Under the pieces are notes generated by a model. The model saw only the letters and a program-made list of their open reading frames with translations. It ran no database searches and was not told the origin of the DNA. Positions 1 through 49,176 of a DNA stretch of 49,176 bases are shown in pieces. How positions within the stretch are numbered: the first letter of the stretch is position 1; the number at the start of each line of letters is the position of its first letter. This stretch comes from Alphaproteobacteria bacterium. Lineage in GTDB: Bacteria; Pseudomonadota; Alphaproteobacteria; GCA-2731375. Both the position numbers and the translations under genes were made by a program. Location of the stretch: the NCBI GenBank assembly GCA_021776235.1, contig JAJFGG010000151.1:1-49176 (forward strand), written 5' to 3'.

Positions 1-1
1 C

Positions 2-598
2 GGTGTTCGTAATGGTGATGAACATATTATGGGCGAGCATCTGGAGGCGCTGGAAGCTGAACATGAAAACGTTCATGTGCGGGTTTGCTACAGCAATCCC
101 AAAGATGAAGAGGTGGAGGGCGAAGGTTTTCATCATAGCTGCCGAGTAGGCGTCGACCTGTTCAAGAAGGCTTTGCCGTCAAATAACTATGAATTCTACA
201 TCTGTGGCCCGCCTCCGATGATGGAATCGTTGACGTCGGACCTGCGCGATTGGGGTGTTCCGGATTCAGACGTTTATTTTGAGGCATTTGGTCCCGCCAG
301 CGTGAAGAAAACGGCGCCCGCGCCGGCGGCCGCTACGGCTACGGGCCAGGTTGTGACATTTGCACGCTCGAACAAGACGATAACCTGGGATGGCAGTCAT
401 GGCTCGATCCTCGAACTGGCGGAGGCCAATGGCGTCGAATTGGATTTCGGATGCCGGGCAGGTAGCTGCGGCACCTGTATCACCGCGGTGAAAACGGGAG
501 AGGTGAGCTATGTAGAGGAACCCGGCTCGTTACCAGAGTCCGGTTCATGTCTCGCATGCGTTTCAGTGCCCAAATCGGATCTGGCCCTGGATGCTTGA
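2..598 (+). CDS. NAD(P)H oxidoreductase, FNR-like with C-terminal 2Fe-2S domain (3' part)
   Basis: The reading frame is open at the left edge, so the N-terminus lies outside the window. What is visible is the end of a ferredoxin-reductase NAD-binding domain (YICGPPPMM, the usual CGPPPMM nucleotide-site motif), an Ala/Pro/Thr linker at about residues 100-115, and a plant-type [2Fe-2S] ferredoxin domain with Cys ligands in CRAGSCGTC and CLAC. This order (FAD, NAD, 2Fe-2S) is typical of class IB reductases such as the hybrid-cluster-protein reductase Hcr and oxygenase reductases. Such enzymes move electrons from NAD(P)H through flavin to an iron-sulfur cluster in the cytoplasm. It is followed by cytochrome genes on the same strand, so it may feed or drain that chain; this is inferred from position only. 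The natural partner could also lie upstream, out of view. Confidence 0.85.
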   Translation, partial: GVRNGDEHIMGEHLEALEAEHENVHVRVCYSNPKDEEVEGEGFHHSCRVGVDLFKKALPSNNYEFYICGPPPMMESLTSDLRDWGVPDSDVYFEAFGPASVKKTAPAPAAATATGQVVTFARSNKTITWDGSHGSILELAEANGVELDFGCRAGSCGTCITAVKTGEVSYVEEPGSLPESGSCLACVSVPKSDLALDA

Positions 599-608
599 CG
601 GTTTGCGG

Positions 609-635
609 CTGACAATTAATTAGACAGGGTACAAT
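609..635 (+). promoter_or_regulatory. weak promoter-like boxes before the cytochrome operon
   Basis: CTGACA (609-614) and TACAAT (630-635) resemble sigma-70 -35 and -10 boxes, but they are 15 bases apart, shorter than the usual 16-18. The position between the reductase stop and the tetrahaem cytochrome would suit an internal promoter. The call is tentative, since readthrough from the reductase gene would serve equally well. Confidence 0.2.
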
Positions 636-704
636 GGGACCGGCAACAATGAACCGGCGACGATTGAGAGGATGATAATCAAAATGCGGGGAATTCCTGT
701 GATC

Positions 705-1703
705 ATGAAAACACGCACATTTTTAATTGGGTTGGCTCTGTTGGGTGCATTGGTGTTGGGCCCAGGCATTGCTGAAGCGCAGGAACTGCATCTTGATCCA
801 GCCAAAGTGATGGGTCCCGATGCCTGTGGCGAATGTCACAAATCCTCCGTTGAATCGTGGAAAGGCAGTCATCATTTTTCGACCTTTAAAACCCTGCCGC
901 GTGAAAAGGAGGCGCGCGCCATTGCCGATAAAATGGGTTTGAAGCGCATCAAATCCGGCAGCGAGTGCCTGTCATGCCATTTCACCTCAGCCGACGTAAA
1001 TGGCAAGACCAAGCCTATTGCCGGCATAACCTGTGAATCCTGCCATGGCGCCGGCCGTGACTGGATCAAGGTCCATAGCGATTTTGGCGGCAAAGGCGTA
1101 AAGGCCGAGAACGAAACCGCGGCGCACAAGGTGGAACGTTACAAGAAGTCCGAAGCCGCCGGCATGATCCGGCCCGGAAGTCTTTATCAAGTGGCGAACA
1201 ATTGCTTTGGCTGCCATACGGTGCCAAACGAGAAACTGGTCAACGTTGGCGGCCATGCGGCCGGCAGTAAGATCGAGCTGGTTGCCTGGAGCCAGGGCGA
1301 AGTTCGCCATAATGTCTGGTACAGCAAGGATAATAATGTTTCGCCGATTGAACGTTTGCGCATGATTTATCTGGTGGGCCGGGCCCTTGACTTGGAATTC
1401 GCCCTGCGCGGCGTCGCCAAGGCCACCAAGAAGGCGGATTACGCGGTGAAAATGGCCAAGCGGGCAAAGAAGGCGCGCAAACGGATCAAGGCGATCGCCA
1501 AACTGGTCGATGCACCAGAATTGATGGCCATGTATTCAGCCGCCAAGTCGGCAAAACTGAAGTTGAACAATGAGGCCAAATTGACGGCCGCGGCGGACGA
1601 GGTGGCGCGCCACGCCCAGGCCTTGGCCAACAAGTATGACGGCAGCACATTTGGCGGCCTCGACAAGGTTCTGCCCAAAGCAAAAAAATACAAGGGAAAA
1701 TAG
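705..1703 (+). CDS. Periplasmic tetrahaem cytochrome c, c554 family
   Basis: The start at 705 gives a clean Sec signal peptide (MKTRTFLIGLALLGALV, cleavage near AEAQ). In-frame ATGs at 672 and 684 are possible, and GAGAGG at 666-671 would favour 684. The mature protein has four CXXCH haem motifs (CGECH at residue 41, then CLSCH, CESCH and CFGCH), plus extra His residues such as SHHF that could be distal ligands. Number and spacing resemble the cytochrome c554/c-prime family, whose founding member takes electrons from hydroxylamine oxidoreductase in nitrifiers; no such oxidoreductase is visible here. The C-terminal third is Lys/Ala-rich and helical with no haem site, a basic tail that could bind an acidic partner such as the Asp/Glu-rich linker of the decahaem protein downstream (inference). 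Likely role: periplasmic electron carrier. Confidence 0.85.
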   Translation: MKTRTFLIGLALLGALVLGPGIAEAQELHLDPAKVMGPDACGECHKSSVESWKGSHHFSTFKTLPREKEARAIADKMGLKRIKSGSECLSCHFTSADVNGKTKPIAGITCESCHGAGRDWIKVHSDFGGKGVKAENETAAHKVERYKKSEAAGMIRPGSLYQVANNCFGCHTVPNEKLVNVGGHAAGSKIELVAWSQGEVRHNVWYSKDNNVSPIERLRMIYLVGRALDLEFALRGVAKATKKADYAVKMAKRAKKARKRIKAIAKLVDAPELMAMYSAAKSAKLKLNNEAKLTAAADEVARHAQALANKYDGSTFGGLDKVLPKAKKYKGK

Positions 1704-1761
1704 GCAGCCGCCGGCCGTGCCGGGCTCAGGCTTGACGGAGACGCATTAATGGCAATCAGCC

Positions 1762-3546
1762 ATGGTTGAGGCGGTCACGATACAGCGGCCCCAACGTTGG
1801 GACACGCCGTTTTGCGAGGATATGGGCGCCGTCGATGTGGAGCGTATCCTTGCCTTGGACCCGTTCCGGGAGATGGATCGCGACCGCTTTCCCGACAGCA
1901 TGTCGCTGGCCGGCATCATCAGCAACGATATGCGTGTCGTCGATTGCCAGGATGGCGACATCGTTATGCGCGAAGGCGATTACGGCAATTCCGCCTTTTT
2001 GGTACTCAAGGGGCAGGTCCGGGTCATTTTGCAACCGGGGTTGCCGGAATCCGTACTTGGCCGGGCCCCAAGTCAAAAGAAGGGCCTGCTCCAGGCCCTG
2101 GCGCAGCTGTGGCGCAACCCTTCATTTCCAGAGGTGCGTGGCGCCTATTCTGCAGAAGCAAACGAAGCCATGTCCAGCCGGGCAGGGACAGATCAACAGG
2201 CCCGCGTCTTTCTTCAGGACGTGCCGGCGGTGCTTGACGAACACCAGACCGCTACGCTGACGTCGGGAGATATGTTCGGTGAAATTGCCGCCCTCGGGCG
2301 GACCCAGCGCACGGCCTCGGTGATTTCCGATGGACCTTCGGAACTGCTGGAAATTCGCTGGCAGGGTTTGCGCGATATCCGGCGCCGGGTCGATGATTTC
2401 CGCGAGCATGTGGACCGGCTGTACCGTGAACGCAGTTTAGCGTCCCATCTGCGGGCCACGCCGATGTTTCAGAACCTCGACGAGGCGGCGATTGCCCGAA
2501 TTGCGGATGAAACCCTTTTCGAGACCTATGGTGATTTCGACTGGCATACGCAATATCAGCGCGAACGGGGCGAAAGTTTCAACCTCCGCTTGGCGGGGGA
2601 ACCTGTTATCGTAGCCGAAGGCGACTATCCCGATGGTCTGTTATTGGTGCGGGCCGGATTTGCCCGGGTTAGCCAAAGCGTCAATAATGGCCACAGGACG
2701 ATCCGCTATATTGGACGCGGTGCCGTCTTTGGCATGGCGGAGATTGTCCATAACTGGTCAGATGGCGCCGTCAAAACAGGCCCTGGCGGCGGTGACGACA
2801 ATGCCCTGGGCGACGACCCGACAAAGACCTTGCAAGCCACTCTGCGCGCATTGGGTTATGTGGATATTCTGCGGGTTCCAACGGCGGTCATTGAGGAACT
2901 GGTCCTGCCCACCCTGTCTGGCGAGGCATTGGACCAATATGGTCAGCTGGACGAGCGTCAAGACAGCGCCGAGGCGGCCGGTGCCGATGAGACCGGGGCC
3001 AACCGGTTGATCGACCCAGGCATGCTGGAGTTTCTGGTCGAACATCGCTACATCAACGGAACGGCAACGATGTTGATGGACCTGGACCGTTGCGTGCGCT
3101 GCGATGATTGTGTGGTGGCCTGCGCCCGCGCCCATGACGGCAATCCCCGCTTCAACCGCCATGGACGGCGCCATGATCATTACATGGTGGCGAATGCCTG
3201 CATGCATTGTATGGATCCCGTCTGCATGATCGGTTGCCCAACCGGCGCCATTCACCGTTCGTCGGCGGGGGGCCAGGTCGTGATCAATGATACGACCTGT
3301 ATCGGCTGCGCCACTTGCGCCAACTCGTGCCCTTACGACAATATCCGGATGGTGGAAATACGCGACAATAGCGGCGCATTTATCCGCGACACCGTGACCA
3401 ACGCCCCAATCGTCAAGGCCTCTAAATGCGATCTATGCCTTGATCAGCCTGGGGGACCGGCCTGCCAGCGCGCCTGCCCGCATGACGCGTTGAAGCGGGT
3501 CGATATGCAGGATCTGGCCGATCTTGAGAAGTGGCTGAACCGGTGA
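1762..3546 (+). CDS. Two cyclic-nucleotide-binding-like domains fused to a four-cluster ferredoxin
   Basis: This 594-residue protein has an unusual layout. Residues about 35-205 and 225-345 each look like a CRP/cNMP-binding beta-roll (GDIVMREGDYGNSAFLVLKG and GDMFGEIAAL in the first; EGDYPDGLLLVRAG and GRGAVFGMAE in the second). The first carries an insertion of about 85 residues between its halves. The C-terminal 165 residues hold 16 cysteines in four groups (CVRCDDCVVAC, CMHCMDPVCMIGC, CIGCATCANSC, and CDLC with a later CQRAC), the pattern of four-[4Fe-4S] electron-transfer subunits such as NrfC and DmsB. No DNA-binding domain, signal peptide or membrane segment is seen, so a cytoplasmic iron-sulfur protein gated by a ligand is likely. 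The frame is closed upstream by a stop at 1747, so 1762 is the first usable ATG. The next gene overlaps its end, which implies co-translation. Confidence 0.85.
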   Translation: MVEAVTIQRPQRWDTPFCEDMGAVDVERILALDPFREMDRDRFPDSMSLAGIISNDMRVVDCQDGDIVMREGDYGNSAFLVLKGQVRVILQPGLPESVLGRAPSQKKGLLQALAQLWRNPSFPEVRGAYSAEANEAMSSRAGTDQQARVFLQDVPAVLDEHQTATLTSGDMFGEIAALGRTQRTASVISDGPSELLEIRWQGLRDIRRRVDDFREHVDRLYRERSLASHLRATPMFQNLDEAAIARIADETLFETYGDFDWHTQYQRERGESFNLRLAGEPVIVAEGDYPDGLLLVRAGFARVSQSVNNGHRTIRYIGRGAVFGMAEIVHNWSDGAVKTGPGGGDDNALGDDPTKTLQATLRALGYVDILRVPTAVIEELVLPTLSGEALDQYGQLDERQDSAEAAGADETGANRLIDPGMLEFLVEHRYINGTATMLMDLDRCVRCDDCVVACARAHDGNPRFNRHGRRHDHYMVANACMHCMDPVCMIGCPTGAIHRSSAGGQVVINDTTCIGCATCANSCPYDNIRMVEIRDNSGAFIRDTVTNAPIVKASKCDLCLDQPGGPACQRACPHDALKRVDMQDLADLEKWLNR

Positions 3547-4364
3547 TTACGTTCGCCAGACGCCGTTGGTTAAACGGTTTCATCACTCTGCTGGCAGGTG
3601 CCGGGTTACTGGCCTGGTATACCGCGTATGATGTTGCCCTGTACCAGCCGGCCTTTCTGACTGGCTGGTTGTTACTGGCGGTCATCCTGGTTTTGACCCT
3701 GTACAATGGCCGCAAGAAATTATCAATGGTGCCCGTTGGAACCGCGGCGGCCTGGCTGCAATGGCATATTTATTCGGGTTTCCTGGCGATCCTGATATTC
3801 GCGCTGCATATAGAGTGGAGCCTGCCGAACGGTGTTCTAGAGCGCCTATTGGCGTTGTTCTTTGTCGCCGTCGCGGGCAGTGGTCTGGTGGGAATTTATT
3901 TGTCCCGGCGCTATGCCCGCATGCTGACCCGGCGGACCGAAGAAGTCGTACTGGAAAGAATACCGCAATTCATTGCCGATCTGCGTACTCAGGCAGAAAC
4001 CCTGGTCCTTGAATCCGCCGTCGAGACCGGCTCATCGACGATCGCAGATTTTTACGGCAACCGGCTGGCCAATTATTTTGCCGCGCCCAGGAATCTGCGA
4101 TTACACTTGCAGGGCTCCCGCCGCGCCTCGTTCGCGCTGATGACCGATTTGAACATCATGACCCGCTACCTGAATGATCAGGAAATGGTCTATGCCGAGA
4201 AACTGCGGGCGTTGGTTGAACGCAAGGACCGGCTGGATTACGCCCACGCCTTGCAAACCACCCTAAAGGCGTGGCTGTTCGTTCATTTACCCGCCACATA
4301 TGGTCTGCTTTTGTTGGCCCTGCTGCATCTGATACTGGTCTATTCCTTTGGCGGCGCGGGCTGA
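3531..4364 (+). CDS. Membrane protein resembling a dihaem cytochrome b subunit
   Basis: A GTG start at 3531 overlaps the ferredoxin gene by 16 bases. Hydrophobic segments lie near residues 13-32, 41-58, 73-92, 104-124 and 250-272. Two helices each carry a pair of His residues separated by exactly 13 residues: one begins QWHIYSGFLAI and ends ALH, the other begins VHLPATYGLL and ends LLH. HX13H pairs in two helices are the bis-His haem ligation pattern of cytochrome b of bc1 complexes, so two membrane b haems are predicted. A soluble helical stretch of about 120 residues separates the helix groups. Placed between a ferredoxin and a periplasmic cytochrome, it is the natural membrane electron carrier of the cluster. 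I do not recognise a named family; haem binding is inferred from the motif. Confidence 0.7.
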   Translation: MAEPVITFARRRWLNGFITLLAGAGLLAWYTAYDVALYQPAFLTGWLLLAVILVLTLYNGRKKLSMVPVGTAAAWLQWHIYSGFLAILIFALHIEWSLPNGVLERLLALFFVAVAGSGLVGIYLSRRYARMLTRRTEEVVLERIPQFIADLRTQAETLVLESAVETGSSTIADFYGNRLANYFAAPRNLRLHLQGSRRASFALMTDLNIMTRYLNDQEMVYAEKLRALVERKDRLDYAHALQTTLKAWLFVHLPATYGLLLLALLHLILVYSFGGAG

Positions 4365-6664
4365 TGGCTGCGCCATTGCAATCGTTTGGCTATCGCGACA
4401 GCCCCTATATCCGGCCAGGGCAGAAATGGGTTTGCGGCCGCGCCGCCCAGGGATGCCCCTGTCAGATTGGCCCGGATAATAGTGGCCATTGCCGGGGTGG
4501 CTATGAATGCGAACCGGCGCAGGCTGGCGACCGGTGGAAATGTACACGCTCGCAATTCTCGGGTGGCCCCTGCGCGGATGGTCCCCTGGCGGATGGCACC
4601 TGTTGCCGGCAGATACCCCTATGCCGGCCGGTTCGCAGTTGGCGCGCCCGGCGCGGCGCCGTCATGCGGTGGGTGTTGGCGGTGGTGACCGGCCTGTTGA
4701 TCCTTGTCCTGGCCAGCGACTATCGTACGGCCTTTATCAGTCCGGGTGCGTTGTCGTTTCAGCACGCTGAACTGGCTGATTGTGGCGCCTGTCACGCGGT
4801 ATACCACCAGGGTGTCGGGGGTTGGTTGCGCGCGGCCTGGTCGGATGATACGGCCGTCGAGGATAGCAAACCCTGCATTACCTGCCACAAAATGGCCGAT
4901 CGCGGCCTGATGCCCCACAGCCTGCCGGCGGAATCTCTTCAGGCGTTGAGTGCGAACGTGGCGCCGGCAACCGGCACCGGACGTAGTGTTGGTGTGCAAC
5001 TTGCCAATTTGGCGTTTGGCCAGCCCGAAAATGCCGACCGCTCTGTACCCTGCATGACCTGTCACGGCGAACATCAGGGTGCGGCAGGTGAACTGACAAG
5101 CCTGTCTGACGATCGTTGCAATGCCTGCCATCAGGTGCAATTTCATAGCCTGGCCGCCGGCCACCCGGATTTCGCGCGCTATCCCTATCAGCGGCGGACG
5201 CATTTGCAGTTCGATCATACCAGTCACATCGACAAGCATTTCCGTGACGCCAAGATGGCGAAATCGGCGCCGGGTGAATGCCGCGACTGCCACAAGACCG
5301 ACAGCAATGACCGCCTGATGGAAGTGAAATCCTTCGAGGTGAGCTGTGGCGCCTGTCATGGCGAACAGGTGGCGGGTGCCGGGCGCGCAAGCGCCAAGGG
5401 CATGGCCATATTCGCCGTGCCGGGACTGGATGTGGCGGGGTTGCGCGACAAGGGCGTGGCCATTGGCGAATGGCCCGAATACGCCGATGGCGCGGTGCCG
5501 CCGGTGATGAATTTTTTGCTATCGGCGGACCCGGATTATCGTGCGGCAAGTGCTGTTTTCAACGGTATCGATGACCCAATGGATCTGACGGAAGCCAGCC
5601 TTGAACAGCTGGCGGCGGTGGAGGCTTTGGCCTGGGGCGTAAAATCCCTGTTTTTCGATATTCGAACCAAGGGCGTGGCGGCCCTGCATGCCCGCATGCA
5701 AAACATTCTGGGGCGCCCCTTGTCGGCGACGGAAAAAGCACCGCTGACAGCGCTGTTGCCCGTGGACAGCATCGCCGCGGCACAGCAGCAATGGTTCCCC
5801 GCGCTGGCATCCGAAATGTCCCGATGGCGGCGCGGAGACCAGGTGTTGATGCCGTCGGACGAAGCGCCGAAGGGCCCAGAGGAAAAAGCTAATGATGACG
5901 CGCCGGCGGAGCAGAAAGATGCGGACAGCGACGGCGAGATTGATACCGGCAAAGATGACGACGACGATGACGAGGAAATAGATACCGACGAAGAGGATGA
6001 CGAGGACGAAATTGCCACCGGTAAAGATAGCGATGACGACGACGAAAATTTGACGGACGGCAGGAAAAGTCCCGCGGCACCGGTCCTCGCCGTCGCCAGT
6101 GGTGAAGATTGGAATGCGTCCGGCGGCTGGTACCGTGACGAATTCGTCCTGCGCTATCGCCCCACCGGGCATGGCGATGAATTCGTTCGCGCCTGGTTGG
6201 ATTTGACCGGCCAGTCAGGTCTGCAGCAAAAGGCCAGCAGCCAGGTCTTTGAAGGCCTGATTGACAACAAAGCGCCGGGCTTGTGCGGCAAATGCCATTC
6301 CGTGGACAAGCAGGCGGATGGCGGCTTGATCGTCAATTGGCAGGCCTACCGGCCGGCGGCCGGTTTGAAGAAATCAGTACGCTTTTCCCATTCTGCCCAC
6401 TTCAGCCTGCTGAACGAGCGAGGCTGCCTGACGTGCCACGCCAGAGACGACAAGGCGGATTATGCCGGTGGGTTCAAGGACCGCGACCCCGCAACCTTCG
6501 CCGCGAACTTCAAGCCCCTGCCCAGAGCGGTTTGCGCCGAATGCCATACGGCCGCCAAGGCCGGGGACAACTGCCTGACCTGCCACAACTACCATCTTGG
6601 TGTTTTCCTGCCGGTAGAGGCGCACACCGGGGGCAATCTCATGGAAGTCTCAAATAAACGCTAG
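4364..6664 (+). CDS. Membrane-anchored decahaem cytochrome c with Cys-rich N-terminus and acidic linker
   Basis: The ATG at 4364 overlaps the previous stop (TGATG), so I use it rather than the longer frame from 4271. Residues 24-87 hold ten cysteines, followed by basic residues (RSWRARRG) and one membrane helix (about 101-118). The positive-inside rule puts the Cys-rich part in the cytoplasm and the rest in the periplasm. Ten CXXCH motifs follow: six between residues 140 and 332, then four between 641 and 741. Residues about 510-565 form a low-complexity Asp/Glu stretch between the two haem groups, possibly a flexible or Ca2+-binding linker. The protein probably passes electrons between the membrane b-type subunit and periplasmic acceptors. 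The Cys-rich domain could hold Fe-S or Zn, or be disulfide-bonded if topology is reversed. Its 3' end overlaps the convergent radical SAM gene by 15 bases. Confidence 0.85.
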   Translation: MAAPLQSFGYRDSPYIRPGQKWVCGRAAQGCPCQIGPDNSGHCRGGYECEPAQAGDRWKCTRSQFSGGPCADGPLADGTCCRQIPLCRPVRSWRARRGAVMRWVLAVVTGLLILVLASDYRTAFISPGALSFQHAELADCGACHAVYHQGVGGWLRAAWSDDTAVEDSKPCITCHKMADRGLMPHSLPAESLQALSANVAPATGTGRSVGVQLANLAFGQPENADRSVPCMTCHGEHQGAAGELTSLSDDRCNACHQVQFHSLAAGHPDFARYPYQRRTHLQFDHTSHIDKHFRDAKMAKSAPGECRDCHKTDSNDRLMEVKSFEVSCGACHGEQVAGAGRASAKGMAIFAVPGLDVAGLRDKGVAIGEWPEYADGAVPPVMNFLLSADPDYRAASAVFNGIDDPMDLTEASLEQLAAVEALAWGVKSLFFDIRTKGVAALHARMQNILGRPLSATEKAPLTALLPVDSIAAAQQQWFPALASEMSRWRRGDQVLMPSDEAPKGPEEKANDDAPAEQKDADSDGEIDTGKDDDDDDEEIDTDEEDDEDEIATGKDSDDDDENLTDGRKSPAAPVLAVASGEDWNASGGWYRDEFVLRYRPTGHGDEFVRAWLDLTGQSGLQQKASSQVFEGLIDNKAPGLCGKCHSVDKQADGGLIVNWQAYRPAAGLKKSVRFSHSAHFSLLNERGCLTCHARDDKADYAGGFKDRDPATFAANFKPLPRAVCAECHTAAKAGDNCLTCHNYHLGVFLPVEAHTGGNLMEVSNKR

Positions 6665-7717
6665 GTGATCCGGTGCCAGGGAAAGGTAGTCGCTCAACAG
6701 GCGGTTCTTGGCGTCGGCGACGCAATGATGCTGGCAGCTTTTGGCCGGATTGATGGCCGCAAGCTGGCGTCGGTTATCTAACGAGTACCAGAAATCCCGA
6801 AAACTCTGACCGGAGATGTCGCCCAGAGTACCGCTTTCCGTATAGGCCTTGTCCTGACAGCTATAGACCTTGCAGTCGGCGCCGATCACGGTCAACATTT
6901 CCGCGAATATGCAGCGGTCATAGGGCTTTGAAAAATCTATCTCCATGCTGTGATAGTGATCCACCACCTGGAATTTTTCGTCATTCAGGGAACTGGCTTC
7001 GCTGATTTGTGCCCGCACCACGGCCTTGAAAGCGTCGTGATAGCGATTATTCTCCGCCCCGCTGTTGGCGATGATACAGGGGGAAATTTTAGCATGGGAT
7101 ACCCCTGCATCCTTCAGACGCCGGCACAGTGTAACAATATGCGGGGCGTTGCGCTTATCAACGATGATGGAGGCACCCAGCACGCATTCCGATCCGCGGG
7201 CGGCAAAGGCGGTCAAATTCGCCATGACCTCCTCAAAGGCTGTTTCCGGCACGCTACGGTATTCGCCATAGGAAGGGCCGTCCCAACCGTCGATAGAAAC
7301 CCGCAGCCAGGTGCCGTGGGCTGCAAGGGCATCGGCAACCTTGCCCTTCAGGCGTGAGCCGTTGCTCAGTGAGGCGATTTTTATGCCGCCCTCGGCCAGG
7401 CGGTTTACGGTTTCGGCGAAATAGGGATAGAGCAACGGTTCGCCACCGCCCGAGAAGGTCACCGCCTGTACACCCATGGCCAGCAAATCATCAACGATTT
7501 CGGCCATTTTCTCTTTTGGTATTCGGTCCCGCTCCACCATGTCTTCGCCCAGGGAGACATCATCGGTGCGATAGGCGCAGAAATAGCAACTGTGATTGCA
7601 GATGTTGGTCGGTTTTATGCGCACATGCACCGGCGCGGCCAACTCGCCGGCCTGCATGGCGTCGAGACGGTCGTGAAAGTGCATGGCCTTCAAGGACGAA
7701 TAAATGGCGTTTTGCAT
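6650..7717 (-). CDS. Radical SAM protein with SPASM-like C-terminus
   Basis: The N-terminal CNHSCYFC is the CX3CX2C site for the SAM-binding [4Fe-4S] cluster. It is followed by the GGGEP motif (TFSGGGEPL), typical of the SAM methionine pocket. The C-terminal part has further Cys residues (CIFAE, CKVYSCQD, CQHHC) in a SPASM-type arrangement for auxiliary clusters. Relatives act as peptide-modifying enzymes, sulfatase maturases or small-molecule enzymes. The C-terminal Cys pattern is not diagnostic and no precursor peptide is seen nearby. An anaerobic sulfatase maturase is conceivable because two sulfatases lie 6-13 kb away, but those carry Cys-type motifs that can also be matured aerobically. 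The gene runs tail-to-tail against the decahaem gene and stands alone on this strand. No strong ribosome site precedes the ATG. Confidence 0.75.
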   Translation of the reverse strand: MQNAIYSSLKAMHFHDRLDAMQAGELAAPVHVRIKPTNICNHSCYFCAYRTDDVSLGEDMVERDRIPKEKMAEIVDDLLAMGVQAVTFSGGGEPLLYPYFAETVNRLAEGGIKIASLSNGSRLKGKVADALAAHGTWLRVSIDGWDGPSYGEYRSVPETAFEEVMANLTAFAARGSECVLGASIIVDKRNAPHIVTLCRRLKDAGVSHAKISPCIIANSGAENNRYHDAFKAVVRAQISEASSLNDEKFQVVDHYHSMEIDFSKPYDRCIFAEMLTVIGADCKVYSCQDKAYTESGTLGDISGQSFRDFWYSLDNRRQLAAINPAKSCQHHCVADAKNRLLSDYLSLAPDHLAFI

Positions 7718-7809
7718 GCTTAATCCACAAAGATGTGATCCGCATACTAGGCATCCATGGTTGCCAATACCTTAAGACCGCCAAACTTATCGCTACCGAT
7801 TCTGGCCGC

Positions 7810-8715
7810 CTATGATTGCCGTGCCTCGATCTGCGCCGCCCGCGCCAGGACCTGTTCGGCCCGTTGAATGATCGGCTCGTCGATCATTTTGCCGTCATAT
7901 TCGATGGAACCGCGCCCCGCCGCCTTGGCCGCCTCATAGGCCGTGATGATCCCCTGGGATTGTTCCACCGCTGCCTCGGTGGGGGTGAATTCCTCGTTCA
8001 GGATGTCGACCTGGAGGGGATGAATACAGGCGGAGCCCAGAAAACCCAGACGCGCCGCTTGTTGCACCCTGGCGCGGAATTTGTCCCGGTCGCGGTATTC
8101 GGCAATGCTGCCGATGAAACCCAGGGGCAAAACACCGGCGGCCCGGGCCGCGAACATGACGTGTAAGGTCGGCTGAAACAGGCCCTCGTCCTCTGGCAGC
8201 ATGCCGGCTGAAAGGGCGAAATCCTCGGAACCCAGATTCATCGCCACCACCCGGTCATGGGCCTCGGCAATTTCGGTGGCGTGAAAATAGGCCGCCGTGG
8301 TTTCAATCATCGGGAACAGGCGGGTATGGCCGATTGGCAAACCCCGTTCCGCTTCGACCTCGTCCAAAATTTCCGCGATGGCCCGGACATGGCCGGCATC
8401 GGCTATTTTCGGCACCATGAGAGCCCGGACGTTGGCGTCGACGGATGCCTCTATATCGCGAACCGACAGGCGCCAGGGGCGGTTGATACGGACCAGAACA
8501 TCCGCGCCCGTGCGCCCGACCTTTGCGGCGGCCTCGCGCACCAGGGTCCGGGCGTTGGCTTTTTCCGCTACCGGGATGCTGTCCTCCAAATCCAGGATAT
8601 AGGCATCGGCGCCGCGTGTCGGCGCGCTGTCGACAAAGCGTTCCACGTTGGTGGGAACGAACAGCATGGAGCGCCACAATGGCAGCGCTTGTTTCTCCTT
8701 TGGCGTGGCGGGCAT
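7810..8715 (-). CDS. CoA ester lyase of the HpcH/HpaI/CitE family
   Basis: About 301 residues, with LPLWRSMLFVP near the start, the metal/CoA-site motif DAYILDLEDSIP and the catalytic-face motif PMIETTAAYF, as in citrate lyase beta subunits and malyl- or citramalyl-CoA lyases. These enzymes cleave 3-hydroxyacyl-CoA esters into two acyl products using Mg2+. The ATG at 8715 overlaps the stop of the upstream CoA-transferase gene (TGATG), so the two are translationally coupled. A family III CoA transferase with a CitE-type lyase is the logic of itaconate/citramalate or malate catabolism: activate a dicarboxylate, then cleave it. The exact substrate cannot be read from sequence. Confidence 0.85.
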   Translation of the reverse strand: MPATPKEKQALPLWRSMLFVPTNVERFVDSAPTRGADAYILDLEDSIPVAEKANARTLVREAAAKVGRTGADVLVRINRPWRLSVRDIEASVDANVRALMVPKIADAGHVRAIAEILDEVEAERGLPIGHTRLFPMIETTAAYFHATEIAEAHDRVVAMNLGSEDFALSAGMLPEDEGLFQPTLHVMFAARAAGVLPLGFIGSIAEYRDRDKFRARVQQAARLGFLGSACIHPLQVDILNEEFTPTEAAVEQSQGIITAYEAAKAAGRGSIEYDGKMIDEPIIQRAEQVLARAAQIEARQS

Positions 8716-9941
8716 CAAATCACATCCTCACTCTGCAATGCGGCGATTTCAGCCGGGCTCAGGCCCAGGGCACCGTATATTTCACCGTTGTGCTGACCCA
8801 ATTCCGGCGCCGGGCATCTGATTTGGCCGGGTGTTTCCGACAAATGGGCGGCGACATTGTGCATGGGCAGTTCACCCATCTCGTCGTCGGGGAAGCGCAG
8901 CATGACTTCCCGTTCGCGGACCATGTCATCTTCCAGCATCCCGGCGGTGTCGTGCACCGGCCCCACGGTGACGCCCGCGGCCTGGAAGATGGCCAGCAAT
9001 TCCGCCTGATCATGCCGCGCCATAAAGGCGCCGACAATAGGGTCCAGGACATCATTGTTGCGGACCCGGTCGGCGTTGGTATTGAAGCGCGGGTCGTCGA
9101 TCAATTCCGGCTGTCCCATCGCCTTGAACAGCCTTTCCGCCATGGACTGCATGGAGGCGGACAACGCCACATAGCGGCCGTCCTTGCAGCGATAGGTATT
9201 GCGCGGCGCCGTGGTGGTTGAACGGCTGCCCGAGCGGACCGCGGATTGCCCGGTAAGCTGATATTCAGCCGCCTGCGGCCCCAGGATCGCCAGCATGGGG
9301 TCGAACAGGGGCAGATCGATGACCTGGCCTTTGCCGCCGCTGACCTCGCATTGCCGCAACGCCACCAGGGTCGCCATGCCGCCGTACATGCCCGTCACCA
9401 TATCGGCCAGGGCCAGGGGCGGCAGTACCGGCGGGCGGTCGGGAAAGCCGTTCATGGCGGCAAAGCCGCTGCGCGCCTCGACCAGGCTGCCGAAACCGGG
9501 CTGGTCACGGTCCGGTCCGTCCTGCCCCCAACCGGAGATGCGGACCATGACCAACGCCGGGTTGCGGCTGGCCAGAACGTCGGGGCCCAGGTTCCATCTC
9601 TCCAATGTGCCGGGCAGGAAGTTCTCCACCAGCACCTGCGCCCCTTCCACCAGGCGCAGCAACAAATCTCGCCCGGCCTCGCTGCGCGGATTCAAGGTGA
9701 TGCTTTTCTTGTTGCGGGCATAGACCTTCCAATGGATCGAGACGCCTTCCACCCGCCAGTTGCGCAGATCATCACCGTGGCCCGGGCGTTCCACCTTGAT
9801 CACTTCGGCGCCATAGTCGGCCAGCACATGCGTCAGGGCGTTGCCGGCTACCAGGCGCGACAGATCTAGCACCCGCACCCCATCCAGGGGCGCCGATGCA
9901 TCCGGTTTATAGTTTCGTTTCAACAGGTTCGAACATAGCAT
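8715..9941 (-). CDS. Family III CoA transferase (CaiB/BaiF)
   Basis: 408 residues with the family hallmarks: LDGVRVLDLSRLVAG, GAEVIKVERPGHGDD, ARNKKSITLN, LVENFLPGTL, and the conserved Asp in LALADMVTGMYGG that forms the acyl-CoA/aspartyl anhydride intermediate. It moves CoA between a donor such as succinyl-CoA and an acceptor acid in the cytoplasm. It is coupled to the CitE-like lyase downstream. The start region lies inside a decayed integrase gene: the first dozen residues (MLCSNLLKRNYK) are not family sequence and seem to be translated from that remnant, with GGGAAG as a plausible ribosome site. No better in-frame Met is found before the conserved domain. Confidence 0.88.
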   Translation of the reverse strand: MLCSNLLKRNYKPDASAPLDGVRVLDLSRLVAGNALTHVLADYGAEVIKVERPGHGDDLRNWRVEGVSIHWKVYARNKKSITLNPRSEAGRDLLLRLVEGAQVLVENFLPGTLERWNLGPDVLASRNPALVMVRISGWGQDGPDRDQPGFGSLVEARSGFAAMNGFPDRPPVLPPLALADMVTGMYGGMATLVALRQCEVSGGKGQVIDLPLFDPMLAILGPQAAEYQLTGQSAVRSGSRSTTTAPRNTYRCKDGRYVALSASMQSMAERLFKAMGQPELIDDPRFNTNADRVRNNDVLDPIVGAFMARHDQAELLAIFQAAGVTVGPVHDTAGMLEDDMVREREVMLRFPDDEMGELPMHNVAAHLSETPGQIRCPAPELGQHNGEIYGALGLSPAEIAALQSEDVI

Positions 9942-10182
9942 TCCCTAGCTTCCCGTATTTCTCCCGTTTTTGCCAGGGCAATGTATCGATGGACGGTGCC
10001 AGATGATCGGAATTCCCATGGGCATGCCGGAACACCGTTCCTGCCGATTTCCAGCCGCCCAGCTTCATCAAGCCGCCTGGATTTGCGGTTTCGGAACGGC
10101 GCCATGTGGCGCAAGTGTGGCGGCAATCATGGGGGTGCCTGTCCCTACCGCGATCATAATAGATCAGGCCGGTGGGTTTCAT
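9907..10182 (-). pseudogene. Decayed C-terminal fragment of a tyrosine recombinase (phage integrase)
   Basis: The reading frame carries HPHDCRHTCATW, matching the HxxRHT box of tyrosine recombinases, then LGGWKSAGTVFRHAHG, matching the usual LGWxSxxMVxRYxH box. In the latter the catalytic Tyr is His. The core-binding domain, the first catalytic Arg and the rest are missing, and no upstream continuation is recognisable. It is therefore a dead remnant. It sits where GC-rich catabolic genes give way to AT-richer genes, which suits the scar of an old integration event. No tRNA gene or att repeat was recognised next to it. Confidence 0.75.
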
Positions 10183-10260
10183 GCAGCACGATTTCGGACA
10201 GATCGGCCTGAACCAAAAAACATTGCAAATTGTGTATAAACATACGAACGTGTTCCATCA

Positions 10261-11127
10261 ATGCCACTTGGTCTACCTATGAAGGTTTGTGTGTCTATGT
10301 TCCAGTTCTATCTATTGCAAAAACAAGGTTTACCGAAGACTTGTCGTCGCATCATATTTTGTTGTTTGTCGTTTGCATTTTTTGTCACGATACAGCCCGT
10401 CCTGGCAAAAGATAATGTCATGACCCTCGCTACAACGAATTCTTCAAATGCGCGTATGAAGGTTGTCGATGGAAAAGTTCCGGAAGACAACCCCGGCTGG
10501 TTTATAGAGCTTAGCCGCCGCGCCGCATCGCAATGTAAAGGGGCGATAAAGATTGAACTCATGCCGTGGAAACGTGCTTTGGAGATGGTTAAGAGAGGAG
10601 ATGTGGCGGCCGCATTTAGCAGTAGCTTCAAAACTGAGCGGGCCATTTATGGTGTTTACCCAATGAAGGGGGATGTTCCTGATGAAGACCGTGCGGCAAA
10701 GAGAATTGTTTATCGGGCGTATATTTCAAGCAGGTCAAAGGATTCCATGTTGGTAGAAAATTCTGACATCAGTGGTCGAAATATTGTTGTCGAAAGAGGG
10801 GCATCCATAATTCCAGCACTGCAGAAAAAGGGAGCGGTTATTTTTGAATCCGGGGACGATCTAAGCATGATGCGTATGGTTGCGGGCAATCGCGTTGATG
10901 CCGCTGTTGGGATTGAAGACAACATTGACGAAGTCCTTCTTAAGCATGAGGGTATTCAATCCAAAATCGCAAAAACAGCCACGCCTATAAAAAAATCTAT
11001 CGGCTACGTTATGTTTTCAAAGAAATTTTATGAACCACATAAAGAACTCGTCGAGTGTTTTTGGACCACCTCAGGAATTCTTCGCCAAACGGCATGGTTC
11101 AAAGAGATGCGTGCATCGTATCAATGA
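10261..11127 (+). CDS. Periplasmic solute-binding protein, family 3-like
   Basis: An N-terminal stretch (CRRIIFCCLSFAFFVTIQPV, cleavage near LAK) is a Sec signal. ATGs at 10261, 10279 and 10297 are all possible starts, and the last leaves the most compact signal. The mature part has features of bacterial extracellular solute-binding proteins: PWKRALEMVKRGDVAAAFS, a lobe with YGVYPM, and a second lobe with GRNIVVERGASIIPAL and RMVAGNRVDAAVG. No transporter gene is adjacent. The next gene, 53 bases downstream on the same strand, is a membrane receptor-phosphatase, so this protein may supply the ligand-loaded signal to it (inference). Base composition is clearly more AT-rich than in the flanking catabolic genes, a sign of transfer. 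Confidence 0.78.
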   Translation: MPLGLPMKVCVSMFQFYLLQKQGLPKTCRRIIFCCLSFAFFVTIQPVLAKDNVMTLATTNSSNARMKVVDGKVPEDNPGWFIELSRRAASQCKGAIKIELMPWKRALEMVKRGDVAAAFSSSFKTERAIYGVYPMKGDVPDEDRAAKRIVYRAYISSRSKDSMLVENSDISGRNIVVERGASIIPALQKKGAVIFESGDDLSMMRMVAGNRVDAAVGIEDNIDEVLLKHEGIQSKIAKTATPIKKSIGYVMFSKKFYEPHKELVECFWTTSGILRQTAWFKEMRASYQ

Positions 11128-11180
11128 CCTGAAGCCTTTGGATTGATATCTCCGAATCCCCGCAGAACCATATATTTGAG

Positions 11181-13064
11181 GTGACTTTGCGCATTAACAC
11201 TCTCTACGGAAAGATATTGGGCACGTTCATTATTTTTGTCTTAATCGCAGAATTGGCGGCCTTTGCGGTTCAATCATTGAGACACTATTCAGATCAGAAA
11301 GCTGGTTTGATTAGGAACCTGGACGAATTAATAGTCGTACAGAGTGCCAACCTTGCACCGACAGTTTGGGAATACGATATTGATGGTATGAAAAATATCA
11401 CTCAAAGGATATCTAGGCTCCCCTATGTACAGGGAGTTTTGATTTCTGATGATACTGGAGGGTTATTAGTCGGGGAGGGCGCGTATCAGCAATCGCCGAA
11501 AATGCCGGCGTACAGAAAAACGGCCCAGGTTGTTTATAAAAATGGGGGCGTAAATAAGGTTGTTGGCCACATGACGGTCACCGTTCATGACCAGCATATA
11601 TTTTCAAGCCTCATCGATTTTGCCTATTTTAACGGGTTAATCCTCTTAAGCCTGCTGGTCGCACTTATCGGGGCAACATTCATATCTATAAAATTGTTTA
11701 TCGGCCGTCCCGTTAACCTTCTCAAAAAGGCTATCGAACAAGAAAAGGTCGACCATGTGGGGCGGCGGGTGGATTGGGAAAGTTCGGATGAACTCGGTGT
11801 GGTCGTCAAAGCCTTCAATAGCATGCAAGACGACCGGGACGTCGCCGCTCGGGAAATTGAACGCTATCAAAGTGATCTCGAAAATCTCGTCGAGGAACGC
11901 ACTGGCAAGTTGGCCGAGAAAGAGAAAATTCTTAGTCTCGCTTTGAACAATATGACCGACGGTATGTACATGCTTGATGGGGATATGCGCTATGTCCTGT
12001 TCAACGAGAGATACCGAAATTTTGTGGGGTTTGGTGAAGACTTAGTCCATGATGGCGGCCTTATGAAAAATGTTGTGCAGGCTCATGCGGAGCGAGGAGA
12101 TTACGGTGAAGGCGATATTCCCAGCATCGTCCAGCAACGGATGGATACCCTGGCCAACGGAGAATCCGGCAATGTGGAAATGGTTTTCGGCGGCTCAATT
12201 CAAGCTGATGTCCGCAAGGAATCCATCGACGATGGCGGAGTTGTCGTCACCGTCAGTGACATAACAGTACGCAAACAAACGGAAGCTCGCCTCCAGGATG
12301 CCTTCGGCGTAATAACTAGCAGCATCGAATACGCCAGCCGCATTCAACGTTCTATTTTTCCAGATGATAGTATCCTGTCTACCGTATCTAAGGACCATTT
12401 CATCCTTTGGGAACCCCGCGATACGGTTGGCGGCGATATATATTGGGTCGGTTCTTGGGGGGATGGCTGCCTCGTTATTTTGGGTGACTGTACCGGCCAT
12501 GGCGTCCCCGGAGCATTTATGACCTTGATTTCTATCGGCGCTTTGGAGCGCGCATTAAGCGAAATTGAGGGAGGCAATGTTGCGCAGCTAGTTTCTCGTA
12601 CACATCAATATATCCAGGCCGCCTTGAGTCAGAACTACGAGGGCGGGGATTCGGATGACGGAATTGAACTCGGAGCCTGCTATTTTGTCCCCGGAGGGCA
12701 GGAAATTACTTTTGTTGGCGCGCGATTTGAACTGATCATTAACGAAGGAGATGATATCACCATTATCAAAGGCACGAAAAAGGGGATGGGTTATCGCGGT
12801 ATTCCCTATGAACAAGGATACGATGAAAGAACCGTCCATCTAAAGGCCGGGCAAAGTTTTTACCTGACAACGGATGGTCTCATCGATCAGGTCGGCGGAG
12901 AACGAAAACGCACGTTTGGAAAAAAACGTTTAAAAGTATTGCTTGCCCATATTTACGACAAACCCATGTCCGAACAAAAAGAGGCCATTTATCAAACCCT
13001 CTTGGATTATCAAGGTGACGAGATTCGTCGGGATGATGTTTCGTTGATTGGTTTTAGGCTTTGA
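11181..13064 (+). CDS. Membrane receptor phosphatase: sensor, HAMP, PAS, SpoIIE/PP2C
   Basis: The start is GTG at 11181 after TTTGAG. Order of parts: membrane helix (about 13-31), periplasmic sensor (32-150), second helix (151-172), HAMP linker (about 173-226), a coiled coil rich in Glu/Lys/Arg, a PAS domain (about 250-368) and a SpoIIE-type PP2C phosphatase (about 385-627). Metal-site Asp residues are visible in VGGDIYWVG, GDCTGHGVPGA, TTDGL and RRDDVSLIGF. The layout resembles SiaA/RsbU proteins, which dephosphorylate a STAS-domain antagonist and so control a sigma-factor or diguanylate-cyclase switch. No STAS protein or anti-sigma kinase lies nearby, so the target must be elsewhere. With the solute-binding protein in front it probably forms a two-gene ligand-sensing unit. 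Confidence 0.85.
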   Translation: MTLRINTLYGKILGTFIIFVLIAELAAFAVQSLRHYSDQKAGLIRNLDELIVVQSANLAPTVWEYDIDGMKNITQRISRLPYVQGVLISDDTGGLLVGEGAYQQSPKMPAYRKTAQVVYKNGGVNKVVGHMTVTVHDQHIFSSLIDFAYFNGLILLSLLVALIGATFISIKLFIGRPVNLLKKAIEQEKVDHVGRRVDWESSDELGVVVKAFNSMQDDRDVAAREIERYQSDLENLVEERTGKLAEKEKILSLALNNMTDGMYMLDGDMRYVLFNERYRNFVGFGEDLVHDGGLMKNVVQAHAERGDYGEGDIPSIVQQRMDTLANGESGNVEMVFGGSIQADVRKESIDDGGVVVTVSDITVRKQTEARLQDAFGVITSSIEYASRIQRSIFPDDSILSTVSKDHFILWEPRDTVGGDIYWVGSWGDGCLVILGDCTGHGVPGAFMTLISIGALERALSEIEGGNVAQLVSRTHQYIQAALSQNYEGGDSDDGIELGACYFVPGGQEITFVGARFELIINEGDDITIIKGTKKGMGYRGIPYEQGYDERTVHLKAGQSFYLTTDGLIDQVGGERKRTFGKKRLKVLLAHIYDKPMSEQKEAIYQTLLDYQGDEIRRDDVSLIGFRL

Positions 13065-13697
13065 TTGGAATTTCTCCCTGAAATCGTGGTTGCGACCGAG
13101 GAGGACAATTGAATCCGTACGGTGACAGGGGCCAAGGCGAGCCCGGTGCACTGATAGGATCTGTGTTCGCGGTGACCATCAGGGCCAGCGGTCAAATGTA
13201 CCGCGTCAGACAGGCCGGACATATGACTGCACGCAGTCAAATCCAAAGTCCAGAATCAACCTTGAACGAACGGGGCCGTCCATATATGTCACCGCAATAC
13301 AGGCGATCATGGTCACCTTCATGGTGACCACGGCCTTCATGAGCTTCAGATGAGCTTCTGGGGCGCCATGGTGGGCACCAACCTGTTCTCGGCCGTGAAA
13401 TTAGCCTGTGCGGTTCTCCTAACAGCGTTTACGGGCACGAGGCGGAGCTTGCATGTCAGGCGTTAAATGGGAACCCCCACATGAGTCGTAATCTGCGCAG
13501 TTTGGTAGTAGACGTTTCCCGCACCTCGATTTGACCCTGCCGAGCAATGCGGAGCGCCTACTTGTACGGGGCTCGAAATCCATTCTTGACGTCGGGAACC
13601 GCTTCGCTGATTTTCTGATCAACATCGTCATCAAACTTGAACGCAATGCCGCCGATTGCCGCCCAAAATGGTGCCCCACAACTGACAAATAGGATGT
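13065..13697. other. 633-base stretch without a supportable gene
   Basis: Short open frames here lack motifs, ribosome sites or recognisable similarity. At 13310-13330 there is a perfect 8-bp inverted repeat (TGGTCACC, 5-base loop, GGTGACCA) without a following T-run, so it is not a typical terminator. A hydrophobic translation (AIQAIMVTFMVTTAFM) runs across it and is broken by a frameshift, which could be debris of a membrane-protein gene. Composition is mixed, consistent with accumulated remnants between the phosphatase and the convergent sulfatase. Confidence 0.4.
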
Positions 13698-15338
13698 CTA
13701 ATCGCCACCACCGGGTGTCAGATTGAGGACTCCGTTTTCGGTCTTGTACCGCTCCCAGCGGGATGCCAGATCCGCAATTTTCTGTGGATGCTTCCTACTC
13801 AAATCGTCCAGTTCACCTGGGTCCCGTTGTAGGTCGAACAATTCCCATTCGCCCGTACCGGTTGGTTTCGGCATCCACAGAGCCTTCCAGTGGCCTGCGA
13901 AATAGGCCTTCATACCGAACAACTCATATCCAACTTCGCTGACCGCTGGACCCGTTTCAGTTTCGCGGCCCATGAGCAATGGCAAAATTGACCTTCCCTG
14001 GATCGGCAGCACAGAACGACCGGCAAATTGCTCTTTCGGTTGGTCAACTCCGGCAGCGGCGAGAATCGTCGGCATGATATCTCTTATGTGCAAGAACGAG
14101 TTGTTTGAACCACCGGCCGCTGCCATTTTTCCTGGCAATTTCACCAGCAGGGGAGAACGAATTCCGCCTTCCGCGGTGAAGCCCTTGAACATGCGGCTGG
14201 GCGTCATGCTCGCCTGTGCCCAACCCGGGCCCATGTCGATGAGCGAGCTCCTTAAGCCGCGGTTTTCGAGACTATTGTCAAACTCAGCTAGGTATTCGCT
14301 GGTTTGTCCCGGATATTTCGACAGTGATGATCCATTGGCACCATTGTCAGACAGGAAAATTATAAGAGTGTTGTCATATTTTCCGCTGGCTTTCAGTTGA
14401 TCGACAACACGCTTGATCTGCCCATCCATGTAATCCACCATGGCGGCATAAACTTCCATGTCGCGGGCTGCCAACATACGATCCGTCGCTGACAAATCTT
14501 TCCACGCTGCGACCGAAGATAAACGCGGGAATGGTTTGGCATTCTTGTCGATAATGCCAAGTTCTTTAAGCTTCTGCAGACGCTTTTGGCGCAAGGCGTC
14601 CCAGCCACCGTCATAAACGCCTTTATATTTTTTTATATACTCTTCAGGAGCATGCAAAGGGTCGTGCGGAGCGGTGTACGAAAGATAGGCAAAAAACGGT
14701 TGGTCGCTTTTCTCGTCCCGTTTGAGCCACCCGACCAGATCATCGGTGTAGTTCCTGGTTGAATAGAAATCCTCCGGTAGCGACTGCACCGTTTCGCCAT
14801 TCCGGCTGTAATTCACGGGCACAGTTGGGGTGACCCACTTGCTGTCCGCCCAGTGACTTCCACCGCCGCCCACGAGCACAAATGTATCGTCAAAACCTCT
14901 GGCCGAAGGCAGCGTTTCGGCAGCGTTTCCGAGATGCCATTTGCCAACCATATAAGTGCGATAGCCACTAGCCTTGAGCACCTCGGGCAACGCCGCTACC
15001 CGATGGTTGAGATAGCCTTCGTATCCGGGTTTACCCTTGATGTCATCCGATAGCATTTCGCTCATGGTGCCCATGCCCGCCAGGTGGTTGTCCATTCCTG
15101 ACAGGAGCACAGAGCGTGAAGGTGAGCAGCTCGCCAGCACATGAAGATTGGTCAATCGCAAACCTTCTTGCGCCAAAGCATCAAGCGCTGGCGTTGAAAT
15201 TTCACCACCAAACGGCCCAATGTCGGAGTAGCCCATATCGTCCGCGACGATCAGCAAAACACTTGGGCGTATTTCTTGCGCCACGCTGCCTGTCGCCAGC
15301 ACAAACAGCAATGGCAAAAAACATAACCTTTTAATCAT
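13698..15338 (-). CDS. Secreted type I sulfatase (arylsulfatase-like)
   Basis: 546 residues with a Sec signal (MIKRLCFLPLLFVLATGS, cleavage near AQE) and a GGAGAAG ribosome site. Metal ligands appear in IVADDMGYSD. The catalytic Cys71 lies in CSPSR, the CxPxR motif oxidised to formylglycine in type I sulfatases. Active-site motifs YMVGKWHLG and FLSDNGAN follow. It should hydrolyse sulfate esters in the periplasm or outside the cell. CSPSR can be matured either by an aerobic formylglycine-generating enzyme or by an anaerobic radical SAM enzyme; no obvious aerobic enzyme is encoded here. Neighbours include a FadL-type outer-membrane protein and a second sulfatase on the same strand. The substrate is unknown. 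Confidence 0.9.
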   Translation of the reverse strand: MIKRLCFLPLLFVLATGSVAQEIRPSVLLIVADDMGYSDIGPFGGEISTPALDALAQEGLRLTNLHVLASCSPSRSVLLSGMDNHLAGMGTMSEMLSDDIKGKPGYEGYLNHRVAALPEVLKASGYRTYMVGKWHLGNAAETLPSARGFDDTFVLVGGGGSHWADSKWVTPTVPVNYSRNGETVQSLPEDFYSTRNYTDDLVGWLKRDEKSDQPFFAYLSYTAPHDPLHAPEEYIKKYKGVYDGGWDALRQKRLQKLKELGIIDKNAKPFPRLSSVAAWKDLSATDRMLAARDMEVYAAMVDYMDGQIKRVVDQLKASGKYDNTLIIFLSDNGANGSSLSKYPGQTSEYLAEFDNSLENRGLRSSLIDMGPGWAQASMTPSRMFKGFTAEGGIRSPLLVKLPGKMAAAGGSNNSFLHIRDIMPTILAAAGVDQPKEQFAGRSVLPIQGRSILPLLMGRETETGPAVSEVGYELFGMKAYFAGHWKALWMPKPTGTGEWELFDLQRDPGELDDLSRKHPQKIADLASRWERYKTENGVLNLTPGGGD

Positions 15339-15562
15339 GATACTTCTCCGTCGACCACATTTTCCAATTTGTCAGAGGCTTCAACGAGCGCGCATCGGCT
15401 TCAGGTGCGCCAGTGTCGTTTGACAACAGGATCATCGCAGCATGAAACTGACATTCCCCTTAGGACACTGAGTTATCAAAGATGCGGTTTTATCTGATCA
15501 AGCGTAAGCGGGGCGAAACACTGGGCCGATATCAAATGTTTTCCGTCTTCACTGCCCTTCCT

Positions 15563-15675
15563 TGTCATACTCGCGCAATCGGGTATCCAGATCTTTCCAC
15601 CTATTCCACAGTTTGTTCCGTGTCCCTGGATCCCTGCGAAGCCTGTCCTCGCGAAGGCGGGGGCGAGGATGACGG
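15563..15675. repeat. Intergenic inverted repeat of the dispersed alphaproteobacterial type
   Basis: The left part (GTCATACTCGCGCAATCGGG, then TATCCAG) and the right part (CTGGATCCCTGCGAAGCC, then GAGGATGAC) are imperfect inverted copies about 40 bases apart. Their sequence resembles the dispersed repeats seen between genes in many alphaproteobacteria, whose core joins ctggatccc to cgaggatgac. It lies in the 448-base gap between the FadL gene and the sulfatase, where no gene is visible. It may fold as a transcript end or be a mobile palindromic unit. Confidence 0.55.
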
Positions 15676-15786
15676 TCTCGCCAGGCTTCGCCATTCAGCA
15701 AGAATTCATAGCTGCCGGTTTTTTGCCCCGCTTACCGGCATGGTTCCTAAGTTTGCGCTTCAAGGCAGCTTCGAATTCTCCGGGTT

Positions 15787-17070
15787 TCAAAATTTGTATC
15801 CGAAATTGACGGCAAACATAAAAATGCGGTTGGTGTCGTACTCGCCCGTCAAAATAGCTGGATTATCAATTCCCGCCTCGCCCGCATCAATATACTGGAA
15901 GGCCGCGCCGATACTCTTTCGTTCGGTCCACCGATATTGCGCACCAACGGCATAGCGTATCTGCCGGTCTATGGGCAGGTCGGCGCTTCTGTCGCTCCTC
16001 CCGACCGGCGAGGTGTCATAGGTGATGCCGGCCTGCAACAGCCAGTCCTCCTTTGGGCGATAGTGGACGCCGCCGCTGAAATGGTAGGTGTCTTCCCAGC
16101 CGGTTGGAATAGGCACCGCGCCATTTTCCACAGAGAGTACCAATTCGTCGAATTCGCTCCAATTCTCCCAACCGACGGTGCCCAGCAAGGCCCACTGATC
16201 GTTGAGTTCATGGTAGACTCCCACCCGCGCCAACTGCGGATAGGTAATTGTTAGATCCGAACTGGTGGCAAAGCTGGGGCCGACGGTATTGAGCGTCAGG
16301 TCGCCCGAAAATTCAGGCTCGATCTCCGAGATATAGATGGCGCCAATGCGGGTCCGGGGGCTTAAATCGACCAGCGCGCCGAAATTGAAGCCGAATTCAA
16401 TATCGTCGCCGTCGATTTTGGCCTGGCCCTGGCCACCGACTGGCGGATTGATGGGGGGCGCCGCCAGCCGGTATTCGATGTCGGTATAGGTGATCGTTGC
16501 GCCGGCGCCAAGCGAAAGCCAATTGTTCACACGATAGGCAATGTTCGGATTGGCTGTCAGGGTCAGAAGCTCTATCTTTTGCACTGTAAAACGGCCGGCC
16601 CAATCGTCATCAGGATTGAGCGCCGCACCCGACAAGGAAAACACGCTCATGCCGAGTTTCAAGTCGTCATTGACGCTGTACACGCCGTGGGTGCCCATGA
16701 GAGGCGCGAAACTTCCCTGATCGCCACCGTTGCCGCCGTTGAATGGTGTGTTGGGAGTTGTTTCAAACTCGGCATCAGCCTGTGCCAGCCCGGCGCCTAT
16801 TTGAATTTCATTCCCCTTCAAACGGGTCATGCCGGCAGGGTTGTGGAAGGCAAAATTCGTCGAGGCATCCATGGCCACGGCCTCGGCACCCGCCCCGGCG
16901 ACGCCCATGGACGGCGTGGCAAAATCGTTGAGGTAAAGGCCGCCGGCGTGGGCCCGTTCTGGAGCAAATGCGGCAAAACTGATCAACGCCACCAGCGGCA
17001 GCCAGGCGATTGCACGGTAGGCATTGCCCCGAACCAATCCCTTGATCTCAAACATTGAAATCTCATACAT
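15787..17070 (-). CDS. Outer-membrane transporter of the OmpP1/FadL/TodX family
   Basis: I choose the ATG at 17070, preceded by CAGGGAGAATATGC, over the longer frame from 17256. It gives a 427-residue protein with a long signal peptide (about 40 residues, ending PERAHA). The mature N-terminus GGLYLNDFATPSMGVAGAGA, followed by NFAFHNPAGMTRL, is the FadL hatch and conserved NPAG motif. The C-terminus ends in aromatic residues (FAVNFGYKF), the sorting signal for outer-membrane barrels. FadL proteins let hydrophobic molecules such as long-chain fatty acids, alkanes or aromatics cross the outer membrane by lateral diffusion. Among sulfatases it may import the hydrophobic alcohol or the sulfate ester itself (inference). 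Confidence 0.9.
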   Translation of the reverse strand: MYEISMFEIKGLVRGNAYRAIAWLPLVALISFAAFAPERAHAGGLYLNDFATPSMGVAGAGAEAVAMDASTNFAFHNPAGMTRLKGNEIQIGAGLAQADAEFETTPNTPFNGGNGGDQGSFAPLMGTHGVYSVNDDLKLGMSVFSLSGAALNPDDDWAGRFTVQKIELLTLTANPNIAYRVNNWLSLGAGATITYTDIEYRLAAPPINPPVGGQGQAKIDGDDIEFGFNFGALVDLSPRTRIGAIYISEIEPEFSGDLTLNTVGPSFATSSDLTITYPQLARVGVYHELNDQWALLGTVGWENWSEFDELVLSVENGAVPIPTGWEDTYHFSGGVHYRPKEDWLLQAGITYDTSPVGRSDRSADLPIDRQIRYAVGAQYRWTERKSIGAAFQYIDAGEAGIDNPAILTGEYDTNRIFMFAVNFGYKF

Positions 17071-17288
17071 TGCATATTCTCCCTGAACGTCCTGCGAAAC
17101 TGGGCGATTTGCCAATTGATCCGCCGCATGTTCACGCTGCAGCGCAACGACTCCAAGATAGAAAACAGAGTGGCGGAGCCAAATTACCAAGATCGTTTTT
17201 CGGCGCGCTGACCAGACGAAACCGTACCGAACAGCGACTGTGGATTTTCGTGTCAATATCTAGGAGCGTCGGCTGAAAGAAGTACAAT

Positions 17289-17429
17289 TCATAGAGCCGT
17301 CGCGGCGCCGTTTGAAATCGTCGTCCGTTGCATCGATCGCCGATGCTGGGTGGTGTCGTATTCGATGGCGCGATGCACGGCGGCCTGATTGTCCCAGACG
17401 ATAGCATCGCCCTGGCGCCATTCGTGGCG
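17289..17429 (-). pseudogene. C-terminal remnant of a TauD/TfdA/AtsK-family dioxygenase
   Basis: This frame, too short for usual gene calls, reads RHEWRQGDAIVWDNQAAVHR and continues with AIEYDTTQHRRSMQRTTI to a TGA at 17291-17289. It matches the C-terminal end of Fe(II)/2-oxoglutarate dioxygenases of the TauD family, including the third iron ligand (His in AAVHRA) and the 2-oxoglutarate-binding Arg region (RRSMQRTT). Upstream the frame continues but no longer resembles the family, so the gene is truncated. TauD relatives cleave taurine or alkyl sulfate esters (AtsK), which fits the sulfatases on both sides. It is a remnant, not an active gene. Confidence 0.7.
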
Positions 17430-17478
17430 ATTAGGGCAGAAAAGACAAAGGCTGCAAGTTCAAATTTCACAATGGCAC

Positions 17479-18261
17479 CTAAAACTTGAAACGAAGTCCA
17501 AGGCCGACCCCGGCATCAAACAAACGATCGCTGCCAAATCCAGCCAAACCGTCGATAAAAGCGGCCCAAGTCGGGCTAAAATTATGGCCAAGCTGCACTT
17601 CGGTGGTTGGCTGCCAGATTTCGTTTTCCCAATCGTAAGGGAATTTTGCGTCTAGCTTGAACCAATTTCCCTCGCCAAAGGGTTTCAGCGCAACCAGGCG
17701 GATGGCTGTTGCATTGACGTCGGTGTCGCCACTATAGGAATTGAATTGCTGTAACAGTGGAACTAAAGTCGTGCCGGATGGTAAATGGGCGAAAGCAAAG
17801 CCACCAAAGGGGCTGATCGTGTCGGCGTCGATACCAATGCCCTTGTCCTCATTGCCAAATTCAACTGTCAACTCCGCCCCAACGGCAGCGCGCATCCCCC
17901 ATTCGTCGCTCAGTTTAGCTTGATAGGGGAAGAAGATCGGCTTGATGACAATCTTTTCGAAATCATGTTCGTCTTCACCGGTCAGATCTGTTTGCACATA
18001 GTGAAGTTCGTATTTCAGTTTTAGTTTCGGCATAATCATATAGGCGCCGTCGATAAAAAGCCGATGCCTGTCGTCATTTTCGCCGCTGGTAAACTGATAG
18101 CGCAGATCGACATTGTTCACGGCCGCCAAGGGATTCGATGCATTTTCCTCGGCGAAAACTGGAGTAGTTGCAATGACGATAACTAGCGAATTCAAAAATG
18201 CACGCACGATCCGGCAGGTTGACGACCGTTGGTTTGTATTGATTGCGAGGTTTTTAAACAA
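17479..18261 (-). CDS. Outer-membrane beta-barrel protein, unnamed
   Basis: A TTG at 18261 lies 6-7 bases after AGGATGGGGA and gives a signal peptide ending TTPVFA; a GTG at 18297 would only add residues. The mature protein alternates short amphipathic strands (DLRYQFTSGEN, LKYELHYVQTD, ELTVEFGNED) and ends GVGLGLRFKF with a terminal Phe, as outer-membrane barrels do. I cannot assign a named family. Similar proteins are often annotated as putative transporters of the phenol-degradation MetA type or simply as outer-membrane proteins. Position between a sulfatase and FadL suggests a role in handling the same substrate. Confidence 0.6.
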   Translation of the reverse strand: MFKNLAINTNQRSSTCRIVRAFLNSLVIVIATTPVFAEENASNPLAAVNNVDLRYQFTSGENDDRHRLFIDGAYMIMPKLKLKYELHYVQTDLTGEDEHDFEKIVIKPIFFPYQAKLSDEWGMRAAVGAELTVEFGNEDKGIGIDADTISPFGGFAFAHLPSGTTLVPLLQQFNSYSGDTDVNATAIRLVALKPFGEGNWFKLDAKFPYDWENEIWQPTTEVQLGHNFSPTWAAFIDGLAGFGSDRLFDAGVGLGLRFKF

Positions 18262-18432
18262 ACGAATTCCCCATCCTACTTTTGTGAGCGTCGGCACAAA
18301 ATTGATACCGACAAATCATTGATCCGGGCTGGCGGCATTCGTGAGCACTTATTTCCTTGAGCAACAATTGTGGGAGGTGGCGACAAAAGGCACGTTTGCG
18401 AAACAATGGCGCCTTTTGTCGCCGGCACCAGT

Positions 18433-20202
18433 CTATTCCGCGGCTTTTCGTGCGGCTTTATAGTATTCCAGCAGCGCCATGGTCTCTGGTCGTAGGTCGG
18501 CAATGCCCGCATAAGGTTCGCCGTGTGTCTCCTTGCGATCGGGAAATTTTTTCTTCAATGCCATGTGACGCTCTCGCATATCAGCGAAGTAGGCGACGGA
18601 CCACATCCCCTTGGCCAACAGAGGCTTTGTTTCCTTCACGTCCCTGTACAGATCAAATACCGGTAGTGCGTAACCTGGCGATCCAGGGGCCGGCCAGTGG
18701 GCTTTGAACTGCTCTTTGATTGTCGCCTGAAGATGGGCGCCCGCATAGGCAAAATGATAATCACGACGGCCAAATCCGTCACCTTTAAACAGCAGCGCGG
18801 TTTGATTTACGCCGTCGATAACGCGATCACGCGGAATGTGACTGTCTGCCTGTGCTATTGTCGCCAGTGTCGTGTACATGTCAGTTGCATGAATCATATC
18901 CCCAGCAAAGGTCCCGGCTTGGATAGCACCTGGCCAGCGAACGTAAGCGTTCACCCGGATACCGCCTTCCAGTGTATCGCCTTTGAAGCCACGGAATACC
19001 AGTTGGGAAAAACCAGAATCCGGCATCGCCTGCATCATTGGGCCATTGTCGCTCATCACCACAACAACCGTATTTTCTTCCACACCGGTTTCCTTAAGCG
19101 CCGCAAACAGGTCGCCCAGGTGTTCATCGAGGTCCTGCATGCTCTCGACCCAGGTGCCGCCGTTGGCGGTTTTAAATGTTCTGTTCCGACGCGTGAAATT
19201 GACCGGGATTTGCGGCCAGTAGTTCAGGAAAAAAGGCTCATCCTTGGTTGCCATTTGCTTCAGCTGGTCGATTACCAGCGTTTTGTAATGTTCATTCAAC
19301 GCATCGTAATATGCATAATCGAGCGGCTTTCCAGCTTCGACACCCCATTCGTGGGCGTCTTGGCCATGCACGGCGTCAACCCCTAATACCCACCCCGCCG
19401 GGCGGAAGTTTTTGTCTAGACGATAGTTTGGTGTCGTCTCGCGCACCGCAACATTATCCGAAAGCCGATCCTCTTCGGATTCGATCGTCATGAAGTTGAA
19501 AGTCGCCTGATTATGAAGCGGGTAGCTGGCGGTATCAAAGCCCTGATTGTGGGGCATGGCTTGCTGGATATCACCCTGGTGCCATTTGCCGATATGCGCG
19601 GTGTTGTATCCGACCTTTTTCAGCAGTTCCGCCAATGTTACTTCATCTTTGTGAAGCCCGGTGCCTTCGGGCGGTACGATTTTCGGCTCCAGCATATGGC
19701 TGCGCACCGGCAATCGACCGGTTAGCAGAGCGGTCCGCGTGGGTGTGCAGGTTGGCTCGGAATACATCCGTGTGAACGTCAGGCTTTCCTTTGCAAACGC
19801 ATTAATATTTGCCGTCGAATAGCCGCGGACGTGGTTTAGCACCGGATCACCCATCTCGCCAAAACCGACATCGTCGATCAAAACAAACAGAATATTAGGC
19901 CTTTTGCCGCCATTTGATTTACGGATCTCCTCGAGTTTAGCGGCAACCTCTTTATCTTCACCCGTCCATCGCTCGCCGTGTTGGGCAAACAACATATAGT
20001 GCTCAGCATCGTGTTGGATTTCGGCTGCGGCGACGCGATTTATGGTTCCACCCGAAGACAGCATCATGGCCGGAATCATCACGATAAATGATGCCAAATA
20101 CCGTCTAATCGCCGTATAAGCAGTTGCACTCAATTTGCGATTGGGTTTCTCCCATTGGGTCGAATTTGTCATCTTGTCTGCATTGTACTTCATGTGCTTC
20201 AT
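18433..20202 (-). CDS. Second type I sulfatase (arylsulfatase), membrane-exported
   Basis: 589 residues. The ATG at 20202 overlaps the stop of the small upstream gene (ATGA), so the pair is translationally coupled. A basic start leads to a hydrophobic segment (about 37-52), a signal or anchor. Metal ligands occur in VLIDDVGFGEMG. Catalytic Cys152 sits in CTPTR, the formylglycine motif. AHIGKWHQGD and VVMSDNGPMM complete the active site. It is longer than and only distantly similar to the sulfatase at 13698. The first 36 residues are duplicated 1.7 kb away in a truncated copy, so the gene was once involved in a local duplication. Substrate unknown. Confidence 0.9.
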   Translation of the reverse strand: MKHMKYNADKMTNSTQWEKPNRKLSATAYTAIRRYLASFIVMIPAMMLSSGGTINRVAAAEIQHDAEHYMLFAQHGERWTGEDKEVAAKLEEIRKSNGGKRPNILFVLIDDVGFGEMGDPVLNHVRGYSTANINAFAKESLTFTRMYSEPTCTPTRTALLTGRLPVRSHMLEPKIVPPEGTGLHKDEVTLAELLKKVGYNTAHIGKWHQGDIQQAMPHNQGFDTASYPLHNQATFNFMTIESEEDRLSDNVAVRETTPNYRLDKNFRPAGWVLGVDAVHGQDAHEWGVEAGKPLDYAYYDALNEHYKTLVIDQLKQMATKDEPFFLNYWPQIPVNFTRRNRTFKTANGGTWVESMQDLDEHLGDLFAALKETGVEENTVVVVMSDNGPMMQAMPDSGFSQLVFRGFKGDTLEGGIRVNAYVRWPGAIQAGTFAGDMIHATDMYTTLATIAQADSHIPRDRVIDGVNQTALLFKGDGFGRRDYHFAYAGAHLQATIKEQFKAHWPAPGSPGYALPVFDLYRDVKETKPLLAKGMWSVAYFADMRERHMALKKKFPDRKETHGEPYAGIADLRPETMALLEYYKAARKAAE

Positions 20203-20550
20203 TCCCCAGTTTTCTGTCGTTGTTGATTTCTCTCTTGGATGGTTCTCTTGTCTTTGTTTTCACTGTTTGTCACAGATTGCAGAATTTCTACCTTCAAACC
20301 ATCCAACGTATTTTCTAGATCGATTAACTCTTTTGCCTCTTCTGCGCTGGACAGAGCCGCAACGATGGCGGTTTCAATGCGTTCCTTTTCAGCCGCAATC
20401 TCTTCAAAATCGGCGCAGATCTGGCGAAATTCTTCGTCTGTTTGTCTCAGCCGTCCGATTTCACCGATCTGGGTTGGAAAATGCAGTGACAAAAACTGAT
20501 CCATTCTGCTCTCCCCGTTGCCCTGGCTGATTACTTCAAGCCGATTGCAT
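20098..20550. repeat. Direct repeat copy 1 (coiled-coil gene plus sulfatase start)
   Basis: This segment matches 21785-22290 with constant offset 1687 up to 20510 and 1740 after it. It spans the whole small coiled-coil gene, its ribosome site and about 43 bases upstream, and the first 36 codons of the sulfatase. The low-coordinate boundary falls at ATACCGTC (20098) and the high-coordinate boundary at CCGATTGCAT (20550). Just beyond the latter the transposase fragment begins. Confidence 0.85.
20199..20504 (-). CDS. Small coiled-coil protein, YdcH/DUF465-like, copy 1
   Basis: 101 residues from the ATG at 20504, which follows GGGGAGAG, a strong ribosome site. It is Glu-rich and helical throughout. 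The stretch FPTQIGEIGRLRQTDEEF resembles the conserved FP...I..LK.....F start of YdcH/DUF465 proteins, which are small cytoplasmic helical hairpins of unknown role. The likeness is by eye and moderate. Its stop overlaps the sulfatase start. A second copy 1.7 kb away is identical at about 78 of 101 positions (hand count) with no length change, suggesting that the frame has been kept by selection. Why a cytosolic helical protein is coupled to a sulfatase is unknown. Confidence 0.65.
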   Translation of the reverse strand: MDQFLSLHFPTQIGEIGRLRQTDEEFRQICADFEEIAAEKERIETAIVAALSSAEEAKELIDLENTLDGLKVEILQSVTNSENKDKRTIQERNQQRQKTGE

Positions 20551-20655
20551 TTGCGCAACAATCCGGATCTTCTCGCTGTTTTCCCACCGCCGACGAATAC
20601 GTCGCTTCTTCACCATCAATAAATCCACTTGGTGTCCACCAACGATAGTGGACAT
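20536..20655 (-). pseudogene. 5' fragment of a small transposase gene (IS66 tnpA-like)
   Basis: An ATG at 20655 starts MSTIVGGHQVDLLMVKKRRI, followed by RRRWENSEKIRIVAQ. This resembles the basic RRRW..EEK.RIVAE start of the helix-turn-helix TnpA protein of IS66 elements; IS3-type OrfA is the alternative. After about 35 residues the frame crosses into the duplicated segment at 20550 and stops at 20536. So the transposase gene was cut exactly where repeat copy 1 begins. No inverted terminal repeats were recognised, and 20656-20855 holds no other assignable gene. Confidence 0.55.
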
Positions 20656-20855
20656 TATCGCCCTCCATCAGGCCGGAACCTTCGCAGAAAACCGGACCGC
20701 CAAATAGGGCGGGGACGCCGGACGTTGACGCAGTTTCCGCTTATTACCGAGCTTCAAGCATCGCCGGCAAATTGAGTGACCGCCGTCAATGGCCCAAAGT
20801 AAACACGGATAAACCGACTGCTGAGCGCCGATGGCTTTTTCGGATAACTGGCCCA

Positions 20856-21704
20856 CTACCAAGTGTACAACACGGAAAGGCCGGCAAGTACCTGACCGGC
20901 ATCGCCACGATCATCGACAACCGAGCTATCTTCGGCATCGCCAAGTAGTAGTTTGTATTGGATACCGCCGCCGAAATGCCATTGTTTGCTGAGGTGAAAG
21001 AGGCCCATGACGCCTACTCGCACATCTTTCATGCCCCCATCCGCATCAAACTGGGTCAGGCCAGACCGCACTGAATCTGCAGCGTTAACGTCGAAAAAAC
21101 TCGACATATAGTCATCGCTGGCGTAGGCCGTGCCGGCATTGAAACCGATATCGAAAGCTTTGAATACCGGCCGCCAGTAAGTACCTGCAAGTTCGACCAC
21201 GTAACCGTCGTGGCCGTCGGAAACATCCTGCGTCATATCGAGATGGATATTGAAGCGGTGTCGGGAATCGTTATCGAAAGTTTTGCGGTAACCTACGAAC
21301 GCACCCAACTCCATTGAATCGTCAACTTCGTCGAACAGCTTGACAACACTGTCTTCGATGTCGTCGTCGCGCCCCGCGCGGTAAACGCCTTTAACACCGG
21401 CCTCCCAGGTTAGGCTGTCCACAACATTGAGGAACGCCTGATTTCCAATTACCTGAAAGTATCGGTCGCCCCAAAACTTGAAGCTAAGAAGAGGACCAGC
21501 CGCTCCCTCATAATCGTCGGAGCCTTCATAATCCGGCACGGCGACGACGACGGCGCCGACTAGATTGTCGATGCCGGGCGTAATAGGCACTTCGAAGTTC
21601 TGTGCCTTGGCCGGGCTAACGCCGAGCGCGACCAAGACTCCAAAAAAGCCTAAAGCCAAGGCTAAAGCAAACGTCCGACCCAAAGTATTGCTTCCGCGCA
21701 TCAT
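20856..21704 (-). CDS. Outer-membrane protein of the MipA/OmpV family
   Basis: I use the ATG at 21704 (a second ATG follows at 21701); the frame could begin at a TTG at 21731. A signal peptide runs to SPAKAQ. Family motifs are AVVVAVPDYEGSDDYEGAAG, YRAGRDDDIED, VDDSMELGAFVGY and GTAYASDDYMSSFF, and the C-terminus ends LSVLYTW with an aromatic residue. MipA/OmpV proteins are outer-membrane scaffolds or channels of uncertain substrate. The gene lies between the two copies of the direct repeat, in the space where copy 2 of the sulfatase would continue, so it may have replaced that gene. Its promoter may derive from the repeat. Confidence 0.85.
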   Translation of the reverse strand: MMRGSNTLGRTFALALALGFFGVLVALGVSPAKAQNFEVPITPGIDNLVGAVVVAVPDYEGSDDYEGAAGPLLSFKFWGDRYFQVIGNQAFLNVVDSLTWEAGVKGVYRAGRDDDIEDSVVKLFDEVDDSMELGAFVGYRKTFDNDSRHRFNIHLDMTQDVSDGHDGYVVELAGTYWRPVFKAFDIGFNAGTAYASDDYMSSFFDVNAADSVRSGLTQFDADGGMKDVRVGVMGLFHLSKQWHFGGGIQYKLLLGDAEDSSVVDDRGDAGQVLAGLSVLYTW

Positions 21705-21772
21705 ATCGATTCCAGTTCCAAAAAATACCAACCCAATAATCTACCCAAAAAAATTTTGGACTACGATTTACA

Positions 21773-21889
21773 CTAAGTAATGCGATACCGTCTAATCGCC
21801 GAATAGGCAGTTGCACTCGATTTGGGGTAGGGTTTTTCCCATTGAGTGGATTTTGCCATCTTGTCTGCATTGGATTTCATGTGCTTCAT
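21773..21889 (-). pseudogene. Truncated duplicate of the sulfatase 5' end
   Basis: The 38-codon frame starts MKHMKSNADKMAKSTQWEKP and matches the first 36 residues of the sulfatase at 20202 with few changes. It then diverges (RIT) and stops at a TAG at 21775-21773. The start overlaps the stop of the coiled-coil gene copy 2 just as in copy 1. No sulfatase catalytic part follows. It is the broken end of the duplication, though a short leader peptide would still be made. Confidence 0.75.
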
Positions 21890-22242
21890 TCCCCAGTTTT
21901 CTTTCGTTGCTGATTTCCCTCTTGGAAAGGTTGGTTGTCTTTACTTTTACTGTTCGTCATGAATTGCCGAATTTCTACCTTCAAACCGCCCAACGTTTTT
22001 CCCAGATCGATTAACTCTTTTGCCTCGTCTGCGCTGGACAGAGCCGCAAAAATGGCGGTTTCAATGCGTTCCGTTTCAGCCGCAATCTCTTCAAACTCGG
22101 CGCAGATCTGGAGAAACTCTTCGTCTGTTTGTCTCAGCGGTCCGATTTCACCGATCTGGTTTGGAAAATGCTGCGACAAATACTGATCCATTCTGCTTTC
22201 TGCGCGGTTGCTTGCTTGTTCACATTTGATGCATACAAGCAA
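21886..22242 (-). CDS. Small coiled-coil protein, YdcH/DUF465-like, copy 2
   Basis: Paralogue of the gene at 20199. The equivalent ATG is at 22191, but the inserted 53 bases have separated it from the GGGGAGAG ribosome site. A TTG at 22242 now lies about six bases after that site, in frame, and would add 17 residues (MLVCIKCEQASNRAESR) encoded by the insert. Either start is possible, and use of the TTG is my inference. The core is 101 residues like copy 1, with the FPNQIGEIGPLRQTDEEF motif kept. Most changes are near the C-terminus. It leads into the truncated sulfatase frame and then the MipA/OmpV gene, so it may now be expressed with that gene. Confidence 0.55.
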   Translation of the reverse strand: MLVCIKCEQASNRAESRMDQYLSQHFPNQIGEIGPLRQTDEEFLQICAEFEEIAAETERIETAIFAALSSADEAKELIDLGKTLGGLKVEIRQFMTNSKSKDNQPFQEGNQQRKKTGE

Positions 22243-22250
22243 GCGCTGCT
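22198..22250. mobile_element. Small palindromic insertion flanked by 5-bp direct repeats
   Basis: Compared with copy 1, copy 2 of the repeat has 53 extra bases here. They contain a perfect 10-bp inverted repeat (GCTTGCTTGT at 22210-22219 and ACAAGCAAGC at 22235-22244) around a 15-base loop. CTGCT occurs on both sides (22193-22197 and 22246-22250), like a 5-bp target-site duplication. The size and form fit a miniature palindromic element. A local replication slip or a deletion from copy 1 is the alternative. Confidence 0.5.
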
Positions 22251-22340
22251 CTCCCCGTTGCCCTGGCTGATTACTTCAAGCCGATTGCATTCGGTATTAG
22301 TTGCCGGGATTTTTGTCTGATTATGGCGTGGACAAAAGGC

Positions 22341-22369
22341 TTGACGCCGCGTGTAGCGGCTACATATTG
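22341..22369 (+). promoter_or_regulatory. Promoter with palindromic operator before the TPR regulator
   Basis: TTGACG at 22341-22346 is a good -35 box. A 17-base spacer leads to ATATTG (22364-22369), a fair -10 box in an AT-rich patch. Between them is a perfect palindrome, TGTAGC-G-GCTACA (22352-22364), placed as a repressor or autoregulator operator would be. It reads toward the regulator gene 63 bases downstream. Confidence 0.4.
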
Positions 22370-22431
22370 AATAGTCGCGCGTGGCAGCTATCTGCTTATT
22401 GCAGGCAGGAAATACGTGTATTTACAGTTGA

Positions 22432-23706
22432 ATGGGGTCGGCGGCAATGCAACGATTATTAACGACTGTATTTGAACCGGGCAACGGACAAGTGCGTGCC
22501 GCTTTGCTCGCAGTAGCTAAAAGCGAAACATTTGCGGGCGCATTGCGCCTACAGGAATTCCTGACCTATGTGGTCGAAGAAAAACTCGCGGGTCGCCAAA
22601 ACAGAATTCGGGGCAAAACGATTGCCGCGGACGTTTACAACAGGAAAATTGGTGGGGCGCGGGAGGGTGATAAAGTAGTCCGTGTCGATGCCAGCCGTTT
22701 GCGGCGCCGGCTTGATCAGTATTACGCGAGCGAAGGGCAACAAGACGCGATCAGAATAACGATACCCCTGGGCGCATACGCGCCCGAGATCATCAGCCAA
22801 ACCAATCAGTTGACTGAAACCACTGGGCCTTTGGCGCAAAGTCCAGCTAGCGTGAAACCACCTCATGTAAGCACCCATCTTCCCTCAACCGGCAAAACTG
22901 AGATGAAGAGGCGCGCCATTTTCGAGAAATCGCCCGCTTCACTCCAGGCGTTCAAATTCGCCCAGCAGGCCCGCGGCATGATTTGGCCTCCCTCGGACCC
23001 GGTGCGTATGAACGCGGCGCTTGATCTTTTTGAGCGGGCCATAGCTCTCGATGACAAATATTTCGGCGGTTATTCGGGCGCGGCGACAATATACGCGTTC
23101 AAAGCCATGTTACCGGGCCAGGGCGATCGAGATCCGATGCTTGCCAAAGCGAGAGACCTGGCATCCAAAGCGCGGGAGATGAACCCTGCAGAAGCGTGGG
23201 TTCAGTCCGCATTGGCCTGGATTGCATTTGTCGAAAAAGATTATGATCGCTCGGAAAAACTGTCGGTCCAATCGCTTATTTTGGACCCTGACGACCTGTT
23301 CGCACTTGAATTTCACGGCGTTATGCAGATCCTGTCCGGAGAATTCGAGGGCGGCCTAGCCTCGCTCGAACCGATTGCCGCGAACCTCGAACAAACAACA
23401 CATTTAAATTTTATGAATGGGTGCATTGTTGCATATTTTTATCTTGGTCGGTATGCCGATACCATAACCAACGTCCTTAAGCTGGGCGAAATGGGTGGAG
23501 ACATTAGTCCACTGTTGATGGTGTATTTGTCGGCGGCCTACCAAGCATTAGGCGAAGGTAACAGCGCACAAGCCGTAGTGCACGATCTGCAGAGCGCTTG
23601 GCCGACTTTTCAGCCGGACAAGTTATTACCACGAATTTTCAGGTATCCGGAACATCCGCAAGCCGTACTGGATCTGCTTTATGGGGCCGGCTGGTCATCC
23701 AATTAA
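22432..23706 (+). CDS. TPR-repeat regulator with N-terminal winged-helix-like domain
   Basis: 424 residues. Residues about 25-125 carry the pattern LQEFLTYVVEEKLAG, then RIRGKTIAADVYNR, VVRVDASRLRRRLDQYY and RITIPLGAYAPE. This conserved N-terminal module is found on many alphaproteobacterial adenylate-cyclase-like and TPR proteins and probably acts in DNA binding or signalling. The C-terminal half (about 165-400) is made of TPR-like helices such as ALDLFERAIALDDKYFGGYS. No cyclase domain is present. ATGs at 22432 and 22447 are both possible, and neither has a strong ribosome site. It may control the outer-membrane and sulfatase genes transcribed away from it, or itself through the palindrome in its promoter (inference). 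Confidence 0.65.
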   Translation: MGSAAMQRLLTTVFEPGNGQVRAALLAVAKSETFAGALRLQEFLTYVVEEKLAGRQNRIRGKTIAADVYNRKIGGAREGDKVVRVDASRLRRRLDQYYASEGQQDAIRITIPLGAYAPEIISQTNQLTETTGPLAQSPASVKPPHVSTHLPSTGKTEMKRRAIFEKSPASLQAFKFAQQARGMIWPPSDPVRMNAALDLFERAIALDDKYFGGYSGAATIYAFKAMLPGQGDRDPMLAKARDLASKAREMNPAEAWVQSALAWIAFVEKDYDRSEKLSVQSLILDPDDLFALEFHGVMQILSGEFEGGLASLEPIAANLEQTTHLNFMNGCIVAYFYLGRYADTITNVLKLGEMGGDISPLLMVYLSAAYQALGEGNSAQAVVHDLQSAWPTFQPDKLLPRIFRYPEHPQAVLDLLYGAGWSSN

Positions 23707-23974
23707 TCGGTGGACGGCGGATTCATGTTGCGAATGTGGAAGAAGATCTAAATCGAACACACCGTCACTGTAATAAACCGACTGTCTGCTCTTGATCAAC
23801 ACAAGCTTAAATGTCCGTGGGACACTTTCACTGCACCCCAAAAGATGCGTTTCATTGTTTCATGGGCACTGAATTTGAAGTATTGGTCATAGGAAACCGG
23901 TATTTGGAAAAATCATATCAGTCGCCGGAATTACGTCTCAATCACAAAAACCCTTTCGATTTGGATAGCGTAAA

Positions 23975-25093
23975 TTGACTAACCTACGCACCATTATGTT
24001 TTCCATTATTGCATTTTCAGGCGGCCTGATCATTGCTGTGGCGGGGCTGGAAATCGGCCTGCAATTCTGTCCTGTCGAAACGAGCCCTTTCCTCCGTTCC
24101 ATGACGAAGGAGAATTTCGTTCTCCGTGCGGAGCCAGAATCCGATTTCCGTTTTTCTTCAGGCTGGAATTTCGTCAATTCCCATTCGGGTCAATACAACA
24201 ATGACGGCTTCATTAATGGGCAGGACTATACAGTGGATGGAATCCATCCCCTGATCGCTGTGATAGGGGATTCCTACATCGAAGCGAAAATGGTAGAGCA
24301 CACCGAGACCCTCCAGGGACGGCTTGAGCAGCGCTTTCAGGGGGCTGGCCGTGTCTATAGCTTCGCCATGTCGGGGGCACCCCTGAGCCAATATCTTTCA
24401 TGGGCGGCCTACGCGCGCGCCACATATGACGCAGACGCACTGATCATCAACATCGTCGCAAACGACTTCGACGAAAGCCTGGTGGAATACAAACTCCGTG
24501 ACGGTTTTTTCCATTATGCCAGGAACGCTGATGGCTCTTTGCAATTGCGTCTCAGTGAATACCGGCCAACTTTGCTGCATCATATCGCTTTGCGGTCAGC
24601 TCTGGCGCGTTATCTCGCCTTTCATCTGCGCATCAGGGAGACCTGGGCACGGATCCGCGGCATGGCCGCTTCCTCGCATATTGTTGAAATGGAGCGGGCC
24701 GAAATGGTCTCTGACGGCAATAGCCCGCGCCTCACATCCAGTATGGTAATGCTCAGCGCCTTTTTTCGTGACCTATCCATTACGAGTGGCCTGCCACCCG
24801 AAAAGGTATTGTTTGTCGTCGATGGCCACCGTGAAGCCCTGTACGCCGAAACCAAGGATACGGCCTTATCCGACAACTACTTCGGTCACATGCGGCGCGC
24901 TTTTATGAGTATGGCACGCCAAAGGAACTATCCTGTCGTAGACCTTCAAAATGCCTTCGAAACCCAATACCAGAAACACGGCAAGCGTTTCGATTCTGAC
25001 CTGGACCTTCATTGGAGCAGCTATGGGCACAAGGTGGTTTATGAAACGGTCGTCAACTCTGGGTGGCTTGATCAGGTCTTCAAACCTGATTAG
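23975..25093 (+). CDS. SGNH-hydrolase-fold protein, membrane-anchored or secreted
   Basis: The likely start is TTG at 23975, about eight bases after GGAT; an ATG at 23996 would shorten the leader. A hydrophobic N-terminal helix (MFSIIAFSGGLIIAVAGLEI) is an uncleaved signal or anchor. Block I of the SGNH fold is AVIGDSYIEA (catalytic Ser), the third block is INIVANDFDES (Asn), and the Asp-His pair is in DLDLHWSSYGH. Relatives deacylate or acylate polysaccharides and lipids, often as AlgX/AlgJ-like O-acetyl enzymes or esterases. Substrate unknown. The gene follows a 268-base gap in which I see no gene, only a 5-bp palindrome (TGTCC-GTG-GGACA, 23812-23824). It ends two bases before the next frame on the opposite strand. 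Confidence 0.7.
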   Translation: MTNLRTIMFSIIAFSGGLIIAVAGLEIGLQFCPVETSPFLRSMTKENFVLRAEPESDFRFSSGWNFVNSHSGQYNNDGFINGQDYTVDGIHPLIAVIGDSYIEAKMVEHTETLQGRLEQRFQGAGRVYSFAMSGAPLSQYLSWAAYARATYDADALIINIVANDFDESLVEYKLRDGFFHYARNADGSLQLRLSEYRPTLLHHIALRSALARYLAFHLRIRETWARIRGMAASSHIVEMERAEMVSDGNSPRLTSSMVMLSAFFRDLSITSGLPPEKVLFVVDGHREALYAETKDTALSDNYFGHMRRAFMSMARQRNYPVVDLQNAFETQYQKHGKRFDSDLDLHWSSYGHKVVYETVVNSGWLDQVFKPD

Positions 25094-25095
25094 TG

Positions 25096-25346
25096 CTACG
25101 AACCACCTAGTTCAAAAGCTTCGCCATGCAACAGTTGAAGTTGTTTGCTTTCGATGAGTCGATAACGATCGGGTCGAAATACCACGATGGTGCCTGATGG
25201 CGCCATGGCCAGCCGGGCAAGCACCGGCAGTTTGTCGCCGTTTATCTGTGTATGGACCCTTGCAGTAATCCCCCATCCAGGGGTGCGGATGCATACCGAT
25301 GGCAAGCCTGCCGGTGCAGTGTTTTCGCGGCTACGCTTTGCCGGGT
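25096..25346 (-). other. Possible C-terminal gene remnant
   Basis: On the minus strand an open frame ends at 25096 with GTIVVFRPDRYRLIE. This weakly recalls the LVRPD end of FAD-dependent aromatic hydroxylases. No start or flavin-binding part is present, because the crotonase gene takes over at 25347. It could be a remnant or chance. No other gene is visible between the SGNH and crotonase genes. Confidence 0.2.
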
Positions 25347-26120
25347 CTAGCGGCCTTTCCAGTCGGGCGGGCGTTTTTCCGAAAACGCGAGGGGGCCCTC
25401 GATGAAATCCAGGCTGTTGCGCATGTCCGTCACCGATTGATAGTCGGCGGCGATCGCCTCGTCGGCGGAGGCATATCGCTGACCGCGCAAGACCACGTCT
25501 TTCGAGGTGCGGATCGATACCGGCGAGCATTCCGAGATTAACCCCGCCCAACGCCGGGCATTTTCCAAGGCCGTTCCTTCGGGCACCACTTCCGTGACGA
25601 AGCCCAAATCGTAACCTTCCGCTGCCATCACCCGCCGACCGGTCAGGATCATGCCCATGGCCTGCTTCATGGGGATCTGCCGGGACAACCGGTGCAGGCC
25701 ACCGGCCAGGGCGGCCAGGCCGACCCGGGGTTCGGGCAGGGCGAAGAAGGCGTTTTCCGCCGCGATGATGATGTCGCAGGCCAGCGCCACTTCAAAGCCG
25801 CCACCCATGGCCAAGCCGTTGACCGCGGCGATGATCGGTTTCTTCATGTTGAAGCGATGCGCCAGCCCGGCAAAACCGCTGGCCGGCGGCTCGGTCTTTT
25901 TGCCTTCCGCCTGCCATTTCAAATCGTTGCCGGCGGAAAAGGCCCGGTCACCGGCGCCGGTGACGATGGCGACCCATAGATCCGGATCATTCTCGAAATC
26001 GTTGAAGATTTCGTCCAGTTCGAAATGCGACGGTGAATGCAGGGCATTCATCCTCTCGGGCCGGTTCATGGTTACCGTCAGGACATGGCCGTCCCGCTCG
26101 GACAGGCAAAATTCAGGCAT
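25347..26120 (-). CDS. Enoyl-CoA hydratase/isomerase family protein (crotonase)
   Basis: 257 residues preceded by AGGGAGA. Crotonase motifs: LTVTMNRPERMNAL near the start; AFSAGNDLKW, the oxyanion-hole strand; AAVNGLAMGGGFEVALACD, the second oxyanion loop and CoA-binding helix; and ALPEPRVGLAALAGGLHRL. The position that often carries a catalytic Glu has Leu/Ala in AALAGG, so the reaction may be isomerase, hydrolase or decarboxylase rather than classic hydration. The C-terminus FSEKRPPDWKGR is typical. The gene is divergent from the TPP enzyme at 26237, and the 116 bases between could hold promoters for both. It belongs functionally to the catabolic region to its right. Confidence 0.85.
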   Translation of the reverse strand: MPEFCLSERDGHVLTVTMNRPERMNALHSPSHFELDEIFNDFENDPDLWVAIVTGAGDRAFSAGNDLKWQAEGKKTEPPASGFAGLAHRFNMKKPIIAAVNGLAMGGGFEVALACDIIIAAENAFFALPEPRVGLAALAGGLHRLSRQIPMKQAMGMILTGRRVMAAEGYDLGFVTEVVPEGTALENARRWAGLISECSPVSIRTSKDVVLRGQRYASADEAIAADYQSVTDMRNSLDFIEGPLAFSEKRPPDWKGR

Positions 26121-26236
26121 AATCTAGGTCTCCCTCTACATTTTTTCACATTCCAGCGCCATCCTTCCCTAAAATGCCCCATTTGGCCAGCCAGGGTGTA
26201 GGCTAGGCGCGAACAAAGCATAAAAAGGGGTAGGTT

Positions 26237-27931
26237 ATGACGGACCAGGGGAACCAGGAAAGTGCCGCACCGGTGAAGGCTTCGGATCTTTTCATTCGTT
26301 GTCTGGAGGCCGAAGGTGTCAGCCATATCTTTGGCGTGCCCGGCGAAGAGAACGCCGATATGATGATTTCGTTGATGGACAGTTCGATCGATTTCGTACT
26401 CTGCCGTCATGAACAGGCCGCCGCCTTCATGGCCGATACCTATGGCCGCCTGACCGGCCGGCCCGGCGTTTGCCTGGCGACCCTGGGCCCGGGCGCGACC
26501 AACCTGGTCACCGGCGTTGCCGACGCCAATATGGACCGCTCGCCGTTGGTTGCCATTATCGGCCAGGCGTCGACCTCGCGCCTGCACAAGGAAAGCCATC
26601 AGAACATGGATGCCATCGCCATGTTCCGGCCCATTTCGAAATGGGCCCATTCCATTGGCAATGCCAGGACCATTCCCGAAGTGGTCCGCAAGGCATTCAA
26701 GGTGGCGACCACCGAGAAACCCGGCGCCACGGTGATCGAACTGCCGGAGGACCTGGCGAAGGTACAATTGACTTCGGCCCCCATGCCGGTGGACGTGACC
26801 CGCCGCCCGGCCGCTGATCACAAGGCCGTGTCCCGTGCGGTTGAGTTGATCGCTGCCGCCAAGACGCCGTTGATCCTGGCCGGTAACGGTACGGTGCGCA
26901 AACGGGCCTCGGCGCAGCTTCGGCGTCTGGCGCGGAAAAGCGGCATTGGTGTCGTCAACACCTTCATGGGCAAGGGCGCCGTGTCTTTGGACGATCCCCA
27001 TTGCCTGTTCACCATCGGTTTGCAGGGCCGGGATCATATCACCGCCGCCTTCGAAGAGGCGGACCTGGTCGTCGCGATCGGCTACGACCTGGTGGAATAC
27101 GGACCCGGTTTCTGGAATGCCAAGGGCGATAAGACGATCATTCATATCGACTTTGAACCGGCCGAAATCGATACCGACTTCCCCGTCGCGGTCGATGTGG
27201 TCGGCGATATCGCCGATGCCCTTTGGCAGATGAACGAACTTCTGAACAAGCGCTTCGAGGACAAGCTGCCCTTGTTCGATATTGCCGGACGGGCGGCTTT
27301 GCGCGCGACAATTTCCGCCGATCTGACCGGCGAGGCGGAGGATACCGCCTTTCCCATGAAGCCGCAGACTGTCGTGAATGATGTTCGCGGTGCTCTGGGC
27401 CCCGCAGACATCATGCTGTCGGACGTGGGCGCCCACAAGATGTGGGTCTCGCGCTATTATCAATGTTACGAGCCAAATACCTGCCTGATCTCCAATGGTT
27501 TCTGTTCCATGGGCTTTGCTTTGCCCGGGGCGATTGGCGCCAAGATCGCCCATCCGGACCGCAAGGTCGGATTTATCTGCGGCGACGCCGGCTTTCTGAT
27601 GAACGTCCAGGATCTGGAGACCGCGGTGCGCCGAAAGATCAATTTTGTCTGTGTCATCCTGGTCGATGGCGAATACGGCCTGATCAAATGGAAGCAGCAG
27701 AACCAGTTTGACGGTACCCATTCCGATCTGGCTTTCACCAATCCGGATTTTGAGCTGCTGGCGAAATCTTTTGGCATGTGGGGCCGGCATCTGGACGGAG
27801 CCGGGCAATTGCGTGGCGCCCTGGACGAGGCGTTTCAACAGACCGGACCGGCGCTGATCGCGGTGCCGGTGGATTACGGCGAGAACATGAAACTGACCCA
27901 GCGCCTGGGCAATCTGGTCGAAGCCATCTGA
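26237..27931 (+). CDS. Thiamine-diphosphate enzyme, acetolactate-synthase-like large subunit
   Basis: 564 residues after the ribosome site AGGGGTAGG. The N-terminal PYR domain has IFGVPGEENADMM and Glu59 in CRHEQAAAFMADTYGR, the Glu that activates TPP. The C-terminal PP domain has the TPP/Mg2+ motif beginning ICGDAGFLMNVQDLETAVRR, followed by VDGEYGLIKWKQQNQF. Overall it is closest to catabolic (AlsS-type) acetolactate synthases and their relatives, which join two pyruvates or carry out other 2-oxoacid decarboxylations. No small regulatory subunit is adjacent. Oxalyl-CoA decarboxylase was considered because CaiB genes lie nearby, but the motifs fit AlsS-type proteins better. The true substrate is open. 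Confidence 0.8.
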   Translation: MTDQGNQESAAPVKASDLFIRCLEAEGVSHIFGVPGEENADMMISLMDSSIDFVLCRHEQAAAFMADTYGRLTGRPGVCLATLGPGATNLVTGVADANMDRSPLVAIIGQASTSRLHKESHQNMDAIAMFRPISKWAHSIGNARTIPEVVRKAFKVATTEKPGATVIELPEDLAKVQLTSAPMPVDVTRRPAADHKAVSRAVELIAAAKTPLILAGNGTVRKRASAQLRRLARKSGIGVVNTFMGKGAVSLDDPHCLFTIGLQGRDHITAAFEEADLVVAIGYDLVEYGPGFWNAKGDKTIIHIDFEPAEIDTDFPVAVDVVGDIADALWQMNELLNKRFEDKLPLFDIAGRAALRATISADLTGEAEDTAFPMKPQTVVNDVRGALGPADIMLSDVGAHKMWVSRYYQCYEPNTCLISNGFCSMGFALPGAIGAKIAHPDRKVGFICGDAGFLMNVQDLETAVRRKINFVCVILVDGEYGLIKWKQQNQFDGTHSDLAFTNPDFELLAKSFGMWGRHLDGAGQLRGALDEAFQQTGPALIAVPVDYGENMKLTQRLGNLVEAI

Positions 27932-27977
27932 GCCGGCCGGATTGATCGACCCGAGGCACTAGTGGAGGAATAGAGAC

Positions 27978-28808
27978 ATGGCATTGCGGGACACCGAAGA
28001 CCGGATTGCTGCCAACAGTACAGCCAACGATCTGGCGGACGCCAGCGCGGCCCATGTGCGCGGCCTGATCCGCAAGGGCGAGATCACCGGCCAGACGGGG
28101 GGCATGGCATTGGGACAGATGCAGGGCAACCTGGCCATTCTGCCGGCCGACCTGGCCCTGGACTTTGCCCGCTATTGTCAGCGCAATCCGAAACCTTGCC
28201 CCCTGGTGGGCGTATCCGATACGGGCGACCCCATGCTGCCGACATTGGGCGTGGATATCGATATTCGCAGCGACGTCTCCAGCTATAATATTTACCGGGA
28301 CGGAGCGCTGGCGGATAGCGTCAACGATATCAGCGATTTGTGGCGGGATGATCTGGTCACATTCGTCCTGGGTTGTTCGTTTTCCTTTGAGGAGGCTTTA
28401 CTGGCCGACGGCGTGCCGTTGCGCCATTTGGAAGCCGACTATCTGGTGCCCATGTACCGCAGCAATATCGCCACCACACCGGCGGGACCATTTGCCGGCC
28501 CGGTCGTGGTGTCCATGCGCCCCATGCCCGTTTCGGAGGCTATCCGCGCGGTCGAGGTCACGGCCCGCTTTCCCATGATGCACGGCACCCCGGTGCATAT
28601 GGGCGATCCCGCCGGAATCGGTATTGCCGATATCGACAATCCCGATTGGGGTGACGTGCCGGAGATCCGGGCCGGTGAAATTCCCGTGTTCTGGGCCTGC
28701 GGCGTAACACCGCAAGCCGCCGTCCAGGCCGCCAAGCCAGCCCTCTGCATCACCCACACGCCGGGCTCCATGCTCATTACCGATCTGCCCAGCGGGCGTC
28801 CGGCCTAG
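27978..28808 (+). CDS. Putative hydro-lyase, DUF1445 (YcsI/UPF0317) family
   Basis: 276 residues with a GGAGGAA ribosome site. Family signatures include [20 protein letters not shown], then [56 protein letters not shown], and [13 protein letters not shown] at the C-terminus. Members of this family are described as putative hydro-lyases, and some relatives act as D-glutamate cyclases. It lies 46 bases after the TPP enzyme and 40 before a crotonase, as part of a co-directional run. With gamma-glutamyltransferase and tartrate dehydratase homologues downstream, a role with hydroxy- or amino-dicarboxylates is plausible but unproven. Confidence 0.85.
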
Positions 28809-28848
28809 TCAGACGGGCCCGGCAATCATTCAGGAGAGGACACCAATA

Positions 28849-29622
28849 ATGCAGACAGAGATCATCCGTTGCGAAATCAACGACCACATTGCCCTGGTGA
28901 CCATGGACAATCCTCCGGTGAATGCGCAGGACCAGAAATTCCATGAAGAGATGATGCTCGTCTTTGATACCATTTCGGATATGGACGAGGTGCGCGTCGC
29001 GGTATTGACCGGAGCGGGAAAAATCTTTTCGGCCGGCGCCAATATCAAGAACAAAGCGGGCGAGGAGAGGGGGCCGGGGGATGCCTGGCAACATAACCGC
29101 CGGGCCCGGGAATGCTTTCATGCCATAATGGAGTGCCGCAAGCCGGTGATCGGCGCCATCAACGGCGCGGCCCTGGGCGCCGGTCTGGCGGTGGCGGCCA
29201 GCTGCGATATCCTCGTTGCCTCGGAAAAGGCCTCTCTGGGTCTGCCGGAAATCGATGTCGGCCTGATGGGCGGCGGGCGTCACGCCATGCGCCTGTTCCC
29301 GCATTCCCTGGTCCGGCGGGTCATGCTGACCGGTTATCGGGTGCCGGGCCCTGAATTGTACCGCCTTGGCATTGTCGAGGCCTGCGTCCCGCCGGACGAA
29401 CTGATGCCTTGGGCCATGGATCTGGCGCGGACCATCGCGGCGAAAAGCCCCGTCGCCTCGCGCATCGCCAAACATGCCTTGAACACGATCGAGGAGATGA
29501 GCCTGCGGGACGGTTATCGCTTTGAGCAGAACATGACCTACGATTTATCGTCCTATGAAGACTCCAAGGAGGCGATGTTGGCCTTTGCCGAAAAACGCCC
29601 GCCCGTCTTCAAGGGCCGCTAG
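28849..29622 (+). CDS. Enoyl-CoA hydratase/isomerase family protein (crotonase)
   Basis: 257 residues with the ribosome site GGAGAGGA. Motifs: ALVTMDNPPVNAQ, KIFSAGANIKN (oxyanion strand), IGAINGAALGAGLAVAASCD (second oxyanion loop), and LGLPEIDVGLMGGGRHAMRL, where Glu is replaced by Met/Gly at the usual acid-base position. It ends FAEKRPPVFKGR, similar to the crotonase at 25347, so the two are paralogues of one enzyme type. It acts on an acyl-CoA in the cytoplasm. It lies 11 bases before the gamma-glutamyltransferase gene. Confidence 0.85.
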   Translation: MQTEIIRCEINDHIALVTMDNPPVNAQDQKFHEEMMLVFDTISDMDEVRVAVLTGAGKIFSAGANIKNKAGEERGPGDAWQHNRRARECFHAIMECRKPVIGAINGAALGAGLAVAASCDILVASEKASLGLPEIDVGLMGGGRHAMRLFPHSLVRRVMLTGYRVPGPELYRLGIVEACVPPDELMPWAMDLARTIAAKSPVASRIAKHALNTIEEMSLRDGYRFEQNMTYDLSSYEDSKEAMLAFAEKRPPVFKGR

Positions 29623-29633
29623 GGAGTTACGCC

Positions 29634-31346
29634 ATGCAACCGCCTGCTTCTTTTATGGATGCCTATCGTCCGTCTTTGCGCGGCCATCGTCACATGATCG
29701 CCGCCGGTCATTATCTGGCGGCCCAGGCTGGTTTTCAGATCATGGAGGCCGGCGGCAACGCCATTGATGGCGGGGTCGCAGCCGGCATGGCCTTGGGGGT
29801 TGTGCAGAGCGAACTGGTCGGCGTGGCGGGCGTGGCGCCGATCATTATCTATCTGGCGGAAGAAGACCGCGTCGTGACCATATCCGGGCTGGGCACGTGG
29901 CCCCAGGCAACGGACCCGGCATTCTTTACCAGGGAATATCCCGACAGCGTGCCCGAAGGTATCCTGCGTTGCATCGTTCCGGCTGCGCCGGCGGCCTGGA
30001 TCATGGCCCTGGAACGCTATGGCAGCATGACGTTTGGTGAGGTCGCCGCGGCGGCCATCCGCCTGGCCCGGGACGGCTTTGCCATGTATCCCCTGATGGC
30101 CGAACTATTGGCGGAGAAGGCCGAAAAATACGCCCGCTGGCCGGCCAGCGCCGAAATCTATTTTCCCGGCGGGCGCTCGCCCGGGGTTGGCGAGATATTC
30201 CGCCAGGTGGATCTGGGCCGCAGCCTGCAATACATGGCTGATTGCGAGGCGGCGGCCGGCGGCGACCGGGCCGCGGGCCTGGGCGCTGCCCGAGACGCCT
30301 TCTACAAGGACGATATTGCCCGGCAAATTGACGCCTACCATCGGGACAACGGCGGCCTGTTGCGCCGGGAAGATCTGGCGGCCTTCGAGGTCGAGGTCGA
30401 AGACGCGCTGTCGGTCGAGGTGGCGGGGACCAGGGTCTACAGTTGCGGCCCCTGGTGCCAGGGCCCGATGCTGTTGCAGATCATGCAATTGCTGCAGGGC
30501 CGGAACCTGCAGGGCATGGGACATAATTCCACCCCCTACATCCATCACGTGACAGAGGCCGTGAAGCTGGCGGTCGCAGACCGGGAACGCTGGTACGGAG
30601 ATCCCCGTTTCACCGATGTGCCCATGCGCTGGCTGCTGTCGGAGGATTACGCGGCCCAGCGCCGGGCCATGATCGATCCCGACAGGGCCTGGCCGGAGAT
30701 GCCACCGTCGGGCGACCCGCACGCGGCCCGGCCCGCGGCCTCGCCGACACCCCTTGATGCCCTGGATACGTCCTATGCCTGTGCCATAGATGCCAAGGGC
30801 AATATATTTTCCGCCACGCCGTCGGATACCTCCTCCGACGCGCCGGTGATACCAGGCCTTGGTTTCGTGCCGTCCTCGCGCGGCTCCCAGTCCCGGCCTG
30901 ATCCAGAGCACCCGGCCTCCATCCTGCCGGGCAAGCGGCCGCGGCTGACCCCCAATCCGGCCATCGCCATTCGCCCGGGCGAATGGGCCTTGCCCCTGGG
31001 CACCCCCGGGGCGGATGTGCAGTGCCAGGCCATGGCCCAGACCCTGTTGAACATGGATGCTTTCGGGATGAACCCGCAACAGGCGGTCGAGGCGCCGCGC
31101 TTTGCCTCGTACTCGTTCCCGCAATCCTTCGCGCCGCATGCCTACCATCCGGGGCTGCTGAAACTGGAAGGCCGCATCGATAGGGACGTTGGCGCGGCTC
31201 TGGCCGGGCTGGGTCATAAAATCGAATGGTGGGGAGAGTGGGAATGGCAGGCCGGCGCCATCTGCACCATTCGCCGGGATCTGCAATCCGGCCTGCTGGA
31301 GGCGGGCGCCGATCCGCGCCGGGCCAGCTACGCCCTGGGGTGGTAG
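29634..31346 (+). CDS. Gamma-glutamyltransferase family protein (Ntn hydrolase)
   Basis: 570 residues with AGGGAG before the ATG. Typical GGT features: MIAAGHYLAAQAGFQIMEAG, GGNAIDGGVAAGMALGV near the N-terminus, and the self-processing site near Thr379 (DTSYACAIDAKGN), where the family has Thr-Thr-His. Here the second Thr is Ser and the His is Tyr. The C-terminal PNPAIAIRPGEWALPLGTPG resembles the family's glycine-rich region. No signal peptide is seen, unlike secreted GGTs, so it probably works in the cytoplasm as an acylase- or amidase-like member. The substrate may not be glutathione. It is followed closely by a tartrate dehydratase gene. Confidence 0.8.
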   Translation: MQPPASFMDAYRPSLRGHRHMIAAGHYLAAQAGFQIMEAGGNAIDGGVAAGMALGVVQSELVGVAGVAPIIIYLAEEDRVVTISGLGTWPQATDPAFFTREYPDSVPEGILRCIVPAAPAAWIMALERYGSMTFGEVAAAAIRLARDGFAMYPLMAELLAEKAEKYARWPASAEIYFPGGRSPGVGEIFRQVDLGRSLQYMADCEAAAGGDRAAGLGAARDAFYKDDIARQIDAYHRDNGGLLRREDLAAFEVEVEDALSVEVAGTRVYSCGPWCQGPMLLQIMQLLQGRNLQGMGHNSTPYIHHVTEAVKLAVADRERWYGDPRFTDVPMRWLLSEDYAAQRRAMIDPDRAWPEMPPSGDPHAARPAASPTPLDALDTSYACAIDAKGNIFSATPSDTSSDAPVIPGLGFVPSSRGSQSRPDPEHPASILPGKRPRLTPNPAIAIRPGEWALPLGTPGADVQCQAMAQTLLNMDAFGMNPQQAVEAPRFASYSFPQSFAPHAYHPGLLKLEGRIDRDVGAALAGLGHKIEWWGEWEWQAGAICTIRRDLQSGLLEAGADPRRASYALGW

Positions 31347-31364
31347 TTTAAGGGTTTTCCGTTC

Positions 31365-32534
31365 ATGCGTATCACAGATATCCGCGAGGCTACGGCTTCC
31401 ATCCGTTCCGATATCCGCAATGCCTATGTGGATTTTTCTCAAATGACCGTTTCAGTTGTCGCCGTGGAGAGCGATGTGACGCGCCATGGCCGTCCCGTCA
31501 CCGGCTATGGCTTCTGTTCCAACGGGCGCTATGCCCAGGGTGGCATTTTGCGGGAACGGCTGATCCCACGCCTGCGGGCGGCGGAACCCGGCGATCTGCT
31601 GGACGTCGAAGGCGGTAATTTTGACCCGCGCAAAATTCGCAACGTCATGCTGGCGAACGAAAAACCCGGCGGCCATGGCGACCGTGCGGTGGCGGCGGGT
31701 GCCTTGGACATGGCGGTATGGGATCTGGTCGCCAAACTGGGGGAACAGCCTCTGTGGCGGCTGTTGTCGGAGCGCTATAACGGCGGCGCCCATGATGACC
31801 AGGTGATGGTCTATCCGGGCGGCGGATATTACTACCCCGGCAAGGGCCTGGATCGATTGCAGGACGAAATGCGCGGCTACCGTGATCAGGGTTACAAGGT
31901 CGTCAAGATGAAGATCGGCGCCGTGCCCCTGGACGAGGATCTGCCCCGGATCGAGGCGGTGACGGCATTGCTTGGCGGCGGCGGCGATCTGGCTGTGGAC
32001 GCCAATGGCCGTTTTGATCTGGCGACGGCCCTGGCCTATGGCCGGGCCATGAGCCCTTTTGGATTGTTCTGGTTCGAGGAACCCGGTGATCCGCTCGACT
32101 ATGCGTTGAATGCGGAACTGGCGGCGCAGTATCCCGGCGCCCTGGCCACCGGCGAAAACCTGTTTTCCTTACAGGACGCCCGCAATTTGATCCGCCACGG
32201 CGGCATGCGCCCTGACCGCGACTGGATCCAGGTCGACCCGGCCTTGAGCTATGGGCTTACCGAATATCTCGATATTATCGAAATGGCTGAAACCATGGGC
32301 TGGTCGCGGCGGCGGTTTATTCCCCATGGCGGCCATCAATTGGCGCTTGGTTTGGCGGCGGGCCTGCAACTGGGCGGCTCGGAATCCTATCCCGGCGTCT
32401 TCCAACCCTTCGGCGGCTTCGCAGATGATACGGTGATTGAAGACGGCCTGGCGCGACCCGGCGAACATATTGGCATCGGCATGGAAGCCAAGGCCACGAT
32501 GTTCGCCGAGATCCAACGTCTGGTGGGAGGCTGA
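31365..32534 (+). CDS. tarD: D(-)-tartrate dehydratase, enolase superfamily
   Basis: 389 residues. The sequence closely follows the tartrate dehydratase subgroup of the mandelate racemase family: RNAYVDFSQMT, NGRYAQGGILRERL, NEKPGGHGDRAVA with Lys100, GGYYYPGKGL, VVKMKIG with acid-base Lys183, metal ligands in LAVDANGRFD, FEEPGDPLDYAL and ATGENLFS, and the catalytic His region IPHGGHQLALGLAAG. These enzymes dehydrate D-tartrate to oxaloacetate. I recognise it from family memory, not a database search. It starts 18 bases after the GGT-like gene and ends 3 bases before the HAD gene, so it sits mid-operon. Confidence 0.85.
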   Translation: MRITDIREATASIRSDIRNAYVDFSQMTVSVVAVESDVTRHGRPVTGYGFCSNGRYAQGGILRERLIPRLRAAEPGDLLDVEGGNFDPRKIRNVMLANEKPGGHGDRAVAAGALDMAVWDLVAKLGEQPLWRLLSERYNGGAHDDQVMVYPGGGYYYPGKGLDRLQDEMRGYRDQGYKVVKMKIGAVPLDEDLPRIEAVTALLGGGGDLAVDANGRFDLATALAYGRAMSPFGLFWFEEPGDPLDYALNAELAAQYPGALATGENLFSLQDARNLIRHGGMRPDRDWIQVDPALSYGLTEYLDIIEMAETMGWSRRRFIPHGGHQLALGLAAGLQLGGSESYPGVFQPFGGFADDTVIEDGLARPGEHIGIGMEAKATMFAEIQRLVGG

Positions 32535-32537
32535 ACC

Positions 32538-33242
32538 ATGGTAAACCGGGATGTCCTGCGGGCCGAGATCAAGGCGCTGGTCTTTGATCAATACGGCACC
32601 GTTGTCGATATGCAGGGCGGTTTGACCGCCGCCGTCACGGATTTCCTGAAGGACAAGGGCTGGGACGGCGAGCCGCACCGTTTTGTGACCTGGTGGCGGC
32701 GGACCCATTTCGAGAATTCCATGATCGATTCCCTGTGCCAGGGGTCCCATACGCCCTACCGCGAGATTGGCCAGCAGGCGGTTTCCTATGTCATGGATCG
32801 ATGTGGATTTAGCTACAGCGCCGACGAGGCCGCCTGGCTGGTCAGCGAGATCGAGCGCCTGAAACCGTTTCCCGAAGTGATCGAGGCGCTGGGGCGATTG
32901 GCGGTCACATACAAATTGGCGATCCTTTCCAATGGCGACGTGGATATGCTCGATGCCGCCAAGCCGCATATTGGTTTTCCCTTCGACCATGTCATTTCGG
33001 TTCAGGCGGCGGGCCATTTTAAACCCCACCTGAGCACCTACACCAAGGCGGGAGAAATTATCGGCTTGGCGCCGGAAAACATGCTGTTCGTCGCCAACCA
33101 CGCCTTTGATTGCATCGGCGCAAAGTCCTGTGGCATACGTACGGCCTTCATTGACCGGCGCAAACGGCCCTTTGGTCACACGCTGCACCAACCAGATTTA
33201 GTCGTTGCCGATTTTAAGGAGCTTGCCGATGTCCTCTGCTGA
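32538..33242 (+). CDS. HAD-family hydrolase, haloacid dehalogenase type II-like
   Basis: 234 residues with GGGAGG before the ATG. The nucleophile is in LVFDQYGTVVD (FDxYGT as in L-2-haloacid dehalogenases), motif II is AILSNGD, and the motif III Lys is in GHFKPHLSTY. Where true dehalogenases have SSNAWD, this protein has VANHAFD, so it may be a phosphatase or act on another substrate. The operon with tartrate dehydratase and a CoA transferase suggests a hydroxyacid pathway. The following CoA-transferase start lies within its last codons. Confidence 0.8.
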   Translation: MVNRDVLRAEIKALVFDQYGTVVDMQGGLTAAVTDFLKDKGWDGEPHRFVTWWRRTHFENSMIDSLCQGSHTPYREIGQQAVSYVMDRCGFSYSADEAAWLVSEIERLKPFPEVIEALGRLAVTYKLAILSNGDVDMLDAAKPHIGFPFDHVISVQAAGHFKPHLSTYTKAGEIIGLAPENMLFVANHAFDCIGAKSCGIRTAFIDRRKRPFGHTLHQPDLVVADFKELADVLC

Positions 33243-34455
33243 CGCCAAACCCGATGCTTTTGGGGGCGCTGGTCCTCTGGCGGGATTGCGGGTGATTGAT
33301 TTGACCCGGGTTCTATCAGGGCCGTTTTGCACCATGACCCTGGGGGACATGGGGGCCGAAGTGATCAAGGTTGAACACCCCGTCGGCGGCGATGACACGC
33401 GCGCCTTCGCCCCACCCTACCAGGGCGATCAATCGGCCTATTTCCTGTCAGTGAACCGGAACAAGAAAAGCCTGACCCTGAACCTCAAGGACGACGCGGC
33501 GAAAGAGGTGCTTTGGCAGCTCATCGATACGGCGGACATTATTGTCGAGAATTTCCGCCCCGGCGCGGCCAAACGCCTGGGCTTCGGCTATGACGAGGTT
33601 GCCGCCCGGCGCCCGGAAATGATCTATGCCACGATCTCGGGCTTTGGCGACACCGGACCCGACGCCACCCGGCCCGGCTACGACCTGATCGTGCAGGGTG
33701 AATCCTCGATGATGAACATCACCGGCGCACCCGATACACCGCCCTTCAAGATGGGCACATCCATCGCTGATCTGGTATCCGGCATGAACCTGGTGCAGGG
33801 GATCCTGGCCGCGCTTTACGCCCGCCGCGATAGCGGGCTGGGGCAGCACGTCAAGGTATCCATGTTGGAGGCGCTGTCTTCCCTGTTGACCTATCACGCG
33901 GGCAATTACTATGCCACGGGGGTCTCGTCTGAGCGCCGGGGCAACGCCCATCCGTCCATCGTGCCCTACGAAACTTTCCAGGCCTCGGATGGCTGGCTGA
34001 ATATCGCCGTCGGCAACGATGCCCAATGGGACAAGTTTTGCCCGGCCATAGAGCGCCTGGATCTGCAGGCGCACGAACTGTTCGCCACGGGCCCGGATCG
34101 CGTCAACAACCGGGACCAGTTGATCCCGATCCTGACGGAAGTGCTGCAGGCAAAAACCCGTGATGAGTGGATCGCCATTCTAAGCGCGGCCGGCATTCCC
34201 TGTGGCGCCATCCGGACCGTGGGCGAAGCCTGCGAAAGCGAGACCCTGAAACAGCGGGGCATGATCTGGAAGACCGAGCATCCGACCGCGGGCGAAGTCC
34301 GCAGCATCGGCAATCCCATTGAAATGACCGGCACGCCGTTTGCCCAGCCCAGCCCGCCGCCAAGGCTGGGTGAACATACGGAAGCGGTGCTGCAGGAGCT
34401 GCTGGACTTCAGTGCGGAGAAGATCGCGGCCTTGAAGGAAAAAGGGACGATCTGA
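33229..34455 (+). CDS. Family III CoA transferase (CaiB/BaiF), second copy
   Basis: The ATG at 33229, seven bases after AAGGAG, is preferred over a start at 33205, and overlaps the HAD gene by 14 bases. The 408-residue protein has LAGLRVIDLTRVLSGPFC, GAEVIKVEHPVGGDDTR, RNKKSLTLNL, VENFRPGAAKRLG and the catalytic Asp in TSIADLVSGM. It should transfer CoA to an organic acid using an acyl-CoA donor. It is not a recent duplicate of the CaiB protein at 8715: the sequences share only family motifs. It ends tail-to-tail with the thiolase-like gene, 26 bases apart. Confidence 0.88.
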   Translation: MSSADAKPDAFGGAGPLAGLRVIDLTRVLSGPFCTMTLGDMGAEVIKVEHPVGGDDTRAFAPPYQGDQSAYFLSVNRNKKSLTLNLKDDAAKEVLWQLIDTADIIVENFRPGAAKRLGFGYDEVAARRPEMIYATISGFGDTGPDATRPGYDLIVQGESSMMNITGAPDTPPFKMGTSIADLVSGMNLVQGILAALYARRDSGLGQHVKVSMLEALSSLLTYHAGNYYATGVSSERRGNAHPSIVPYETFQASDGWLNIAVGNDAQWDKFCPAIERLDLQAHELFATGPDRVNNRDQLIPILTEVLQAKTRDEWIAILSAAGIPCGAIRTVGEACESETLKQRGMIWKTEHPTAGEVRSIGNPIEMTGTPFAQPSPPPRLGEHTEAVLQELLDFSAEKIAALKEKGTI

Positions 34456-34481
34456 GTTTCGCCGCCCAGAGCATTTTTGGC

Positions 34482-35690
34482 CTATTTACGGTCGACGACT
34501 TCCAACACCACCGACATTGCGGAATCGCCGGCCGCGCAGCCCTGAAACAGGCCGCGGCCGCCGCCCTTCAAGGCCAGCTCCTCGATCAATTCAATAATCG
34601 ACCGCAGTCCAGTCGGTCCCTGGGGATGGCCCCAGATCAGGGAACAGCCGTAGTTGTTCATGGCATCAAGGTCAAAGCCGGTTTCGCGGCTGAAGACAAT
34701 GTCGTTGACGACAAAGGGATTGTGCGATTTCACCGCATCCATATCGCCGATCGCCAAGGCCGCATCGTCCAGGGCTCGTTGCGCCGCCTCCACCGGGGCC
34801 TGGGGCATATAGCCCTTTTCGGTCCGTGATTGGCCGAACCCCAGCAGACGGATTTGAATAGAAGCATCCGTTGCCTGCCGCCGCGCGCCTTCGGCAGTGG
34901 TCACCAGCAGGCCGACCGAGCCGTCCGCGGGATGGGTCTGGCCGCCAAAAGTTATCGCGCCTCCGGCCTTCACGGGTTCCAATTTCGCCAGGCCTTCGGC
35001 GCTGACCTCGATCACGCCTTCATCGCCGGCAAGAGTGCTCACCGTCTTCCGGAAGCGGCCGTCGGGGACGTCGAAGGGCAGGGTCATATAGCGTTTCTGG
35101 AAGGCCCGGCCATCGGCCAGGGCCTCTTTGTATTGCTCGTAGCGGCGCAAGACCACATCATGCTGCTCGGCGGTGCCGATCTGGTATTTGGCGGCGACGT
35201 TTTCCGCCGTGTCGATCATGGCGTTCTTGGCATGGGGGTCATGGTTGAAGTTATCCATGACCACGTCTTCATGGGCGCCGGTGCCGCCCGGCCCTGCGGG
35301 CGCGGGATAATAGACGTGCGGGCCGTTCGAAGTGCGGTCGGTGGTCAAGATCAGGGCCGTATCAGACAGACCGCCGCGGACTTCATGGCAGGCCGCCGCC
35401 AGAGTACGGGCGCCGGTGGCGCAGGCCTGGCTAATGGTTGGCCCGGCCACGGCTTCGGCGCCGATCATGCCGGTGACCCAGGGCAGGCCATAGAATGATT
35501 GCCGCTGGGGCACGGTCAGGCCCAGGATGCCATGGTCGATCTCGTCCAGAGCAATATTACGCCGGGCCAGCTCGTCTTTCGCCACATGGGCGGCAAACTC
35601 CATGCTGTGCAAATGGGACAGGCTGCCCTGCCAGCGGGCGAACGGTGTGGACCAATAGGCGCCGTAGGGAATTTCTGCATCACGGGGCAT
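34482..35690 (-). CDS. Thiolase-fold protein, acetyl-CoA acetyltransferase-like
   Basis: 402 residues. The N-terminal nucleophile Cys is in ISQACATGARTLAAA, and the C-terminal domain has IWGHPQGPTGLRSIIELIEE. The second catalytic Cys region reads FQGCAAGDSAMSVVLEV, where thiolases normally have a glycine-rich CxGGGxG, so the catalytic loop is altered. It may be an SCP2-type or degenerate thiolase acting on branched or unusual acyl-CoAs. It stands alone on this strand between two + strand runs. The ATG at 35690 has only a weak ribosome site (GGATA). Confidence 0.8.
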   Translation of the reverse strand: MPRDAEIPYGAYWSTPFARWQGSLSHLHSMEFAAHVAKDELARRNIALDEIDHGILGLTVPQRQSFYGLPWVTGMIGAEAVAGPTISQACATGARTLAAACHEVRGGLSDTALILTTDRTSNGPHVYYPAPAGPGGTGAHEDVVMDNFNHDPHAKNAMIDTAENVAAKYQIGTAEQHDVVLRRYEQYKEALADGRAFQKRYMTLPFDVPDGRFRKTVSTLAGDEGVIEVSAEGLAKLEPVKAGGAITFGGQTHPADGSVGLLVTTAEGARRQATDASIQIRLLGFGQSRTEKGYMPQAPVEAAQRALDDAALAIGDMDAVKSHNPFVVNDIVFSRETGFDLDAMNNYGCSLIWGHPQGPTGLRSIIELIEELALKGGGRGLFQGCAAGDSAMSVVLEVVDRK

Positions 35691-35807
35691 GAGGTTATCC
35701 AGTGTCGGTTAGCCGGGTTGGCCCGTAACCATAATTGACAGGCCGGGCGCTTGCCGCCAACCTAACCCAGAATTGATATTTTGGGCAGTCAGGATTGGAC
35801 GCGAAAG

Positions 35808-36581
35808 ATGACCGTTGCGGCGCTTGATCGATCGAACAGTGTCACCGTCGAAGAGTGGGAACAGCGGGTCAAATTGGCCGCGGTCTACCGGACCTTCGCG
35901 CGCATGGGTTGGGATGATCTGATCTATACCCATATTTCCGCCCGGGTACCCGGGCCGGAAGCGCATTTTCTGATCAATCCCTTTGGCCTGATGTACGAAG
36001 AGGTCACCGCCTCCAATCTGGTGAAGATCGACCTGGCCGGACAAAAGGTGGAAGCGGACGAACCGAACGAGATCAATTACGCCGGCTACATCATTCATTC
36101 GGCCGTCCATGAAGCGCTGGACGATATCCATTGCGTCATCCACCTGCACACGGACAGTGGCGTCGCCGTGGCGTCGCAGAAGGACGGCCTGTTGCCGCTT
36201 TCACAGTTCAACTTGTTTCAATATGGCGGCGTGGCCTACCACGACTATGAAGGCCTGGCCCTGGATGCAGACGAGAAACAGCGCCTGGTCGCCGATCTGG
36301 GCCCGCATCGCATGATGATCCTGCGCAATCACGGGACCATGACGGTTGGCGAAAGTGTCGATGAGGCATTTTTTCATATGTATAATCTGGAACGCGCCTG
36401 CAAGATCCAGATCGCGGCCCAGGCGGGCGGGCAGGCTGAATTGGCCCTGATCTCCGGGAACACAATGCAGGAATACCAACGCGATGTGCCCGTGGGGACA
36501 AGGTTCGGCGGCTTTGGCGCCCTGGAACTGGCGGCCTGGATGCGCAAGCTGGACCGGGAAGACCCCGGTTACCGAAATTGA
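35808..36581 (+). CDS. Class II aldolase/adducin family protein
   Basis: I choose the ATG at 35808 over a TTG at 35781, giving 257 residues. Family features: YRTFARMGWDDLIYTHISAR, FLINPFGLMYEEVTAS (phosphate-loop region), and the metal-site His residues in HCVIHLHTDSG and ILRNHGTMTVG. Members are Zn2+ aldolases, epimerases or methylthioribulose-phosphate dehydratases. Many alphaproteobacterial paralogues of this length act on unknown hydroxyacids or sugars. It leads a + strand run with a methyltransferase (38 bases downstream) and an SDR enzyme. Confidence 0.85.
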   Translation: MTVAALDRSNSVTVEEWEQRVKLAAVYRTFARMGWDDLIYTHISARVPGPEAHFLINPFGLMYEEVTASNLVKIDLAGQKVEADEPNEINYAGYIIHSAVHEALDDIHCVIHLHTDSGVAVASQKDGLLPLSQFNLFQYGGVAYHDYEGLALDADEKQRLVADLGPHRMMILRNHGTMTVGESVDEAFFHMYNLERACKIQIAAQAGGQAELALISGNTMQEYQRDVPVGTRFGGFGALELAAWMRKLDREDPGYRN

Positions 36582-36619
36582 TGATTAATAGATAATTGGC
36601 TTTGTGAGGGAGTACAGAG

Positions 36620-37627
36620 ATGACGAAGGCGCGTGTCGATACGGTACGGCTGCAAACCATGGTCAAGGGCTTTTGGGAATCCGCCGCCCTGATGAGCGGC
36701 GTGGAACTGGGGCTGTTTACCGCCGTTTCACAGGGGCACAATACAATTGAAAGCGCCGCTGCCGCCATCGGGATAGAGGTGGAAAATGCCGAACGCCTGA
36801 TGACCGCCCTGACCGCCATGGCATTGCTGGAACGTGACGGTGACAGCTTTAGCAATGCGGCGGATGTGGAACGCTTTCTGGTGCAGGGCACATCCAGCTA
36901 TGCCGGTCCCTGGATGCTGTTTGGCAAACCGCAATGGAACGAATGGGGTGAATTGACGACCCATCTGCGCCAACCCAAGGCAGCGCAGAAAATCCTGGGT
37001 AAATATGATGACAGCTTCACGGTCGAGCGGGCCAGAGCCTATCACGAGGCAACCTATTCCATCGGCATGGGCGCGGCCCGGCGTTTTCATAAACAGGTTG
37101 ATCTGACGGGACGGCGGCGGATCATGGATCTGGGCGGCGGCTCGGGCTGCTATTGCATCACGGCCGCCAATACCTATCCCGAGGTCACGGCGGTGGTCCT
37201 GGACCTGCCGTCGGTGGTGGTGGTGACCCGCGAGTTCATTGCCGAAAACAAGGTGCAGGACCGCGTCACCGCCGACGCCTGCGATTTTACCGCCAATGCC
37301 CTACCCACCGATGCGGACGTGGCAATTATGGCCTCCAACCTGCCGCAATACAGCCGCGAGATTATCGCCGGCGTAGTGCAGCGGGTTCATGACGCCTTGC
37401 TGCCCGGGGGTGAATTTCACCTCATCGGCGAAATCCTGGATGATGACCGCCGCGGCCCCATCGGGCCCGCCCTGTGGGGCCTGTCCGAGGCAGTCAGCGA
37501 ATCAACTGGGCTGGCCCACTCCGAGGCGGATGTCATCGGCTATCTGGCCAGCGCCGGTTTCCAGGATGTAACGGCCACGGAATTCATTCCGGGAACCCTC
37601 ACCCGGATAACCGGGCACAAGGCGTGA
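36620..37627 (+). CDS. SAM-dependent methyltransferase with N-terminal dimerisation helix domain
   Basis: 335 residues with GAGGGAG before the ATG. The N-terminal 100 residues form a winged-helix dimerisation part typical of plant-like O-methyltransferases (GFWESAALMSGVELGLFTAV). The Rossmann part has the SAM motif RRIMDLGGGSGCYCI, then AVVLDLPSVVVVTREFI and ANALPTDADVAIMASNLPQY. The layout matches hydroxyneurosporene/O-methyltransferase-like enzymes of the acetylserotonin methyltransferase group. The substrate is unknown. It lies between the aldolase and the SDR gene, so a small tailoring pathway is possible. Confidence 0.82.
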   Translation: MTKARVDTVRLQTMVKGFWESAALMSGVELGLFTAVSQGHNTIESAAAAIGIEVENAERLMTALTAMALLERDGDSFSNAADVERFLVQGTSSYAGPWMLFGKPQWNEWGELTTHLRQPKAAQKILGKYDDSFTVERARAYHEATYSIGMGAARRFHKQVDLTGRRRIMDLGGGSGCYCITAANTYPEVTAVVLDLPSVVVVTREFIAENKVQDRVTADACDFTANALPTDADVAIMASNLPQYSREIIAGVVQRVHDALLPGGEFHLIGEILDDDRRGPIGPALWGLSEAVSESTGLAHSEADVIGYLASAGFQDVTATEFIPGTLTRITGHKA

Positions 37628-37631
37628 CCGC

Positions 37632-38375
37632 ATGCCGGATAGCGCAATATTGGGGGAAGGGGCGGTAGCCCTGGTCACCGGCGCCAGCGCCGGCATTGGC
37701 CGGGCCGTGGCGGTGGCTTTAAGCGCCCGCGGGGCACGGGTGATTTGCGCCGCCCGGCGCCAGGACAGGCTGGCGGCACTGGTCAGCGAATTGCCCAATC
37801 CGGGCCTGGCTCTAGAGCTTGATATCGCCAACGGCGAAGCTGTCGATGGCCTGTTGGCGCAGTTGCCGGAAGAATGGCGGCAGATCGACATTCTGATCAA
37901 CAATGCCGGTCACGACCTGGGTGGCCGGCAGGCCTTTCACCAGCGCGCGGCGGATGATATGGCGGCCGTCATCCAGACCAACGTTACCGGCATGATGCGA
38001 ACCACGTTGGCAATCCTGCCGGAAATGCGGGCCCGGGGCAGGGGCCATATTGTCACCATCGGCTCTGTCAACGGCGTGGAATGGACAGCCAACCATAGTG
38101 TCTATGTGGCCTCGAAATTCGCGGTGCATGGCTTTACCAATAGCCTGCGCCAGGAGTTACAGGGCACCGGCGTGCGCCTGACCGAGGTGATGCCCGGCCT
38201 GGTGCGCAGTGAATTCGCCGCCGCCCGTTGGCGCGGCGACGAGGACCGGGCGGAAAAATTCTATAGCCGTTTCGATGCCGCCCTGTCGCCCCAGGATGTG
38301 GCCGACGCCGTGCTTTACACCCTCGATACGCCACCGCACGTCAACATTTGCGACCTGGTCCTGCGCCCGGCTTAG
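37632..38375 (+). CDS. Short-chain dehydrogenase/reductase (SDR)
   Basis: 247 residues. NAD(P)-binding TGASAGIGRAVAVAL, then INNAGHDLGG, catalytic Ser in VTIGSVNGVEW, and the Tyr-Lys pair in YVASKFAVHG. The residues ICAARRQDRL after the second strand suggest NADP(H) preference. It oxidises or reduces an alcohol/ketone, and its similarity to YdfG-type serine/3-hydroxyacid dehydrogenases fits a hydroxyacid pathway. It starts four bases after the methyltransferase stop and ends 12 bases before the convergent LLM gene. Confidence 0.87.
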   Translation: MPDSAILGEGAVALVTGASAGIGRAVAVALSARGARVICAARRQDRLAALVSELPNPGLALELDIANGEAVDGLLAQLPEEWRQIDILINNAGHDLGGRQAFHQRAADDMAAVIQTNVTGMMRTTLAILPEMRARGRGHIVTIGSVNGVEWTANHSVYVASKFAVHGFTNSLRQELQGTGVRLTEVMPGLVRSEFAAARWRGDEDRAEKFYSRFDAALSPQDVADAVLYTLDTPPHVNICDLVLRPA

Positions 38376-38387
38376 AGTGTGTCGCGG

Positions 38388-39704
38388 CTAATCGTCCCCG
38401 CTTTCGGCCGCCGGGTCCGCCGCCGGAACGGCAATGGCGCTGTTCCGCGCGGTTGCAATGGACTCGCCGATGGAGGCAGGCGGCTCGGCCGCATCCTTGT
38501 CCGTCTCGGCGATCTGCCGGCCCAGAGCCGCCACGATAGGAATTTCGTCGTCGCTCAACGCCGCCAGACCCGGTTTGCGGGCCAGCGCGGCGGCAATATA
38601 GGGCGCCAATTCGGCGGCTTTTTTCGCCTCCCGTTCCGTTGCACCGGCCTTGAATTTTGGCATCACTTCGGCGGCAAACAATCTCAGCGAATCGCAAATG
38701 TGGTCGTGGCGGTTGCGTCCCGATTGCTGGATGAAGATAACCTGATCTACGCCCGCGTCGGAAAACAGGGCCAGATTTTCTCGCAATTGCGCCGGTGTGC
38801 CGATGCCGCTGCCGCCGCTCCCTTTGGGCAGGTTGTCCCGCACGGATTGAAAGCGCTGCCAGATGTCCGTGCGGCCGGGCTTCTGTTCGCCATAGATGTA
38901 ATGATGGCCCAGGGCATAGCCGAAGAACTGGAAACCCTCCAGGCCCCGGGCCATGGCCTCTTCCTCGTCCTCATGACAGGAAAAACCGGTGACCATGGCG
39001 ATATTGGCGTTGACCGCATGGCCGATGGGTACGCAGTCTTCCGACTTGATGATGTCATAATATTCGCTGACCCATTTCACCGCCTCGGCCGGGTCGACGA
39101 AGGCGAAGGTCAGGGCGCCGATGCCGGCGCGGGCCGCCATGTGAATGGTCTCCCGGCGGGAACATGCCACCCAGATGGGCGGATGCGGTTTCTGCAGCGG
39201 CTTTGGCACCACGTTGCGGCAGGGCATGGAGAAATACTGCCCCTCGAAGCCGGGGTAGGGGTCCATGGTCAGCATATTGGCGCACTGTTCCGTGGCCTCG
39301 CGCCACATCTCCCGCTTTTCATCGACAGGGACGCCATAGCCGCCCAGTTCCAGGGCCGCCGAGCTTTCACCAGTGCCGAATTCCACCCGGCCGTCAGAGA
39401 TCAGATCCAGGGTGGCGATGCGTTCCGCCACCCGGGCCGGATGGTTGTAACCCGGCGGCATGATTACGATGCCATGGCCCAGACGGATATTCTTGGTGCG
39501 TTGGGAACAGGCGGCAAGAAACACTTCCGGGGCCGAGGAATGGGAATATTCCTCGAGGAAATGATGCTCCACCTCCCAGGCGTAATCGATCCCCAGCTGA
39601 TCGGCCAGTTCCACCTCGTCCAGGGCCTCCTTGAACAGGCGGTGTTCATCGCCATCGTTCCAGGGCCGGGGTAACTGGTGCTCGTAAAAAACGCCGAATT
39701 TCAT
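38388..39704 (-). CDS. LLM-class flavin-dependent monooxygenase
   Basis: The ATG at 39704, preceded by GGGGAGG, gives a 438-residue protein; the frame extends upstream to 39794 without conserved sequence. Family motifs: MKFGVFYEHQLPRPW, AWEVEHHFLEEYSHSSAPEV, RLGHGIVIMPPGYNHPARVA, DGRVEFGTGESSAAL and PIWVACSRRETIHMAARAG. Members are FMNH2- or F420-dependent oxidoreductases with a luciferase-like TIM barrel. The C-terminal 60 residues are an Ala/Glu-rich tail beyond the fold. Flavin choice and substrate cannot be read. A flavin reductase is not encoded next to it. Confidence 0.85.
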   Translation of the reverse strand: MKFGVFYEHQLPRPWNDGDEHRLFKEALDEVELADQLGIDYAWEVEHHFLEEYSHSSAPEVFLAACSQRTKNIRLGHGIVIMPPGYNHPARVAERIATLDLISDGRVEFGTGESSAALELGGYGVPVDEKREMWREATEQCANMLTMDPYPGFEGQYFSMPCRNVVPKPLQKPHPPIWVACSRRETIHMAARAGIGALTFAFVDPAEAVKWVSEYYDIIKSEDCVPIGHAVNANIAMVTGFSCHEDEEEAMARGLEGFQFFGYALGHHYIYGEQKPGRTDIWQRFQSVRDNLPKGSGGSGIGTPAQLRENLALFSDAGVDQVIFIQQSGRNRHDHICDSLRLFAAEVMPKFKAGATEREAKKAAELAPYIAAALARKPGLAALSDDEIPIVAALGRQIAETDKDAAEPPASIGESIATARNSAIAVPAADPAAESGDD

Positions 39705-39807
39705 CGCCCATGGCCTCCCCGTGTTACTGTTCCCGGCAGGGTTTTGCCCAATCTGCCTTGGTACGTTGTATCTTAGAATACCACCCGACAACATGGAGAA
39801 AGCGACG

Positions 39808-40437
39808 ATGAAGCTACATAGTTCCCCAACCTCGCCCTACGTACGTAAAGTGCGGGTCCTGCTGCTGGAAACAGGCCTGGACGATCAGGTGGAGCAGGTC
39901 AATCAGGCCGTCACGCCGACCAGTCCGAATCCAGAGGTCAACGCGGACAACCCCCTAGGCAAGGTGCCGGCCCTGCATACCGATGATGGCTTGTCGCTCT
40001 ATGACAGCCCGGTGGTCTGCGAATATCTCGATAGCCTGCATGACAGTGCCAGAATGTTTCCCCCCGCCGGCAAGCCGCGCTGGCAGGCGCTCTGCCGCCA
40101 GGCCCTGGGCGATGGATTACTGGATGCCGCGATCCTGGGCCGCTACGAAACATCGCTGCGGCCGTCCGAAATGCTCTGGCCGGACTGGATGGATGCTCAG
40201 ATGTTGAAGATCGAACGCAGCCTGGACGCCATACAGGCCCAGGCGGGGGATCTGGGCGAAACCGTCGATATCGGTACCATCAGCCTGGCCTGCGCCCTGG
40301 GATATCTGGATTTCCGCTATGGCGACAACGACTGGCGCGCCAGCCGCCCGGCCCTGGCAGCCTGGTACGACCGCTTCTCCCAGCGCCCGGCCATGCGGGC
40401 CACCATGGCGCCTGACGGGGATCCTTTGCAGCGTTAA
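39808..40437 (+). CDS. Glutathione S-transferase family protein
   Basis: The ATG at 39808, after GGAGAAAG, gives 209 residues. The thioredoxin-like N-terminus has MKLHSSPTSPYVRKVRVLLL, with the Ser/Pro active-site loop SPTSPYVRK, then NPLGKVPALHTDDG (cis-Pro) and YDSPVVCEYLD (glutathione gamma-Glu contact). The C-terminal helical domain is of the usual length. It is like the small bacterial GSTs of YibF type. It is divergent from the LLM gene and may share a control region in the 103 bases between. The substrate is unknown. Confidence 0.87.
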   Translation: MKLHSSPTSPYVRKVRVLLLETGLDDQVEQVNQAVTPTSPNPEVNADNPLGKVPALHTDDGLSLYDSPVVCEYLDSLHDSARMFPPAGKPRWQALCRQALGDGLLDAAILGRYETSLRPSEMLWPDWMDAQMLKIERSLDAIQAQAGDLGETVDIGTISLACALGYLDFRYGDNDWRASRPALAAWYDRFSQRPAMRATMAPDGDPLQR

Positions 40438-40616
40438 TGCGTCTGCAAGTGTAGCGTCAGGCCTCCAGCTTTGAATTATGATAGGCATCCGTTTGTTCAG
40501 CATTTAGGCAATTTTATGCCGGCAGTTCATAATTCAAGTCCTGAACCTATGGTGCACGAGACGGGAAAGTGGCGGCCGGTTGCTCCCGGCGGCAATGGCC
40601 GCGTGGCAAGGCAGAG

Positions 40617-43535
40617 ATGATGACAGTTCGGGACACGCCCGGCGGCGGTGATGATCAGGGCCAGGACGGCCCGGCGGGGGAGACTGTGCGCCTGCTGGCG
40701 ACCGTGCGGCAATTATCCGAGGAGTTGCACCCGCGAGGCCCATCTATCGGTGCCGTTACGCTGGACAGTACGCTTGACCGGGAGCTCGGTTTTGACAGTT
40801 TGGGCCGGGTCGAACTGCTCAGCAGGCTGGAGCAGGATTTCGATGTCAGCCTGTCCGAACAGTTGATTGCGACTGCCGATACGCCACGTGATCTGCTGCG
40901 GGCCCTGCATGGTGCCCAGGGCCGCAGCAATGTCCCGATTTCCCTGGCCATGGAAAGACTGACGTTGGGGCAGGCGGCGGCGCCAGACGGCGCCCACACC
41001 TTGATCGAAGCCCTGCAATGGCATGTCCAGGCCCACCCGGAGCGGCCGCATATCCGCTTATACAGCGATCATGACGACGGCGAAATCATCACCTACGGCG
41101 ACTTGTGGGCAGCAGCCGAAAGGACCGCGGCCGGACTGCTGGCGTTGGGGCTCGATCGCGGTGAAACGGTGGTCATCATGCTGCCCACGGGTCGTGATTA
41201 TTTCGCTACCTTCATGGGTGTGCTGCTGGCTGGCGGGGTGCCGGCGCCGGTTTATCCGCCGGGACGGCCCAGCCAGGTCGAAGAACATCTGCGCCGGCAC
41301 GTGGCGATCGTCGACAATTGCCAGGCGGCTATCATGGTCACCATGCCCGAGGCGATCCGCTTTACCGCGCTGCTGCGCGGTCTAACCACGTCCCTGCGCC
41401 AAGTAGTGACGCCCGAGGCGCTGACCGACTCGACTTCGGCGATACCGCAACTACCCCAGGCCCAGGGCAGCGATATCGCCTTTCTGCAGTATACCTCTGG
41501 CAGCACCGGCATGCCGAAGGGCGTGATTCTGACCCATGCCAACTTATTGGCCAATATCCGTGCCATGGGTGAGGCGCTCGAAGCATCGTCGGAGGATGTC
41601 TTTGTCAGCTGGTTGCCACTTTACCATGACATGGGATTGATCGGCGCCTGGCTCGGCAGTCTTTACTACGCAGCCCATCTGGTGATCATGTCACCGTTGG
41701 CCTTTATCGCGCGGCCGCAGCGCTGGTTCCGCGCCATCCATCGGTTTCGCGGTACCCTGTCGGCAGCGCCGAATTTCGCCTTTGAACTCTGCCTCAGGCG
41801 CCTGAAGGACGAGGATCTGACGGGGCTCGATCTGTCGTGCTGGCGGGTGGCGGCAAATGGCGCCGAAGCGGTGAGCCCCGAAACATTGGAAAAATTCAGC
41901 GGCCGATTTGAGAAGTTCGGTTTCCGCCCGGAGACCATGATGCCGGTTTATGGACTGGCGGAAAATTCCGTCGGTCTGGCCTTTCCGCCACTGGGCCGAG
42001 GGCCGCGGATCGACCGTATCCGGCGTGACCGTCTAATGAGATCGGGCCATGCGGTGCCGGCTGACGAGGCCGACGCGCACGCCCTGCGGTTTGTCGGCTG
42101 CGGCCATCCTTTGCCGCGCCATCAAATCCGCATCGTCGACGATGCCGGCCGCGAGCTGCCGGAGCGTCGGCAGGGACATCTGCAATTCCAGGGCCCCTCG
42201 GCAACCAGCGGCTACTTGCGGGCGCCGGATAAAACCGAGGCCATGTTCCATGGCGCCTGGCTTGATCCCGCCGACCTGGCCTATATAGCCGAGGGTGAAA
42301 TCTTTATCACCGGCCGCAGCAAAGACATCATTATTCATGCGGGCCGCAACCTTTATCCCGAGGAAATCGAAAACGAAGTGGGCAAGATTGCCGGCGTCCG
42401 GGAAGGCCGGATCGCGGTGTTCGGCAGTCATGATCCACAATCGGGGACCGAACGGCTGATCGTTCTGGCGGAGACCCGGGAGAGTGGGGCCGAACAACGC
42501 GATGCCCTTGGCCGCGGCATCAACGCCATCGTCACGGATCTGACCGGCGCGCCGGCCGATGAGGTGGTGTTGGCGCCGCCCAATACGGTGTTGAAGACCT
42601 CGAGCGGTAAAATTCGCCGTGCCGCGAGCCGCGAGTTGTATGAAAAGGGCGGTATCGGAAAGACGCAAAGTCCGATTTGGCTGCAGTTCCTGCGTCTCCG
42701 CCTGGCGGTGCTGCCCAAACGTCTGCGCCGCGTCTGGCAGATCAGCGGCGGCGCCCTTTACGGCGGCTATTGCTGGTTTATGTTCGCCTTGATGGCGCTG
42801 CCCCTGGGGCTGTTGTTCGCCATAATCCCGCGGCCGGAATGGTGCTGGCGAATGGGTCATTTCGCCGTACGGGGGGTGTTTCGGTTGACCGGCCTGCGTT
42901 TATCCGTAACCGGCGCGGAATATCTGGCCAGAACCGAAGGTCAGATCCTGGTCAGCAATCATCAAGGTTATCTAGATGGGTTTGTGATGATTGCTGCTTT
43001 GCCGCAGTGGACAGGCTTTGTGGCCAAACAGGAACTCGGCGACAACATATTTACGCGTCTCCTGATGCAACGCCTGGGTGCGGCGTTCGTGGAACGCTTC
43101 GACAGCGCCACGGGCGCCAGGGACGCGCAACGGCTGGCCGCGCGTGGCGAGGCCGGACAGTCCCTGCTGTTTTTTGCCGAGGGCACTTTTGAACGGATGC
43201 CCGGGTTAAAGCCGTTTCGCCTTGGCGCTTTTGAAACCGCGGTGGCGGCCGGGCGGCCGGTGGTGCCCATGGCCATCCGGGGCAGCCGCTCCGTATTGCG
43301 CGACGGCACCTGGCTACCACAGCGCGGCGCCTTTCGGGTGATGATCGGTGAACCCATGTGGCCGTCCCAGACCGGATCGGAGGGGAATGGGGACCATTTC
43401 AGCACCGCCATCGCACTGCGCGAACGTACGCGGGCGTGGATTTTACGCCATTGCGGCGAGCCCGATCTGGCCCACGAACGCCCGACGTTATTGGTTCGCG
43501 ACAGCGTCGGGTCGGCATCAAATGACTCAGAGTAG
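40617..43535 (+). CDS. Fusion protein: acyl carrier domain, acyl-AMP ligase, PlsC-type acyltransferase
   Basis: 972 residues from the ATG at 40617, with AAGG a few bases upstream. Residues about 22-97 are an acyl carrier domain with phosphopantetheine Ser61 in LGFDSLGRVELL. Residues about 110-690 form an adenylating enzyme with the ATP loop YTSGSTGMPKG (near 293), DLAYIAEGEIFITGRSKD and a final KTSSGKIRR Lys. After two hydrophobic segments, residues about 750-930 are a lysophosphatidate-type acyltransferase with HX4D (His782, Asp787 in NHQGYLD) and FAEGTFERMPG. It may activate a fatty acid, load it on its own carrier and pass it to a lipid acceptor at the inner membrane. E. coli Aas has the opposite order (acyltransferase first) and no carrier domain. 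Confidence 0.88.
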   Translation: MMTVRDTPGGGDDQGQDGPAGETVRLLATVRQLSEELHPRGPSIGAVTLDSTLDRELGFDSLGRVELLSRLEQDFDVSLSEQLIATADTPRDLLRALHGAQGRSNVPISLAMERLTLGQAAAPDGAHTLIEALQWHVQAHPERPHIRLYSDHDDGEIITYGDLWAAAERTAAGLLALGLDRGETVVIMLPTGRDYFATFMGVLLAGGVPAPVYPPGRPSQVEEHLRRHVAIVDNCQAAIMVTMPEAIRFTALLRGLTTSLRQVVTPEALTDSTSAIPQLPQAQGSDIAFLQYTSGSTGMPKGVILTHANLLANIRAMGEALEASSEDVFVSWLPLYHDMGLIGAWLGSLYYAAHLVIMSPLAFIARPQRWFRAIHRFRGTLSAAPNFAFELCLRRLKDEDLTGLDLSCWRVAANGAEAVSPETLEKFSGRFEKFGFRPETMMPVYGLAENSVGLAFPPLGRGPRIDRIRRDRLMRSGHAVPADEADAHALRFVGCGHPLPRHQIRIVDDAGRELPERRQGHLQFQGPSATSGYLRAPDKTEAMFHGAWLDPADLAYIAEGEIFITGRSKDIIIHAGRNLYPEEIENEVGKIAGVREGRIAVFGSHDPQSGTERLIVLAETRESGAEQRDALGRGINAIVTDLTGAPADEVVLAPPNTVLKTSSGKIRRAASRELYEKGGIGKTQSPIWLQFLRLRLAVLPKRLRRVWQISGGALYGGYCWFMFALMALPLGLLFAIIPRPEWCWRMGHFAVRGVFRLTGLRLSVTGAEYLARTEGQILVSNHQGYLDGFVMIAALPQWTGFVAKQELGDNIFTRLLMQRLGAAFVERFDSATGARDAQRLAARGEAGQSLLFFAEGTFERMPGLKPFRLGAFETAVAAGRPVVPMAIRGSRSVLRDGTWLPQRGAFRVMIGEPMWPSQTGSEGNGDHFSTAIALRERTRAWILRHCGEPDLAHERPTLLVRDSVGSASNDSE

Positions 43536-43547
43536 CCCGGAGATGCT

Positions 43548-44546
43548 CTAGGTGCCTCGTAAAATTTCTGCGTACAGGATGGGATCGACATTTCCGCCGG
43601 ACAGGACGATGACGGTGATGCCCGTGCTCAGATCCAGCCTACCGGCCAGAGCCGCGGCCAAAGCGACGGCGCCGCCCGGTTCGAGCACCAGTTTCAAATG
43701 ACTGAAGGCTGCCGCCATGGCGGCGGCCACCTCGCCATCACTGACCGCCAGACCGCCGCTGCAGAGTTTGCTGTTGACCTGGTAGGTCAGCAGGCCAGGT
43801 TCCGGCGCTAACAGGGCGTCGCAAAAACTCTCGGCGTCTGGGGCAGCGTTTTGCCGTTGACCAGCGGCGAAGGATCGTGCGGTATCGTCAAAGCCCTGGG
43901 GTTCGACCGTATATACAGCGGTCTCCGGCCGGTGATGTTTCACTGCCGTCGCCACTCCCGCGGTCAGGCCGCCGCCGCCGCAGGGCACCAGAACCCGGTC
44001 CGGCTCCAACTCCAACGCGCCGAGTTGTTGCATGATTTCCAAACCGATGGTGCCCTGACCCGCCATAATCAGGCGGTCGTCGTAGGGGCGGACCAGACTC
44101 AAATCCTGCTCCTGACAAAGCCGTTCGGCGATGGCTTCCCGCGGCTCTGCGCCATAGCGGTCGTAGGTTACGATCCGGGCGCCCCAGGCGGCGGTACCTT
44201 GCTTTTTCACCGCCGGCGCGTCTTCCGGCATGACGTTCAGGGCTGACACGCCGCAATAATGCGCCGCCGCGGCCACGCCCTGGGCATGGTTACCGGAGGA
44301 GTAGGCAATAACGCCGGCCCTGCGCGCCTGGGGGTCAAGCCGGCTGATATGGTTATAGGCACCGCGAAACTTGAACGATCCGGTAACCTGCAACGGCTCG
44401 GCCTTGAAAAACAATCGGCCGCCGGCTCGCTCATTCAGGGCCCTGTTTTCCAACAATGGCGTAGGGACGGCGATGCCGCGCAAGACCTGGGCGGCGGACA
44501 CGACGTCGGCGTAACTTACGGGCAGATCAGTGGTTTCCGTCACCAT
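43548..44546 (-). CDS. PLP-dependent threonine/serine dehydratase family protein
   Basis: The ATG at 44546 (GGAG about five bases upstream) overlaps the alpha/beta hydrolase gene by 20 bases, and gives 332 residues. The PLP Lys is in VTGSFKFRGAYNHISR, the Asn loop in AYSSGNHAQGVA, and the phosphate-binding glycine loop in LVPCGGGGLTAGVA, with LSGGNVD near the end. It lacks the C-terminal regulatory ACT domain of biosynthetic IlvA, so it fits catabolic threonine dehydratases or serine racemase-like enzymes. It is last in a three-gene run, and ends 12 bases from the convergent fusion-protein gene. Confidence 0.87.
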   Translation of the reverse strand: MVTETTDLPVSYADVVSAAQVLRGIAVPTPLLENRALNERAGGRLFFKAEPLQVTGSFKFRGAYNHISRLDPQARRAGVIAYSSGNHAQGVAAAAHYCGVSALNVMPEDAPAVKKQGTAAWGARIVTYDRYGAEPREAIAERLCQEQDLSLVRPYDDRLIMAGQGTIGLEIMQQLGALELEPDRVLVPCGGGGLTAGVATAVKHHRPETAVYTVEPQGFDDTARSFAAGQRQNAAPDAESFCDALLAPEPGLLTYQVNSKLCSGGLAVSDGEVAAAMAAAFSHLKLVLEPGGAVALAAALAGRLDLSTGITVIVLSGGNVDPILYAEILRGT

Positions 44547-45399
44547 GTTTCTCCAGGAACTCGTCAATTGCCGCCAGGCAGGCCGGCTCCACCAGTTGCG
44601 GCACATGGCCGCGGTTGGGCAGACTTAGCTGGCTCAGGTCAGGTTTCTCCTGCGCCATGCGGGCAAAGGTTTCCGGGCTCAGGATATCGGACAGGCCGCC
44701 GCGAATGGCCAACACTGGTACCTGCGCCAGGGACTTGAAATAGGGCCAGAAATCCACTGGACTGTCGCCGTGGTTCGAAACCGCATTCGCAATTGCCGGG
44801 TCATAATCCTGCACCAGCATACCATCTTCCCGCTGCCGGTAGCCGCGCCGGGCCTCGTCCCGCCATTGTTCTTTTTCAAAATCCGGATAGGCCGGACCGA
44901 ACAGCGTTTGCAGGTGTGCGGCAGCCTGCTCAAGATCCATGGCCGCCAGTGCTTTGCTGGCATAACCGCCAATGCGCGCGACGCCCCTGGGATCCAGTTC
45001 CGGGCCGATATCATTCAGGATCACCCCGGCCAGCGAGGTGGGCCGGGCCGCGCCCATGGCCATGGCCAGCAGGCCCCCCAGCGAGGTGCCGATAACAAGC
45101 ACTCTATGACAGCCCGTCAGGGCCAATAAATGCCCAATGTCTGAAAGATAGACCGAGGGAACATAATTATCATGATTGGGGTCGTAGGTGGATTTTCCCC
45201 GGCCGCGCAGATCCGGACACAATACCCGCCTGTCTGGGCAAATATGCCGGGCCAGCTCATGGAAATCGATAGAATTGCGGGTCAGGCCGGGCAGGCAGAG
45301 GACCGGTGTCGCGGCCGCCTTGGCATCACCATAGTCGCGGTAATAAAGTTCCAGGTCATCCTGGGCCCGGTAGCGGCATTCTTGATATTCCAAACTCAC
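44527..45399 (-). CDS. Alpha/beta hydrolase
   Basis: A GTG at 45399 overlaps the HAD stop (GTGA), which decides the start and gives 290 residues; the frame upstream is non-coding for this family. The nucleophile elbow is VIGTSLGGLLAM (GxSxG), the oxyanion region is VLCLPGLTRNSIDF, and the acid/His part has LPNRGHVPQL. It is typical of proline-iminopeptidase/3-oxoadipate-enol-lactonase-like serine hydrolases. The substrate is unknown. Overlaps on both sides (HAD upstream, dehydratase downstream) show a tight operon. Confidence 0.83.
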   Translation of the reverse strand: MSLEYQECRYRAQDDLELYYRDYGDAKAAATPVLCLPGLTRNSIDFHELARHICPDRRVLCPDLRGRGKSTYDPNHDNYVPSVYLSDIGHLLALTGCHRVLVIGTSLGGLLAMAMGAARPTSLAGVILNDIGPELDPRGVARIGGYASKALAAMDLEQAAAHLQTLFGPAYPDFEKEQWRDEARRGYRQREDGMLVQDYDPAIANAVSNHGDSPVDFWPYFKSLAQVPVLAIRGGLSDILSPETFARMAQEKPDLSQLSLPNRGHVPQLVEPACLAAIDEFLEKHGDGNH

Positions 45400-46091
45400 G
45401 ATCCCGCCACGCCTACGATCGAGGGCAAAGTCTCCAGGCTGTCCAGCATAACGTCCGGATTGCCGGGCAGGCGCTCCCGCGCCTGGGCGAAGCGGTTCAC
45501 CCAAACCACGCGAAAACCGAAGTTCGAAGCGGCATGGGCATCCCAGGCATTGGAGGATTGAAAGCAGATCCGGGAAGCGGCAACGTCAAGTTGATCGACG
45601 GCCAGTTGATAAACCGCAGGCGCCGTCTTGTAGATCTTGATCTGATCGGCTGAAATGACCGCATCCAGGGCGCCGCCGATGCCAGCGTTGTCGACCGCCG
45701 CTTGCAGCATCCCAGGCGAGCCATTTGACAGGATCGCGGTTTTCATACCGCCATCCTGCAGGCGACGCAGAACGTCCCCCACTTCCGGATAGCAATCCAG
45801 TTGCAGATACAGTTCCATCAACCTATCGCGTAGGGCGCTGTCATTCAGATCCAGGGCCTCCATGGCGAAATCCAGAGCCTCGCCGGTGACCTGCCAGAAA
45901 TCAGCGTAATTTTCCATCAGGCTGCGCAGCCAGGTGTATTGCAATTGCCGGCCCCGCCACAATTCCGCCAGGGGCAGCCACTTATCGCCCAGGTCGGCGG
46001 CGCAATGTTGCGCCGCGGCGTTGACGTCGAACAGGGTGCCATAGGCATCGAAGACGCAGGCGCCAATACCTTCCAATCGGGTTGCAGTCAT
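45396..46091 (-). CDS. Haloacid dehalogenase, type II
   Basis: 231 residues with the full L-2-haloacid dehalogenase signature: nucleophile Asp in CVFDAYGTLFD, LLD-like helix with YTWLRSLMENYADFWQ (active-site hydrophobic pocket), ILSNGSPGML, KIYKTAPAVYQL with catalytic Lys, and SSNAWDAHAAS. These enzymes hydrolyse L-2-haloacids to D-2-hydroxyacids, with known use on chloro- or fluoroacetates. Unlike the HAD gene at 32538, all diagnostic residues are present. It is the first gene of the three-gene operon with the alpha/beta hydrolase and dehydratase. The ribosome site (GAAAG) is modest. Confidence 0.87.
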   Translation of the reverse strand: MTATRLEGIGACVFDAYGTLFDVNAAAQHCAADLGDKWLPLAELWRGRQLQYTWLRSLMENYADFWQVTGEALDFAMEALDLNDSALRDRLMELYLQLDCYPEVGDVLRRLQDGGMKTAILSNGSPGMLQAAVDNAGIGGALDAVISADQIKIYKTAPAVYQLAVDQLDVAASRICFQSSNAWDAHAASNFGFRVVWVNRFAQARERLPGNPDVMLDSLETLPSIVGVAGS

Positions 46092-46170
46092 GATTTGGTC
46101 TTTCGTGTTGAATATCGCGGCTTGATTATCCCATGCAATGCGCCTGGGACCTAGATGTGATCTCTTGCGG

Positions 46171-48150
46171 TCATTTGCGGGGCCTGTCGCCGCGGTGCAG
46201 ATCGTGGTTCAGGGCCAGCCCGGCTGATCCGGGATTGAAGCGCCAGCGATAGACCTGCAGGTTCTCCAGTACCCTTTGCACATAGTTGCGCGTCTCGGAT
46301 ATGGTGATGGCTTCCACCCAGTCGATGGGATCGACGATGCCGCGCCGCGGATCACCGTTTTTCCGCAGCCAGTGCCGCACCCGTTTCGGCCCGGCGTTGT
46401 AGGCCGCCAGCGCCATGATGTAGGAACCGCGGTAGGCCTTGATCAACTGGCCCAGATAGGCCGACCCCAAGCGCATGTTGTAGCGGCCATCGAACAGGCG
46501 GTCGCGGCGGTAGCGCAGGCGCAGACTTTTCGCCACCTTGCGGGCCGTGCGTGGCAGTAATTGCATCAGGCCCCGGGCCGAGGCGGATGAAACAGCGGTA
46601 GGATTGAATTCGCTTTCCTGGCGCGCCACGGCATGGGCCAGAGCGGCCTCTATGGGCATTGGCGCCAGGTTGGAAAGCATGGGGTAACCGGTGCGCGGCA
46701 ATAGGGTGCCCGCGCGCAGGGCCAGTTTGGAGGCCCGCACCGCCAGGGTGGATTGCCCCAGACCCTGGCCAAGGCGGGCTGCCAATAGGCGCCCTTCGGG
46801 GTTGATGGCGGTGCGGGTGAGATGCAGGATTATGGGGCGCAAATGTTGCTCTTGCTTCAGTTCCAACAGCATGCGGCTCAATCGCACCAGTTCCTGGCTG
46901 TTGAACCGGCGCATTTCCGTCACGCTGGGCGATGGCGCCTTTGGTAATTTCCAGCGGGCTTTCGAACCCAGGGCCTCGGTGGCCAACTGGCCGTAATAGG
47001 TGGACGGATGGCGGCTCGCGGCCAGATACCACTTGGTTGCATCCTTTCTGTTGCCCTGTGCCATGTTGGCGCGCCCGGCCCAATAGGCAGCCCGGGCCTT
47101 GCTGACGGGAAATTTCACATGCCCATAAAGACTACCGAAATGGCGCAGGGCGGTGCCGGCATCGTTCAGAAACCGCAAGGCGATCCAGCCGGACAGCCAT
47201 TCAGCCTGCGCATAGCTGAAATGCCCAGGCAACTGTCCGTGCTCCGAGGCCAGGCGGTAGGCCAGTCCCGCTTCGCCTTCGCGCAAGGCGCCGCGGGCCT
47301 GAATGTGGCGTTCCAACCACCATTTTTTCGGTCGCGGCCCCAGGTTGGACGGCGGTTTCAGAAGAATTTCCCGGGCCCGTTCATCCAGGTTTTTGCGCCG
47401 CCGCCAACGCAGCCTTTCATAGGCCAATCCGCTGTCGTTCAGCATGTCCTCTGGCACAGCGGCGATTTTGCTGTCCACGCCGGGGCCGCGTACCATCAGG
47501 CTTTCCCGCGCTTCGGCCAATTTGCGGTAGTCCTTAGGAACCAGGGTGTAGAGCCGCCGGGCGCTGTAGCGATGACCCTGCCACAACATATGATCCAGGC
47601 GGGCAATATGGTCGGCCGTGGTAAGGATCTTGCGGTGCCGCCGGTATATGGCTTTGGAGTTCCGCCGGGAAAATACATTGTTGATCCAAGCGTAACGCAG
47701 CCATTGGCGGCCATCTTCCTGCATGCCGTTTCGCAACATGGCCTCTGCCAGGCGGACCTGACCCGGACCCGAAAGCGGACGGTGCAGAGTAAACCATTCC
47801 AGGGCGATGGGATCGGCTATGCGGCTTAGGGTCATTGCCTCTTCGGTGCGACGGATCAATCTATCGCGAGACGGCCAATCGGGGTTCGCCTCCAGGAATT
47901 CGCCAATTTCATCAAAGCTGGCCCGATTGCCCGGTTGGCGGTAGTGCAGCCAGCGCAGCGCCTTTGCCGGCAACCGATCTTTTGCTTTTCGGGCGAAGCG
48001 GTGGGCGCTACGCCATTCGTTTTTCTTTGCCGCCTGATAGGCTTTGCGGTAATGCGCCCGGTCCTCATGGGAGAGCAGATTGCTTTCCGTCTGCGCCCGG
48101 GCGGCATGGGAAAAAATCAGGGGCGGCGACAGCCAGGCGGCGAAAAGCAC
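46171..48150 (-). CDS. slt: Soluble lytic murein transglycosylase
   Basis: The catalytic C-terminal domain has AVARQESEFNPTAVSSASAR with the catalytic Glu in QES, GLMQLLPRTARKVAK, and YIMALAAYNAGPKRV, the SLT/GEWL motifs. The N-terminal 400 residues are an alpha-superhelical (U-shaped) domain as in Slt70. It cleaves peptidoglycan in the periplasm to give 1,6-anhydromuramyl products. The signal sequence AVRTFTRAVAAVLFAAWLS, cleaved near ARAQ, is read in frame, but the only standard start near it is GTG at 48150, inside the signal. Codons farther upstream run into the divergent dapA gene. The start is therefore uncertain and may be non-standard or affected by an error. Confidence 0.85.
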   Translation of the reverse strand: MLFAAWLSPPLIFSHAARAQTESNLLSHEDRAHYRKAYQAAKKNEWRSAHRFARKAKDRLPAKALRWLHYRQPGNRASFDEIGEFLEANPDWPSRDRLIRRTEEAMTLSRIADPIALEWFTLHRPLSGPGQVRLAEAMLRNGMQEDGRQWLRYAWINNVFSRRNSKAIYRRHRKILTTADHIARLDHMLWQGHRYSARRLYTLVPKDYRKLAEARESLMVRGPGVDSKIAAVPEDMLNDSGLAYERLRWRRRKNLDERAREILLKPPSNLGPRPKKWWLERHIQARGALREGEAGLAYRLASEHGQLPGHFSYAQAEWLSGWIALRFLNDAGTALRHFGSLYGHVKFPVSKARAAYWAGRANMAQGNRKDATKWYLAASRHPSTYYGQLATEALGSKARWKLPKAPSPSVTEMRRFNSQELVRLSRMLLELKQEQHLRPIILHLTRTAINPEGRLLAARLGQGLGQSTLAVRASKLALRAGTLLPRTGYPMLSNLAPMPIEAALAHAVARQESEFNPTAVSSASARGLMQLLPRTARKVAKSLRLRYRRDRLFDGRYNMRLGSAYLGQLIKAYRGSYIMALAAYNAGPKRVRHWLRKNGDPRRGIVDPIDWVEAITISETRNYVQRVLENLQVYRWRFNPGSAGLALNHDLHRGDRPRK

Positions 48151-48258
48151 GGCGGCAACCGCCCGGGTGAAGGTGCGTACCGCGCCAGGATGGGCGTGAA
48201 CCGGGTTGATTGCTGTTCTTAGGAATGCGACTAAGGAGCGGATTGGTGTTCTCGCAGC

Positions 48259-48287
48259 TTGCCCCCCTGCCGGGGAAAGGGTTAAGT
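48259..48287 (+). promoter_or_regulatory. Promoter-like boxes before dapA
   Basis: TTGCCC (48259-48264), a 17-base spacer and TTAAGT (48282-48287) are a moderate sigma-70 fit 43 bases before the dapA start. The site lies in the divergent gap with the transglycosylase gene. Confidence 0.25.
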
Positions 48288-48330
48288 TCGCGGCACTTTT
48301 AGCAGAATAGCATTTCCCTAGGAGAGAAAC

Positions 48331-49176
48331 ATGTTCAAGGGGTCGATTGTTGCGCTTATTACACCGTTCCGCGATGGCAAGGTGGATGAAGCCGCACTGC
48401 GAAAACTTGTTGACTGGCATGTTGAGCAGGGCACCCACGGCATTGTCCCCTGCGGCACTACGGGGGAAAGCCCCACGCTGTCCCATGAAGAGCATGGCCG
48501 CGTCGTAGAGATTGTAATCGAACAGGTGGCGGGACGCTTGCCGATTATTGCCGGTGCCGGTTCCAACAATACGGCCGAAGCGATTTCGCTGACCCAACAT
48601 GCCCAGGCGGCGGGCGCGGATGCAGTGCTGCACGTGGCCGGTTATTATAACCGGCCAAATCAGGAGGGGCTGTATCAGCACTTCAAGGCTGTGCATGATG
48701 CCTCTGATATCCCCATCATCGTCTACAATATCCCGCCCCGCGCCATCGTCGATATTCTGCCCGAGACCATGCAGAGGCTGGCCGAGTTACCACGGATCGC
48801 CGGGGTAAAGGACGCCACCTGTGATGGCTCCCGGATCAGCCGCGAACGTCTTCTGATCGGATCCGATTTTTGTCATCTGTCGGGCGAGGATCCCACGGCC
48901 CTGGCTTATAACGCCCACGGCGGCCATGGTTGTATATCCGTGTCCGCCAATGTGGCGCCGAAACTATGCGCGGAATTTCAGGAGGCCTGTCAGTCCGGCG
49001 ATTATGGCCTGGCCTTGAGCCTGCACGAGCGCCTTATGCCGTTGCATATTGTGCTGTTCCTGGAACCCAGCCCGGCCGGGACCAAGCATGCGGCATGGCG
49101 CCTTGGCCTGTGCGAAGCCGAGGCGCGCCTGCCGGTGGTGCCGCTGACAAACGGAACCGCGGACAAGATCGACGCT
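48331..49176 (+). CDS. dapA: 4-hydroxy-tetrahydrodipicolinate synthase (5' part, runs off the edge)
   Basis: The frame opens at ATG 48331 after AGGAGAG and stays open to the window end (282 codons; the family is about 290), so only a few residues are missing. Motifs: [18 protein letters not shown] at the start, [12 protein letters not shown] (substrate-binding Thr pair), [15 protein letters not shown] (Tyr), IIVYNIPPR (catalytic Tyr), and AGVKDATCD with the Schiff-base Lys. It condenses pyruvate with aspartate semialdehyde in lysine and diaminopimelate synthesis. The neighbouring lytic transglycosylase acts on the peptidoglycan that diaminopimelate helps build. Confidence 0.93.

Follow-up and report, generated by a model that had tools for sequence, protein, structure and literature searches.

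A five-gene redox module matching the inner half of a predicted PCC4-type electron conduit, with a putative cyclic-nucleotide switch

Judged by their gene content and motifs, five redox genes at positions 2-6664 of the window (the whole stretch of DNA analysed, 49,176 nt, which is the entire contig G000:C59) match the inner half of PCC4 Subgroup II, a porin-cytochrome gene cluster predicted in 2017 by He et al. (PMC5566968). With modest confidence we favour the reading that these genes form one half of a PCC4-type trans-envelope conduit, the half lying in the inner membrane and the periplasm; the conduit would be linked to NAD(P)H, controlled by a cyclic nucleotide and directed outward. In this scheme NAD(P)H would reduce the FAD of the reductase RED, whose 2Fe-2S cluster would pass the electrons to the four [4Fe-4S] clusters of CNBFD. 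The inner membrane would be crossed via two b haems of MEMB, and the electrons would then run through the ten haems of DECA, the tetrahaem TETRA and a pentahaem cytochrome that works with an outer-membrane barrel. The cyclic-nucleotide domains of CNBFD would turn this transfer on or off.

PCC4 is a predicted and widespread trans-envelope electron route, occurring in alpha- and gammaproteobacteria, planctomycetes and several other phyla. The parts list now becomes a testable scheme with an NAD(P)H end, cyclic-nucleotide control, inner and outer modules that need not be linked, and a porin that appears unlike that of MtrAB. The gate, if true, would place an electron wire under direct second-messenger control, which bears on metal cycling and on electroactive bacteria.

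Gene content and match to PCC4 Subgroup II

Gene content, haem and cluster ligands, linkage, co-occurrence, the conserved nucleotide pocket and the barrel and membrane models were computed here. All five reading frames of the module are present on one strand (Table 1). Reading frames, Pfam domains and haem and cluster ligands bear out the five parts named by an earlier sequence-only reading, namely a reductase, a tetrahaem cytochrome, a sensor-ferredoxin fusion, a membrane protein and a decahaem cytochrome. The three overlapping genes which it reported do overlap, by 16 nt (CNBFD/MEMB) and by 1 nt (MEMB/DECA). Open reading frames on the opposite strand inside CNBFD (cluster c17) are frame artefacts.

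Table 1. Features of the redox module in the window
Feature	Position	Strand	Basis
RED, FAD/NAD(P)H reductase, C-terminal part only, including the C-terminal 2Fe-2S domain of plant type	2..598	+	Pfam NAD_binding_1 5.6e-9, Fer2 1.5e-11
TETRA, exported tetrahaem cytochrome of the c554 type	672..1703	+	Cytochrome_C554 4.3e-16; signal-like helix
CNBFD, cytoplasmic, cyclic-nucleotide-binding domains and C-terminal four [4Fe-4S] region	1762..3546	+	cNMP_binding 1.9e-23; several Fer4 models including PF13247 (E 7.7e-10)
Phosphate-binding cassette FGEIAALGRTQR in the first cyclic-nucleotide domain of CNBFD, Glu174 and Arg183	2275..2310	+	Orthologue conservation
Cluster-cysteine region of CNBFD, 16 Cys, residues 444-572	3091..3477	+	Orthologue conservation
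MEMB, five-helix membrane protein, W75-X3-H79-X13-H93, SGXXG (SGLVG), W248-X3-H252-X13-H266	3531..4364	+	Motifs, helical model
DECA, decahaem cytochrome, one N-terminal helix anchor (residues 99-117), acidic Asp/Glu-rich linker	4364..6664	+	10 CXXCH; c7-type haem domains
Duplicated 4-Cys repeat before the DECA membrane helix, presumably cytoplasmic	4427..4630	+	Conserved cysteines

According to He et al. (PMC5566968), PCC4 Subgroup II comprises 4-, 5- and 10-haem periplasmic cytochromes, a porin and a five-helix inner-membrane protein in which helix 4 carries SGXXG and helices 3 and 5 each carry WX3HX13H. A pfam13247 Fe-S gene lies directly 5' of the membrane-protein gene and a redox gene lies 5' of the tetrahaem gene, the hosts being Alpha- and Gammaproteobacteria and Planctomycetes. 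The same features recur here. TETRA and DECA contribute four and ten CXXCH motifs, those of TETRA at residues 52, 99, 121 and 178, and a five-haem gene and a porin gene are found in the same genome on contig G000:C159. MEMB has the five helices, the SGXXG and both WX3HX13H motifs, which are identical to the motifs described for the inner-membrane protein of PCC3/PCC4, while the PF13247 gene CNBFD stands directly 5' of it and RED precedes TETRA. The difference from Subgroup II is that the porin and pentahaem genes of this genome are off-cluster, on another contig. Because its gene content agrees, the module is still classed with Subgroup II, as a member whose outer half is unlinked.

The idea of a wholly new complex was dropped because the set matches PCC4 (PMC5566968). 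The sequence-only reading knew of no characterised complex with these parts, and it was right in so far as we found none, a literature search for biochemical data or a laboratory test of PCC4 having returned nothing; the set itself, however, was already on record as a prediction.

Linkage and co-occurrence of the inner and outer genes

Linkage was assessed in the 37 named loci that had 7.5 kb or more of flanking DNA on each side (complete loci). CNBFD, MEMB and DECA were adjacent and in the same order in all 37, RED and TETRA were each present in 32, and about ten different gene orders were seen. Separation of the genes in relatives, which would have spoken against the module, was accordingly not the pattern found for the trio. 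Two further conserved genes occur in relatives, one for a pentahaem cytochrome and one for an outer-membrane barrel modelled with about 18 strands, and each of them was present in 20 of the 37 loci. Cultured carriers include Hwanghaeella grinnelliae, Adhaeretor mobilis and Marinobacter sp. CHS3-4.

The association was also evident at the level of whole genomes. Among 289 alphaproteobacterial genomes, 20 of them CNBFD-positive, the pentahaem gene occurred in 18/20 positive genomes versus 7/269 others (p 5e-21, which is optimistic as the genomes are related), and the porin gene in 19/20 versus 8/269. All 25 genomes bearing the pentahaem gene also had the porin. The inner and outer modules can be unlinked, as they are in the genome studied here, whose pentahaem-porin pair lies on the other contig (porin homologue at G000:C159:59253-60632). 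The NAD(P)H-pool-to-periplasm path proposed by the sequence-only reading was upheld as regards the genes belonging together and the NAD(P)H end, but the path probably does not stop in the periplasm, because the conserved pentahaem cytochrome and outer-membrane barrel belong to it. Some planctomycetes have CNBFD-MEMB-DECA only, with no reductase or porin nearby, and these trio-only loci may have a different role.

NAD(P)H input and direction of electron flow

The 5' end of RED is lost at the contig start, and about 225 residues are missing. The missing part was not found elsewhere in the assembly, where the best other match was 38%. A full-length relative (locus L044) has 424 aa with FAD_binding_6, NAD_binding_1 and Fer2 domains, and the motifs RCYS, GGG.G.TP, CGPP and GCRAG.CGTC...C are conserved in RED. 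In a sister form, seen in three loci, a pyridine-nucleotide reductase (Pyr_redox) and the cNMP/4Fe-4S protein are fused into one; MEMB-like genes stand beside this fusion, and in two of the three loci so does a DECA-like gene. Both the RED reductase and this fusion point to NAD(P)H as the cytoplasmic partner. A 919-aa protein of locus L174, considered as a cNMP/Fe-S protein, is actually a molybdopterin oxidoreductase.

As the window is a whole contig, there is no DNA upstream of position 1 in which the terminal acceptor or donor could be sought, as had been suggested. In close relatives the region 5' of RED holds an Ldh_2 dehydrogenase and CobS or, beyond Ldh_2, the porin/pentahaem pair on the opposite strand, so that a dedicated terminal enzyme is not indicated there. 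In this genome the pentahaem and barrel genes lie on the other contig and not just upstream of the window.

We infer that the order of electron transfer, the exit of electrons from the cell and the outward direction are most likely as given above. Two observations favour the outward direction: an NAD(P)H reductase forms the cytoplasmic end, and RuBisCO was looked for in the genome but not found. The same conduit might instead run inward, which we regard as unlikely though deserving of attention: an external donor, for instance Fe(II) or Mn(II), would feed the porin/pentahaem pair, then TETRA, DECA, MEMB and the quinone pool, and RED would reduce NAD(P)+ in an energy-driven step. He et al. proposed this model, except for the RED step, with electrons passing from an outside donor to quinones, PCC4 having been seen in genomes of iron oxidisers and in Fe/Mn habitats (PMC5566968). 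MEMB could also be a quinone-reactive cytochrome b. Against this, RuBisCO was not enriched with the module (3/20 versus 22/269 alphaproteobacterial genomes, p 0.40), and autotrophic Fe(II) oxidation, probed in this way, thus showed no association with it. An NAD(P)H reductase at the cytoplasmic end is moreover a poor fit for a high-potential donor like Fe(II). In the outward scheme favoured here the cytoplasmic end is NAD(P)H, whereas the earlier PCC4 model ends at quinones.

A putative cyclic-nucleotide switch

CNBFD has no predicted membrane helix, and its 16 cluster cysteines were invariant in 73 orthologues. In the phosphate-binding cassette FGEIAALGRTQR the Glu was conserved in 73/73 orthologues and the phosphate-binding Arg in 64/73. 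A class III cyclase directly adjoins RED, divergently, in eight planctomycete loci. With an intact cassette and an adjacent cyclase, the ligand gate suggested earlier appears plausible, and CNBFD may bind cAMP or cGMP and gate electron transfer. Loss of the pocket Arg in one subclade of gamma- and alphaproteobacteria counts against the gate. More tentatively, the conduit may be gated at the protein level, with the sensor sitting on its own Fe-S protein and cAMP or cGMP deciding whether NAD(P)H electrons exit; we hold this for possible rather than probable. The main text of PMC5566968 does not mention 'cyclic', 'cAMP' or 'ferredoxin', and the putative switch in the cluster is likely new compared with the earlier PCC4 prediction.

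The outer half

The barrel model, built for a relative of the genome's own porin, has about 18 strands and resembles the Occ/OprD porins (Z 27.9, rmsd 3.0 over 326 residues). The conduit would be functionally like MtrAB, MtoAB and PioAB in combining multihaem cytochromes with an outer-membrane barrel, but here the partner of the porin has 5 CXXCH and a large C-terminal region and is not an MtrA-type decahaem cytochrome, and the modelled barrel also appears to differ from the MtrAB type. With about 18 strands in the model, it is doubtful that a cytochrome is threaded through this barrel as in MtrAB.

The pentahaem profile matches cytochrome c552 of Thermochromatium tepidum (PDB 5ze8, E 2.6e-17), with weak matches also to the MccSep and MccA cytochromes. 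The likeness to c552 covers the haem region and part of the following domain, but the pentahaem protein associated with the module is longer and always comes with the barrel gene in the tested genomes. These matches, together with a barrel that is like substrate-specific channels and not a wide sheath, fit another reading, somewhat less probable still than inward flow, in which no electrons are transferred out of the cell: the pentahaem protein would be an enzyme of the periplasm or cell surface acting on a soluble substrate, the barrel the channel for that substrate, and the window genes would supply it with NAD(P)H electrons. Yet a relay role would suit a pentahaem protein just as well, and ten- plus four-haem relays would be elaborate for feeding one periplasmic enzyme.

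The membrane step and the N-terminal region of DECA

In the favoured outward conduit MEMB is predicted to hold two b haems. Residues H79, H93, H252, H266 and G118 were invariant in 50 orthologues, and the structure model is confident and helical (pLDDT 92). MEMB had no family match in Pfam or NCBIfam and no significant Foldseek match, and PDB sequence searches with profiles of MEMB and of the porin brought no useful match. The model aligned with CybB, STEAP1, b561 and SpNOX at Z 8.7-10.3, alongside other helical bundles.

Ferric reductases/NADPH oxidases (FRD) and b561 are functionally alike in having HX13H pairs for two b haems and a feed from an FAD/NAD(P)H reductase, but MEMB lacks a Pfam FRD match, the reductase is separate here, and between the two there probably stands an Fe-S protein with four clusters and cyclic-nucleotide domains. 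A transmembrane device resembling an NAD(P)H oxidase or a ferric reductase, serving periplasmic redox balance or metal reduction, tuned by a cyclic nucleotide and only loosely associated with the outer pair, would agree with these alignments, with the likening of the HX13H pairs to ferric reductase/NOX (PMC5566968) and with the trio-only planctomycetes, but is very improbable given the strong genome co-occurrence with the porin/pentahaem pair and SpNOX and STEAP1 alignments (Z 8.7-9.9) in the range which helical bundles commonly give.

The start of DECA is most likely the ATG at 4364, which overlaps the MEMB stop (TGATG), and not 4271. The Cys-rich region ahead of the DECA membrane helix, absent from the sequence-only reading, has eight cysteines that were 74-97% conserved in 38 orthologues, and a pattern search recognised two 4-Cys repeats in 59 of 88 DECA proteins, a set in which some loci are counted twice.

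Relation of the module to the PCC4 cluster

Judged by gene content and motifs, the redox module is a member of PCC4, a gene cluster predicted in 2017. He et al. 2017 (PMC5566968) described PCC4 as a putative cluster in which a porin is accompanied by three periplasmic cytochromes, bearing 4, 5 and 10 haem sites. The five-helix inner-membrane protein carries SGXXG on its fourth helix and WX3HX13H on its third and fifth; in Subgroup II its gene has a pfam13247 Fe-S gene upstream. Compared by published description, all gene-content features of Subgroup II are present in the window and its own genome. The sole feature missing is linkage of the porin/pentahaem pair, which is physically linked in PCC4 but unlinked here. 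The sequence-only reading had known of no characterised complex with this set; no experimental characterisation of PCC4 was found in the literature, but the set itself had already been predicted. A 2026 metagenome paper (PMC13264449) mentions PCC4-like clusters and points out that genes for ferredoxin-NADP reductase lie close to some of the decahaem/porin clusters.

Genes of the module in the window

All five genes first read as a module were confirmed on the plus strand, and that observation was sound. The window spans its contig (in an assembly of 6.36 Mb) end to end, so in this genome the readable sequence around the module begins at position 1. Full-length relatives of the reductase RED (~424 aa) carry FAD_binding_6, NAD_binding_1 and Fer2.

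Coordinates of the module genes and associated features
Feature	Position	Strand	Basis or remark
RED, C-terminal part of FAD/NAD(P)H reductase with 2Fe-2S domain	2-598	+	domain matches
TETRA, c554-type tetrahaem cytochrome	672-1703	+	
CNBFD, cyclic-nucleotide-binding domains, then Fe-S region	1762-3546	+	
MEMB, membrane protein	3531-4364	+	four invariant His, helical model
DECA, decahaem cytochrome	4364-6664	+	ten CXXCH, single N-terminal membrane helix
Cys-rich region of DECA	4427-4630		
Acidic linker of DECA	5876-6070		rich in Asp/Glu
Radical SAM/SPASM gene	6650-7717		tail to tail with DECA, 15-base overlap
Own-genome pentahaem/porin pair	L126:7043-10639		on contig G000:C159

The Fe-S region of CNBFD holds 16 cysteines, all invariant among 73 orthologues, the count required for four [4Fe-4S] clusters. 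MEMB matched neither Pfam nor NCBIfam. Its two HX13H pairs provide four histidines that are invariant in 50 orthologues, and its structure model is confidently helical (pLDDT 92). DECA likely starts at ATG 4364, not 4271. Ahead of its membrane helix lies the Cys-rich region, usually a duplicated four-Cys motif (C-x8-C-x2-GP-x4-G-x-C-x5-C-x-P type), which no Pfam model matched; these repeats are a possible binding site, facing the cytoplasm, for a metal or an Fe-S cluster. The mid-protein linker of DECA is strongly acidic, and the pentahaem protein has a comparable acidic run after its signal peptide. The radical SAM/SPASM neighbour (cluster c13) keeps its place in close relatives; its best NCBIfam match, far below cut-off, is a tungsten-cofactor oxidoreductase maturase.

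Linkage in related genomes

A CNBFD scan of named genomes gave 80 loci, and linkage was counted in the 37 with at least 7.5 kb on both sides. CNBFD, MEMB and DECA occur together in 37/37; RED is present in 32, as is TETRA, and 20 have the pentahaem and porin genes. Neighbour-gene clustering returned the five window families plus these two (a pentahaem cytochrome of ~660 aa and a Pfam-less protein of ~495 aa). Gene order varies, with about ten arrangements. Because linkage survives this repeated reshuffling, joint function is well supported. The core idea of the sequence-only reading, that the genes belong together, was right. The CNBFD tree (73 proteins) comprises 34 Pseudomonadota, 25 Planctomycetota and a few Nitrospinota, Nitrospirota, Omnitrophota, Acidobacteriota, Verrucomicrobiota and Lentisphaerota; these labels are record titles, mostly of metagenome-assembled genomes, and at least one (locus L063) is apparently misbinned. 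L063 (a 'Kiritimatiellae' bin) and L066 (a gammaproteobacterial bin) have practically identical CNBFD, and one contig is probably misbinned.

Pentahaem cytochrome and porin

The ~495-aa protein is modelled as a beta-barrel of ~18 strands (pLDDT 78), with Occ/OprD porins (OccK7, Z 27.9, rmsd 3.0 over 326 residues) and AlgE as best structural matches. In this model the barrel is of the Occ/OprD kind, which speaks against the system being merely another MtrAB.

In a second sample of 289 alphaproteobacterial genomes, 20 were CNBFD-positive. The pentahaem gene was found in 18/20 of these vs 7/269 others (Fisher p 5e-21, overstated because the genomes are related), the porin in 19/20 vs 8/269, and every pentahaem-bearing genome has the porin. 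Even so, the co-occurrence with CNBFD is strong. Among CNBFD-less genomes, some combine the porin/pentahaem pair with nothing more than a tetrahaem-like gene, and others combine it with a variant inner module. The own genome has one gene of each, adjacent to each other between unrelated genes. This pair is 71-73% identical to that of L028, a locus from a different family, and only 61% and 49% identical to that of same-genus L024; lateral transfer or replacement is a possible explanation.

Proposed electron route and direction

From the observed parts and their conservation, we infer the order, gate and export: electrons would probably pass from NAD(P)H to the FAD and 2Fe-2S of RED, then to CNBFD with its Fe-S clusters and across the membrane by way of the two b haems in MEMB; DECA and TETRA would conduct them out to the pentahaem protein and barrel. 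In CNBFD the cyclic-nucleotide domains would act as a gate, opening or closing that step. In sister loci L175, L181 and L182, from three other alphaproteobacterial genomes, a pyridine-nucleotide reductase is fused to cyclic-nucleotide and 4Fe-4S domains, a fusion that points to the reductase and the Fe-S protein acting in direct succession. MEMB-like and decahaem genes adjoin the fusion in L175 and L182; for L181 a MEMB-like match came from a genome search. This NAD(P)H link adds to the PCC4 picture and forms part of the module's interest.

The pentahaem protein may instead be an enzyme: a profile of it hits pentahaem cytochrome c552 from T. tepidum (5ze8, E 2.6e-17) and, more faintly, a selenoprotein cytochrome of the multihaem type. 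Electrons may also flow inward, as He et al. 2017 modelled. Outward flow is favoured on two grounds: an NAD(P)H reductase stands at the cytoplasmic end, and RuBisCO was neither found in the own genome nor enriched in carriers (3/20 vs 22/269 other genomes, p 0.40; the probe was RuBisCO alone).

Proposed cyclic-nucleotide control and exchanged domains

The first domain of CNBFD retains the phosphate-binding cassette FGEIAALGRTQR, with Glu in 73/73 and Arg in 64/73 orthologues. A class III cyclase-domain protein adjoins RED on the opposite strand in eight planctomycete loci. In its main text, the PCC4 description (PMC5566968) gives no match to 'cyclic' or 'cAMP'. The proposed gate is testable and adds to the module's interest. 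One subclade has lost the cassette Arg and, with it, some of the Cys-rich region of DECA; gating may therefore not be universal. In this subclade (loci L093, L098, L101, L105, L107 and L111) the cassette reads FGESAVLGR.., without the phosphate-binding Arg, and these proteins may bind another ligand or may no longer be gated.

FHA domains are phosphothreonine readers. One stands at the N-terminus of Hwanghaeella RED (L054:7861-9900), and sister DECA proteins (L175:12476-14191, L182:7307-9028) have an FHA-like domain where the window DECA has its Cys repeats. In this module, regulatory domains are exchanged.
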